DNA of 64,000 bases from Taiwanofungus camphoratus (taxonomy: Eukaryota > Basidiomycota > Agaricomycetes > Polyporales > Taiwanofungaceae), in assembly GCA_003999685.1 (NCBI GenBank), contig CP021227.1, forward strand, positions 1,736,001-1,800,000, read 5' to 3'. A program made the translations under genes and the position numbers. Below the pieces are notes generated by a model, which was given only the letters and a program-made list of their open reading frames with translations, was not told the origin of the DNA and did no database searches. Positions 1-64,000 of the stretch are shown here, in pieces; the first letter of the stretch is position 1, and each line of letters opens with the position of its first letter.

Positions 1-1850
1 AGTATTTCTTTCGTCGCTCCGATAAATTCTTCGATCTCCGGCGCAGTCCAGTCCCTTTATCTCTCTGCTTGTTCTTCAGTCTCCTCACATTTGCAGTCTC
101 TCTATACCGCAGACACAAAAGCATCCAGTTCGGCCACATTGAACGCTTCGACGTGGGCTTCGACACTTCTATTTTCAGCCCCTTTTGCTTCACTTCCTAA
201 TCCGTCCTTTTCAAACTCTTTGAATTGCGCTTCGACCTCTCAGCTTCTTAATTCCATTTATCCGACATCTTCTACGTCGACTCACGAAACCTACGCAGCT
301 ACTAAGAAGAAGTACAAGCCAGTCGCACTCAAGACTCGTCCCGTTCTAGGAGCGGTCCCCAAGCAGTTTCGAATAATTCGAGATATCAAGGGGGACCCCC
401 TATCCATTATGCCAGTACTCTCAGCTGACCCCCCACCCTTCGAACCTACTGGCCGTTATACGCGTGAACGCTTCGAAATTACGGAGAAACTTCACGACGG
501 CACCTTCCTGCTCCCCGACGAGCGTCGAGTTCTCCATCACTTCATGTGCTTGCACAACGAAGCCTTCGCATGGACCGACGAAGAAAGGGGATGCTTCAAA
601 CCAGAATACTTCCCTCCTGTAGATTTCCCCATCATTCCACATACGCCCTGGGTGCAGAAGAATATCCCAATTCCACCTGGGATCTACAATCAAGTCTGCG
701 CAATAATCAAGCGAAAGATCGACGCAGGTGTCTATGAGCCTTCGAACTCGTCGTATCGATCGCGTTGGTTCTGCGTAGTAAAGAAGGATGGGAAATCTCT
801 TCAACTCGTACACTCCCTCGAGCCCCTTAACGCAGTTACTATACAGCACTCCGGCGTACCACCAACGCCAGAATATCTCGCAGAACAGTTTGGAGGAAGA
901 CCGTGCGGCGGCATGCTCGACCTCTACGTAGGCTACGACGAACAACTCATCGCGGAGTCTTCAAGAGACCTTACGACGTTCCAAACTCCCTACGGTGCCA
1001 TGCGACTCGTCACCCTTCCGATGGGTTGGACAAACTCAGTCCCTATATTCCACGACGACGTCACGCACATTCTACAACCCGAAATCCCGCACTCTACAGT
1101 CCCCTACATCGACAATGTTCCAGTCAAAGGCCCCGCATCTGACTACAACGATGAGCGGCTGCCTTCGAACCATGGGATTCGAAGATTCGTATGGGAACAC
1201 TTCGAAAACTTGAATCGAATCGTTACTCGAATGCGCTACGCAGGAGGAACCTTCTCCGGCATAAAGAGCGTTCTAATCTCGCACGAAATCATGGTCATAG
1301 GGCACCGGTGTACTCCTGAAGGACGGTTGCCCGATGACTCTCGAGTCTCAGCAATACGCAACTGGGGCCCCTGCGCTACGCTCTCCGATGTCCGAGCGTT
1401 TCTAGGAACTATCAGAGTTGTTTGAATCTTCATACGCAACTTCGCCCATCGTGCCGAGGCCCTCGTATGCCTTACGAGGCAGGATGTAGAGTTCGAATTC
1501 GGTCCTGAGCAAATCGTAGCACAAGAAGACCTCAAGGACGCTCTACTCTCCTCCCCCGCACTACGAGCTATCAACTACAATTCCCCGTCTCCCGTAATCC
1601 TCGCAGTCGACACTTCATTCATTGCAGTTGGGTACCACCTTTGTCAGTGCGACGAAGCCAACACTCGAATCCGCTACTACAACCGCTTTGGCTCTATCAC
1701 GCTGAACGATCGCGAGCAAAGGTTCTCTCAACCTAAACTCGAGATCTACGGTCTATTCTGCGCCCTTCGATCCCTTCGACTTTACCTTATCGGTGTTCGA
1801 AACCTCATCGTAGAAGTCGATGCTCGCTACATCAAAGGCATTGTAAGGAA

Positions 1851-2086
1851 AAGGAGGAGATGATAGAAGAGGGGGAGCGTGTCGAACGTGGAACGACGAG
1901 CGAAGAAAAACAGCTAAGTCGCTCTGGCTTAAATCCTCCTCGACGGCACGTGATTGGCACAAGTCACGAGAAGGTCGGAACTGCGCAGGTCCCCATAAAA
2001 GCTTCGATCCAGTCACATCCACCAAGCTTCTAGGCGTCACGTGTGGACCGGGGACGGTCCAAATTCCAAAAAGGAGGAGATGATAG
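1851..2086 (+). repeat. Duplicated polypurine tract / LTR-start motif
   Basis: The 16-bp word aaggaggagatgatag occurs at 1851-1866 and again at 2071-2086, 220 bp apart. Each copy is a purine run followed by TGATAG, which is how a polypurine tract meets the start of an LTR in this family; the young element has gggaggagg followed by TGATGAG at its own 3' junction. The second copy borders the longer LTR-like stretch and is taken as the true junction. The first may be a duplicated or relic junction. Confidence 0.55.
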
Positions 2087-3057
2087 GCGCCAGGCCCTTC
2101 TAGGCCCCGCAGAGCGCCCTCACTCGACCCTAGGACCTTAGTCATGGCTTCGACGCCACTCGACATGTCCGATACAGCCCGAAAAGCCACCGCGGGACTC
2201 TCCGATAGCCTCGAATCACGCCACCGCCACTCCGCCAGTTCCGGTCCGATGTTCCGGTGTACCGATCCCTCTACGCACAATACGCCACGCGCAGTTGCCA
2301 CTCAATGTCCTCGCACGTGACCGGTCTCGCCACTCCGATATCGCTCAATTTGCTACGATGCGCCACTCGATGTACTCGATAATGCTACGGCCCCAGGTCT
2401 TGTCTTAGTATATTTCATGCCACTCCATAATTCGTAGTACGCAAGAAGTTAGGATGCCACTCGTACTATGCCACTCCCGATGCGCCTTACATTATAGTAC
2501 AGTAGTATAAATGCGATGTATGGTGTCTCAGAACAACAGAGAAGTTTTCCCCTATCCTGCAGAGCTCAAGAAGAGCACCTTCGATTTAGTCACCTACTGC
2601 GTTCTACTGCGTCCTTCCGTCTTCGATTACGTTCGAAGAGTTGCGTCTACTATCTGCCTTCTACAGTATCTTGAAGGCTTGCGTCTTGTCCGTCTTCGAC
2701 ATCAGTCGAAGAAGTTGCGTTCAGTCTTACGCCCACCTTCGAGCCACATCGAAGGGTTGCGCTAGCATCTCCCTCTCTAACCCAAGTCCGCCTTCTACAG
2801 AAATTCGAAGGGCTGTATATCAGCTAAGTTCTCACGTTTAAGCCTCTCCCTAGTATAGTACAGCATAGTAGCGCATCGAAGCTACGTCGAGCAGTCGCGA
2901 CACACGTAGAGGGTCGTCGAAGACCTTCGTAGACGTCTCTCGACCCATTTGAGATCGGGAACCCTTTGCTGCTGACTCTCCCCTCCACACTAACTAGTTC
3001 TATAGCATTCCAGCTTCTCTAGGTCGTACCCAGTAGGGGTTGGAGTATTATAGTTCA
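2081..3057 (+). repeat. 3' LTR of the old Gypsy element
   Basis: This non-coding stretch of roughly 980 bp follows a polypurine tract, begins TGATAG and ends near ..GTTCA, next to LINE coding sequence. Near its end it has CTAGGTCGTA, which also occurs close to the end of the young element's LTR (in element orientation), so the two LTRs are related. It contains a cluster of GCCACTC words (about 2153-2478) and three hairpin-forming TTCGA/TCGAA units (about 2617-2760). No gene is seen. Confidence 0.6.
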
Positions 3058-4021
3058 CAACACCGGTGCAATGTAAACCCCAGATAAAATTGGGGATAAA
3101 CTTGAACCCTGGCCGACTCCGACATCAGATGGATCGGTCAAGGTGCCATTGAACAAGAAACGGGTTTTTCGCCCGATCAAGTAATTTGCCATGAAATTAC
3201 AGAGCTTGCTGTTGAAGCCCTGCTTTCGCATGATTCCTACCAGTGAATCATGGTTGATGGACGGGTAGAACTGTGACACATCGAGCAATAGCACCGATGG
3301 GATAAGGTTTTGTGCCCATGCCTCTTTGACATTGTGCACAAGCTGGATTCCAGCATCAGTGGTACTATGTTGCATAGCCCCACCGAACTGGCATGGGTAT
3401 AGGATTCCCCACTTCTGGGCATCCCACTGCATTCGTTTGGCAATGATCTTTTCAAACAATTTGCCAAAGCAGTTGAGCAAGCATATAGGCCTGTAGGCCT
3501 TTGCTAACGTATAGTCCGGTTTGTTCGGTTTGGGCAGAACCACCGTAACAGACCGTTTGAAGACGCTCGGATAAACCTCGAAATCGAGGCAAGCGTTATA
3601 GTACACGCACAGCCATTGCCACACGTGTATACCGAGATCGGTCTCGATGCCCTCCTCAGAGCACTCGATCCGGTCCACCAACCATTTGATCCACATCCAG
3701 TTCACATGATCGGGACCGGGTGCGGATGTATTGCTAGTGGATTTGAGATTCTCACGAATCTCAAACTCACTAATGTCAGATAGAGTCAATTCCTCCCGTT
3801 GAGGAATTTCGTCTACAAATGACAGATCCACCGGCCGTGGGTTGGCGGGTGTGAACTGAGCTTGAAAGGCATGACTGAGATCAGCCGCACTTTGGACTGG
3901 CGCACCATCAGCTTGGCGCAGCTGAATGGTGGCCTCTTGCCGTCTCGGCTTTGTCCATGCAACAAAGTCCGAGATCAGTTGAGGATTGGATTCATCCATG
4001 ATCCTATCAAAGTGTGCGCGC
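3058..4021 (-). mobile_element. LINE fragment: reverse-transcriptase half
   Basis: The open frame 3999-3058 encodes the front half of a non-LTR reverse transcriptase. Visible motifs in order are the N-terminal block around SAPGPDHVNWMWIKWL, the LP.PNKP...YRPICLLN block typical of LINE polymerases, CQFGG, the first metal-binding block LLLDVSQFYPSI, and the GVGQGSSLSPILS block. The FADD block and everything after it are missing because the old LTR element interrupts the LINE at about 3058; the rest would lie left of the window. Upstream codons run without a frame change to 4021, exactly where the young LTR element begins, and continue at 16097. This is therefore one LINE split by insertion. The layout (endonuclease then RT) and the motifs suggest the Tad1/I group; the clade is not certain. 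Confidence 0.85.
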
Positions 4022-5628
4022 TGATACGACCTAGGGGACCCTGGTACCTAGGGAGTGCTCCGCAACGTGGCTGGGGGTAGTGTGATAACTGTGAGGGTGT
4101 GAGGGTAGGAGCTACAACCTGTATGATACCGGGAAACCTGTATGTCTTGTTTTTGTAAGTAGGGGAGTAAGGGGTCAAGGGTCCTGCACAACAGGATCTT
4201 GTTCCTAAGTGCTATACTATCCCTAAGGCCTTGCGAGGCCCTCCGAAGTATGCGAAGTTCTTCGAGGTTTTGCGAAGTCCTTCGAAGTTTTAGCTAAATC
4301 GCGCGAGCTGACTTCGTAGATGCTGCGAAGTCCTTCTGGTTAGAGTTAGCTAAAGGGCGTAAGGTTTTGGAGTTTGTTAGAGCGAAGTGGGCGAGGTTTG
4401 GCTAGCGTAGGAGACCTGTAGGAGAGGTCGGAGAGTTCGAGGGCGTAGGGAGATGTACTATAGCCTGTAACTAAGGCTATGGGCGAGTCGTAGGGCTATT
4501 CGTAGGACGTAGGGATAATGCAACGTGAGCCTAAGGGTATAACTAAGGCAGAGGCCCACCGGATAGGTGCTATAAGAGGTGCCGAAGGGTGCGAAGTCAC
4601 GGCGACTTTCGTAGATCGTAGTGCGTAGTTCGGGAAGCGTAGACGTGGTTCGTAGATATATCACGAGCGTAGACGTAGTTCAAAGGTACTGAAATGAAGC
4701 TGGGGTGGAGACTTAGGGACCTTAGGACCGTTCCTAAGGTTGTACTCGCGGCGCTTTCCTGAGATCGGAGCTACAGGGGAACTGGTATTCCAAAGAGAGA
4801 AGCGTGCACTGAGGGGTCTCTCTTGTACATAGTAAACTACCTCTGACTAAATAGGGGAACGTGAGGTGAACTAATCTTGCGCGAAGCGATCCTTACGAGT
4901 CCGAAATGTGTACTAAAGCGCATGGACTCCGAAGTGAACACGAGGAGGATAGGAACTAATTAGGAACTGAAACAGGGGAACTACGTACGGTAGAAAGGTG
5001 ACCAAGTTCATTCACGAGGGCGGGATGACTATCCGAGAGCAGCCATGCGCCGTGATCACCTATCTTAGTGGGCTAAGAGCGCACGAAGTCCTTAGCAGCG
5101 GGACTTGGCCTAATCGGGGCAGGAGGTGTCCTAAATGGGTGGAGGGTCATATGGGTACGTCCTAGGATGACCTTATGGCATAGGATCGAGACCCATGGGG
5201 GTGCACAAGGCTTCCTAAGTCCAACTTCCGGAACTTCGGACCGTTTCGGAGCCTATCGGAGGTAGCTGCAATCACAAGAGCTAGGAGAGACTTAGCTAAG
5301 ACTTCTTAGCTAAGCCCGGGATGAGTGACGTAGTAGATAGGACCTAGATCCAATGGAACAGTATGGGAGGGCCGGCAGTGTCCGATAGTGGACTTAGCAG
5401 GAGTTAGGGACTTCGCGTCTAGCATTCGAAATCTCGTAGCACCTCGTGTGACTTCGCAAGACTTCGTAGGGTGTTAGGAGGGTTTAGGAAGGAGAGGGGG
5501 CGTTAGGAATATTATAGGAACCTATTCCTCCTGTCGTAGGCTGTAGGAGAGTCTTAGAGTGGTCGGTTGGGGGATTAGAAAGCTCCTAAAATCGCGATTC
5601 GGGGGCCAGGAGGCTACGGGACTCATCA
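4022..5628 (-). repeat. 3' LTR of the young Gypsy element
   Basis: This LTR is 1607 bp and is matched line by line with 14490-16096 at an offset of 10,468. It begins TGATACGACC and ends GACTCATCA on the plus strand. It is rich in CGAAG and CGTAG words. Small open frames inside (for example 4458-4664) recur identically in the other LTR and are not genes. Given its position it could also serve as the upstream region of the plus-strand gene starting at 5797. Confidence 0.92.
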
Positions 5629-5664
5629 CCTCCTCCCTATTGAAATCCTGACTGTCCTCAGTCA
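5629..5664 (-). other. 3' polypurine tract of the young Gypsy element
   Basis: Read on the minus strand, tttcaatagggaggagg lies directly before the TGATGAG start of the 3' LTR, the expected place for the plus-strand primer of reverse transcription. A near copy, including about 19 further flanking bases, lies inside pol at 9146-9181. Confidence 0.7.
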
Positions 5665-5796
5665 GTGTGCGCGACCGTGGGAACTTGTAGCCTATCGCGT
5701 CCGATCTGCGAAGCGGGCAATATCCTGATAGAAGCTAATTGTGGGTGCCTCTTATCTTTTTCTCCTTTCTCCCCTTTTGCCTTTCCCTTCCCCATC

Positions 5797-7174
5797 ATGT
5801 TCGACGATATGGACTCTGATGGTGTTGGCCTAGCTCACAGCGATGTCCTGGCGCTCCTCGATTCTCGTCCGGAGGGCGTAGCGGAGGCCGAAGATTATCT
5901 GCGGTGGGCGAGGAACTTAGGACGTCGTGTGGTATGTATTCTCCTCGATCGCTCGATACATCGTCTTCACTGCGTTATAGGGTAACTGGCGGGTCCTGTC
6001 CCAGGCTTCGAACGCTCCTGCCGATCCTACCTTAGAGGCCGCCATCGTCGAAGGTTTGACGGCGATCCTCCCTCTCGCGGACTCGTCGTGGATCTCGTGG
6101 GCTCGCACCGGTTTTCCTCAGTTCGCCGCTATGCTTCAAGAGCGAGATGCACAGCGCGAACTCGCCCGCGCGACCGAACGACTTCGTGCGGAGGCGGTCG
6201 AGCGCGCTGCGCTTGAACGCGCTGCCCAACTTGCGGCTTCGTCTTCTGCTCCCTCACCGGCCCCTAGTCGTACCTCATCGCGCACTCGTCGTCCCTCAGC
6301 TCGGGCCAAGGCAGCAGCTTCTACTCGTGCGGCTTCCCAGGCCAGCTCGATCATGGCCTCCGTTTCTAGCGGCCAAGTCGGTGAACTCGCCTCGTCCACT
6401 AGTTCGGGTGTCTTCGTAGGGGTCCCTCCTACTCCGGGGAAGGACACTGCGAAGGCGAAGGCTCCTCCGACGCCCGAAGCCCTGGCTAACATGGCGAAGG
6501 CGGCGGAGCATAGGCGAACTCATGCGAAGGTGAGTGCACGTCCTTTTCGTGACTGTTCGCGGCTTATCATTGCTACCTAGTGCGATCGCTGCAGCACCTA
6601 CACCGCAGACTTCGAGTGCGAACTCCCCGCGGGCGCCGTGAAGTGTGGTAAGTGCCTGCGAGAGTCGCAGGGGTGTTATTGGGGCGGATTCTCCGTAGAC
6701 GGTAAGGAGCGCGGCGTGCGCGTTTCGAAGCGTGGTAGGGCTTCTCGTGCCCTCGTTATCGCGACATTGCTGATGTTAAGACGTTCCCTAGCTGCGGGCC
6801 AACCTCCTCAGGTGTCCCCGCCTCGCGCCCGCGAGTCCAAGAAGGCGAAGTCGACCCCTGCGCCTACGATGTCGCTCGAGGCCTCGCTGGCCCTTAACGG
6901 CGCCGAATACTTGGACGGCCTCACCCCTGCGCATCAAGCCGTTGTCGAAGGCCTCTGGTATGACCGCGCGATGGCCGAGAGTCGCGCGATGCGTCTCAAA
7001 GACTACATCTCGGGGCTCTATCGTGCCGAAACCGCCCTAACCGGTCGTACGCCTGCGCCGCTCGACTTGAGCTCTCTCCCCCTTCCTCGCCGTCGCGTCG
7101 CCGCCTCCTCTACCGATCCTGGTCCCTCTGGTGAGTCCGAGCAGGATGAGGAAGATGCCGAGGCCGAGGTTTAG
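5797..7174 (+). CDS. Accessory antisense gene inside the Gypsy element, Zn2Cys6-like
   Basis: On the strand opposite to gag and pol, between pol and the 3' LTR, lies an open region starting at ATG 5797. It is preceded by a strongly CT-rich leader (about 5755-5794), a common feature of expressed fungal genes. It is open in three blocks separated by two short gaps with good GT..AG edges (near 5933-6004 and 6532-6580), which look like ordinary spliceosomal introns. The start is acidic (MFDDMDSDG). The middle block is Ala/Arg/Ser-rich and probably coiled-coil or disordered. The third block opens with six cysteines spaced C-x2-C-x8-C-x8-C-x2-C-x6-C, close to the fungal Zn2Cys6 binuclear cluster (usual first gap x6). 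The end is acidic and stops at 7174. I do not recognise a named family. It could be a captured host gene or an antisense regulator; the function is unknown. Confidence 0.55.
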
Positions 7175-7706
7175 AAGGTGGGGGGTTCGTAGTTCGTCAT
7201 CTCGCCCGTTCCGTATCTGTCGCACCAACGTGCTGTATTCTCTCTCGTTGCACGTCCCTTTGCTAGGGACCTTTTCCAATCTGTGTACAGTAGTCTGAAT
7301 AAAGCGGACGCAAACGTCGTCCTTGTGAAAAGGTTCCTAAGTGTGTGAAGTAACCAAACAACACAGCGAAGAATTAGAAGACTTAGGGGGATAAAATGCG
7401 CTCATTTAGGCTCAGTAAATCATCATGGCCTTGAAGGGCTTAAGGCCCCTCGCGCAATCTTCGCTCCGCTCGGCGTTTTAGGAGCCTTTAGAACGATATC
7501 GCGACTTCGTGAGTTGAATCACTATAGTAAAAAGTAGGAGATGTTGTAAGTAAAAATTCGTAGACATTCGGAACTTCGTAGCTGTCAAAACTGAGTGGGG
7601 GCTTGTTGGGGAATGTAAAACATGACCAAAGGGTAAGCGAAAAGTAAAATGGACGTAGCGTAATCTTAGCTAAAGTCGGGGTATCGTCGATTGCTCCTCC
7701 GATTCT
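7175..7706. other. Non-coding gap inside the Gypsy element
   Basis: About 530 bp lie between the stop of the antisense gene (7174) and the stop of pol (7707), which face each other. No open frame or recognisable motif is seen. It probably holds the 3' ends of both transcripts. Confidence 0.5.
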
Positions 7707-10700
7707 TTAGTGAGATTCGGATGGACTAGAGCCGGACTTAGGAGAGTAGGGATACGATCCTAGTTCTTCGTCATCGCCTTGGGTGGTAGTCAGCTCTAGT
7801 TCGCGAAGTCGCTCCGTCGACACGTCCAGGAGTTCGGTAGGAAGTTCGAGGGCTTTTCGCGCTAAGTAGGGGATGACTCGGAAGGCTGCCGTAGGCCTGT
7901 CGAGTACCGAACCATCCAATTCGCATAGGATATAAGCACCACCTTTGTTTCTAGATACCACGAGTATCGGGCCGAGGTAGCGAGGTCGCATCTTCCGATT
8001 TAGGGACTTTTCTATCTGCGTGTTGCGAATTAGTACTAAATCGCCCTTTTCGAAGTTGAAATCGTGGATGGAGTGCTTATGCTTTTCTTCGAATCGCAGA
8101 GCAGCTTGTCTTCGCGCTTCGTAGACCTTCGAATGTAGTTCCGCTACCTGAGTCACCCGCTTTTGCAATGCGATAGCTCGACGTGCGATAAGATCGGTCG
8201 TGGATAGCATAGAAGACGGAGGAGGAAGGATATAGGTGGCCTCTACGACGTCCAAAGGGATAACAGGGTGGGTGCCAGTGACCGCGAAATAGGGCGAACA
8301 TCCCATGCGCTTTCGAGTCGTGATCCTTTCGGACCAGAAGACTGAGTACGTTGCCTGAGACCATTTAGACTCTTCGCCATCCACAGCCTTGAATAGAGCC
8401 TGCCTAACATCGAAGTGAGGCCTCTCCACCAGTCCGTTGGCACGCGAATTGTATCCGCTAATTCGGATGTGTCGTAGCTGGTACTTCTTCGCTATGTAGT
8501 TCGTAGCTTTTACGAAGGGAGCGCCGTTGTCCGTGACTATCTCCGATAGCGCACCCCACCTACAAACAAAGTCTTCGAAGAGCCATTCTGCCAAAGCTTT
8601 AGCCGTCTCCTTGCGAAGCATCCGAAATTCGGGGTACTGGGTTAGAGAACACCGGCCTTGCACCAAGTACCTAAATCCGTTAGAAGGGGGCATATGCATG
8701 GTATCTATATGAACCTTTGCGAAGATCGGAGCGGGCATAGCGACCGTAGGCGGGATTAGGATCTGCCGCACTTGGCGAATCTGGCATAGGTGGCAGCTTC
8801 GAACATACCAGGCAATGTCGATATGATGGTAGGGCCACCAAAACCGCTCCGAAATCAGCACCTTCGTAGCGTGTATTCCTCGATGCGCGACTGCATCGTG
8901 ACATTCTCGGAGGATTCGTAGACGATCTGCCTGCTTTACAACTAGTTTGTGAGCTCCTTGTGGATCTTTGCGCCATAGTATGTCCTCGTCGAGGAAGAAT
9001 AGAAGACAGTATTTTACGAAACCTTCGTATTCTGAATCCGATAGGTTGGCAGGTCTCGCGAGGCTTCGTAGGAATTTTGCTACTAAGTCAAGTCTTGCGT
9101 CAGCTTCCTTGGCCATTTCGGATCTTGGGACGCTATCGTAGCTCTCCTCCTCCCTATTGAAACCTTGGCTGTCCTCAGCCAACTCGGAGGCGAAGGTTGG
9201 AGCTATCGGAGGTGTGGGGGTTGTGATAGGAATGTTAGAGGCGAATTCGTAAGGGAATAGGGTAGAAATCGATGGTATAGGATGGGAAGGGGGGGCTTGG
9301 ATGTGATGTAGAAACGAGTGCATTTTGTCTATCCAGTCTTCGAAGTCTTCTTCGCTGCTCTCTTCTTGATCTCCTGGCTGGGGGGTTCGTCTTGATAGTC
9401 CATCTGGTCCATGCATCGTACCTGGTACATGTACTAGGGTGAAATGGAATGTTAGAATCGATACGATCCAGCGATTTATACTCGCGCTGGGCGCGATGTC
9501 CGGATTTTGCAACATCCCTTTGATATAGCGTGCGTCCACTTCCACTATAAGGTTCCTAACTCCGATTAGGTAGATTCGTAGTACGCGAAGTGCTCGAAAC
9601 AATCCGTAGATCTCTAACTTCGGTTGCGAGAACCTCCGCTCGCGATCATTTAGGGTGATGGATCCGAAACGATTGTAGAATCGGACTTTAGGGTTGTCCT
9701 CATCGCATTGGCAAAGGTGATAGCCAACTGCAATATAGGAGGTGTCAACCGCTAAGATCACGGGCGCACCTGATGAATAGTTAATGGATCGGAGAGCTGG
9801 AGAGGACAGCAAAGCATCCTTAAGGTCCTCTTGCGCTGCGATTTGCGCTGGACCAAATTCGAAGGGTACCGCCTTTCGCGTTAGGCGTACTAAGGCATCT
9901 GCACGATGCGCGAAGTTTCGGATGAAGATACGGACCACTCCAATGGTTCCTAAAAAGGCTCGAACGTCAGATAGGGTCGCACAAGGTCCCCAGTTGCGTA
10001 TGGCTGCAACACGAGACTCGTCCGGTAGGCGACCTTCTGGAGTACACCGATGCCCCACAACGGTGATTTCGCGGGCAATTAGAATGCTTTTAACTCCAGA
10101 AAAGGTACCTCCTGCGTAGCGCATGCGTGTGACTATCCTATTGAGGTTCGTAAAATGTTCCCAAACAAACTTTCGAATGCCTGGGTTCTCCGAAATAGGT
10201 ACGAGATCGTACGAACTTTCAGGGCCTTTGACCGGAACATCGTCGATATAGGGAACTGTTAGGTGAGGAATTTCGGGCTGTAGGATGTGCGTAACATCAT
10301 CGTGGAAGATAGGGACCGAGTTGGTCCATCCCATAGGTAGAGTGACCAATCTCATAGCTCCGAAAGGTGTTTGAAATGTCGTAAGATCGCGCGAAGTCTC
10401 CGCTATCAAGCGTTCATCATAGCCTACATATAGATCCAACATAGCACCACAAGGTCGTCCTCCGAACTGTTCTGCGAGGTGTTCGGGAGTCGGGGGAACG
10501 CCTGAGTGTTGAATCGTGACAGCGTTTAGGGGTTCCAGACTATGTACGAGACGTAGGGACTTTCCGTCTTTCTTCACCACACAAAACCATCGTGAACGAT
10601 AGGAAGAATTCGAAGGTTCGTAGACCCCCGCTGCGATCTTCTTTTTGATTATTGCGCACACTTCGTTGTAGATTCCGGGTGGGATAGGAATGTTCTTTTG

Positions 10701-11561
10701 TACCCATGGCGTGTGCGGTACTACCGGAAAGTCGATGGGAGGGAAGTACTCTGGCTTGAAGCACCCTCTTTCGGAATCATTCCAAGCGAACGCATCAGCA
10801 TGCAGGGTCATAAAGTGATGTAGGAGGTCCCTCTCTGCTGGTTGTAGGAAGTCTCCACTGTGTAGCTTGTCCGTGAGATCGTGCCGTTCTCGCGTATATC
10901 GCAAAGTAGGTTCGAAAGGTGGTGGAGTCGGTGATAGGGTAGGCATCGTTGCTAAAGGGTCGCCTTTAATTTCGCGAATGATTCGGAATCGTTCGTCCAA
11001 AGCTCCCAGAATAGGGCGAGTCTTCAGTGCTACGGGCTTGTACTTCTTTTTCGATGCTGCAAATGTAGGAATAGGGGAAGAATCTGACAACTTAGGAAGG
11101 GATACCCTCGGATTAGGAGCAAGGGAGGGTCTTCGGGCTGACTTCATGACCTTCGTAGCGTTCCTGGGACCTGGAATGGGGATAGAGGAAATGTTTCTAG
11201 AGGTGGAAAGCGAAAGCATAGGGAGAGAATTCGGATCATCGTGTGAAAGGGAGGGAACCTCGGGCGGTGTTGCTGCTGCTAGAAAGCCAGATAGCCACCT
11301 AGTATGATCAGCAGGACCTTCCGAGACTTTCGAAGATTCACTAAAATAGAGAGACTGCAGATAGCTAGACACAGAGTTAGAGACTGATAGATAGAGCGCA
11401 GGAACAGAATTGTTATCTGCTGCATTTACAGCAGCGAAAGACACAATTTTAGGGGTATCGGATTCATACTCAACGACCAGGGCGACCTCTCCTTGATTTC
11501 TCAAATCCTCGAAATCTAAAAACCCGATCGCAAATGATTCGAAGAGTTCGCGTGGGGGCAA
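7707..11561 (-). CDS. Gypsy pol: reverse transcriptase, RNase H, integrase
   Basis: This 1284-residue open frame belongs to the young LTR element. Domains in order: an N-terminal linker; reverse transcriptase with the PYIDD catalytic block near 10,240; RNase H beginning around ILAVDTS near 9750; a linker near 9150-9400; the integrase zinc finger of H-H-C-C type (HRGIHATK...CHLC near 8790-8900); the integrase core with HIDTM, TDNGAPF and VERPH as the D, D, E residues (about 8720-8400); and a C-terminal GP..VV..ELDG module. No chromodomain is obvious. The frame overlaps the end of gag by about 46 bp in a different register, the arrangement in which this family uses -1 frameshifting. The ATG at 11561 may therefore not be the true start of translation. 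The frame is open throughout. Confidence 0.92.
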   Translation of the reverse strand: MPPRELFESFAIGFLDFEDLRNQGEVALVVEYESDTPKIVSFAAVNAADNNSVPALYLSVSNSVSSYLQSLYFSESSKVSEGPADHTRWLSGFLAAATPPEVPSLSHDDPNSLPMLSLSTSRNISSIPIPGPRNATKVMKSARRPSLAPNPRVSLPKLSDSSPIPTFAASKKKYKPVALKTRPILGALDERFRIIREIKGDPLATMPTLSPTPPPFEPTLRYTRERHDLTDKLHSGDFLQPAERDLLHHFMTLHADAFAWNDSERGCFKPEYFPPIDFPVVPHTPWVQKNIPIPPGIYNEVCAIIKKKIAAGVYEPSNSSYRSRWFCVVKKDGKSLRLVHSLEPLNAVTIQHSGVPPTPEHLAEQFGGRPCGAMLDLYVGYDERLIAETSRDLTTFQTPFGAMRLVTLPMGWTNSVPIFHDDVTHILQPEIPHLTVPYIDDVPVKGPESSYDLVPISENPGIRKFVWEHFTNLNRIVTRMRYAGGTFSGVKSILIAREITVVGHRCTPEGRLPDESRVAAIRNWGPCATLSDVRAFLGTIGVVRIFIRNFAHRADALVRLTRKAVPFEFGPAQIAAQEDLKDALLSSPALRSINYSSGAPVILAVDTSYIAVGYHLCQCDEDNPKVRFYNRFGSITLNDRERRFSQPKLEIYGLFRALRVLRIYLIGVRNLIVEVDARYIKGMLQNPDIAPSASINRWIVSILTFHFTLVHVPGTMHGPDGLSRRTPQPGDQEESSEEDFEDWIDKMHSFLHHIQAPPSHPIPSISTLFPYEFASNIPITTPTPPIAPTFASELAEDSQGFNREEESYDSVPRSEMAKEADARLDLVAKFLRSLARPANLSDSEYEGFVKYCLLFFLDEDILWRKDPQGAHKLVVKQADRLRILRECHDAVAHRGIHATKVLISERFWWPYHHIDIAWYVRSCHLCQIRQVRQILIPPTVAMPAPIFAKVHIDTMHMPPSNGFRYLVQGRCSLTQYPEFRMLRKETAKALAEWLFEDFVCRWGALSEIVTDNGAPFVKATNYIAKKYQLRHIRISGYNSRANGLVERPHFDVRQALFKAVDGEESKWSQATYSVFWSERITTRKRMGCSPYFAVTGTHPVIPLDVVEATYILPPPSSMLSTTDLIARRAIALQKRVTQVAELHSKVYEARRQAALRFEEKHKHSIHDFNFEKGDLVLIRNTQIEKSLNRKMRPRYLGPILVVSRNKGGAYILCELDGSVLDRPTAAFRVIPYLARKALELPTELLDVSTERLRELELTTTQGDDEELGSYPYSPKSGSSPSESH
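9146..9181 (-). other. Candidate central polypurine tract in pol
   Basis: Inside pol, in the linker between RNase H and integrase, the minus strand reads tttcaatagggaggagg, identical over 17 bases to the 3' polypurine tract at 5629-5645. The next 19 bases are similar as well (about 14 of 19 by eye). The position, near the middle of the element at the start of integrase, is where Ty1 and lentiviruses carry a second plus-strand primer. Confidence 0.5.
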
Positions 11562-14449
11562 CTATGATGATGGGCTGGTAAGAACTTTTGACGTCCTCGA
11601 GGCATCGTAGGGATGGTCGCGACTTCGCTCGTGTTCGGGCATACGATCGTGATGGTCTGCTCCTCGTTTCCGAAGTTCTTAACCACACTCTCGGTTACCA
11701 CATCGAAGGGTCGGCCTAGAAGGATATCGTAGGAGGGATTGCGTATGACGTGTATCTGTAGGTACAACACGATGTCGCCTACTTGGAACGAGACATTTCG
11801 AACCAGTCCTAAAGAACGGTCAATACTGCCATTAGCAGACTGCATATTTAGCTGCACGGAAGGGTCGTAAATTAGCCCTAAGGCATGACAGACTTGCTCT
11901 GACATCGCAACCACTTGTGACCCAGGGTCCACGATGCATTCGATTCGCTCTTTGTTGTCGATTAGGGCTTCGATAGAACGGATAGAATTCGAGTCGCGGG
12001 CTACTATGATTTCGGAGGGTTCTTCCTTTCCGGGTACGTGTCGTAAGTACGTTTCGTAGGGGTCTGGAATTATGGTCGAACCAGGGACAAGGGGTTCACC
12101 GTGGCACGATAGTTCGGAGGTTGCTAGCGTCGTTTTAGAAGCGAGATCGTCTGAGAGTTCCGTAATTTGAGCCATATGAGTAGCCTTAGGATCCATAGGC
12201 ACACGTTTAGGGGTGATAGCCTCGCGATATCGCGCACGAACATCCGGGGATATAGATAGTAGCTCCTCGGGCGTTAGTGTAACCACTGGTGTTCTCATAG
12301 ATCGCGCGAATATTTCCTCTGTAAGTTTCTCCTGATGAACCGGTGTGATCGTCTTATAGGCCATGTCCTTGCCTTTGTCTGCTGTAGGCTTCGGAGCTGC
12401 TGCGAAATTTCGAAGATTCGGAGGTGCGTAAGTAGCATCTCGAGCATTAGCGAAAGGATGAACTGGTGGAGTGGGCGGTGGAATGGCTGCCTGTGATGCG
12501 GGTTGGGCTGGTACGTTAGGTGTAGACGAGGCATGCTCCGATGAGTTCGTGGGTGGATCGGACGCATTCGCAGGCTTCGGAGGCGACGGCGCTGAATTAG
12601 AAGGATAATTGGATCGCCTTAGAATGGTAGGAGGGGTCTGGTTCTGCGCCTCCGCCACTGGGGCATCTTGGTTAGCAGGGGGATCCACTACTGGATGCTG
12701 AGCGCGTCCTATCGGAGGTGCGTTGGCTAAGGGTGGGTTTCTAGGATCAGACTGCGCATTAGGAGCACCCTGCCTTCTGTGCTGGGGTACTTCCACACCA
12801 TCGAAGACTTCGCGACGTCTCCGAAGTTGGTAAATCTCGTGTTCTAAAGCGGCTATACGATCCTCGGCGGATAGTGAGAATGCGGGCACATTTAGGCGAT
12901 TGTCGATTTCGAATAGGAGCTGTGGGGAGGAATTCGTGCCATTTCGTCGATGATATTCGTAAAGCCTATCGCGAATCGTACGTCCTGGGATCGTTCTGGG
13001 TACGAAATTTCCATTTGGCAGCACTATCTTTCCATCTGGGTTGCGCTTGCACTTGCCATCCTTGATGTCTTGCTCAATGTGCTTGCAACACCTAGTGCAG
13101 CAGTCCAAGTCCCCGCAATAGTGACAGTACTGGCCTTCTACATGAGTGTGCTCGCCGCGCGAGCTGTCCAATCGAGGGGGTCGCTGGTTCGCAAGAACAG
13201 GAGCTAGCGCACTGGTTACGGACTTCGTGAGGATCTCTGCGAACGTCTGTAGATCCTCTATCTTTAGCGATGAGCCCCCCACGGGCATGGTAGTGGTCGA
13301 AGTAGTTACAGTCGTAGCAGAGGTAAGAGTCGTAGAAGTACCAAGGAGTACGAACTTTGCTGCGCTATGTAGCTGGTCCAAGGTGTAGGGATCATCGGGT
13401 AAGTGATCAGGGAACTTTAGCTGTAACCTAGTAGACACGCGAGCCCACAGCGAAGGCTGGAAGGCCCTCGTGAAAGCATGGCTTTGCTCGATAGTAGACA
13501 ACCTATTTTTCGAAATTAGGTACTTCGTGATGGCATAAAACTCACGATAGAAGCTTCCTAAGTCTGCCGCATTGTTGATTCCAATTCTAGCACGTTCTCC
13601 TATCAACTGATCCAAGTCGGACATAGACCACATTCTATCATCCTCTGTGCCTGGGTAGAGGCTTCTAATCTCCTTCTTGAAGTCTTCGTAGGTCTTCGTG
13701 ACATCGGAACACTCAGGGAGGGACTCCCATAGGTCCGAAACATCGATAGGAGGGTAGCGAGTAGTCCAGTGTTTCTTCGTCGCCTCATCCGCTATCTGGC
13801 AGCGGACAAAAAGTGACTCTAAGTCCTGGAAATACCTTCGGATGGTCCTAGGCTGGTCAGGATCGAAGGTGGGGGATGTACGATCTCCTCGAGGCGGCAT
13901 GAGTGGAGGTGCGTTCATGGTTGACACAGAAATAGGATTTAGGGGATTAGCTAAAATGGGTGCGGTCAGAGATGGGTTCGAAGCTGAGTTGATGCTAGCT
14001 GAAGAAGATTGGGTCGTAGAAGCGTCGGAAAGTGTAATAGAAGGAATCGGAGGGGAACGCGAAGCTGATGGGAGCGTAGAGGATAGCTGAGGGGATGCCG
14101 GTAAATGGACTAAGATAGGGTCAGATGCTGAAGAAGGACCGCTTCCTTCGGAGGTGTTAGGAAGCTCAGGGGACGTGGACTGAGGTTCGAAGTCCTCAAT
14201 TGGTGAGTCTTCGGACGTGGTAAGCGTGTCTAGAGACCCTTCGAAAAGAGCCTCAAAGTCGGGGGTCAATTCGGAAGATTCGAGTGTAGAAATGATATCG
14301 GAGGGGATAGTCGTAGGTGTTCGCGAAGAGGTGCTTCGTGGAAGGCCTGCTTGAGTATAGTAACGATAGCCAACTTGAAAGAACTCGGATAGTAACTGAT
14401 CGCTGTTTCTCGGAGAGGACTGGTTAGACGTAGGATGATCTGAAGGCAA
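11516..14449 (-). CDS. Gypsy gag with aspartic protease
   Basis: This 977-residue open frame begins only about 40 bp inside the 5' LTR edge. The first 200 residues are Ser/Pro/Thr-rich and disordered. A capsid-like region follows (about residues 200-370, including IRRYFQDLESLFVR). Next is a cysteine/histidine-rich segment near 13,050-13,130 (CHYC...CC..CC.H) that may be a nucleic-acid-binding knuckle of unusual spacing. A short Arg-rich coiled segment and a long Pro-rich linker come next. At the C-terminus there is an aspartic protease with the active-site block IVDPGSQ (near 11,940). The frame ends inside the start of pol, giving a gag-protease / RT-integrase split. It looks whole. Confidence 0.88.
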   Translation of the reverse strand: MPSDHPTSNQSSPRNSDQLLSEFFQVGYRYYTQAGLPRSTSSRTPTTIPSDIISTLESSELTPDFEALFEGSLDTLTTSEDSPIEDFEPQSTSPELPNTSEGSGPSSASDPILVHLPASPQLSSTLPSASRSPPIPSITLSDASTTQSSSASINSASNPSLTAPILANPLNPISVSTMNAPPLMPPRGDRTSPTFDPDQPRTIRRYFQDLESLFVRCQIADEATKKHWTTRYPPIDVSDLWESLPECSDVTKTYEDFKKEIRSLYPGTEDDRMWSMSDLDQLIGERARIGINNAADLGSFYREFYAITKYLISKNRLSTIEQSHAFTRAFQPSLWARVSTRLQLKFPDHLPDDPYTLDQLHSAAKFVLLGTSTTLTSATTVTTSTTTMPVGGSSLKIEDLQTFAEILTKSVTSALAPVLANQRPPRLDSSRGEHTHVEGQYCHYCGDLDCCTRCCKHIEQDIKDGKCKRNPDGKIVLPNGNFVPRTIPGRTIRDRLYEYHRRNGTNSSPQLLFEIDNRLNVPAFSLSAEDRIAALEHEIYQLRRRREVFDGVEVPQHRRQGAPNAQSDPRNPPLANAPPIGRAQHPVVDPPANQDAPVAEAQNQTPPTILRRSNYPSNSAPSPPKPANASDPPTNSSEHASSTPNVPAQPASQAAIPPPTPPVHPFANARDATYAPPNLRNFAAAPKPTADKGKDMAYKTITPVHQEKLTEEIFARSMRTPVVTLTPEELLSISPDVRARYREAITPKRVPMDPKATHMAQITELSDDLASKTTLATSELSCHGEPLVPGSTIIPDPYETYLRHVPGKEEPSEIIVARDSNSIRSIEALIDNKERIECIVDPGSQVVAMSEQVCHALGLIYDPSVQLNMQSANGSIDRSLGLVRNVSFQVGDIVLYLQIHVIRNPSYDILLGRPFDVVTESVVKNFGNEEQTITIVCPNTSEVATIPTMPRGRQKFLPAHHHSCPHANSSNHLRSGF

Positions 14450-14462
14450 TGAAATCTTGACT

Positions 14463-14489
14463 GCTCCCCCTCGCGGTGGGCTCCAGAAA
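14463..14489 (-). other. Candidate primer-binding site
   Basis: Directly after the 5' LTR (read on the minus strand) the sequence runs tttcTGGAGCCCACCGCGAG. A TGG four bases inside the LTR is the usual start of a primer-binding site complementary to a tRNA CCA end. I could not name the tRNA, so self-priming or a diverged site remains possible. Confidence 0.4.
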
Positions 14490-16096
14490 TGATACGACCT
14501 AGGGGACCCTGGTACCTAGGGAGTGCTCCGCAACGTGGCTGGGGGTAGTGTGATAACTGTGAGGGTGTGAGGGTAGGAGCTACAACCTGTATGATACCGG
14601 GAAACCTGTATGTCTTGTTTTTGTAAGTAGGGGAGTAAGGGGTCAAGGGTCCTGCACAACAGGATCTTGTTCCTAAGTGCTATACTATCCCTAAGGCCTT
14701 GCGAGGCCCTCCGAAGTATGCGAAGTTCTTCGAGGTTTTGCGAAGTCCTTCGAAGTTTTAGCTAAATCGCGCGAGCTGACTTCGTAGATGCTGCGAAGTC
14801 CTTCTGGTTAGAGTTAGCTAAAGGGCGTAAGGTTTTGGAGTTTGTTAGAGCGAAGTGGGCGAGGTTTGGCTAGCGTAGGAGACCTGTAGGAGAGGTCGGA
14901 GAGTTCGAGGGCGTAGGGAGATGTACTATAGCCTGTAACTAAGGCTATGGGCGAGTCGTAGGGCTATTCGTAGGACGTAGGGATAATGCAACGTGAGCCT
15001 AAGGGTATAACTAAGGCAGAGGCCCACCGGATAGGTGCTATAAGAGGTGCCGAAGGGTGCGAAGTCACGGCGACTTTCGTAGATCGTAGTGCGTAGTTCG
15101 GGAAGCGTAGACGTGGTTCGTAGATATATCACGAGCGTAGACGTAGTTCAAAGGTACTGAAATGAAGCTGGGGTGGAGACTTAGGGACCTTAGGACCGTT
15201 CCTAAGGTTGTACTCGCGGCGCTTTCCTGAGATCGGAGCTACAGGGGAACTGGTATTCCAAAGAGAGAAGCGTGCACTGAGGGGTCTCTCTTGTACATAG
15301 TAAACTACCTCTGACTAAATAGGGGAACGTGAGGTGAACTAATCTTGCGCGAAGCGATCCTTACGAGTCCGAAATGTGTACTAAAGCGCATGGACTCCGA
15401 AGTGAACACGAGGAGGATAGGAACTAATTAGGAACTGAAACAGGGGAACTACGTACGGTAGAAAGGTGACCAAGTTCATTCACGAGGGCGGGATGACTAT
15501 CCGAGAGCAGCCATGCGCCGTGATCACCTATCTTAGTGGGCTAAGAGCGCACGAAGTCCTTAGCAGCGGGACTTGGCCTAATCGGGGCAGGAGGTGTCCT
15601 AAATGGGTGGAGGGTCATATGGGTACGTCCTAGGATGACCTTATGGCATAGGATCGAGACCCATGGGGGTGCACAAGGCTTCCTAAGTCCAACTTCCGGA
15701 ACTTCGGACCGTTTCGGAGCCTATCGGAGGTAGCTGCAATCACAAGAGCTAGGAGAGACTTAGCTAAGACTTCTTAGCTAAGCCCGGGATGAGTGACGTA
15801 GTAGATAGGACCTAGATCCAATGGAACAGTATGGGAGGGCCGGCAGTGTCCGATAGTGGACTTAGCAGGAGTTAGGGACTTCGCGTCTAGCATTCGAAAT
15901 CTCGTAGCACCTCGTGTGACTTCGCAAGACTTCGTAGGGTGTTAGGAGGGTTTAGGAAGGAGAGGGGGCGTTAGGAATATTATAGGAACCTATCCCTCCT
16001 GTCGTAGGCTGTAGGAGAGTCTTAGAGTGGTCGGTTGGGGGATTAGAAAGCTCCTAAAATCGCGATTCGGGGGCCAGGAGGCTACGGGACTCATCA
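14490..16096 (-). repeat. 5' LTR of the young Gypsy element
   Basis: This 1607-bp copy is nearly identical to 4022-5628. It begins TGATACGACC and ends GACTCATCA on the plus strand and is followed by the GCGC target duplication (16097-16100). Transcription of the element would start within it on the minus strand. Confidence 0.92.
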
Positions 16097-18100
16097 GCGC
16101 TTCGCCCGCTTCGTGGCAAGGTGAAGTGTTGTACGTTGTTTATGTCGCTCAGACCGAAGTTCGGCAGCAACATCGTATGTGTCTGCAGTGGCCTGAGCGC
16201 CAGGTCCCAACTGATGACGTAGGTAGCGATACTGCCCAGACGCCGCACTAAGACGGTGCTGGGTGTTCGCAAGCTTAGTGGCCGCACGGGAGCATGCAGC
16301 ATCCCACCACGACTTTGATCATTTGGATGGACGCTTCACTGATGAATACTCCATCCATAGTCGTTGGAGGTCTCGCTCAAGGCAGTCCCCCATCCGTTCA
16401 ACGCCTTGAGCGCTGCTGAAATGTGTAGGGTAATCAGCAAACAATTTCGCCGTTGCTGTCACAAATTGTTGGGCCGCGTCGCTGGTGCGAGGTATACCCC
16501 ATACTGGTTCTGGCTCAACTTCAATCGGTATCTCCCACCGCAGGACCGCATGGTCGCTGTTGTGGTGATGTGACATGAATACATGAAGGTCTTGGCCTTC
16601 ATAGTACACTGGGTCGATCCACATCAAGTCAATGACTCCAGGCGTGAGAGCAATATTGTGGGAACGCCAAGTGACTGGACCATCCTGGGCGTTCATCAAG
16701 ACCAAATCGAGCTCGGCCTGGGCCAGCTCGATAAGGCAATTGGAATCAGCGTAGTGCGGAGGCCGCACCCGAGATCCCACAGCACATGTATCCCACAATG
16801 GGTGGCGGAGATTAAAATCCCTGCACATGCACGCAATGGGTGAAAGCACGTGGACACGTGTTTCCAAATATCTGACAGCATCGAAGGTGGTGCTGTCGTT
16901 GTACACGTTCAGGACATTGAAGTCCCCGGATGGAAGCTTAAGCGCTACCAAAAGGCAATCCTTATGGGAGACGCTATGGGTGACAACTTGCGGAGAGGCC
17001 GAAGCCCACCGCTTGTTGACATAAATGGCAACCCGGGAATCTTTCGATGCCCTGAGGCACTTGAACGAGGCGTGGGCAGACGTATTCTCATACGCCTCCC
17101 CTTCCCGTGACTTAGCTGAGGCCACATCCTTGATGCGACCCCAGAAGATCTCCTGGACACAGATAATATTGGCGTCCCTATGTCTCTCGAGTAGAATGCT
17201 CATATTCTCCGCAGATTTCTGAACATTCGCACTTATGCATGTGAGTACAGGCCTGGTAGGCTCGTCTCTCAGATTGTCGCCATCAGCCGTAAAGCTGGGC
17301 GTATGGGAGGGGTCTGCTTCCACCATCATGGGGGAATCAGGCCGTTCAATAGGTTGTGAGGCCGGCAGAGTTCCAAACGGTGGGGCCGAAGCACCGTCGG
17401 AAGAATCCGGTTCACACACTGACTCATCAAGCCCACAGGGGTTTGGTGGCGCTGAGCCCGAACTGGTGTGCCATGCACTTCCAGCATGGGCAAGGGGCAT
17501 GGGTACAGTAAGGCTGTCTCCACTACCATTGTATTCGTTACCCCCTCCCCTATAGGGAGAGGGCCTACAAATCCTTTGTGAATCCTCTGGCACTATGGCC
17601 GTCGATTCAAGGAGAGGACCTCCCAAGAGGGAGGAACTTGAAGTGGAACTCTCCCCATGATAGGGTGAGTTCAAAGGTGTGTCCGGAGGACGAGAGCTTG
17701 GGGGTTCCAAGTCGGCTTGAGTGCGATGAGCAGGGCAGCCGCCATGCACCGACATCGCACTCGACGAGGAGGGTGCACCATCAGTCTTAAGACCAACAGC
17801 GGCTATAGGGGCACCAGTAGGGGAAGAAAAGGATAGGATATGAGGTGATTTAGACATGCTGGGCACGGGCGCTAAATCGAGATGGTGGTGGTACTATCGT
17901 GTGACACCACTTTGAAAAGGACCCAGTGTTTGAGAATGGCTTATCGCAAACTCTCCTTGGGATATTCTCAAGATCAGATGGTGTCTAAAATAGTCTATAA
18001 AATCATGCAACACAACTGTGTTCTCCGATTTTAAAGAGAGGGAGTGTGTAGAGAACAAGTTCAATATAAGTGTCAGAAAATCTATTAATTAGGCCGATCG
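16097..18100 (-). mobile_element. LINE fragment: 5' end with endonuclease
   Basis: The minus-strand open frame starts at ATG 17866. About 210 Ser/Pro-rich residues come first, followed by an exonuclease-endonuclease-phosphatase (APE-type) domain. Visible catalytic blocks are SANVQK, ICVQEI, CRDFNLRHPLWD (GDFN in most families, here with Arg for Gly), VIDLMWI and SDHAVLRW. An in-frame TGA lies at 16319-16321. Beyond it the frame runs on (SKSWWDAAC..., a typical linker after the endonuclease) to 16097, where the young LTR element interrupts it, and resumes at 4021. The LINE is therefore dead through this stop and through two insertions. Sequence from 17867 to about 18,100 is presumed 5' leader; the exact 5' end is not defined, and no separate gag-like ORF1 was seen. 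Confidence 0.85.
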
Positions 18101-18764
18101 CCGTTCTTCTACCCTCTCGCCTCATCCCAAACCATGGCCGCTTAGTTCCTGCACTTGTGTCTAACTCAAGCACACCATAACATGCACTCCCCCAATTTTT
18201 CCGAAGCTTATTGTGGGAGCAATGAGTGTACAGCAGTAAATGTGTTGCTGTGCGTTACAATCCATGAGCAAGAGTGACACTTTCTCAATCTGGATTTGAA
18301 CTCAGCCAGCAGACGCACTTCGTTGTCGTTGCGATGCTGCAGGCGGATGCCCAAAAGCCACGTCGGAGCTTCATTGTGGCACTGTCCTGGTATGGTGACT
18401 CTTCGTGACATTCCTCGGAAAAATCGTCAAACACTAGTCCCCTCCACCGGAACGTCCTTGGGCACCTCACTATGAAAATAATTAGAAATGTAAGTATATG
18501 GCCATGTAGCCAGGATCCATAACCACAAAATGACACTGCTCCGAGAGCAATCCATTCAGTCGTTGTGGAGCTAAAAATCGAATGATGGAAATCTTCAAAC
18601 ACTGGTCAAATGATAGTACTGGTTCAAGAAGCGACGAAAGTACAAAGGTCGACAATCGTAAATTTCGCGCATCAACCCATCTCCTTGACTCTTCAGTACG
18701 TATTCAGCGTTTCACCAAAGAGCGGAGCTAAATCTTTGAAAATACAGATTGAATCACTGTCAAC
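18101..18764. other. Gene-free stretch
   Basis: No convincing coding region is seen. Short open frames on the minus strand (18208-18602) lack family motifs or splice context. This is the likely border between the LINE's 5' end and unique host sequence. Confidence 0.4.
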
Positions 18765-19085
18765 ATGGTAAACTATTTCGGATACCTGCTCGACGATGCT
18801 TGGATCGTGAGACGTGGCGTGAGGCTGGGACTTGGCACAAACGAGACTCCAGAGGCCGAGGACACCACCTATGTCAGGTGTGTCAGGAATCTCATGTATG
18901 AGGCCGAGATTGGGGATAGAGCCAAGCTGGTTACCGTCATAGCGAAGGGCAAATGCTTTTCATGCATAGCGCTCGCCTCGACTGATCCGCGGGATGGGAT
19001 GCCGCCGCATACGCAGGATGATATCGAGCGATTGAAAACCGTCTTGAAGAAGAAGGTGCAACCGAAGTGGTGGCCGTACGCTTGA
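18765..19085 (+). CDS. Small hypothetical protein, 106 residues
   Basis: A single open frame starts at ATG 18765 (context gtcaacATGG, a fair start) and stops after ..KPKWWPYA-like residues (PKWWPYA). It has a mixed charged composition, with no signal peptide, membrane segment or recognised motif. Codon use looks like that of the nearby host genes, and the 5' half (NYFGYLLDDAWIVRRG) has the look of a real folded protein. It stands alone in a gene-poor stretch. I do not recognise it; it could be an orphan gene or one exon of a larger gene. Confidence 0.4.
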   Translation: MVNYFGYLLDDAWIVRRGVRLGLGTNETPEAEDTTYVRCVRNLMYEAEIGDRAKLVTVIAKGKCFSCIALASTDPRDGMPPHTQDDIERLKTVLKKKVQPKWWPYA

Positions 19086-21016
19086 TTAAAGTGCGGGTTG
19101 GGAGGCACTCCTTTTTTTCCTCCGTGTAAATTGAGGTTTCCCCGAATACGTAATATCGTCAATGACTCTACTCTTGCTCTCGTCGCTGTTGTATCTCGCT
19201 ACATCGTTAGCCACCTTCCGAGTCACAAGCTACTATGCTTTGTTGGTTCGTTCACTGCTTTCACACTGTTTGATGAGTTCTAGTGTCATTGAAATTCTGT
19301 TGTCTTGCTGCGACAAGTTTCGCATTTTCACCTTCTGGGACGCCTTTGCGCTCTTCAGAACCAATTGCAAAAATGAAAAGTCCTTCGACTTCTACCAACA
19401 CATTGGATTGAATAGCTGCCAATACTGAAGATCATACCTTCTGTCTCAAGGCTTACTAGGCTAGATGTTCTCCAGCGCTGGGCGCTCAGGTTCGACTAAA
19501 CCTGTTCCCCACACATTGACTGATGGTGATTATTTTCTTCGAAGTTAGACAGCGGGAGTTGAGAAGAATGACTAGTTAGTCAAATGGTGCGATTTGCCCC
19601 TTGTACTGAGAGTCGTGTTTGAGAGCCTCACTGTTGGGTTGGAACTAATCAACGGTGGCATCTTTCGTATCGCGGATGTCATGGTTGACATTGAACACGC
19701 GATGGACAAGAGGCCGTAGAGGGACAAGAGTACGTTGATTCTCTTTACACACCGATCTGGCTGCTGTAGCCCACTCGGATAGGAAGGTGCCTATTATTTA
19801 CCTCAAAGTCGGCGACGGAGTCTAGGCTTTCTTTTGGGCTGCAGTGCGTGTTGCTGATGATTGATCAAGGACATACGACCGACCTGCAGATATAGCGTCG
19901 ATGGCTGTCGAAAACTTAGTACCCATAAACTCCTTCATCGGCGCAAGTCCGTCAACCTTGACAAGCCGCCGGAACCGACGCGTCTATGCAGTGGCGCAAA
20001 AGACGCAGAACACAAGTTCTAGTATTTACCTAAAGTTGTGAATTTTCTTGCTCCCTATCATTTGGCCAACGTTAATCCTAGGGTGAACCCGCTCCGGGCG
20101 CTTTTTGACATAGGCGGTTTTCGTCAAGTGGTGTTTTGTGGCTTGCATCTACACTTCTGAACGTTCTTCTTCCAACTCGAGTGATGCGTGTAGTTTACTT
20201 CGGCCCTCGGTAAATTACTGTTGTGGGCTACTGACTGCGACCTTAGTCGCGTTGTTCCTTTCTGTGAGTCTCCGTGACACTAACCTATCGCATCTTTTAG
20301 TCAGGTTCAGCCGCGCTGCTAATTTCTAACCTTCTGGAATAACCTTGACGTTTCCAGTATCAAATGATTCTGTGCCCACGAATGTAGCATCGCATTTTCC
20401 GTTCTCATGTAAGATCTTTTGCTCGTAAGTGTGGGGGGTTGTCGCGTATTTCTCAGAGTTAAACGGTTAAAGTGTTCGTATCTGTCATGACGAGTTGATT
20501 CACGGTCCATCTTCAGGACTAGTAGTAAGTATTTGAATTGAACTTAGACATCTATCATGGAATTACGACTGCCAACTGCGAGCCGCCTGAGCGGGACAAA
20601 GGTTGCTGATTGCAGCCCAGTGGGATTCAATTACCGACTATCGCAGAATCGTAGTGTATATCTCTATCAAGCTCAGACCACTTATTGGATCGCATAGATG
20701 CCATGCCGAAGAAAGCATTCTGGTCTTTCCGAGACATCCTTCGCCTGGATGCACGTCTTCTGCGACAGGACCCACAGATGATTCAGAGTGGGCACTGATA
20801 ACAACTCCTGCAACAACATAACGTTCATAAGATTGGGGGCAGTACTGAGCCCTAATGAGAAGTGATACTAGCATATATCACAATCGGTTATCAAATTTAT
20901 AGGTACTCCAGTACAGACCAGCTACAGATATGAAAGAACACAACACAACACACACGAGGATGGCACAAGCCGGTGGAGACGATCTACAGTATAGCAAGCA
21001 ATAGCTACAATCCAAA
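19086..21016. other. Gene-poor intergenic region
   Basis: About 1.9 kb with only short frames (up to about 88 codons) that share no motifs with known families and are not linked by good splice sites. I see no tRNA, no clear repeat and no gene. Confidence 0.5.
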
Positions 21017-22063
21017 TCAGACACTCATCTTCATAGGAATGCTTGGATGCGGGTCATACCCCTCCACTAGGATATCCTCGCTCGCAAACTCGTCGATACT
21101 AGGTACATTTCTCTTCCACCTTAGCTTTGGGAACGGGCGCGGCTCCCGCTGAAGCTGCACTTCAAGAGCATCAACGTGATCGCGGTAGACGTGTGCATCG
21201 CCGAGTTGGATGATGAGTTCGTGCGGTTCGGTGCCGCTGACGTGCGCGACCATGTGCGTGAGGAGCGCGTAGGACGCAATGTTGAAAGGAATTCCGAGCC
21301 CGAGGTCTGCGGAACGTTGGAACATCAGGCAGGAAAGCTTTGGTTTTGCGGAGGAAGAGGTTGGAAGGTGTACATAGAATTGACACATCATATGGCAGGG
21401 CGGAAGAGCCATCAGCGGCATGTCTAAATTGATCAGATGTCAATGGTCCGGATTCCAGCGGTGCACAAGGCCGGGAGGAAGGTAACGCAAACTCAAGAAA
21501 CAAATAATACAGGATATTCCATCCAAGGGAGATAAAAGAATGTACTCACCAGCAGGATTCCATGCACTTAGGATGATTCTGCGGTCAGTCGGGTCTTCTT
21601 TGATTTTGCGTATGCATTCTTGCAACTGGTCTACACCCTTCCCTGTGTAATCGGTATCGCAATCTTCATAGGTTGCACCAAAATGCCTCCATTGAAACCC
21701 ATATACGGGTCCAAGGTCGCCCTCTCTGCGATGGCCTAGGCCTCTCTTATCCAGGAACTCCTTCGAGCCGTTCCCGTCCCAGATTTTCACCCCCCTGTTT
21801 GATAAGAGTTTTGAGTCGGTGGACCCACGCACGAACCAGAGAAGTTCTTCAACAATCCCGCGAAGAAATGTGCGTTTTGTTGTAAGTAAAGGGAGAGTCG
21901 CATCGGCGAGGGAGAATCGAAGAGAGGGCGGTGCGAAGATGGAAAGGGTACCAGTCCCTGTGCGATCTGGACGAGGTGCGCCAGTGTCAAGGACTCTGCG
22001 AATGAGGCCGAGATATTGATACTCATCGTGGCAATGCTCGCCCCGCTCGACGGCGACAGTCAT
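21017..22063 (-). CDS. CDC21: Thymidylate synthase
   Basis: The enzyme makes dTMP from dUMP using methylene-tetrahydrofolate and supplies dTTP for DNA synthesis. Exon 1 is 22063-21550 and exon 2 is 21423-21017, joined by a 126-bp GT..AG intron, giving 306 residues (yeast enzyme about 304). Exon 1 has [35 protein letters not shown] and [13 protein letters not shown]. The intron falls in SAWNPAD. Exon 2 opens with [15 protein letters not shown], which contains the catalytic cysteine, followed by [21 protein letters not shown], the GDAHVYRDH block and the [11 protein letters not shown] end. The ATG at 22063 is chosen because it matches the family's N-terminus; an in-frame ATG at 22150 would add 29 unrelated residues running over the MCB boxes. 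It is divergent from separase with a 223-bp shared promoter holding four ACGCGT boxes. Confidence 0.97.
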
Positions 22064-22096
22064 AGCTGAGGCAATCCTAATTTCTATGGTGTAAAG

Positions 22097-22171
22097 ACGC
22101 GTTGAGTCTGGGAACGCGTTGATGAAGGGTACGCGTGGTACCTCGGTCACGAGACCAGTACGCGAACGCGT
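22097..22171. promoter_or_regulatory. Four MCB (ACGCGT) boxes in a bidirectional promoter
   Basis: Perfect ACGCGT words lie at 22097-22102, 22114-22119, 22131-22136 and 22166-22171, with a near match (ACGCGA) at 22160. The motif is a palindrome and is the Mlu I cell-cycle box bound by MBF in yeasts, where it drives G1/S genes including thymidylate synthase. All four lie between the divergent starts of thymidylate synthase (22063) and separase (22287). Confidence 0.75.
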
Positions 22172-22286
22172 CTTTTGGCGGCCACAAACTGATCAACTAG
22201 ACTCGAATAGCTACTCCGACCACCCACTCATACCGACTATTCTCTAACGACATTCAACCGACAGCACTTTTGGCTTCCAATACATT

Positions 22287-25200
22287 ATGTCTTCTGCTCC
22301 CATCAAGACCCGCTCGGATACTCGGTCGACTACTCGGTCGTCGCGACCTCTCACGTCGAGGTCCAAAGTGCAGACCACTTCTTCGGAAGATCTCGCTACG
22401 ACACTAGAGACGAAATTGACCATCTCAGATGCTAAAGGGAAGTCAAAGGCCAAAACGACACAACCAACGGTGGAAGAACGTCGCATTAACGCCATGCGCG
22501 ACATCAACGCTACGTCTAGGAGTCTCTCCGCTGTGCTCGACTCGGCAAGCCAAAGAACCTCCAGCGTAAAATACGACGATACAAGTATATTTGAAAGTGT
22601 CTCCACTGCAAAAAGTGCTCTGCAGATGTTGAGGAAACTTAGTCCCGGAGAGATGGACATTGAGCGCGCAGCGTCGAGTATTGTGGGGAAATTGGTTTCT
22701 CTTGAGATGGTAGGTACCCATCCTTGCTTTCAACGGTATTTGGCTAGATATGCTTGCTTTAGGACGATGCGGCTCTACAAATAATATCAGACATGCATCC
22801 AGCACTAATAGCGATATACAATGTCGATCACTGCCCACTTCGACAGCCTCACACGTTCCGATTTCTGTGTCTCCCGGTATTCGCCGGAGTATTGTCTGAT
22901 GCTGTTCTTGCACTTATTGCGACATATCTACTCCATGTTATCATCATCCATTCTCGCATCAGTACTGACTCCGTTGATTTCGTGTCTGCCCTATATGACA
23001 CCCCGACGCTCCTCACTTGGGTCCCTCGCCTAGGCAGTCTTCCACCAAAACAACATGACTCGATCCTGACTCGTGCGTACACTGCTGTGGCGAGGTGTGC
23101 GTCATCTCCTGGCGTCTCAGCGGTCGTTGCGTTCCGTCTGCGCACGTATGGTCTTCTGTGTCTCGCGCAAACTCGCCCCTCGGTCATCGTACCGAACACA
23201 TTCTGGGACCAGGCGGTCAAGTTTGCTGCTGCGTTTGCCGGTGAGATTGAAGCGGAACAAAAGAAGGCTGCTGTCGTTGAGCAGTTGCTGAAGACCTACG
23301 ATGAACTCGTCGCATGCGCTCAGAGACGGAAGGACAAGGATGATTTCATGAGTGGGCCCGGTTTCATTGAATTTTGTGAGCATTGGATAGGATTTGCGAG
23401 ACAGGTACATTATTGCACTCCTACATTGCGTAGTATTGTCTCATTTAGACTGCAGGGAAACAACCTCCAGTCTCTCAGCAGCATCACTAGGTTGATGCGA
23501 AGCATTGGAGAAGATACGACAAATAGGCATGGGGAGCAGGAATGCGTACGTGAGCATACGGCACTAAAGGCGGCGACGATATGTGCAACACTCGCACAAA
23601 CTGTAGCCGTCTTTGATCAATGGGCAGGTTGGTTTTTTCTGCACTACCAGCATTGTTTCGGTCTCACATTTGGACCAGACCATACAGATAACCGGGCGTT
23701 GCGTATTCATGATGCTGCTATGTCAATCAAGAACTGCCAGCAATTCTTGATCGAAGTCAACGAAGGAGATGACAGACGTACTGCTGATAAAGTGAGGCGA
23801 GCGCTTGAGAGGCTGAGGCGCAGTGCAGTCAAGGTCTTGGAGTTGTCGTCATCAGATGGCGCTTCGTCAAAGTCTGGGCAGGTACGGCAGAGTGCGGAGG
23901 TCATACTCAAAGAGATTGTTGACGTCCTTGCCACCACCGTTAAAGAGGTAACATGGTATATGTTGACTGAGGTGAACCAAGACTGACAGTTGCCGCAGAG
24001 AACTACAGTAGCCCAGGGTACTCTTACCCCAGCTCTGGACTCGCTCTTTGTTCTCGCTCGCAACTCGCTTGTTGTCTCCAATCCAGACACGTATTCATGC
24101 GCATATGAACTCCTGTCGCATGCTTCGTCACTCGTTGTTGGGCTTAGTCCAACCGATGCGGATGCAGTCGCCTCTTATGCAAACTACGTCCGCTGTGTCT
24201 CAGGAGCATTTCATAATCTTGCTGGCATCTTGTATCAGGCAGGACGATTTTCGCATGCTGTGCCCTTCCTGAAGGAGGGGTGCGTACTTGGTAATCGGGC
24301 GCTGGAGATATACAGAAACGGCGGCAAAAGAAAAACAGACGAGGAAAAGAAGGACGCGTGGAAACAGCTTGAGGAGCAATTGTATCGTCGATGGGAGATC
24401 CTGGCGGTTTGTCAGTATAAGACTGGAGATCGCAAGGTTGGTGGTCAAGTGCTCGTGTTCCATTTCATCAGCCTGATACCAGTGACTTCTGATTGCAGTT
24501 GGAGTACGAGGCATATTTAGAGTGTATGAGGGCATTCCCCTTCTACCAGGCATCTTTCATGCAGCTTACACGCACGAGCTCCTTAGCTCACGCTTTCGAG
24601 GCGTCTTCAACTCTGAGGCAGATGGGCAATATTGTGGATAGAGTGACGTATATGGGAGTATGTGACCTCTTCCGAGATTCTGCAGAGTTATCTGCAAAGA
24701 CGTGGCTCGAAGGCGTCGCAATGATGAACGATAGTGCGGATTGTATGGAGAGTACGCAGACGTGGAAGTGCGTCGTCGGAGCTCTGCTCGAGAAACAGGC
24801 GGTAGGACTTGAGGGAAGTAGATGGAAGCCCGGCGTGCGCAAAGTCATGCAAACTCTATTGAGTCATGCCCTCGACATATATTCCGCTTCGGAGAGGCCC
24901 ATCAGGAGAGCGCGAGTCCTATTGACATGCTTAGAGCTCGCGTATTATACACCAACTGGAGCTTCTGATTCGCTCTGTCGCATCACTGAGATCGGAGGAG
25001 AAGTCCGTGCTCTCTTATTGGTGGAGGTGTGTAGTCTTTGCTGTCTTGGGATCCTTTCGTCTTCATGTCCTTGACTAATCTTCTCTTTAGAACGTGGGAT
25101 ACGATGCTGAGCTGGTACAGTTCCGTACCCAGTATCTCGCTACGCTAAACCTTTGGCTCGCATTGCATACTCATCGCCGAGGAAACACTCATGAATTTTC

Positions 25201-28200
25201 TTCCATCGTGACCGGTGTCGAGGAAGCATGCAAGATCCTCAAGTCGCTTCTACCAAGTGTTCCACGTCAGTCGCTTGTCAAAACTAAGTCACCAAGAGAT
25301 GCGACTACCGTGAAGAGATCCGCCATAAAAGGTGGAGTGGGTACTACTCGTACAATGTTGCCGAGATCAAGAGCGAAGAAGGCAGTCAATGCAGACCCTC
25401 CAGTGACCCCAAAGGCTCGAAAAGGTGAGCGCATGGACTTCAGTAATTCCGTGGATGAAAACCAACTTACTCGATGATAGTGCTCAATGATGTATCATTA
25501 AATACTGTGACCGCACCTCTGAACTCTTCAGCGCTGCCTAGCAAGTCCTTCACATTGGATCACTTCAAGAAGCTAATGAATCTCGTCCGTGAGTATTTCT
25601 GCTTTAGCCCTTGGCTTCAAAATTTAGAACTTTAATTGATTGCTCCACTTGGAAGAGATGGCCTCTGAACTACTCGGATTGATGGGCTACGTTCTCGCGA
25701 AGATTCATCTTCTCAGCGTGGCCTGGAAATTGAGTGAACATCAAGAGGGTCCTGCATCTGAAGGTAAGGCTACGGTGATTCCATGCATTCCCTGTCTCAA
25801 ACATTTTCAAGAATATATAATCATGTCCGTCGACCTTGCACATGAGTACGTCAAGCTCGGCAGGGCCGAAAAGGCCGCTTCAATCTACAGTCAAGCTCTC
25901 ACAGCAATTCGTAATGTTGGAACCACTACGGAAATTCGCACTTTATTTCTCCTGCGATACGCAGAATCTTTGGCTGCTAGCGGCAACGTTCTAAAGGGGT
26001 AAGTGAAAACAACGTCCATGATCATCCAGCTTAGACGTCAAGTTGAACAATAGGTCGAGTATATATTGCGAAGCCTTGGCATTGTCAGATGCTCTCTCTT
26101 CCGACACGAAAGGGTTATCAACCTCGCAACGGGTGAAACTACGGGTAGCGGTTCTGCAACGGGCAGCCATTGCTGCAACCACGTTTTCAGCTATACAATA
26201 CTGTAAAGTCTGTCGTGAATTTCTCGTTGGCATCTTTCGCGTCTCAATACTTTTGATAGGACGATCCTGCGATGTCATTCAATGGTTTGTTGCAGGCACT
26301 ACGGCTGTGGAACCGCGCTATTGAAACTCTTGCCCGCCTGAGCTCCTCTTCGTCCAAAAGTAGTGGGGAAGAAATTAACCCATTCGAAGTGACTCATAGC
26401 GAAGATGCACAATCCAATCCTGGTAACAGATGTACACTTAGCGAGCAAGTTGCACCATCAAGAGCATTGTCACTGAAATCCTCCATGGACGGTATGGAGT
26501 GGCGAATAGCCGCAGGGGCACTTGAAACTCTTCTCGCACTATCTCAGGCTTACTTTGCTAGGGGTTCACCGCGTGAGGCAGAATATTTTGCGCAGCAAGC
26601 ACATGATTTGGCTAAATGCCTACATGCACCTGCCATGATCAGCCGTGCGCTGGCGCAAGACGGGGAGATTTTGCTTCATTTAGGTCGTCTCGACGAAGGG
26701 TATGATGCCCTTGTGCAGGCGGCAAGCTTGATAGCAGATGTATTGGGGCCTGATGCAGTGAACATCCGCCGTTTGCACGGTCATTATAGTCAACTGAGGG
26801 CGAGACATGGTGATGCTCAGCGGCTTTTTGAGGAAGCTATGAATATGCTCGACGAACTATCACAGGCGTTTGCAGCATTTGACGGCGCTACAATCGGGTA
26901 GGTTAAATGTTATAGGTTGAGGTATAGATCGAGGGTACCACTAATCCCACCCTCAGCACCAGAAAATCTCTCGGAATGTCTCCTCGGGGTCCAACGGTTC
27001 GACGTGCCAACGACGCCCTAGTCCCTACCCTCCTGGCAGCGGTTTTGCGACAGCACAGTTAGTGCCCTCAAAATTTGTCGTACCACTGCTCTGATTAATT
27101 GATTCATAGTATGGCTCTTGCGTGACACGGGAGAAGAATACAAGACTCTGCTCGAACGGTTTTCTACATTGCCGCCTACTGTAGAAACAAAGGTGATTCG
27201 TGAATACTGTTATCAGTCTAGTCAGGTATACTTATTCAGAATCAGGCTGAAGAAAGTGCGCTTATCGCTAAGCTTACCCTTGACGATGTATACTCGCGAT
27301 TCCGAGCAGACATGTTCCTCAGTTCTCTGGCAGAATCCGGTGGGTTTAATATGTTTCCCGTCATGCCATACACAGACTCATATGTGCTCAGCGATCACAA
27401 TTCCTGTGGGGATGTCTAGCTCACGGACCACTTCTATATCTTCTGCCGCACAAGATATCCTCCATACTTTGACCGCTGTGGAGAAGTCGTTGTGGGCTGA
27501 TTTATCTCTGATCGCCCACCGAGGCAATGTTCCTCATGTTCGTGATACTGCTACATCCTTGGCTTTGATCAGAGCACTGCAGACGTCTCTGGGATCTGGA
27601 GGGGAAGAAGCGTCTGGCATTGCTGCTCATCTGATAGGTGATTGTTTCGTGGCAAGCTTCGTCTTACTCAACTATTCACGCATAGTTTACCAGATGTCTC
27701 ATCAGCAATTACTTTACATCGCGAGATGCTTGAGGCTATCCAACATAAATTTATTGATCCAGTGTCATTCAATGATATGCGCTGGCCTTCGATGACCCCG
27801 AACGGTTCGCCATTAGCCCCTCGTACACAAACCCATAGTCGTTTCGAACCAGCTGGTGACTCAGATGAAGAAGTAGATGATGTATGTCACTCATCATCGC
27901 TCAAGGATTACTGGAATTTGGTGCAAAAGAAGTATCGATCTCGAGTTTTTGATCCTACCGCTATGTTAAATGATCAGGAGTATGACTTGCCTTCCCACTG
28001 GACAGTTGTAAACATCAGTGTCACGGAGGACAAAAACTTGATGTTCATCACACGGCAAAGAGCTCAGCGGAAACCCTTGGTATTCTGTTTACCGTTGAAA
28101 GGGCGACGTGACAACGAAGACGAAGACTACTTGGGTTTTAATGATGCCATCAGCGAATTGAAGACCATTATACAGCTGAACGACGAAGGGACCAAGCAAG

Positions 28201-29605
28201 CAGCAAATGTCCGGAAGGATGATAAGGCTGCCAGGGCAGCTTGGTGGGCTGACCGGACCGCACTTGACAGACGGCTGAAAGAGCTGTTGGAGAACATTGA
28301 ATTCTGCTGGCTAGGTGCATTTAAGGTTTGTCGGTCATGTTCACTCGAACAATCCAAATCTTCATCACAATTGCATAGACTATCCTTAGCCAACCAGTGA
28401 ACCATTCTCTGGATGAACTTGCCACCCTTAGGTCGCGACTGGATAAGGTTTTCGAAGGCAGCCTCGTACTCAAAGATAAGAAGCAGACAGTCCGTGTTAA
28501 ATTAGAGGATACCTTGCTAGAGTGTATTTCTTCTCTTCCCCTCAATTGCAGGGATGAAGAACTCGAAGATCTCATCTACTTTATCTTGGATCTATACCAG
28601 TTTCACGGCATCCCTGTCGCCATCGCGGAAGTAGACATCGATCAAGTTGTCGTAGACCTCAGAAGCACACTGGCGGAACACGCGGCGAAGACGAAGGGAC
28701 GGACGGCGCCGGACGATGATTGCCATATGTTCTTGGTGTTGGATAAGAACGTCCAGGGAATTCCTTGGGAGTCTCTTCCAACTCTGAGAGGCAAGAGTGT
28801 CAGCCGAATCCCAAGCATGAACTTCCTGATGGATCGGATTCAATCTTTCTACTGCAAAAGTGGCTCTGTCGAAAAAGTCTTTCTGGACAGCTCCAAGGCA
28901 CAGCACGATAGAGCAAGCGTGGATCCTAGGAAAACATTTTACATATTGAATCCCAGTGGCGACCTCAAGGGAACAGAGGGACGGTTCGCGAGTTGGCTCA
29001 AGGATATGAGACCTGCCGGGTGGGATGGTCTCATTGGTCGTGTACCTACTGAACAGCAATTCATCAATGCCTTGACCAGGAATGATTTGGTCATGTGAGT
29101 TGCCGACCCTTTCATTTTGTAATACTTACACGCCTTCTCGGTTGTCATAGATACTTTGGCCACGGGGGTGCTGAACAATATGTACGTTCACACAAAGTCC
29201 GTCATCTGTCTCGATGTGCGGCGACGATGCTTTGGGGCTGCTCGTCGGGTACACTTCGAGAAATGGGGGATTTTGATCGAACCGGTACACCACACAATTA
29301 TATGTTAGCTGGCTGGTTAGTGTCTTTCTTTCGTAGTTGGCGCCCTGGAATGACGTCTCCTCCTCAGCCCAACACTTGTTGCAAACTTGTGGGACGTGAC
29401 GGACCGTGACATCGATAAATTTTCACAGGCTGTCTTTGATGGACTGTCCTTGAACCCCTCAGCTGTGAAGCAGTGGCGGCGCGACGATGATACCAGAAGC
29501 GAATGTTCAGTTGTGACAGCTGTTGCTCGGGCAAGAGAGTCTTGCAAGTTGAAGTACCTTACAGGTGCCGCGCCGGTTATTTATGGCATTCCATTCTATC
29601 TATGA
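22287..29605 (+). CDS. ESP1: Separase (peptidase family C50)
   Basis: The protease cleaves the cohesin kleisin at anaphase and so separates sister chromatids. The gene starts at ATG 22287 (MSSAPIKTRS, basic and disordered) and ends at 29605. It has many short introns; early exons are 22287-22709, 22763-23948, about 23994-24436, 24499-25026 and 25091-25424. The long middle (about 22,800-28,000) is a helical-repeat region as in other separases, including TPR-like stretches (YVKLGRAEKAASIYSQAL). The C-terminal protease domain starts near 28,400. It carries the YFGHGGAEQYV block with the catalytic histidine (exon from 29151), the MLWGCSSGTL block with the catalytic cysteine (codon 29238-29240), and the end CPTLVANLWDVTDRDID. 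Both catalytic residues are present, so it should be active. It shares its promoter with thymidylate synthase and converges on condensin. Exon limits in the middle are approximate. Confidence 0.95.
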
Positions 29606-29929
29606 AGATGTCTACACTTGCTGACGTGCTTGCATCCGCATTATCGTTATTCCTAGTATACCATGTTTATCCATTGCATGTCATGTGGCAATTTCACTAC
29701 CTAAGGAGTCAAACAACTGAGTATAGAAATTTTGAGTCCTCGACCTACCTAAACGATGACTCCTCACGATGAACATGTAGTCCACACGTAAGTTGACTTG
29801 GAGCATTTAAGGACAAGAACAGAGCAATGTCATATAACAAAACAATGATTGATATAACTTTAATAGTTTACAGACTTAAGAAGGTGAGGAGATCTGATAG
29901 AATAGATAGTTAAAGATACATAAAATCAG
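29606..29929. other. Intergenic gap between convergent genes
   Basis: About 320 AT-rich bases lie between the stop of separase (plus) and the stop of the condensin gene (minus). It probably contains both 3' ends. No gene is seen. Confidence 0.5.
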
Positions 29930-32900
29930 TCAGCCAATAATTTGATCTACTTCCTCTTCCTCCTCGTCTTCGTCTTCTGGGGCATCAATGTCCCCATCTA
30001 ATCCTTCAGCATGGCTAGTGGATCGAAAATTAGTAAAGGATACCATCCGAGAGAGTGGAATAGTCAAATTTACCTTTCTTTTGTTCTCGAGGATGAGGGA
30101 GCAAGTGTACCTTCTTCACCGTCATCATCGTCTTCACTGTCTCTCCTAGGAGTAACCGCCGCAGAGATGGCTCGTCTCGATCTCTCCGCTCTAAAGTGAG
30201 GAATGATTCATTCAGCATTTTCAACGGGAGAAAAATACGGTACACATACGCAGAACGCCTGGGCATCACCCGCGTTGGTGCAACGGATGTGGGAGGTGTC
30301 GATCCAGTCTCTGTACGAGTGTCGTCATCGGATTCATCATCTGACTGAGATAGACGTCTTCTCCTGTAGGTACGTCTGAATGAACGATTCGAGTAACCTC
30401 TACAAGAGATGCACTCACTTGGCTTTGCCCTTGTGACGTCGGGGTGACGGAGGAACACTATCGATTTCTTCGGACACACCACTAGCGGTTGAAACTGTGA
30501 CAACACTCTCAGATCTCCTGATGTAGAACGTGAGACGAGGAAGGTCTCGAGCTTTCTCGAAACGAAGTGAAACATACCGCTTCCTGGTTTTCTTTGGTTT
30601 TTCGTCTTCTTCGCTGTCCGACTCAATTTCGTCCAAAAATTCGAAAAGACCCTTTAAGTTCTCCAGCTGTCGATATTCTTCCTCGCTGAAGCCTTCCAGT
30701 TGCCTTTCGAACTTTTTCGAGATAGCGCTGTCGAACTTGACAAATGCATTCTGAGACGCGGTATCTCGAAGAGGTCGCCGCTAGTCAATAATTAATGAGA
30801 CGACAGGAATCCTAATGTGCAATTGAGAGTAACACCAACTGAGCGCAGATTATGAGTGAGAAGCTTCAGAGTGCGTAATTTATCATCGTCGAGAATGTCG
30901 GGAATGTGGAGTTTGCCAAGCAGTTGACACAATGCTTTCTTGTCATCCTCTGACGGCCGGAAATGCAATGCATAAGTCATGACGTGGGCACTATCCATAC
31001 GACCGAGAGCAAATACTCACTCTCCATTTCCTTGCTGAACAAGGCTTTGACAATATCACTCGCTAAATCTATGTGGATGGTATCATCAGCAGGGTTGTCT
31101 CGCAACCCCTTAGTGACGGTACTACAAAAGTCGATTTGAGGGGAGATTACTGGCAGGTCAAGATATCGAAGACGTACGCTGCCTTCTGCGGATCTGTCCA
31201 ATCAACAAACATGAGTCCTACTTGTGCAGGCGTGACTATCTCTTCGTCCCCATCCCACTCCATGTATGTTGATATCAGGTGCTCGTACAGAGGAATAAAT
31301 ACCTATGTGAATATGATCGGATATCAAATAGCTATTAACCTCTGTTAGGTGACAGTAAGATAGAGACAAGATCACCTTCTGCATCCGCCGTTGGTTGGCG
31401 GCTGATGAATAACAATACACAGGGAAGAAGTATGAAAGGCATTGTCTGAGTTCCTGGTTCGTCGCAGTTTCTGGCGAGATGAAGACGAGCACCAAGCTCT
31501 TCAAGACCTATGCACAATGGAAGTCAGCGAGCCTCCTGCAAAGCTCGGGATGATAGTACTTGCCCGATCATCGGTGATCATACCGGAGAGCATCAGCTTC
31601 GAGATCCCAATGCAGAGGAGTGCCTGCACTTGGTCTGAGTCCTCCTTTTCTAGCAGATGGAGGAAGTATTCGACAATACGGTCGCCCTGCTCTCGCGTCA
31701 GTACTACTACAACGGATAAGAAGGTATAAGTTCACGTTCGCACTCCCGGGCCCGAGGAAGTCACCCTCGTGCACCATGAGGATGTCGAACACTATCTGCA
31801 GCACGCTGATCTTAATAACTTCCGGTGCGGACTGGATCTGACTCAAGAATAGCTGAAACGAGTTCAATGCCATGCGCTGTACGGTGGGGGTATCAATAAA
31901 AAGAGACTCTGTGAATGGAGGCAAGCATACCCGTGCGATTAGACAACAAAGTCCGAGACTGACGAGGCCCCGCTGCCTCAGTAACAGCTCCTTGCGCTTT
32001 ACAGCGGGAATAATCAGCTCGCCCAAGATTCCCTCTAGCGTCGAGTTCTCCTCGAAAGTCTGGAAGACAGTCAGCTAGTCTTGGCATGTTCATCGAAGCA
32101 GACTTACCCCGTTTACTCGCTCGAGCATCCCGATACAGAGGGAGAGGCAGCGTAGGTCTATCGCGTCAGCATGCGTCTTCTCCTCCGGCGTCATCTCAGA
32201 ATTAGGTTTGGGCAGAGCACGGACTGTGCGCGCTGTCGTGGGAGTCTGTCCAAACTCACTCTCGCCATCGTTGGCTTCCCGCTAGCGCATGGGCGGATCA
32301 GGTTTGACAGGTATTCACCTAGACAGTGTAGGGCTCACCGAATCTTCCTCTGGGTCACTCGGATCTCGCAACTCATGAACGACCTCGACAACGACACGAA
32401 TTAGGTCACGTTCGTCCGGTGAGAGGATCCTGAGTACGTCCAGACAACGCGCAACTAGACTCTCTGGCAACACATCCTGCGAGATCATATCGCCTATAGC
32501 ATTTCCTCAGCCCAGTCCATCGCCAAGGCACAATGAAAAACACTCACGGACTAGCTGGAACATCCGCCTCCTCCCAATCTCGTCTGCATAATCCAGACCG
32601 ACTGCGAGCCGCAGCATCTCACCGATAATAGACTCGCCATCCATCCGCTCCTCCTCTCGCCTCGCACGCTCTTCCTCCTCGTCTTCCGCGGCCTTCTCGT
32701 CTCTCATTCCAGCACGGAGTAGCTGGGCCTCCTCCTCAGCATGTACGAGCGCGATGAGCGCGTTGTACGCTGCCTGGATGCGGAAGGCCATTGCGGTGAC
32801 AACGGGAAGCGCGGACTCGAGCCGGGCATTGTCCTGTATCGCGGCGCAGTGCTCAGTGAAGACGCGGGCGAGGAAAGCTTTCTCTGGGGTGAGAGCAGCC

Positions 32901-34359
32901 CAGAACCCATCTGCGACTGCAAATATCAGTAACTACCAAGTTGGTCAGCAAGAGGGCTTACCGTCAAACTCTAAATTGTCTAATATATCCGGGCGCGTCC
33001 TGAATACGCTCAGCAGCGCATCCTCCGCAATCTTGCCCTCTGCAGCGGCGAGGTCGAATAGTTCCAGGAACGCCATTACGTCCCCTCTCGCCCCATCTTC
33101 CTTCTTGGACCCTCCATCCTCGCCATCGTCTTCTTTCTTCTCGTCCTCGGCTTCCCCTTTGGCGCTGCCAATCCTCACAACGTCCACCCACGCCCCTACA
33201 AGTCTTTCCGCGGCGGACCGCACGCCCTCCTCCCTGTCACCCAGGCCATTTCGAACGATCAGCTCGCGCTGCGCGATCGTCAGGGCACGGGGATGCGTCG
33301 GGCCGATTTCGGCTCCGTTGTGTGCGCCTGCAGCGGGATCGGGGAGGACGTGCGGCTCGAAGACGGCAGTGTAGACGAGGCGCCGGATACCGGGGTCGAC
33401 GTCACGCGTGCGAGCGAGGAGAGCGGGGAGGGTCTGCGGCGCGACAGGGGTGTTGAGTAGGGTCGCACGGCGGACGTCGCTTTAGGAGAGTCAGAAATGA
33501 ATGAGCCGTCAGCAGAAATATGACGAGGGGGAGGGTACGGACGGTGAGGTGTCATATGCAAGGGTTTCAAGAAGGACGTCGAGAATGCTCTGCTCGTCAG
33601 GCTCGAGGTCCGCAGGGTCCTCAGAGCCGGCGAGCTTGGTGAGAGCGGTGGCGGCTTGAGCGCGAATGGGAGGCTCTTTGTCGCGGACGCGCTCAAGGAG
33701 TGCAGAGCGGAGTGTGGTATACAGATCCTCGCTTATCGTTAGAATAGGGAAAGGGTGAGGTCAGTTGGCACCATCCCAGCCTCGAGATATGATAGGAAAT
33801 AAGAGGATACGCACTCGATCTCGCCAAGGTGAGAAATCATGTCTGCAATGCATTGAACAACCCGGAAGCGGACAGCCTTGTCCTTAGCGACGCAGCCCGC
33901 TAGGAGGAACTTGAGCACACGCGCGATGAACCGCGAGGCAGTCGTGTCCTCGTCCTCATCCAGGTCCTGCTTCTGCCGCTCCTCCGCGGCTAGCACCGCA
34001 TCAGTTCACGCCTCCCACGGCAAAGACTCAGGTTAGCACGCACCTTTCTCGTTGATGAATCGCGCATACGTCCCGACAAACTTGACGATCCTATCCGCGA
34101 CAGTCACGCCCTTCTTCACGGGGAGCACCCGAGCAAGCATGCCAACAAAGATGTCCTCAAATGTGCGTTCTCCAACGAGCCGCACGCTCCGCCCTCCTTG
34201 CGTGGGCTCAGTGTGCGATGCAGCATCAGAGTGCAGTTTGTAGAGCGCGACACAGTTCTTCTGGTGATTCGCGGACGTCGTCTGCACCTGGTCAAATATC
34301 TTTGGAATAGCCGTGCCAAGTGCCTCGAGAGGAGTGATAGGACGCGTCCGGGCAGGCAT
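29930..34359 (-). CDS. YCG1: Condensin complex subunit Ycg1/Cnd3 (CAP-G)
   Basis: This is the HEAT-repeat subunit of condensin, which compacts and resolves mitotic chromosomes. It starts at ATG 34359 (MPARTRPITPLEALGTAIPKIFDQVQ) and ends at the TGA 29930-29932 after a very acidic tail (DEDEEEEEVDQIIG). The helical repeats are visible in several exons: RVVQCIADMISHLGEIE, DKEPPIRAQAATALTKLAG and the RDVDPGIRRLVYTAVFE block, in which the chromosome-condensation signature of successive HEAT units is clear. A low-complexity acidic insert (GEAEDEKKEDDGEDGG) sits near 33,130. The C-terminal region (about 30,400-31,000) contains basic and Ser-rich segments. There are at least ten short introns; limits are not all fixed. 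Two MCB boxes lie 49-81 bp upstream of the start. I am confident of the family; the subunit assignment rests on recalled N- and C-terminal features. Confidence 0.85.
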
Positions 34360-34907
34360 TTTCTAGAGACGAGAGTGTGTAAGTAAGAGATTAAAGTCGA
34401 ACGCCCGACGCGTCGTGGCTACCAGTTGAACGCGACGCGTAGATCACGTGTTCCGTCTGACTACTCGTGCGAGAGCTCGACTCATCGGAATCATAAACCT
34501 GCCAAGTTTACTGAGAAGGACTAGTACTCAGTCTAGTCGGTTTACAATTATTCTGGAGCAGCGAATCTATGCCAGCACCTATACTTTATTGTCCATATGA
34601 CAACCAACTCGAGACGGGCGAGCACGTGAATTGATCTTCGGATACCAGTGAAAGTCAGCTACAAAGTTGGTACCCTGCAGTTATCTGGTCGGTATGAAGT
34701 TGCTAGTTTAGAGCTCGCGATGATGCGATGTAGCGCTATAGGAATATTGTAAAATATCTTCAACTATAATCGAACAATAATGACATGCCAGGGTATCAGT
34801 GGAGTCAAATGTGCTGACAAGCGTGCTCTAGTATTTATTATAAGAGAATCCAGTAGAACGGCTCGAAGAGGAGGATACTGACACAGCATAAGGTGTAGGA
34901 TGATGGG
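34360..34907. other. Intergenic region with condensin promoter
   Basis: About 550 bp separate the condensin start from the 3' end of the next minus-strand gene. It holds the MCB boxes at 34408-34440 and a CACGTG at about 34,445. The rest (34,480-34,900) shows nothing recognisable. Confidence 0.5.
34408..34440. promoter_or_regulatory. Two MCB (ACGCGT) boxes upstream of condensin
   Basis: Perfect ACGCGT words lie at 34408-34413 and 34435-34440, both in a CG-rich setting, 49-81 bp upstream of the ATG at 34359. This is the same motif as in the thymidylate synthase/separase promoter. Confidence 0.6.
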
Positions 34908-37900
34908 TTAGAGTGCCTGGCCCACCTCACTTTGACGACCAAATGTCCCTTGACTGGGTTCGCGTGTAAGGGTACCAGAGGGTCGCAAGAGTGTAGATCC
35001 GAGCGACGTTTTGGAATGAGCCTGAGGGCTCTCATCAAAATAGGAATTCAGGATCGACATATGTTCGGGGGTGACTTCCATTGGTGGCACAGGGAAGTCC
35101 GACAGCCCGGACATGCGGGAAAGATTGGTATCCGCTGTCATGAAGCTGGAGCGACCTGCGTCTGAGGACACCTGGGCACCCAAGCTGGAGTTGTGTGAAG
35201 CGACGCGAGGAACAGGTTGTTCGTGTGGTGGATCGGTGTCGCCGTGTGCAAAGTGAATAAGTGACAGGCGACTTGAGAACCGTGGAGGTGTTGCGAAAGC
35301 AGGAGGAGTAGCCAGTGCTTCGATAGCGCCGACACGCATTTGTTCTGAAAGTTAAAGGCTAAGATATGAGATCGTAGATTATGGTAATGACGAGCTCACC
35401 GTCGGGTCCTTCACGCAGGGGTGACTCGAGCACAGACGAAGCCCGAGATGACGGCTCAACGTCCTCGGGTACATTTATCGTTGGCTGTGTCAACGATGTG
35501 TGCTGATCAAGCGGAAAGCGCAACGGTGAGGTTGCATCCGGGGGCGAGCTCGCGCCCGAAGAAGTTGGAGAGAGGACGATATTTGGATCAGGCCCAGCAT
35601 CGTCGGGACGTTGACCACGAAGCCCACCGAAGCGTCTGCCCCACATGGGCGACATGTCTTCTCCGCTGTCGATAGAGTCCCTTGCCAATTCCCGTAGCTC
35701 CTCGATGTCCTCAGTTAGTTGACGCGCCAAGGTCGTCAGTCCACTCACGCTTCGCGCGCTTTGGGAAGAGAGGTCCATCGGGGCACTCGCCTCGCGAGAA
35801 ACCGCTGGGAGGAAAAGCTCCTCGGATGGCGTCCTGCGGTTGTCCGGCGGTTGATAGAAGAGATCACGGAAGCGCTCAAGGTCATCGGGTGCGTTGAGCG
35901 GGCGGGGTGACAGAGGCGGTGAGGACTCATGCGAAACCATACCTGGAGATGAGCCTGACGAATGTCCTGTCTGAGGCCCGGTTGAGTGTGTCCGTCGAAA
36001 CGTGGGCGGATTGATGTGCTCCATGGGCGACGAAGCCAAGGTATGATTCGACGATGCTTGTGTGGTTCCGCGAGTTGCACCGGGTCGTATGCGTGGTCCT
36101 GAAGGCGCGCGCTTGGAAGGCGAAGGCAGATGCCGTGGCTCTTCTTCCTCTGGACTGGCAACAACTTCACTGTTATGCAAAAGTTGGGCGGCACGCTGCC
36201 TCAACTCAGGCTCTTGGTCCAATTCATGACATTCGCTTGTCCCAAGCCCGCTATCAGCACTCCCGCGCCCCCTGAGCGTGTGAGTCAGTGCATCCGCAAA
36301 GCCCCACTCGCTCATGCGTTTGGCCTGAGGGCCATACGGATGTGAACGAATGGATGTGTTTGTCTGAGTGACACCCTTCGGCTCCGATGATAGGGTAGGG
36401 TCTGCCGGAGTGAACGGAGAGTACCTGATCTCATCAGGTTGAATCTCACGGATGTGGCCAGGGGTTAGCTCAGCATACATAGAACGATTTGAGGGAACCT
36501 CGATGTATTGAGGTGAATCTGTATCCTTCGAAGATTGGCCTGCATGATGAGTCGCGGCATAGGGATGGGCACCCTGCGCATAGGGCGAATACGGGTGAAC
36601 GATAATAGGATGCCTTTGGCGATTCAAACCATCATCGACTCCCGCCGCATTCGTATGAGATTCTGAAGGTGGTTTTGCAGAGGCAATTTTTGATTCCAAC
36701 GCTGGCGTTACTTGGTGATACCCATAAGTAGCACCCTGGGCATAAGGATGTGCCGGCATTCTGAGGCGCTCCCTGCCAGCATTGTGCTGCCAGGAATGAT
36801 CATCCGATGGAGGAGGAGTGGATATTGCAAGGCCCACGCCTTCGCCGGAGGTTGACGTACCTGACGGTGCTGGAGACACGCCGTCCGATCCATGAGGTCC
36901 GCTGCCAGCCTCAAGTACTGCTAGACCGCGATGCGGACCACTGGGTGATGGCGGCGATGTAGGCGTGATGACCACAACATTCTCCCCGCGTCCCTCTCTC
37001 TGGCGCTCCTCCACACGCGCTTGATCCTGCAAGCGGATTGTACGCGTTCCTTGTCGCCTGAGCGCAACTTCAAGGAGGTCTGGGCCAGTCGCCTGCTGTG
37101 AATGTGAGACTGTGCCCTTCTCCTTCATTTTATCCCTTTCATGTTCTTTCTCAGCGCCCACGAACCCACACAGATTTACCGCACTTGACGCCGTCGTGCG
37201 CACGAGCCGGATGGCAGACTTGCCAAGAGAATGTGCACGCGTATGCCCAGCGCCGGCGCCGCCCCACATGAACGACTCCTCCGTCTCGTGGTGCGATGCG
37301 GACGTAGCCGTCCCCAGCGAATTGGAGTGCGTATGCGAGCGCGAGCGCGGACGGGGGTGAGAGTGTGAATGTGTGTGGTGCGACGTCGAAGTGAAGGTGC
37401 TGATCCCGACGCCCGTGCCCGTCATGGTCGTCGTGCCTTGGTCGCCTGACCTGCGGAAGACCTGCGACTGAGATGGATGAAGACGGACATGCACAGCCGG
37501 TGGGCGCGACTGATTTCCCATCAGAGTGCGCTCGGCAAGGTAATCAATTGTCGCACCGCGCGGGCGGACGCGGGTGTGCGAATTTACGAGCGACCGTGCT
37601 TGCGTGCGAGACAGTGAGCGGGCACGCTTGTTCTGGAACGAGCGCGTTGCCTGTGACTGCCATGCTTTACGGTCTTCCTCCAGCTTCCTTCCGTCCTCGA
37701 GAACCCTGTGTAGTGAAATGTCAGACATGGCACATTGAAAAAGTGCGAAAGAGGACAAGAATCATGAGACAATCGAACTGATGGAAACAGATGGCCCAAG
37801 ACGCGTGCTTGACCAGGCACCAGGCGTATACAAAACTCCACTTACTTCGCTAACGAAGGAACCGGACTTGGTAATGCAAGATCATCCAGTGCAAAGCTCT

Positions 37901-39383
37901 TTGGCCTCGGTACTCTTAAAGTCGAAGGACCTGCTTCCGCATTATCGCCGCCGCCACCACCCCCCTCAACTTCACCAACTCCACTACTTGACACAAAGCC
38001 TGGAGTGCGCTCTCGCCGCTCCTCGACAACCGGGGGCTGAGGCCTTACGGCAGCGATGACGTTGACCCTAGGAGGTGAACCTAGCTGCCCTGCCGACCTC
38101 GATTTCCGCACGTCCCGACGTCGGCTTGCATTCATCTCCTGGAAGCCACGCTCCACGACAGACACCGATGTCATCTGGGTGCTCGTCTGTGCATCAGGCT
38201 CTGTATCGTGCGGCCATATAGGGCTATCAGGAGGGCTGACAATCCGGCCGCTTCCACCCCCGCTTCCAACGTCGGTTCTGCTCGGCCCAGGATCTGCCAT
38301 GCGTATCGCGAAGCGCGGGCGCGGGAGGATGAGCGCATCGCACCACGTCTCCGCTGACAGCCATCTCTGCTTTCCTTTCGGCAGGGATTGCGGCGGCGGG
38401 GCCGAGCGGGGTTGCGGCAGCGTGGACGGCTGGCGCAGGTTGGGCGTTGAGATCGAGGCCTTGATGCTGAGCCGTGATCGCGGAGGCGTGGCCTTCAAGT
38501 ACGAAGGCACGGCGGGTGGCGAAGGCTTACGCGCGGAAGGGTCAAAAAGGGGGAGGGTGAGTTTGGACATGCGCTTACGGTGCGGCGGCGGAGGATGGGA
38601 TGTAGAACCTGAAGGGCTTGATACATGTGGAGGGGGCGCCACGGCTGTTGAAGAAGGCATCGAGAGGAAGGGGTACGCATATGGGTGTCGCCGTGGGGCA
38701 GGACTGGGTTCAGGTTCTATATGGGGCTGTGGATGAGACGGGGAGTCGGGGTAGACAGATTCGACTGAGGTGCGTCCGGGGTGAGTGGGAGAAGATGAAG
38801 CCATGTTGCGTCCGAGCTGGCCAGTCGATGCCGAATGATGGATCACGAGTCCCCGCTTTGTTCCCTGTCCGAACGTGAGGATGCTGGCGAGACTGGTGCG
38901 ATTCGGCTCGGGTCGTGACTGCTCCTGCGAGCTGCGCTGAGGCATGGGGGACTCACCGATGCCACCTGGGTCGAGGTGTATGAAGGAGGAAATACCAGCG
39001 CGGGTCGCACGACGCGACGATATGTTTTTATGACTGTGGTCAGCGGTCGCAGATGAGAGGGTGAGATGGGACGCGTTAGATACGGCGCGGGAGCGAGTCG
39101 AGTGGGCGTGTCTGCGATCCGTGTTGCGCTCACGCGGTACATTCGCGTCCTCCGTCAACCAACCGCTGACGAGGTCTCCCCAGCTGTCCCTGTCGTGCAC
39201 CTGGTTGACTGCTGTTGGCTGCTCGTACGGACCGTTGTAAGGAATGTACCAGTCTTCTTCAGCAGTCCGCTCGGGCTCAAATTCACGCGCAAGAGGAGAG
39301 GACGGGCGAGACTTGAGACCAAACGCAATGCCCAAACGTGAGAGACGAGAGAGCGGAGACGATGGCTGGGACTTTGCAGCCAT
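34908..39383 (-). CDS. Large Ser/Pro/His-rich protein of unknown function
   Basis: Three exons are inferred: 39383 to about 37845, about 37707 to 35405, and about 35346 to 34908, joined by GT..AG introns that keep the frame. This gives roughly 1400 residues. The N-terminus (MAAKSQPSSPLSRLSRLGIAFGL) and most of the chain are disordered and rich in Ser, Pro and Arg. A His/Ser/Thr-rich stretch (SHHTHSHSHPRPRSRSHTHS) lies near 37,350. A short predicted helical block straddles the first intron (VLEDGRKLEEDRKAW). Many SP/TP sites and RxxS patterns suggest phosphorylation. No enzyme motif, signal peptide or membrane segment is seen. It looks like a fungal regulatory or scaffold protein, but I cannot name it. 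The ATG near 37735 inside the first intron is a false start. Confidence 0.75.
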
Positions 39384-39867
39384 GCATAGGTATCCAGTGG
39401 GCGGGAAAGGAGGGAAGGAATGACCGACAGATGGAAGGAGCGGTGACTGATCTCAGTTTGCTAGCCGTGATGGATTCAGACGCATCAGTACCGCCTCTCG
39501 GATCGAGGAGGACGTCTCGCACAGCGGGAACACACCTGTGCTCGATGTCGAGAACAGCGACAACGGCCGACGCTTGCCCGGCCAAAACTGCGGTGGGCGC
39601 ATCACAGCAAGCCCGACCTTTTCTCCACATAAAACAGCCACGTGGGCATACACTACCTTATATGGATACTCACATGCCCTTTCAGGAGATCGGCTCCCAT
39701 AGCGCACGTCTCTTGTACTTTCGGTCCCTTCGCAGCCTCCTCGCAACACCGACTCGTCCCTGCACGGGTAACTATCTCGCACAGCCATTCTAGAACTGTT
39801 AGACTTCTCGACTCCATCTCGTGAAAAAACAATTCCAACTGGGGATCCATCTATGTAAGGTTCAATA
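39384..39867. other. Intergenic region
   Basis: About 480 bp lie between the 3' end of the glucosyltransferase gene and the start of the Ser/Pro-rich gene, both on the minus strand. It serves as promoter of the latter. No gene or clear motif is seen. Confidence 0.5.
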
Positions 39868-42800
39868 TTACAGTTCATCCCGGGGACGCTCGTCCTCCGC
39901 CCCCTCTGTCGCACCTGCCGCCGGACGTGCTGCGCCGACATCTGCGAGCACATTAGCATCCGCAGCAACAATCTCCGACCGTACTTTGCCCTCTTCTGCC
40001 AGCTTCCGAGCAAAGCGTGCGATCTCCGCATCGTATTCTTCCCATTCCGGAATCTGTCTGGCCCGCGCGAGCTTCGGTTCTTTCTGCGTTGCATCACACA
40101 GGAATAGTCAGCAACAAGGTCGCGAGGACATGCAAAGTGACGTACTGTGAGAGGGTTCTGGCAGAGGTCAATTGTTTTGGCCCGGTGTAGACGTTCTTTG
40201 CTGCCTATAATGGAAGTCTCAATCAGCCTGCGCGTCTACTGGGAAGATTGCACAACTGACACCACGTTTCGCACTGAAGAAGACAGATCAACATGAGAGA
40301 AGGAAGTTGTCTCAAACGTAACACGTACCCACAACCAGTCTTCCGGCAGTGAGAACTGTACCGCAAAAACAATCGGATTCCAGCTATTACAGACAATGCT
40401 TACGGAACACGCACTATAGGTACTTCTCGCTGCAAGTTGTTTGGCAGATCTGCGAACGAACATGTGCTCCGGATCAATATTGAGCCACCTGATGTCACGC
40501 ACCTTGGTCTAGATTGGCGAGAGAGTCAGGATCAGCGGAGAGTTGCTGATAATGGCCTCGAAGTATGTCCTATCATAGAAATTCTCAGTACGGCATCGAG
40601 GAGGGTACACATACGAGGCAACGCTCAACGCTCACCCCAGCAGCCAACTGTGTGTTCATCATCAGTTATCACCACGAGTACACTAGATGGCTTAGACCCG
40701 TACCTGGCGGAAACGCACTAGATCCACCACGTACAACGCACTTGCCCCAATCGGATCAGAACACAAAGACTGCGGCTCTTAACGGACAAGGTGTACCTAA
40801 TATGATATGGGAGTCCGCGCAGGAACTCCTTCCAATAGCCTGTCTTCCAGAAGCGGAAGCCCTCCATCTCGACATTATCGTCCCCCATTGGGGTGTATCC
40901 GTACGGCGCGCCATGCAAGTCAAGCTCAATGAGTTCCTTGAGGTCTGTCCGCACAATCTGGTCCGCATCGACGAAGATGACTTTCTTTAAGTCCATGGGG
41001 AAGAGTACGTCGAGGAAGAGGATCTTATACGCCCAGATGATGCGCTGCTTCTCCTTCTGAGTACGCAGCCAAGATGGCCACTTGTATGTCACCAGTTCGT
41101 ACTTGAAGTTGTATGCTTCAGCAAAATGGGGAATAAACTCCTATAGATCAGTACGTCATGTAAGATCAAATTTAGGAACGACTACTGTATCAGGGCGTAC
41201 CAAGAAGGATGGAGACAGGAAATTCTCGATGAACCAGAACTTGACACTGCTGTTAGTGTTGCGAAGTACACTAACAACCATGATTGACACGAAGCGCTGA
41301 AGATACGAGTATAGATCAGAACGTGCGGGAAGATCTGGGCAACGACGCACCTCATACAGCAAGCCGGATGCAACAGTGAAAATATTAATGTCAGCTTGGT
41401 CGTTGGGCTTCGCCACATCATTGTCAGTGTGTGCTTTCGATGGAAGTAAGGATGCCACCCTGTAGCATGTGCGTGAGACAGGTCAATCAGCAGTACAGAA
41501 AAAAGCTTACCATGACATAATATCCCCGAACAGGCCGTTCGAGCCCTGTCGCGCAACTGCAACTTCTGCAAGAACGTCCGCGCGCTCCATTCCTGGAAGC
41601 CTCGCGAGACGCGGATACAGGGTCAAACCTTCGAAGCTTGTCAATGTAATTTCGTCTCCACCCTCTTCCACGGTGGGGCTGTTCCACCCTTCGTTACCAA
41701 CACTTTCCATCCCGAAGATTGCGCGTCCTCGTCCAGGACGAATCTCGAGACGAAACACACCCGGCTTCGCGCGGAACTGCAAATACCCGAGGTTTGCGAC
41801 CACCTGCGTATCTGCAATAGGTATATCTTCGCTCGTCGTAAGCTGCAATTGGACTCCGCGCGGAGGTGCATTGGTCAGCGTGTCACGAGCGTGACCTTCA
41901 ATAGCTAGATAGTCGAGATCAAATACGGCTCGCACTCCCTGCAGGCTATCGTGAGCCGACATTGAGCCGAGTTGGATGTTGTCAAGGTCGTGAAGTGCCT
42001 CACGGGGCCGGACGAGCCATGACTGCGGTACATCCATGGCAAGAGTGTAAATAGGCTCAACGGGGAGGCCAACAAACTCAGTCTGAGCATGCATCTCGAT
42101 TCTGAAAGATGTCAGAACAAGTATGTCATATTGTAGGAGTACTTACTCATTCTCGTCAAATTTAGGCCGTGGATGAAGATTATAACGGTAGAATCTCTTC
42201 AAAGGGAGCTAAACTCTTTTTTAATGCCACTACTTGCTGGAAGCTGGAACCATACCGACCTCACGATACCTTGCGGGATTGATACGCAGCTCAACGAAGA
42301 CATGTGGAATATCCAGCAGCCACTATGTTGGAGTGTATCAGCCAAAGATCAATCAGCGGATGTATAAGCTGACCTCCAGCAAACCTGACCATCTCTGCGC
42401 AGCTTCACTCAAAGGATCGACCAATATCCCGAAATGATAAATAGAAGCAGACTTGTCTCCTAGCATGAAGGCGCTACCGGACCCATATTTCTAAGTAGTT
42501 TTCCAAACAACAAATGGACAACGACCTACGTATATTTGCCATCCAGAAGCTGATAACTGCGCCGCCGAGTCCTTTGCGGCGCATTGAATAGTCCCGACTC
42601 ACTCGGATCCGGAACCTGGATAGCGGAGACGATCGAGGCTGCCATCGAGACTGTCTCAGAGAAACCATAACTGAAGTCATGGTGAGCGTCTTCACACCAT
42701 CCTAGGTAACAAGAACGCTATACATACTGATCCAAAGCCTCGGACGACTCCAGAATCTCTTTCAGTGCCTCGACTACAGGTTGAGTTCTTTTGTTAGACT

Positions 42801-45800
42801 CGTATTCCATCAGTATCTCGAAGTCCTCCGAAGTGAATTCTCCCGGCTGCATCGGACCGAGGACCTGCATATAACCGAGAAATAATCGATGAAAGCCAGT
42901 ATGGAGTATTCAAACTGAACTCACACGCCCATTCACAATAACGGCTTGCTCACCGGGAGCAAGTCTGAGCTCATGGGCCATTAGACGACTTGACTTCAGG
43001 TAAGCCTCGTACTCGGCATCTTCCAGGATGGATCCACCAAGAATATCGTCCAAGGTGCCCTCCGACGATATTACGATCTGCGTGCTGTCACCAGGCGTTG
43101 CAACATTACCAAGACCGAGGATTTCCAGAAGACGAGAAGGCGCCATTCTGTGTAGTTTTCTTTTAAGAGTAAGATGTGCCAAAAGGGATGAGATGTGCGC
43201 AGGTTTGCTCGGTACCAAACTTTCTTCTCCACTAGGATTGTGAACAAAAGAGAAGCGCGAGGGAACGCCCCCCAAGTTCTGTTCCGCATCGCTACGATCA
43301 GATGTCACTCAAGGAGACGATGAGAACCTTTTACCGCAGAGTTCAAGGCGTGCTTCATAAGGAAGAGACCACCTTCACTGTTGAAGTCCGCCACGATATA
43401 TGTCGAGAAGGGAAGAAACTCCGAATCCGCTGTGACTTCTGTAAGGAGTCATGAATTTGCCACAGTGAAAGCAAAAGCAACGAACTAGGATACAGGAACG
43501 ACCCTGAATCTCTGGGGAAAGCAGTACGGTCAAGCAATTCGGGCAGGCTGACCACTCGCAGGCTTCCTGCTTTGGAAGAGGGATATATATATCGATTTCT
43601 CCTTTTGGCGGCCGCAGGCAAGTCGTAGAAGTATGTTGAAATTCTCCCTAAATCGTTATCAGAAAGCTTCCCTAAAGAGAGCTAGACAAAAAATCAGTTT
43701 GTAACAATACCCAATTGTGAATAGTTATAACGGGCAATGTTAACCGACCTGTTCTTGTAGGTATTGCATCTGATGCCCAAATTCAATTTGCATATTGCGC
43801 AAAAATTCCTGAAATCACAGCGGTTCATTGGCAACAGTTGCGAGAGCGCTGAGGCAAGGGAAGTTAACATACGTCATCGAGGTCAAAATATTTCCCATTC
43901 ACGAACGCATGACCTTGCGGAGCAGATGCCAGAGTTGTTCCGAGCCTCACAGCATAGTCACGCACTTTGGCCAACTGTGCGCCCGACTGTCTGTCAAGGC
44001 CGCCGAGTATTGAGTCTAAGTTGGTGGTAACTCCTTCGCCTAGCGGACCACTGGTAGTCACAAGCGATCTGAATCCTGAACGAACTAGCGCCCAATCCAC
44101 TGTAGGTTTCAGGTACTGCATTGGCACTTCCGCCTGAGATACCTAGGGACCGGAGTCAAAACAAACTGGCGGTGATCCAAACCTTACCCCCAAGTCATAC
44201 ATACATATCTCAGGAACTCCATCGCCTTTGCCCGACCAAAGTGCTCAATCAAGAAGTAAAACAGTCTGGCCATCCGTGTGCCTGTCTCCACCGAGTCGGT
44301 GTACCGCGATGGTTAGATGTATGCGAGCTACGTACCGTCTTCTGTCTCGGCAATAGGTACAACGCCCCAGCGAAATGGGAAACCCCTGGTGATAATGTTC
44401 GAGACGGTGACGGAAATGAAATGTAAGCTGCTCGATTGAGACAGGTCGACGGCGAGAATAATATTAAAGAGGTTCGCTTTGACGTTCGGCCATTGACCTG
44501 GGTAAAGAGGTCGTAGGAGCTGCACAGCACCGTAAGCATTTTAAGCTCCAAATGAGGAGGAGCAAGGGTGTCAAAGCATACTTACTAGCCTCAACGACGC
44601 ACCCCACCGCGAGTAACTAAGTCATTGGAATCAGACGAGATGCGATGGATTTAGACACTGCGTCTGGCCTACGAACCGATCATCTTTCTCAAGGTCATTC
44701 CACCAGACGATAACATCCCCTTCTTCTTGACGATCACTGGCATCGACCAGGCCATCTAAGACATCCGACTGACTCTGTGCAGCACCAATCGAAGGATAAG
44801 TTAGGAGCTCAACGGCCTGCTCTGGGGAGAGTCCCAAAGACATCAAAGAGCGCATGATGCCCCGCTCCTTTCGCAGTAGCCTCAATAAGCTAAAATACAC
44901 CGCGTCAGCACGCAACTTGGCTGATCATAAACTACGAGATATGTTACCCAAACGGATTCATATCCCTCTCATGAATCACCATGCCGTTCAACCAGGCGAC
45001 GCTGGCACCGCCCTGCGCCTTGATCTGATTCTCTTCCACCTCGTCGAGTAGGTCCGGGTCAATTGTCACCCGGCGCGCGAGCGAGGTTGCATACTTGGGG
45101 AAATTCTGCGAAAGCTGCTTCAGAGTAGACAGCGGCTCTTCTGCATTGTATATGAGCTGGGCTGCTTGGAGGCCGATGTCTGAACGGGCTGTTTAGGCGA
45201 TTTCCGTGAACACTATACTTCGTGCAATGCGTACCGAGCAACTCGTCCTCCGTTAGAGGGGTGCTTGAATCTAGAGTGTTGTTTTCTGGGTATTGATAAA
45301 GTAGAGCTTGGATGGGATCCGATGCAAAAGACAGATCGACGTCGTCGTCGGCATGCCTGTCTTGTGTGTTGGTGGCTGGAGAATATATATCACACATAAA
45401 TATTTATCTTCACAGGCTGAAGTTAACTGTACCACGGTGCCTGTCATCTAAAGCAAGATAGTCCATCTTCTTCAAGTCCAGAGTGACTCCATAGCCGGAC
45501 AGATACGTCCGTTGGGAGAGATTGCGGCCGTCAGGAGGGATTGGTCGAAGAACATATTCGACATATGGTGGGGAAGCTCGGGACGCAGCGAAGAGATAAG
45601 AATGCAGCTCCCGAAAGTTGTCCGATGTCAGTGAGGCGTAGAGGATGGCAGTACGTGGAGGCGGCTTCGATATCTGAGAAGACGACGGGTGTACATGGTC
45701 AAATTGAAGGAGTTTTGGACGAGGATATTCACTTGGCCAATAGAGCGTTAATGGTTCCAGATTCAAGATAGGCTCTTTAAGTATGCAAGACTTACTTATC

Positions 45801-46370
45801 TACGCTGAAGCCCGAATGGCCTGTCGCCTCGGCATTGACAAGACGAGCTAATGTCTCTGCATCACAAATTACCTGCCCATACCAATCAACCCATGAGCCG
45901 CAGTTGGTCGCCTGGGAACTACTTGTCCGCGCGGAATGGCGATCAACGTAATATTGGTAGAAAGCCTCTATTTTGGGAGCGGCTGCATGCAAAGCCATGC
46001 CCATTTCTGCCACAGCATAAACGTCTGGCTCCGAGAGGAATCCTGCAGAAATGGACGTTTCGAGTGCATGCCGATACAGCGCCTCGGGCGAGTAAGGCGG
46101 TGAATTAGGCAGTGTCTCGAAGTCGGTAAGGGCGTCCACCAGCGGAAAGAATGCATCAGGCTCTTCTATGGAAATAGACTCGCTATGTACTTTTCTTCAA
46201 TATGGGATAGAAATCTGACGCAAGACGACTACGCACATGCACTCCAGAACGAACGGAGGTGCGGGCCAAGAGGACCGCAGCTCGACTTTGACAGAAGGGC
46301 TTGATGCATAACTTTTACAACCACTCAGAAAAAGTGATGTCAATAAAATCGCATAGAAATGCTTCGTCAT
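39868..46370 (-). CDS. gpt1: UDP-glucose:glycoprotein glucosyltransferase (UGGT)
   Basis: UGGT re-glucosylates misfolded N-glycoproteins in the ER so that calnexin can rebind them. It starts at ATG 46370 with a signal peptide ([20 protein letters not shown]). Next comes the family's N-terminal block [18 protein letters not shown], then thioredoxin-like domains (about 46,100-43,000) and the beta-sandwich region (about 42,090-41,510). The C-terminal GT24 glucosyltransferase domain contains [24 protein letters not shown], the [14 protein letters not shown] block and [11 protein letters not shown], which carries the DxD metal site near 40,965. The gene ends at 39868 with DERPRDEL, an HDEL-like ER retrieval signal. 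There are many introns, roughly fifteen or more, typically 50-65 bp; I did not fix all of them. The catalytic residues and both sorting signals are present, so the protein should be functional. Confidence 0.94.
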
Positions 46371-47527
46371 GCGGATAGAGACCCAAAGGACAAGAATCGC
46401 TTGACAGTCTGAGCCGCTGCAGCAACGTTCTAGTAGCTGTTGTCCTAGTCCAAGGTCCAAAGGTCGGTGAGATAAGGTTCCTTTCTAAATTGCAGGCTGA
46501 CAAGTCTGCAAAACAAATGTATTGAAGTGATATAGGGTGCACAGTGTCCTCTGAGAATATCGGGGATTTGTTCAAGTGTGCAGGTGCACTACCAATGCGT
46601 AAGTATATGATACAGCTACGCGTTCTCAAAGCCACGTGGCACGATCGTACTGTCACATGCGCGCGTCTACGCGCCTTCCAAGTTGCCCTACTATTTATTG
46701 CACAGCAAGCTTCAAATCTTCGGACGCCTTTATCCTTGGTTTAATACAAGAAGACTGAAATCTGTCGCGGGCCCAAAACAATCCCAATCGGTCTCCCTAA
46801 GGCAACTGGTGCTACCCCAGGAAAGCCCAATTTTACCTTGGTGCACATTGTTTCTTACATGTCCTGCACGACTTGATAAGACTGGATAATACCGCTATGA
46901 AAGCAATTCAAGAACTGGGTCTGCTTTTTCGTCTTGCGGTCACTTAAACTACTTGATTAAGATGAGTAAGAACAATAAGTTACGAAAGCAGAAGTTGGAT
47001 TTTGCCCTTCGCGGCTGGAGGCATTTATGTCGCTATATGTCTTGCCAAAAACTCTGTACCTTGTCGTTACTGAATGCTCCTACCTCCTTTCGCTTTCTTG
47101 ACTATTCTGCAAAGGTGACGGGCTCGACATGAGCCGCGATAAATTCAAGCCGAAGCAGGAGTCGAAACGCTGGGTCGGATCCACTTGAGTGAGTGCATAT
47201 GTGCCATGATACTCGCTTCTGCTCACCGCACACGATCTTATCTGCTACGCGCATTCCGCCGCCAACAATGCCACATGAAACATGAAGTAGAAACGTTGCC
47301 GCATTCAGCGCTGGCTACTGTTGAAATATGAAGACAGTCAAAGGCGAGACGAGGAGCGCAGGAAGTAATGGGGCGCTTCCTCGGCCATTTCCGCGACGAA
47401 ATGGCCTTTTCCAAGAAAGGAAAGACGAGTCTTGTATTTGGAATTCGAACCATGTCAGTATTAGGTTTGTCGGCGCATGCGAGTATGAGCGCCTCAACCA
47501 GCACTGTCTCCTTGTCTTTCTTCCACC
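46371..47527. other. Divergent intergenic region
   Basis: About 1.16 kb lie between the start of UGGT (minus) and the start of the RBR ligase (plus). It must hold both promoters. A single ACGCGT at 46618-46623 is no more than chance would give. No gene is recognised. Confidence 0.5.
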
Positions 47528-50500
47528 ATGCCATCCGTGTCCCACTTGGATGTCGCACGATATTCCAAACCTTGTCGTTTCTATGCTCAAGGTAACTGCA
47601 GGTACGGAGCATCGTGCAGGTTTGCGCACAATCCAGATCCTCAGGCGAGTGGCTCGACATCCGTTCCACGTCCAGCGTGTACTGAAGCATGGCCCGGGTG
47701 GACTGCAGGGTACCTCAGCATTTCGGACCCCCTCTAGTGCTATAAACGTCGATAAAGACCTCCAAGATACCAATCGCATGCCCACCAAAAGGCGTCCGGG
47801 CGAGCAGCCGAATCATGTCAACATTCAACCGTCCGCGTCCTCAAGCGCGTCAACAGCAGATCGCCATGCTGCCGTCTCCAATTCCCACAGTAGGCCTCCT
47901 CGCCCCTGTCGTGCATGGAAGGCCGGAGCGTGTTCTTGGGGCGCCAAATGCTGGTTCGCTCATGATCCCGAGGTGCGCCGTCCCGCTCAGAACTGATACA
48001 AACTGCCTACAGTTCGCATCTATCTAGTCACAAGGAAGAGAGACACCACTACAACCAGCGCAGACTGAACGGGAGGAGTCATTGCGACGAGCCGGGGAAC
48101 AACTGCAAGAAGCACTCAATCGTGCACGCCAAGCAAAGATAGAACAAGACGAAGCTGCACGTCAGCTAGAACTACAGCGGCAAGCAACACTTCGAGCAGA
48201 AATCGTAAAGCAGGAGGCCGCGAAGACCATCCAGCGTGTGGTGCTTGGATCCGTTATCACGTTCAGCGCGGGCCTGTGCGTCGCGCGTTTGATCACCGGT
48301 TTCGAGTCGTGTACGGTGCATATTAAGAACCTCCCCCCTGACGCGCGCGAGGACGAGGTGTGCGCACTCTTCACGCAACAGGGAGTCGAAGCTGGGCGAT
48401 TCCTCATTGTGGGCGGCCTCAAGCGCATGCCGGACGGGAAGCGGGAGGCGAAGGTCATCACGGACGCCGAGTGCGGGCACACCGTTGCCGTGGGCCTCGA
48501 TGGGATCCAGTTCCGAGACGAGACGCTCGTGTTTGAGGCGGGCGCATTCAATAGTCCCGGAAGCATGTTTGCCGCTGCGAGGCGCGACACCGAGGTGCTT
48601 ACTATATCCTGGCCGGCCCCGTCTACTCGCTATGTTGTCGAGTATCCCGATATTGCTCATGCAGAGGAGAAGGCCCGCGTACTCAACCGTGGCATATGTG
48701 CCGGGCGCCGTGTCAAGGTTGAGATGAACTCCCCGCCTCCCGGGCGCATCGTACCGCGTTTTCGCCCGAACTCGATCAAGATCAGCAATCTTCCGCTGAC
48801 GGTCTCTGATAGGGACGTCGAGCATTTTTCTGGGTCAACTTTGACCAGACGGTTGGCAGACGTGGCTTACAATGTCGACAATGCTATAACAAGTTTGCGC
48901 ACAGTTCTTGAAAGCGCTGCTCCTGGCACGCTCATAGCATTCGATCAACAGTTGGGGGCTAGCACTAGCGGCGTTGACAACATGATCTCTGTCCGAGCAC
49001 AATTCAACTCGTGGGACGATGCGCAGAAGGCATATGAGCGCCTTTCTGGCCAGAGATATCCCTTCATCGGCAACACGTTCTTCCGTCTTCGCCTCCCAAC
49101 CCCAATGCACTACACGATTTTCATTGCAAGCGAACAATATCAGGCGCAGAGGATGCAGTGGGACGCGCTGAGCCAAGGTATCAAAGCTCGGAAGGCGTGT
49201 ACGTTGGCAGTATTTGAGCAGGGGAATGAGGTCCGCATCCGTGTCTCGGGCTCCGTGAGGGAGGCCGTCGGTGCGCTCAAAGTCAGAGTGGAAAGCCTCA
49301 CTGAAGGCCAGCGGGTGGACGGATGGCACCGCTCCCTGGGCGCCGCGAGCAATGCATTTGTGCGCTCTGTCTTCAGAGAGACAGGCGCGCACTTGCATGC
49401 CGACTGGCGGCGGCAAACGCTCAAATTGTACGGTGACGCAGACGCCGTGGAGCGCGCTCGTGCACTCGTGAAGGCTGAGCTCGAACGGCTCTCATCGTTG
49501 GAGTACACCATCGTCTTGAAGAGGCAGTCTGTGAGGTACTTCATCCAGGCTGGCCTTGCCGCGCTCACGACGACATTTGGAGAAGACAACATAAGATTCA
49601 GTGCAGCGACAAGAAAACTGACAATTACAGGCGGCGAGGAGGCCCGACATGCTGTGGAGCGTCAAGTCGAGAAGTCTCTCCGCGAAGACCATTCTCTCGC
49701 TAACGGTGCCTCAGCGCAACAGGTGTGCCCTGTTTGTTACGATGACATATCCTCCCCTGTACAACTTGGGTGTGGACATATCTATTGCACCGCATGCCTG
49801 CGCCATTTCTTGATGGCCGCACTCGATGCATCGGACAAGTTTTCGCTAACTTGCATAGGCGACGAGTCGCGATGTGATGTGCCGATTCCTATTCCGACCA
49901 TACAGAGCTTCCTTCCCCCGGCAGTGTTCAACCGTCTGCTCGAGATGGTTTTCGTCGCGCATGTCGAGCGCCGCCCACAAGAGCTCCGACATTGCACGAC
50001 GCCGGACTGTATGCAGATCTATCGGGTCGCAGGCACGGGGAATGCAATGGCGCTTCAGTGCCCGTCTTGTTTTGCAACGATTTGCGCAGCCTGTCATGGG
50101 GAGGCACACGAGGGGCTGAGCTGTGCAGAGTATAGGCTCCAGAATGACTCCACAGAACAGGAGCGGCTGAGCGAGGAGTGGATTGAAGCACAGAACGGGC
50201 GTGTGAAGAAATGCCCATCATGCAGCGTGCCGATTGAGAAGCTCGAGGGGTGCAACCATATGTCATGCCGGTATGTTACCATGCGGTCAAACTAGAATTC
50301 GCGCTCACTTAGATTGTCTCATCATGGGGCAGGTGTGGTGTACACATCTGCTGGCGCTGTATGGGTATATTCGAAGCCGACACGATTTATCAACACATGC
50401 ACAGTGCACATGGTGGAATCCATGACAATGATCCTGTTGTTGACCACTTTGACTTCAGAGAACAGCAAGAAATGTTGCGCCAGGCAGAAGTTCGTCGTCA

Positions 50501-50723
50501 ACAGGCACTAGATCGTCAGCGCAGATTAGACATTGCTCAGCTGGTGCGCCCACCCCAAGTCGTAAACCAGGACAGGGAAGGCCAGGAACAGCACAGACGA
50601 GATCTACTGAGACAACATACAGAAGAAATGGCGAGAATACGCAGAGAATGGGAGAGACAACACACGGAAGAATTGCGGCACAGGGAACAGCAGCAACAAG
50701 GCTGGGGTTGTACTATCATGTGA
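47528..50723 (+). CDS. RBR-type E3 ubiquitin ligase with CCCH fingers, CaaX-like end
   Basis: Four exons are inferred: 47528-47644, 47709-47972, 48028-50270 and 50333-50723, with phases that agree, giving 1004 residues. The first intron is GC..AG. The start is in a strong context (ccaccATGc). Domains: CCCH zinc finger (KPCRFYAQGNCRYGASCRFAH, residues ~14-34); second CCCH (RPCRAWKAGACSWGAKCWFAH, ~104-125); coiled coil (~135-180); RRM-like segments (~223-300 and ~380); KH-like segment (~560-610); RING1 (CPVCYDDI..., from ~694); IBR (CTTPDC...CPSC...CAACH, from ~782); and RING2 (KKCPSCSVPIEKLEGCNHMSC, from ~855), in which the Cys of GCNHM is the expected thioester residue. A second coiled coil follows with two RQHTEE units, and the chain ends in CTIM, a good farnesylation (CaaX) match. 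It probably binds RNA and ubiquitinates membrane-associated targets; that is inference. Confidence 0.9.
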
Positions 50724-52433
50724 ACGGTTATTGTAAAGCTAGTCTTGTACCATCCTTCACGCGCGATGCGCGCATGCAACGTTAAATGGCCTTGTCTCCC
50801 AGATGAGCCCTCCTACTTTAAATAAGCACATGAGTGAAAGGACTACGTCAATAAAACGAAAGGACCATGCTGACGCGCCTAGCGAGTGTTCTGTCTGGCT
50901 GAGTCTCTCGTGCAAAGGCGCGTCTGGATCACCTGCGGACTGTATTCGCGTTCGGCATGTACTCTGCTCTAATTCGTCGCATGCATTCAAGGGCCTTCAT
51001 ACTTCATAGTCCGATATCATCCTGTGTCTACACGCATATGAGCACAGTCTGCATATATAGTATAAAGGAGTAGCGCAGGTCGTTACTGGAACCGTTTCTC
51101 TCTGAGGACGCGGCGGAGTTGCAATCAGGTTCACACTACCTACTTGAGTCTTAGAGAACAAAGTGGTAGGAGGCCTGGCGCCATCAGCTGAATGAGCCTG
51201 TGGTGAACCAACTCCAGGCGTAGGGAGTGTATGAGTCTGAATAGATGGATGGACAGACTAGGCTGAGTGTGTTTCATGTGTTATGCTGGCAGAGCACTAG
51301 ATTAGCTGGTAGCAGGGACACGGATAAAGACGTCTTTGCAGGAGGGGTGGACAACTCTGATAAGGAAGACAGACAACTTAATTGAGGAGAGTAGCCTAAT
51401 ATCACGTAGGGATGAGCCACATCTTGAACAAGTGGCATTCATGCAATACAGCCAGGCTTTAGCGATGGCTCCAGGGGAGCCATGCACAAGAGTATCTGTA
51501 TATGCGGCAAGGCCATTGCCGCTGATGTAACTCGTATACCGTTTATATTGCGGCACAGTCAGAGCCTTTTTGAGGAGCTAGCTTCGCCGAGGCGCATTCA
51601 ATTGTCACTGGTGAGATGTCCATTTCCAAATCAGCCAAATTCTCTATCAAGGTAGTGCGTCGGAGAAAATTCAAGGTTAATGTATGTGATCAACTTGCGT
51701 ACAAATTGTGGTTGTTTCAATGACAGCAAAGATGACGAATGATAAGCACCATCTATATCGACCTTTTCCAGGAATGAGGCATTGGAACTTGCGACATTTA
51801 GAAACACTCTAGTGGCATGCTCCCACCTTTTGCCAGGGATGGTAGTGCAGGCCTAAGGTGACACAAGCGTCAGCACGCTCATATCAAAAGGCGATACTGT
51901 TCCTAATTAAGGGCCTGAGATGGCGGAAGTATACACTACCCATAACTGCGATGATTGAGGCAGACGAATACGGAAGGGTTGATTCTATCATTAAGGAGCG
52001 TACGTATCTCGCATAACGTTGGAATCGGGGCCAATCCTTCGCATATAAATTACCGTCATGAAGATACCGGGAGACCGTGCGACCTTGTCAGAACTGCGAC
52101 ATAGCGTTCTATTGAACAGTACTTACAATCAGAGGCATATTGTCTTCTCCTCCCATAAGTGTCTACACTGTTGAGGGAACGCCATTGATGTATGTACGAG
52201 TAAGTACTTGACAATGAGCTATCGACATCGTCGAAATCGGAGTTTGAAACACAGTATGCAAGAGTTCGATCATCGTCGATTTCAATTCGATCGCATCCAT
52301 GGCGGCTGGCACAGACGGATAGCAACAATGTTAAGCAGATTGTTGAATAAATGCTGCTTATCAGTAATTCCTTTGGATACGTTCGTAGTTTGTCTTATTC
52401 TCTCTGCACGAGCGCATTTATCTGTTCATTTTC
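50724..52433. other. Intergenic region, no gene recognised
   Basis: About 1.7 kb. Short frames on both strands (for example 51302-51556 minus, 51336-51530 plus) overlap each other and show no family motifs. TATA-like tatataGTATAAA occurs near 51,055 with no gene after it. I see nothing I can support. Confidence 0.45.
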
Positions 52434-54154
52434 ATGGCTGCCGTCAATGTCCTCGACCGGTTCTATTTGTCCATAACTCTTCTGGTTACTATAGGCTATC
52501 AACTCTTCGGATTTCTGCTAGCGTGGACGTTTCAAGTGATTAGCCTCGAGTCTCGTTCCATCCTTATATCATACTTATTCTTGCATGTTCGTAGTTTGAC
52601 AAGCTCACAGACTTCACCGGAGGTTCGCCGTGTCTTTCCTTTGACGATGGTTGTTGAGCTATTGTTCTTACATCTCACTCTCAGGTTCAAATTTTCTCTT
52701 TCTCGGTCAGCATTGCGTTTTCCAGAAGTCCTTTGAAGGTCCCATGGCTCACTGTGTGTTTTGTCACAGCATTGCTTACCCTTCTACTCGGCCAATCTTT
52801 CAGTGCACGAAACATTGTCGCGAGTGTATTTGTCATGGTATGGGCATGCCGACTTGCGGGTGAGGATTTCCGATAGGAGACTGGCTCAGCTACATGTCGC
52901 CTCTCGCTGATATACACAATGCTAGGGTTTCTCCTATTCCGTGTACTCAAGAGGGGAAGCGATTCTCGCTTTGATGATATTAGGTCACACTTTTTCAAGT
53001 TCCTTGGTATGTCCTCAATTCAATATCCCACGTCTCAAATACTCACTGTATGTACTGAAAAGGTTTTTGGATCGGTGTTGTACACATATTATGTTTTGCG
53101 TCGCATGTTGTTCTGATAATTCTTTATGGGAACATGGCACAGGCCAGATTATCTGGGTGAGCTTTGAATACTCATCAGCCCTGCGATCTTTCGCGTCAAT
53201 GTCCTGGTTATCCTGTCCGTGCCGTGCTGACAGCATGATCAGGTATGGGCTGTCTCTCTCCCGCTCACGGTCCTGAACTCCCCGGCCGTTTCTCGCGGCT
53301 CAAATGTTCGTTTCGGCACTGCGGCTGACATCGTAGGTGTCATTTTGTGGGCGCTGGGATGGGCAATCGAATCTGTAGCGGACGCACAGAAGGCACACTA
53401 CATTTGTTTTCCTACCCGCACTGCCGGCTGACGTAGACGAACCAACAGTACTACTATAAGAGTACGAGCCCTCAGAAGAACATGCCAATAGCAGTATGTC
53501 TCCTGACTTGATGGAGCCGTGGCGAGTAGCTTATGCCTAATTATGCCTAGTTCGGCCTGTGGGCGTGGTCGCGCCATCCGTCTTACTTTGGCGAGTCAGT
53601 GAACAAGCTATCAACGAGAATGAGTATACTGACGGCCAGAAACAGGATGCTCTGCTGGTGGGGCATCTGGCTGTTGTGCCTCTCCCCAAGCTCGAACGGC
53701 GATCAGAGTGCATCAACGAAGGCCGCGCAGTATGCATCAGTAGTCTCACCTGTCTTTACCGTCCTGTATGTTCATGCCACCCTCACTGTCGTGCCAGTTG
53801 TTTGCCATCCGCTGACGTCTGGAGCGCAGACTGCTCATGTTCGCATCGGGCGTTCCGACTGCCGAGAAGCCTCAAGCACGCAAGTTCTTTCTCCTCTCGT
53901 ATCCGGAACACGCCGAGGGAAGCACGAACGACTGCGAGACCGCGCCCTTGGCCGCCCGCCGTCCCGAGAACGATGCATGGGAGAATTACAAGCGCTACCG
54001 CGCACAGACTTCTTTGCTTGTACCACTTCCCCCTGCGCTGTACCGTGCTCTCCCAAGGGTGGTCAAAAAGACGATCCTGCTCGATTGGCCTATGTATACC
54101 TTCAAACCTGAGCAGGAAGCAGGAAGTGCAGGACAGGCCCGGACCCACGCATGA
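52434..54154 (+). CDS. DUF1295 membrane oxidoreductase (steroid 5-alpha-reductase-like)
   Basis: Twelve exons are inferred: 52434-52535, 52595-52622, 52685-52705, 52770-52859, 52926-53006, 53063-53074, 53143-53156, 53243-53392, 53449-53493, 53551-53594, 53646-53765 and 53830-54154. All phases fit and sum to exactly 344 codons (343 residues). Exon 3 is 21 bp, exon 6 is 12 bp and exon 7 is 14 bp. The intron after exon 8 would be GC..AG and is the least certain join. Family blocks read in order: FDKLTDFTGGSNF, ARNIVASVFVMVWACRLAGFLLFRVLK, GSDSRFDDIRSHFFKFLGFW, GQIIWVW, WALGWAIESVADAQK, WSRHPSYFGEMLCWWGIWL, FASGVPTAEKP and LLDWPMYTF. These match DUF1295, a polytopic membrane family related to steroid reductases; the substrate is unknown. 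Confidence 0.9.
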
Positions 54155-55651
54155 GCTGTGCAGGTGAATACAGAAGCGAGATGGTATCCACTTGTGTCAG
54201 GGACTTTTTCGAAACATTAGAATGGCAATGTATTTGTATTCAAGGTACCGTCGACGGGGAAAGTATCATAGTCTCAACAGCAGGACAATATGTTTTATGT
54301 TGCAAATGGCTCCGAGACAATATTGGTATCTTAGTCATGACCCTCGAGGATTCACTACTTCGAGCGGAAGACTGAAAGCGTTGTATTGTAAGCTGTACGC
54401 TGCTCGATAGAATGTTTCAAGGTATTGCCAGATGCTGTGTATTCCGAGTGCGCACAGCATCTCATATACCAGTCTTGTATAGCAAGTCCGAGGAGGAAAA
54501 GTACATAGAGGGTGCCGATGTCACCGACATAATTGAGGAATGGCCAAGAACGGTTGAGTTGATAGAGCTGAGTTTTCACTCTAAGCTCATCCAAGTCTGT
54601 CTCGTCTGCAGCGCTAGTGATAATGTTCACTGTCGTATGTCAAGGACAAATTACGCAGGTTCGAGAGGCATTGAACCAAACGCCTCGGTTCTCGATATGA
54701 CCATTTTTCGTCCTCAGGGTGTGTATCAAGGGAAATTTGACGGATGCACGTCTGAAACATGCATGGTTCAAGTGTACCACCTCAAGCGTGGAGGCATATT
54801 TCGCGAGCAATGTTGCCACGTCGGAGTCGTCATCGCTATAATCACGATACAGATGTATCTCTACAACCGATGAACGCAAGCCCTGCAGCATGATGCGGAT
54901 CTGGATAACAACACCATCAAGTTCGAGAAAGTTGCCGTTAGTGAGCGCAGAGAACGCGGAGTCGTGAATCTGCCTCAAGTATATGTTGAATATGAAGGAA
55001 AACAAGCTCTTTAAATTGCTGGGCATGTTTCAGAACCTCGGTCAGAAGACCGATCTTGGGAGAAGCACTGAAAGAGCACCTTGCACTGAAGGAGAGTCGC
55101 CGCAGATACAGGAACTACGCTGGAACGTCGACAAGCATAAAGGCAGCAGAAAGACTTGACTTGACTAGCATTTGATGCATTGATGGCCAGTCCAATCGGG
55201 TACCAAGTTTCAACAAATGCATGACACTTATCGAATAAAGGTTGCGACACGATCTCATGAGAGACGCCACGTCGGATTGAGAGAGTGATGCCAATGAAAA
55301 TGAGCAGCACATCGCAGTCAAGGATCGTCCTTAAGCTTGTAATCTGTGCAAAATATGTATACGCACGGCATGGGAAAAGTTTCATTTAGTGGATAAATCT
55401 TTGCTAAAGTACTTATACTTGTCTCGAAATTTGTGAATGGCGGTCACCGATAGCGATCTAATAAAATATTGATCGGCTCTAGACTGAACTACATAAGTAG
55501 ATTGTCCTACCGACAATTTCCCGCTCAACTCAAGTGATTCTCGCCAAGTAGTCATCACCGTCCCCAGTCCGGTCACCCAGGCCGATAGCATGCACGTATA
55601 TAGGCACGGTTTCCCCTTCAGCGGGGTTTGTCCGACTCTGACCCCTTCGCA
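54155..55651 (-). other. Possible decayed or unresolved LRR/F-box-like gene
   Basis: Minus-strand frames at 55591-55382, 55385-55011, 55026-54640 and 54630-54355 follow one another and have leucine-rich stretches (ASTLEVVHLNHACF, SSVVEIHLYRDY) like the repeats of Agaricomycete F-box/LRR proteins. I could not connect them with convincing splice sites and see no F-box motif. It may be a real intron-rich gene, a pseudogene, or chance. The last 300 bp before 55,652 should hold the promoter of the dehydrogenase gene. Confidence 0.25.
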
Positions 55652-56608
55652 ATGGCCTCCTTCACCTGGTTGATCACCGGGTAAGTCTCAAGCGCAGACT
55701 ATCCTTTTGATTGCGGTTGCTGACCCTCAGTCGTCCATAATTGCAGCACAAATCGCGGCATCGGCCTCGAGCTCACCAGGCAGCTGCTTGTATCACCGTC
55801 CAATTTGGTGATTGCGACGTGTCGTAGCCCAGACAAGGCCACCGCATTGCAGGCGCTGAAAAGTAGTGCGAAAGGCACTCTGCACATCTTACCACTCGAC
55901 GTAAGCAGCGAGGCATCCATCCGCGACTCCGTCAAGCTTGTCGGGAACGTTCTGGGCGACAGGGGCCTTGACTACTTATACAACAACGCCGCCATCGTAA
56001 GCGCTGATTTGTTGATTCGAACACACTCTGGCACCGCCCATGCTCACCGCTCACATGTCAACTAGAATCCAACGGACGACTCTCCGTTCGACTTCTCCTA
56101 CTCGACCCTTCTCGAGGTCTTGCAGATTAACGTCGCAGCGCCTGCCCTCCTCGCGCAACTCTACTTCCCTTACCTGGAGAGGGGCCAACGCAAGGTCATT
56201 GTCAACATGACAAGTGGGCTCGCAAGCATCGGACTCGACATAGGTCCGAAGTGCACCTCGTACAGCGTCAGTAAGACGGCGCTGAATATGCTGGTCAGTG
56301 TGTAGTTCCTTTTGTCGCTGACAAATATACAACACTTCGTCGAACAGACGCACAAGCAGGCCAGAGCACGGCCTGATTTTACCGCGATCGTTCTCGACCC
56401 AGGATGGGTCAGGACAGGTCAGTCAGTCACTAGCAACAACACGTACGTGGTGGCATAGTACTAACCATGGCTTCCAGCCATGGGTGGCGAAGGCGCCATC
56501 CTCGAGCCAGAAGACAGTGTGACTGGGATTGTCAAGGTCGTTACATCCATTACTTCAAGGGACTCCGGAAAATTCTTCAGATACAACGGTGATCAGCATC
56601 CATGGTAA
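55652..56608 (+). CDS. Short-chain dehydrogenase/reductase, sniffer/CsgA-like
   Basis: Five exons are inferred: 55652-55680, 55747-55996, 56066-56293, 56348-56417 and 56478-56608. Phases agree and give 235 residues, a usual size for a classical SDR. The cofactor loop is TGTNRGIG (split by the first intron), which binds NAD(P). The structural motif is NNAAI. The catalytic serine lies in NMTSGLASIG, and the active-site pair is the Y and K of YSVSK. The block LDPGWVRT is the usual PG motif after the active site. The wording ITGTNRGIGLELTRQLL is closest to the sniffer/C-factor type of carbonyl reductases. The substrate is unknown. It lies tail to tail with the CYP53 gene, and a decayed relative lies at 60,338-60,990. 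Confidence 0.93.
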
Positions 56609-56980
56609 CGTGCAGAGGCTGGGGCTCGATTTCAATTAGAGATACCGTTCCACAGCAGAAAGTGGTTGTTTTTATACCTGATAAATACAGAGCGAGCAAT
56701 ATTCAATAAGAGATGATGTTTATCGGTCTCCAAAATGTCTCGCTTCCGTCTTCTCGGCTCAAAGAAGACCGTTGTCAGCTTGCTGGTGAGCATGTGCTCG
56801 ACAGACAAATATGATTGCACCATTAAATATAGGTGAGATTGGACACTTGACCTTGTCCGATTTACAAATATATTTTCCGAAGACAGGGTACCAGTTTCAA
56901 ACATCTAGGGCACAATCTGAGTAAACGCATAGATCTCACCAGCTGCAAATATGCTTCACGATAGCACGTAATTTGATACC
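56609..56980. other. Intergenic gap between convergent genes
   Basis: About 370 bp lie between the dehydrogenase stop and the P450 stop. A 90-codon minus-strand frame (56632-56904) has no recognisable features. It probably contains only 3' ends. Confidence 0.4.
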
Positions 56981-59030
56981 TCAAAGATCTCTACGTTTCA
57001 TACCCACCATACAACCAAGGGGCTTTCTGACAAAACTCTCGTGCACGAAAAGCTATGGCAAGACATTAGCGAGGATTGTCCACAATGATTAGAGGATTCA
57101 TCGAGTTCGCACCTGCTGGCCCGGTTCAAGAACGATATGGTAGCGACGGAATACAGTTGCAATCAGGATTTGCAGCTCCATCAATGCAAGGTTGCGCCCG
57201 ATACACGACCTACGCATACCGATACGTCAGTCCAAACTTGGAGCAACGGGCAAAGTGCAGGGGTGTGGCTCTTACCTCGGACCCACCGAAAATGGTGCAA
57301 ACGCTTTCTGCATTTTTATCTTCTCGTCGTCACCCTTTTCGATCCAACGTTCGGGCCGGAACTCGTTTGCGTCCTCTCCCCATACCTCCGGCATCCTGTG
57401 AATGCTGTATAGAGGTGCACTCACCCAAGTGCCCTCTTTGAATGTGTGCCCTAGCACTGTGAGACCGCCGGGAGGCGCAACGCGCGGGAGGTTCGCTCCC
57501 ACGGTGGTATGCAGCCTCAGGCCCTCGTTGATCACTGCCTCCAGGTAGGGGAGACGCTTGGTCGCATCGAACGGCACGACGCCTGAACCGGACACATCCC
57601 CAAAGGCTATATCAAGCTCGGCCTGAAGTTTTTGCTGTACCGTTTGGTCGCGCGCGACGTAATACGTGATTGCACAAGCGGAACTGCGCGAACAGAGTGA
57701 GCGCGTTAATATAAATGCTGGTCAAACAAGCATTTTGCTCACTTGGACACACTGTCCGAGCCGGCAACAATCAAGGTAATGGCCTCTGCGCTTAGTTCCT
57801 CTGGTCCCATTGGATTCCCATTTTCGTCACGACTGCTTAGCAACTTCTTCAACATATCCTCGCGGAATTCGGGTGCTGCGAGGCGTCGTGCAACAGCCAC
57901 AACAGCCAGTCCTGTGAGCTCTCTCATTCCGTCAACGCCGCGACGGAGTCCAGGAAGTCGCTGGATCAACGGGCGCCAGTACGGAGGGACCATGCCGAGG
58001 AGGGAGGATGCCTCGTTACGTGCATTCAACATCTCAATGGCAGCGACCTCTTGGACCTCATATGTAGAGGCTGTAGAAGCAAGAGACGGAGATGTGGGAA
58101 GTGCATATGCCTTCATGCCAGCTTGAGGAGACTTTGCTATTTGTGCCACGTCTCTGGCAGCCGGGAGCATACCAAAGGGAGAACCGAAGGCGAGGTCGCC
58201 TACCAGAAACGACAGAGACAGGTTAAGACGAAAGTAAAGCGCGAGAAGTGAAGGACGCGTACCAATCGTATCGAAAGCCCAGAAATTGTACCCTAACATG
58301 TCAATATAGACCATAGATATGATTTGTTCTCCCATCAACTCACATGGCATACAATTGAACCACACTTTACCCTCCTGCGCCTTCCAGGCACATGTGCCTA
58401 GCTGTCCCTCCTTCGTCGCCTCAGGTTCGATGTCCTTCGTAATTGCACCCTCACATAGTTTGTCCCATTGCCGCAGCAGACCATCCACATGCACATGCAA
58501 GAGGCCCTCAAGCTCACGCACACTTTGTGGCGCAAACATATGCGACATGATGCGGCGCTTCCGTGCATGCTCGGGACGTGATCTCGCATTGAAGACTGAC
58601 CTCTGCTTCACGGTTGCAAAAGCATCATAGAAAGGCGCCTTGGGAGCATTGGAAGAGTGGCCGTAGATCTGAGAAAGTGCGGTCGGGGAGGCAATAGATA
58701 CGTGATTAGGAGCGATCTGAACAAACGTCCCTGTAAATGCGATGTGAAGCAGTCTGAGCAAGCGAGTCAAAAGGTTGTAATGCGTAGGCCCCGCGTACCG
58801 TATTTTCGATGCAGTACATCAACAGATTCTGTCCAATGGCCTCGAGTGATGGCCCAGGCCTTCCAACCGTGTGTTAGTTTGGCAAGGAGTGGTCCGGGAT
58901 AAGCACGAAGTCCGTCTGAATTGGCGAGATATGGAACGATGAGCACAAACAGCACAACGACCGTAACAGCAAAAATCAAAGAGATCGGGTTCATAAGAAC
59001 ATGCGTGAGGACATCATGCACGGATATCAT
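56981..59030 (-). CDS. CYP53: Cytochrome P450, CYP53 family (benzoate 4-hydroxylase type)
   Basis: CYP53 enzymes hydroxylate benzoate and related aromatics at the ER membrane with help from P450 reductase. The gene starts at ATG 59030 with a membrane anchor ([19 protein letters not shown]). Exon 1 ends at 58799 and exon 2 starts at 58730. Family blocks: [62 protein letters not shown] (over two introns), the I-helix [16 protein letters not shown], ExxR as EGLR in [15 protein letters not shown], and the heme loop FSVGPRSCIGRN. The last exon (57052-56981), after a 60-bp intron, encodes [17 protein letters not shown], the usual CYP53 end; without this intron the protein would stop early at 57098. 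Seven exons are inferred, and all key residues are present. It lies next to two dehydrogenase sequences. Confidence 0.93.
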
Positions 59031-60099
59031 GATGAAATCGCAACGCCTCCAAGTGATCCACCAGAAACGCTAGTACTCGCTTGCTAGAAAGTATGCTGGT
59101 GGATGCCTTGTTATACTCGTCTTTAAACTTAGGCGGCTGAAGGTATGCCGGCATAACACAGAAATCCGCATACTTTGCAGGACCCCAAGAGCGCCTCCGT
59201 GATGGTCGCTACGCTCAGTTCGGAATTACGACTTCGAAGTTACTCGTGGCCAGGCAATGAAAGCGGAATCAAACACTAAAAGTAATCAAGATGTCAGTCT
59301 GGGCCAGAAACGAGGAGTACGCATGATTATGCATTGAGACGTCTGTGATGCTTATCAAAGGAGCTTTTCAATGTCCAAGTGGCGTAGAGGCCGAGAATTC
59401 TTCGTCGGACAGATGATTTCGGTTTCCTACAGATTCATACAAGTTGTACTTGTCCGGGAAGCTGAGAAACTCGCACCTGACGCAGCCGTCAACGATAAAT
59501 CAGGATTTGTCACGGTTGTCTTCCCTGTTGAGCTCTTGAGGATGCGAATTTAGGAAGTCCTTTCTTCAAGCTGCGAAGTAAGGTTTGTAGTTCCACGTCT
59601 TGAGGGGGTCAGGACATTGGAGGATAGTTGAAGTATCCACTGTACTGGCATTGTAATCCACCAGACAGAAGGTGACCGGGAGCTTCAAGTTAGGGAATTC
59701 GATCACGAAAGACCTTACAATGTAGGCAGAACCAAGCACGTTTATATAGCCGTACTCATTAGGCAGTCACAATAAATGACTGTTACCACACTTAAGCCTT
59801 GACCACAGCTCGATCAGAGGCAGACAAAACGTAAGAACTTGAGCTTGCCTGGATGCGAACGGCGCACTCCACAAAAGGAAATTCTTCATGACTGGAAAGC
59901 TTGGCCATCACTTATATCCATCTACCCACCTACCTCTATAACTATGCTAAACACAATTATAAATGTGAGTGTTGCGAAAGCACTAAAGTAACACATTAGC
60001 ATTGTATAAATGCCCTTCGTCAGCCTGAATAAGCGAACAGCATGCTAAAACTTTCTTCTGTGGAACGGAACATCGCTACATCCTCAATATAGTTGAACC
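59031..60099. other. Intergenic region
   Basis: About 1.07 kb upstream of the P450 gene and presumably its promoter. A 60-codon plus-strand frame (59371-59553) has no features I recognise. No repeats were noticed. Confidence 0.45.
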
Positions 60100-60310
60100 T
60101 CCCCTGTTATGGGAGGGTCAAATTTGACAGCGAAGTGCTGACCCGGGTCAGACCAATTGACTTGACCTTGGTCAAGGTCAATGCGTAACCCGATAATATT
60201 AATAGCCGCCCTCCCAAAACTGAAATTTGACGCCTTGACCCTTGACGCGAATCAAGCTCTCGACCCGGGTCTGACCTGGTCTGACCTTTTGAGTCAAAGT
60301 CAAGAGTCAA
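60100..60310. repeat. Cluster of short palindromes, possible MITE-like repeat
   Basis: This 200-bp stretch is packed with palindromes: GTCAAATTTGAC (60117-60128), TGACCCGGGTCA (60139-60150), the near-palindrome TTGACCTTGGTCAAGGTCAA (60162-60181) and GACCCGGGTC (60262-60271). TTGAC/GTCAA words recur throughout. Two CCCTCCC/GGGAGG words are also present. I could not define terminal inverted repeats or a target duplication, so its nature is open: a small repeat, or a binding-site array. Confidence 0.35.
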
Positions 60311-60337
60311 TGGCTTGAATACGGTCCGACGGTCTTC

Positions 60338-60990
60338 ATGAGTGAGCAGCGGCTGTTATCCGCATTGACCAAGGCCAAGGCCAAGGGTCTGTCCCAGGTT
60401 AGCACATCGCTGATCAGGCCTGAGCTTGTCAAACAACTTGGTGCATCACCTTCTAACTTCGACATTGCGGCGTGCCGAAGATCAAGCAAGGCAAGTGCTC
60501 TGCACGCGTTAAAGAACAATGCACATGGAGCTTTACACATACTGGAACTAGACGTCGCTGATGAGGCCCGAGGCGTCTATCCGAAACTCTATATCGAAAG
60601 ACGTTGGCGTACCGTCAATGTGAGCAGCTCGCTTGCGAGCATTGGACTGATCAAGGGATCTGGAATCGCTACCCATAGTATCAGCAATGCTGCCCTGAAT
60701 ATGCTTGTGCGTTACCACCAGACTCTGTGACTTTCCCCGAACCTCATGGGTCCCGCCTAGACGTATAAACAAGCGAAACAAGGCCCGATATCATCGCGGT
60801 CATCATCAATCACAGGTCAATTGCGCTCAATCACTATCGAGTTCGCGCTGTGAGACTGGTTTTGACGACACCAGATATGAGTGGCAGTGATGATATGTTT
60901 GAGGAGAGTATATCTGCGATTATTAAGACAGTCTCGTCCGTCACAACTGGCAAATTCTACAATGACAGTGGCAAGGAGCATACCTGGTAA
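60338..60990 (+). pseudogene. Decayed copy of the short-chain dehydrogenase
   Basis: The sequence follows the gene at 55,652-56,608. LVKQLGASPSNFDIAACR and LKNNAHGALHILELDV match LTRQLLVSPSNLVIATCR and LKSSAKGTLHILPLDV. NVSSSLASIGLIKGSG, HSISNAALNMLV, KFYNDSGKEHTW and the stop at 60988-60990 match the other end. The cofactor loop TGxxxGIG is gone, replaced by unrelated codons. The stretch with the NNAAI block is deleted between about 60,573 and 60,610. The active-site YSVSK is now HSISN, so both catalytic residues are lost. The 3' exon relatives are out of register with the 5' part. It is a host-gene duplicate that has died, separated from its parent by the P450 gene. Confidence 0.8.
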
Positions 60991-61077
60991 ACGATCGGAG
61001 CGGCTGAATTAATTTGACAATGGTCAAATATTGCTAAACAACTATATACAGAGAGTGAAGGGTGCGGTACAGTTGTA

Positions 61078-61796
61078 CTATGGTTTTACTAGCTTTGAAA
61101 AATTTTCAGCGAATTTTTGAATAACTTCACAACAACATCATGCGCTGGTCTCGGAGTTTCAGCAATGCATGGCCGAAGGTCCTCACTACGATTCTATCTA
61201 CTAACATGTTGAAAAAATGAGGATAGGGAGGCAGAGTAGTGCCGATAAAAAAAGTGAATGTCTAACACATATTGCAAAATTTTGTCACACTGTGTCACGG
61301 TATGCCGCACGGCCAATTCTCGGCTTCTTCGGCAGTTCAACCTTTGCAAACACACTAGCTTTCAGTTAGTGCTGCTGCCGCCACTGGCCGAATCGGGGTT
61401 ATCTAGCGTGATTCCCTTTCTGAGCAATGTGGCTGTCATTTGTCACTCTTGCACAATGTCCTGCTTTCTACACAAAAAAGAGCTAATTCAATATTTCACT
61501 CAGTGGAGGGCCTGAATGAAAGGAATGAAGCCCTGATGCACTGAAATTTTTAGGAAGAACCATGGGCAGGATCGGACTAGATCTGCTCATACATGGCCTT
61601 ATCTGAGACTCACAACGATGCATTTGTGTCTCGTAAGATGGCTACAGTGAATGGTTTTATACTTTAAGTTGATAGTACAATAGAGTATTACTAGATACAT
61701 ATATCCAACAAATTCCTTTAGGTTTGATGAGGGTTGTCGTGCTCAGGAGACTATTTTGCAAAGCCTGTTCATTTTACAAAGCTAGTAAAACCATAG
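61078..61796. mobile_element. Non-autonomous Tc1/mariner-like element
   Basis: The 719-bp stretch starts CTATGGTTTTACTAGCTTTG and ends with its exact reverse complement (61777-61796). The inverted ends continue a few bases further inward with one mismatch. Each end is flanked by TA (61076-61077 and 61797-61798), the target duplication of Tc1/mariner transposons. The inside has no long open frame (the longest is about 85 codons, 61258-61515) and no visible DDE/D transposase, so it would depend on a transposase made elsewhere. The exact match of the end repeats suggests it is not very old. Confidence 0.75.
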
Positions 61797-61798
61797 TA

Positions 61799-62081
61799 TG
61801 ATGGCATGACGAAGATTCACTTGATTCAAGACGAGAGCTTTATATAATGTAAAGTAACCATGAATCTGGTGAATGGGCATCCCTCATGAGATGGTCGGGA
61901 TATTCGTATGCAGGAATGCGATGATGCCTACACATCTTTGTTTAGGTGGCCTTGATAACTGAACCTTGGGCGAGTCCCGTATATCGCAGCATATAAACAG
62001 GGTGACGAAAATGAAAAGCTACAAAGTGTCATCTACATCTCACGACCTTACTAAACGGATACATGAGAATACAGGATGGTG
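61799..62081. other. Intergenic region
   Basis: About 280 bp lie between the transposon and the stop of NMD3 (minus). It presumably contains the NMD3 3' end. Nothing else is seen. Confidence 0.4.
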
Positions 62082-63861
62082 TTAAACCTCGTGACCTTCG
62101 TCCAGAGTCATCTCGTCGAAATCCTCCAGAAGGTCATCAAGCTTGACCTCCGGGAAGTCCGGCTCATCTTCCTCCTCTGGTTCGGCAGGCTGCTTAAGGG
62201 TCTCAGCCTGACTCGCACCTTCGTCTACATCCATCCCAAACTGTGCCTTCTTCCGCGTCTTCCCGCCTGCCAGACCCGAGCCAGCTCCAGGTTTATTCGA
62301 CCTCGTTTTGTAAAGGTTCACCGCACCGCGCATCTCCTCGTCTTCCTCCAGGTCCCTGAGGAACAGCTCATATTCCTCCTCTACCTTCTTCTGGTCGCGC
62401 CCGCCCATGCGGCCCACAACTCCTCGTCCACCGCCTGTGTCGCCCTCCTCACCTTCCTCCTTCGCCATACTACGGAGTTTCCAGTTCCGCGCGCGATTCT
62501 TTTTCCTACGGTTCGGATACGCCTTCTTCACGAGCACGACGTCCGGGATGCGGTGTGCCGGCAACGCGGCGAAGTCGTCCGAGTTGAAGTTCGCGTTCGT
62601 GAGGTGGTAGCCCATGACCGCATCACCAGGTTGCAGGATCCCACCGAGATGCGTGCGCGTGTGAAGGATTTGCGAGGACAGCTCCGCGCCCTCATAGTCC
62701 ATCCCATCGTCGTCGTGCATCCCCGACGACCGGAAGGCGCCGGACAACGCGACTTGGGCGTCGGCGAGGACCCATTTGCCGCGCGTCTGTCCAGACGGCT
62801 CGATGTCCAGCACGGTGAACTCCACTAGGTCAGTGACGGTAGCGAGACAGTCAAAGGGCGTGCGCCAATATATTGGCGAAGTCAATTCGACAAATTGCAG
62901 TGTCGATGGATCGAGCAGATGCAGCGAGTTGCCGACGCGTGAGCAAAGTGTCAGAGGGTTAATATTGCTTAGTTGTCGCGCCAATTTCTGAGGCACACAG
63001 ACAAGGTCATCCTTGCATATTGGTATGATTTCGATTGAGTAAGTGTATTTAAAGTTCGCTGTATTCGAATGTGTGTCTGATGACAGCAGTTGTTCAGATG
63101 CTTTTGACCTAAATCGCAATATTGTCAGAAAATCGGACCGAAACAGTGATGGTCGAAGCTCACCGTATGGGAACGACACCGTTCAGAAATTCGACCATTT
63201 TTAACGCATGACTGCGTTGGCTGTAGAAGAAGTCAAGCCCGTCTCTCACCTCCTTGACTGAGATGGTATCTTTCTGAGCGCCGTGCTTCAAGATTAGCTG
63301 CTCTAGGAACAAGAATGTCCGCTTGTGCGGAACTTTCTGACGGACTTGGACGAGCGCCTTCCATGTGTTCTTCGCGGCGAGCTTTGTACAGTCAGGACAT
63401 TGCCCGTACTGCACAAGAAACTCGATTTCAAACACCTGCTCGAGGATTGTTGAGGTAAGGACTTCTTTTTGGATCGTGAGGGACACGCGGAGACGTTTGG
63501 AGTGTGGCTCGGTCCAGATAAAGTGCGCCTCCGTCAGGCGGACCTTATTGAGACCCTTGAGCTTTCTGAGGCAAATGGCAAGGAGCTCTTGTGACTCGGG
63601 TCGCACAATTGCCCATGTTGTCGGCGGTGACAAGAACCGCTCGCAGTTACGACAAAATGAGATGGACGCTAGAAACTGGTCAGATGCACCGACACACAAA
63701 ATCTAGAGTAAAGGCTGCACACCTTGCTTCGGAATACCTTCCGTGATATCTACGGTGTTTCTGAGACATGCGACGCATAGATTGGCAGAGTTTGGGACGA
63801 TAGGTGTACCACAATCGGCACAGAGTACGCGATGGACTGCAGGGGCGGGAACGAACTCCAT
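62082..63861 (-). CDS. NMD3: 60S ribosomal export adaptor NMD3
   Basis: NMD3 binds the late pre-60S subunit and brings in the exportin Crm1 for passage through the nuclear pore. Three exons are inferred: 63861-63723, 63668-63164 and 63108-62082, with agreeing phases, giving 556 residues (family about 500-520). The N-terminus has the family's zinc-binding pairs: VLCADCG and CVACLRN in exon 1, then FCRNCERF and CPDCTKL. Other family blocks are FIWTEPHSKRLRVSLTIQKEV, GLDFFYSQRSHALKMVEFLNGVVPIR, and DLVCVPQKLARQLSNINPLTLCSRV. The C-terminal part has a basic block (NRRKKNRARNWKLR) that may be a nuclear localisation signal. It ends with a long acidic tail including LDDLLEDFDEMTL, a leucine-rich export-signal candidate. 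The ATG at 63861 fits the family start. The long open frame on the opposite strand (62076-62828) is a shadow. Confidence 0.96.
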
Positions 63862-64000
63862 CGATTGTACAACTGCGGGTAAGGAGTAGCCGAGAGCTCG
63901 GCGACATGGACGCAGAACATGGGTAATGTTATGAAATTTGACTCACTGCTTCTTTACAATGCTGTTTCGCAGTCCTTCCAGTCAGACCAAGAAGACGGGG
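63862..64000. other. NMD3 upstream sequence at window edge
   Basis: The 139 bases upstream of the NMD3 start are presumably its 5' leader and promoter. The window ends here. Confidence 0.4.

Follow-up and report, generated by a model that had tools for sequence, protein, structure and literature searches.

Open reading frames lying antisense between pol and the 3′ LTR (aORF-3R) are described from plant Ty3/Gypsy retrotransposons, namely gene23 of Grande and those of RIRE2, Retand (TRP28) and PvRetro13 (PMC7264820, PMC11963269). As these sources present them, such frames are found in most copies of an element, and the protein of Grande is nuclear (PMC7264820, PMC11963269). Sequences outside the elements are lacking according to the review (PMC7264820), and the word 'intron' is absent from the main text of the Retand paper (PMC11963269). 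Among fungi, the Gypsy element Boty of Botrytis cinerea carries an extra gene in antisense, brtn (PMC7264820, PMC8365987, PMC4227169, PMC5987419). In HTLV-1 the HBZ gene is antisense to gag-pol, its transcript is spliced and starts in the 3′ LTR, and its product acts on the LTR (as given in PMC3185765).

We analysed a stretch of 64,000 nt from Taiwanofungus camphoratus (contig CP021227.1, positions 1,736,001 to 1,800,000; hereafter the window), in which a Ty3/Gypsy element on the minus strand carries a gene of this kind on the plus strand. Like the plant frames, as far as their descriptions go, the gene belongs to a Gypsy element, lies antisense between pol and the 3′ LTR and is present in most copies; it differs from them by three to four conserved introns, a cluster of six cysteines (Cys6) and a single-copy relative outside the elements. 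No match to TRP28 (PF04195, Retand-type) was found at E ≤ 1 in three spliced proteins. With brtn, compared by description alone, it shares being an antisense gene in a fungal Gypsy element, except that the host of Boty is an ascomycete. The source cited for brtn is reportedly Zhao et al. 2011. The likeness to HBZ, as far as that gene is described, is that of an intron-containing gene placed antisense at the 3′ LTR (splicing here being read from the sequence), but HBZ is a bZIP protein with its start codon in the LTR, and no bZIP match was found at E ≤ 1 in the three spliced proteins of the antisense gene. HBZ appears to be the closest working parallel, and the plant frames together with brtn the closest structural class. 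The literature, as covered by titles and abstract openings and with subscription papers mostly outside, gave no description of an antisense gene with introns or a Cys6 cluster from a Gypsy element of a basidiomycete. The earlier note had proposed the gene as something undescribed; this holds for the introns, the Cys6 cluster and the relative outside the elements, which are new within a known class, and not for the position, since antisense frames between pol and the 3′ LTR are already described from plant Gypsy elements and Boty (PMC7264820).

The element is delimited by two LTRs of 1607 bp each that differ by 1 mismatch, and it is young. It belongs to what we call family A, and its parts, together with those of the antisense gene, are given below.

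4022..5628, minus strand: 3′ LTR, family A, 99.94% identical to 14490-16096, with TG..CA termini and GCGC at the outer flanks of both LTRs
5629..5641, minus strand: polypurine tract directly inside and adjoining the 3′ LTR, in element sense AATAGGGAGGAGG
5629..5796, plus strand: leader of the antisense gene, 168 nt, CT-rich at about 5755-5795, upstream of the ATG at 5797
5797..5931, plus strand: exon 1, with a homologous exon in L015 (48.7% over 39 aa) and in family B
5932..5980, plus strand: intron 1, 49 nt, phase 0, GT..AG in the window and in 12 of 12 other family-A copies
5981..6529, plus strand: exon 2, in which length differences among copies are 15 or 3 nt
6530..6580, plus strand: intron 2, 51 nt, phase 0, ending where the codon of the first cysteine follows, with GT..AG borders kept by the window and by 11 of 12 other family-A copies
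6581..6734, plus strand: exon 3, with the six-cysteine cluster C-x2-C-x8-C-x8-C-x2-C-x6-C, a domain aligned in 19 copies
6735..6791, plus strand: intron 3, 57 nt, phase 1, seen from divergence in older copies and matching introns of family B and L015
6792..7174, plus strand: exon 4 including the stop codon, with a charged stretch and an acidic tail
7707..11561, minus strand: pol as a single ORF with RNase H and H2C2 integrase zinc domain (Pfam PF17919, PF17917, PF17921)
11562..14489, minus strand: region from pol to the 5′ LTR, gag by position alone, parts of which are 70-74% identical at the DNA level to four family-B loci
14490..16096, minus strand: 5′ LTR, the pair of the 3′ LTR

Other features of the window may be noted here. 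The Gypsy element is nested in an apparent non-LTR (LINE-like) element on the minus strand (3055-4021 and 16097-17900), one side of which has an RVT_1 ORF while the other is assigned without a domain match. A truncated family-B Gypsy pol (96% to L026, RT region) followed by polypurine-like repeats lies at 295-1863 on the plus strand, and no antisense gene is seen beside it. The polypurine tract of the 3′ LTR (5626-5664) has a copy inside pol (9143-9181), both with an upstream hairpin that reads TGACTG-AGGA-CAGTCA at the LTR and TGGCTG-AGGA-CAGCCA inside pol (window and L016), which is a compensatory pair change; the observation also concerns L010 and L019:6831, and the copy inside pol looks like a structured central polypurine tract. 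An Rfam search of the window gave 0 matches.

From the sequence evidence that follows, we regard it as confirmed that a real protein-coding gene lies on the plus strand at 5797-7174, opposite to gag-pol and between pol and the 3′ LTR. It has four exons and three introns, and its spliced protein is of 406 aa. With the LTRs mapped and the gene model in place, the position adjoining the 3′ LTR given in the earlier note stands, as do the ATG after a CT-rich leader and the six-cysteine spacing, which is exactly C-x2-C-x8-C-x8-C-x2-C-x6-C in the exon 3 translation (CDRCSTYTADFECELPAGAVKCGKCLRESQGC). Two gaps with GT..AG edges had also been described. Both exist as introns, the second at 6530-6580, but the acceptor of the first had probably been misplaced and the third intron at 6735-6791 missed. 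The acceptor at 6004 was dropped for 5980, as its AG reads AA in 5 older family-A copies while all 13 copies (the window and 12 aligned) have AG at 5980; on this comparison 6004 is probably wrong and 5980 correct. Intron 3 escapes the eye because its length is a multiple of 3 and it is open in young copies. On reading through it, an early stop is met in L009, L011 and L012 and none in L010, L013 and L014. In the 5 older copies divergence is 25-42% for intron 1, 18-29% for intron 2 and 21-33% for intron 3, against 13-26% for the exons. Of the 39 family-A intron cells (three from the window and 36 from the 12 other copies), 38 have GT..AG borders, the sole exception being intron 2 of L014, which ends in AT.

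In 8 of the 13 family-A copies the spliced frame is free of stops, and each of the other five frames of these copies has 4-17. The remaining five copies are older and have 1-7 stops in the spliced frame, with frame-breaking lengths also in L013 and L014. Coding on the sense strand of the same DNA (env-like) was considered and rejected, as every reverse frame in all 13 copies has 4-21 stops. A chance ORF was also rejected, given the spliced frame open in 8 of 13 copies, the dN/dS values and the pattern of codon positions (see below). The leader is less diverged than the exons in all five older copies (7.8-23.5% against 13.2-25.8%); in 7 young copies this is not always so, the leader being higher in L002 and L008.

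We then surveyed the genome from which the window comes (33.2 Mb in 15 contigs), all counts being lower bounds. The Cys-cluster exon protein has at least 112 matches, with 63 covering all 197 residues of the query and 60 of these free of stops; it may be noted that intron 3 is part of exon 3 as read in this count. For the C-terminal part of pol, at least 102 matches were obtained. In 97 of the 112 cases the exon match is antisense to a related pol match and within 3 kb on its 3′ side, so that the related elements envisaged by the earlier note do carry the antisense frame. Conversely, 96 of the 102 pol matches have an antisense partner; two of the six partnerless places (C1:276749 and C8:78749) gain one by eye with a family-B query. 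Only 2 exon matches are on the same strand as a pol. The frame therefore lies antisense between pol and the 3′ LTR in most copies, the LTR position being that of the window. As a contrast set, 150 integrase zinc domains out of 362 candidates were scored, none of them in the pol set, and 4 had an antisense match within 4 kb. Two of these are family-A exons beside the pol of another family and two are one inverted pair on C5. As the contrast set is nearly devoid of antisense matches, the gene is, within the reach of the queries, a mark of one clade, a statement that covers homologues of the queries and would let an unrelated antisense gene of other families escape. In decayed pol copies the stops are mostly TGA, as would be expected from CpG decay of CGA codons.

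Beyond family A, the gene was found in families B (L018, L021-L028) and C (L019, L020), whose order with A is not resolved in a rooted RT tree. The A and B proteins are identical in 86 of 347 aligned residues (25%). In family B, the gene as modelled for L023 consists of five exons; three of its introns (1, 3 and 4) correspond to introns 1, 2 and 3 of family A in position and phase. Across 11 distinct modelled B loci (L029, L031 and L038 coincide with L023, L026 and L028, so that each pair counts once; L018, L022, L027, L033 and L034 are outside the models) with four introns each, the borders are GT..AG in 43 of 44 intron cells and GC..AG in 1, and 5 of the 11 loci are open from start to stop. 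The intron 2 position is common to families A and B, L019 of family C and L015, with exon 3 starting directly after the intron in all of them, while L020 is cut off at that point. Three introns alike in position and phase are thus present in family A, in family B at 25% protein identity and in the single-copy L015, so that the persistence of introns through retrotransposition, which the earlier note had proposed, is supported. They are copied along and not spliced from the element RNA because the RNA genome is the opposite strand, where the introns stand as reverse complements. In the cysteine domain, all 19 aligned copies share five of the cysteines and one Tyr without exception, and the first cysteine is kept in at least 90%. 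The alignment was made from 22 places, with L018 at 5001, L019 and L025 at 5297 left out for stops; by eye, the six cysteines are in place in these three also. The acidic tail is present in family A and L015 and is shorter in family B. A family-B start codon about 16 nt from the LTR was also considered; it is true of L023 only, other B copies having about 200 nt more. In L023, pieces of family-A LTR (1-685 and 7120-7477) flank a family-B internal region without a gag match, and from this arrangement L023 would be a chimeric or nested element.

To judge selection, dN/dS was calculated between copies. For the antisense gene, the window gives 0.21, 0.19 and 0.17 against the older L009, L010 and L011 and 0.06 and 0.07 against the young L003 and L008, while the pairs L009-L011 and L010-L011 give 0.27 and 0.30. 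With the exon borders of acceptor 6004, the values for young pairs are 0.16 (window-L002) and 0.17 (L002-L003). The pol values against the window are 0.25 (L010), 0.23 (L011), 0.23 (L014) and 0.13 (L013), with 0.13-0.14 in young copies; against family B they are 0.03-0.05 where dS could be computed, dS being saturated. Shifted forward frames of the antisense gene give 0.94-2.08. One reverse frame has a low dN/dS of 0.20-0.29, yet 11-21 stops, and its low value arises because its wobble positions coincide with those of the gene. Changes at codon positions 1, 2 and 3 number 43, 25 and 91 in L009 and 51, 40 and 126 in L011, so third positions change most. The signal is weaker inside family B (0.34-0.65), as partly expected from the decay of copies after insertion. 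Neutral substitution across copies, which would have spoken against the gene, is therefore not what we see; the protein is conserved, with dN/dS of 0.17-0.30 between older A copies and subfamilies, and the pattern of substitutions indicates that the gene is under purifying selection. It was also observed that the synonymous divergence of the antisense gene exceeds that of pol in the same copy, about twofold in L010 and five times in L011 (0.597 against 0.114 over 280 pol codons). This suggests that the 3′ module is exchangeable between elements, at least in L011.

The six cysteines had been taken in the earlier note for a Zn2Cys6-like cluster. Zn2Cys6 domains (Zn_clus) have the spacing C-x2-C-x6-C-x5-12-C-x2-C-x6-8-C. 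Like fungal factors of this class (Gal4-type, PF00172), the protein has six cysteines, a CxxC in each half and an acidic tail; unlike them, it has 8 residues between the second and third cysteines in place of 6, in 19 of 19 aligned copies, with no Pfam match and no profile similarity beyond the cysteines. PF00172 is matched neither by the 19 domain copies at E ≤ 10 nor by the three spliced proteins at E ≤ 1. The genome itself has 48 Zn_clus places with 37 over the cut-off, as fits a fungus, and all 48 are more than 500 nt away from the 112 antisense-exon places. On aligning the profile by hhalign to 16 of these 48 domains, several of which are without their first half, we obtained a score of 16.6 and a probability of 11% with the six cysteines in register. 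In 40 shuffles that keep the cysteine columns the median score was 11.9, with 90% at 19.1 and a maximum of 21.5, and in 40 full shuffles the maximum was 13.5; the match is better than random columns and no better than the cysteines alone. Given the spacing, Pfam and profile results together, we do not file the domain as Zn2Cys6, although it may work like one. The PDB sequence search with the Cys domain gave 0 matches at E ≤ 10, and an IMG/VR search for relatives gave 25 pattern matches, none confirmed. A structure prediction of exon 3 without alignment had a mean pLDDT of 53, too low to be informative.

The relative outside the elements, L015, lies on C3 at about 1,164 kb. Its product has 384 residues; of the aligned positions, 150 of 374 are identical to the window protein and 97 of 345 to that of family B. 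Its exons 3 and 4 are at C3:1164019-1164627 with the earlier exons upstream, and its introns of 51, 53 and 72 nt are at the same three positions and phases as in family A, the third having a weak donor and being placed by analogy. Its 9.8-kb locus showed neither a direct repeat of at least 30 nt nor, at E 1e-3, a match to pol. In the genome it has a full-strength match to itself only, followed by A copies at about 40%, and its upstream flank also matches only itself. On the 3′ side there are pieces of RNA12-family and SSF-transporter genes. A dispersed repeat, about 310 nt long and possibly a SINE, lies in its downstream flank (about 5949-6260 of the locus) and has 26 further matches in the genome. 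Nine of the 15 exon matches unpaired with pol were fetched as loci (L007, L009, L012, L013, L015, L016, two in L017, and L027), and L015 is the sole one without LTR and pol hits; the other 6 resemble A (C1:3711214) or B sequences. In an unrooted protein tree L015 is on a long branch meeting the short C rows, and the direction of transfer is not fixed by it. L015 is either the progenitor that was captured or a copy that was domesticated. The introns may mildly favour the capture of a host gene, because the origin of an intron-containing gene in the element would then be explained. A bolder scenario, which we consider unlikely, is that a host regulator was captured whole in antisense with its introns, which this orientation then preserved over many cycles of reverse transcription, and diversified along with the element families as a regulator of the LTR while L015, the cellular copy that survives, kept the same targets, or, in reverse, that L015 was domesticated and restrains the element. 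If true, host and element would be tied in a duel of regulators.

For this gene of a Ty3/Gypsy clade, we see about an even chance that its antisense transcript is spliced to encode a nuclear Cys6 regulator of the element's own LTR. The transcript would start in the 3′ LTR or in the 168-nt leader and would be spliced and translated into the 406-aa nuclear protein. This would begin with a putative helical domain and carry basic stretches, a Cys6 cluster that would bind zinc, a putative helix in its C-terminal part and the acidic tail (helices and basic stretches as read by eye). By acting on the element's own LTR promoter, it could provide feedback or latency control, and it would work like deltaretroviral HBZ without any relationship to it. 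Neither Pfam nor PDB gave a relative pointing to function. Another possibility, which we rate as somewhat unlikely, is that the protein serves the retrotransposition cycle, e.g. as a nucleic-acid chaperone or as a nuclear-import factor of the pre-integration complex, with the Cys6 cluster as a knuckle binding RNA or DNA. The strength of selection, similar to that of pol, and the departure of the spacing from Zn2Cys6 are consistent with this, and plant antisense frames have been proposed to act in retrotransposition, as put in the review (PMC7264820). However, a separate antisense transcript is an odd route to a particle protein, and the acidic tail and conserved leader would fit a regulator better.

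It is also conceivable, though quite improbable, that the antisense RNA is what matters, forming dsRNA with the element RNA and tuning silencing, with the ORF being secondary. Such a transcript would overlap the genomic RNA, and a role of this type has been suggested for other antisense frames in the review (PMC7264820); yet selection at the codon level, the 15- or 3-nt indels within exon 2 and cysteines invariant across families would be left unexplained. The existence of a single-copy, LTR-less relative might suggest that a segment of a host gene is passively carried by a few copies (transduction), which together with a chance ORF we regard as highly improbable. The copy survey speaks against it, with the gene beside 96 of 102 related pol matches, and so do the introns kept at 25% protein identity and the dN/dS of 0.17-0.30.

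The origin and function of antisense accessory genes in LTR retrotransposons are open questions. As the single-copy relative lies outside the elements, the choice between capture and domestication becomes answerable by synteny in related fungi, and a single small Cys6 domain, together with its LTR, makes the function open to test. With introns kept in conserved positions, the antisense strand of a retroelement appears to offer them a refuge.
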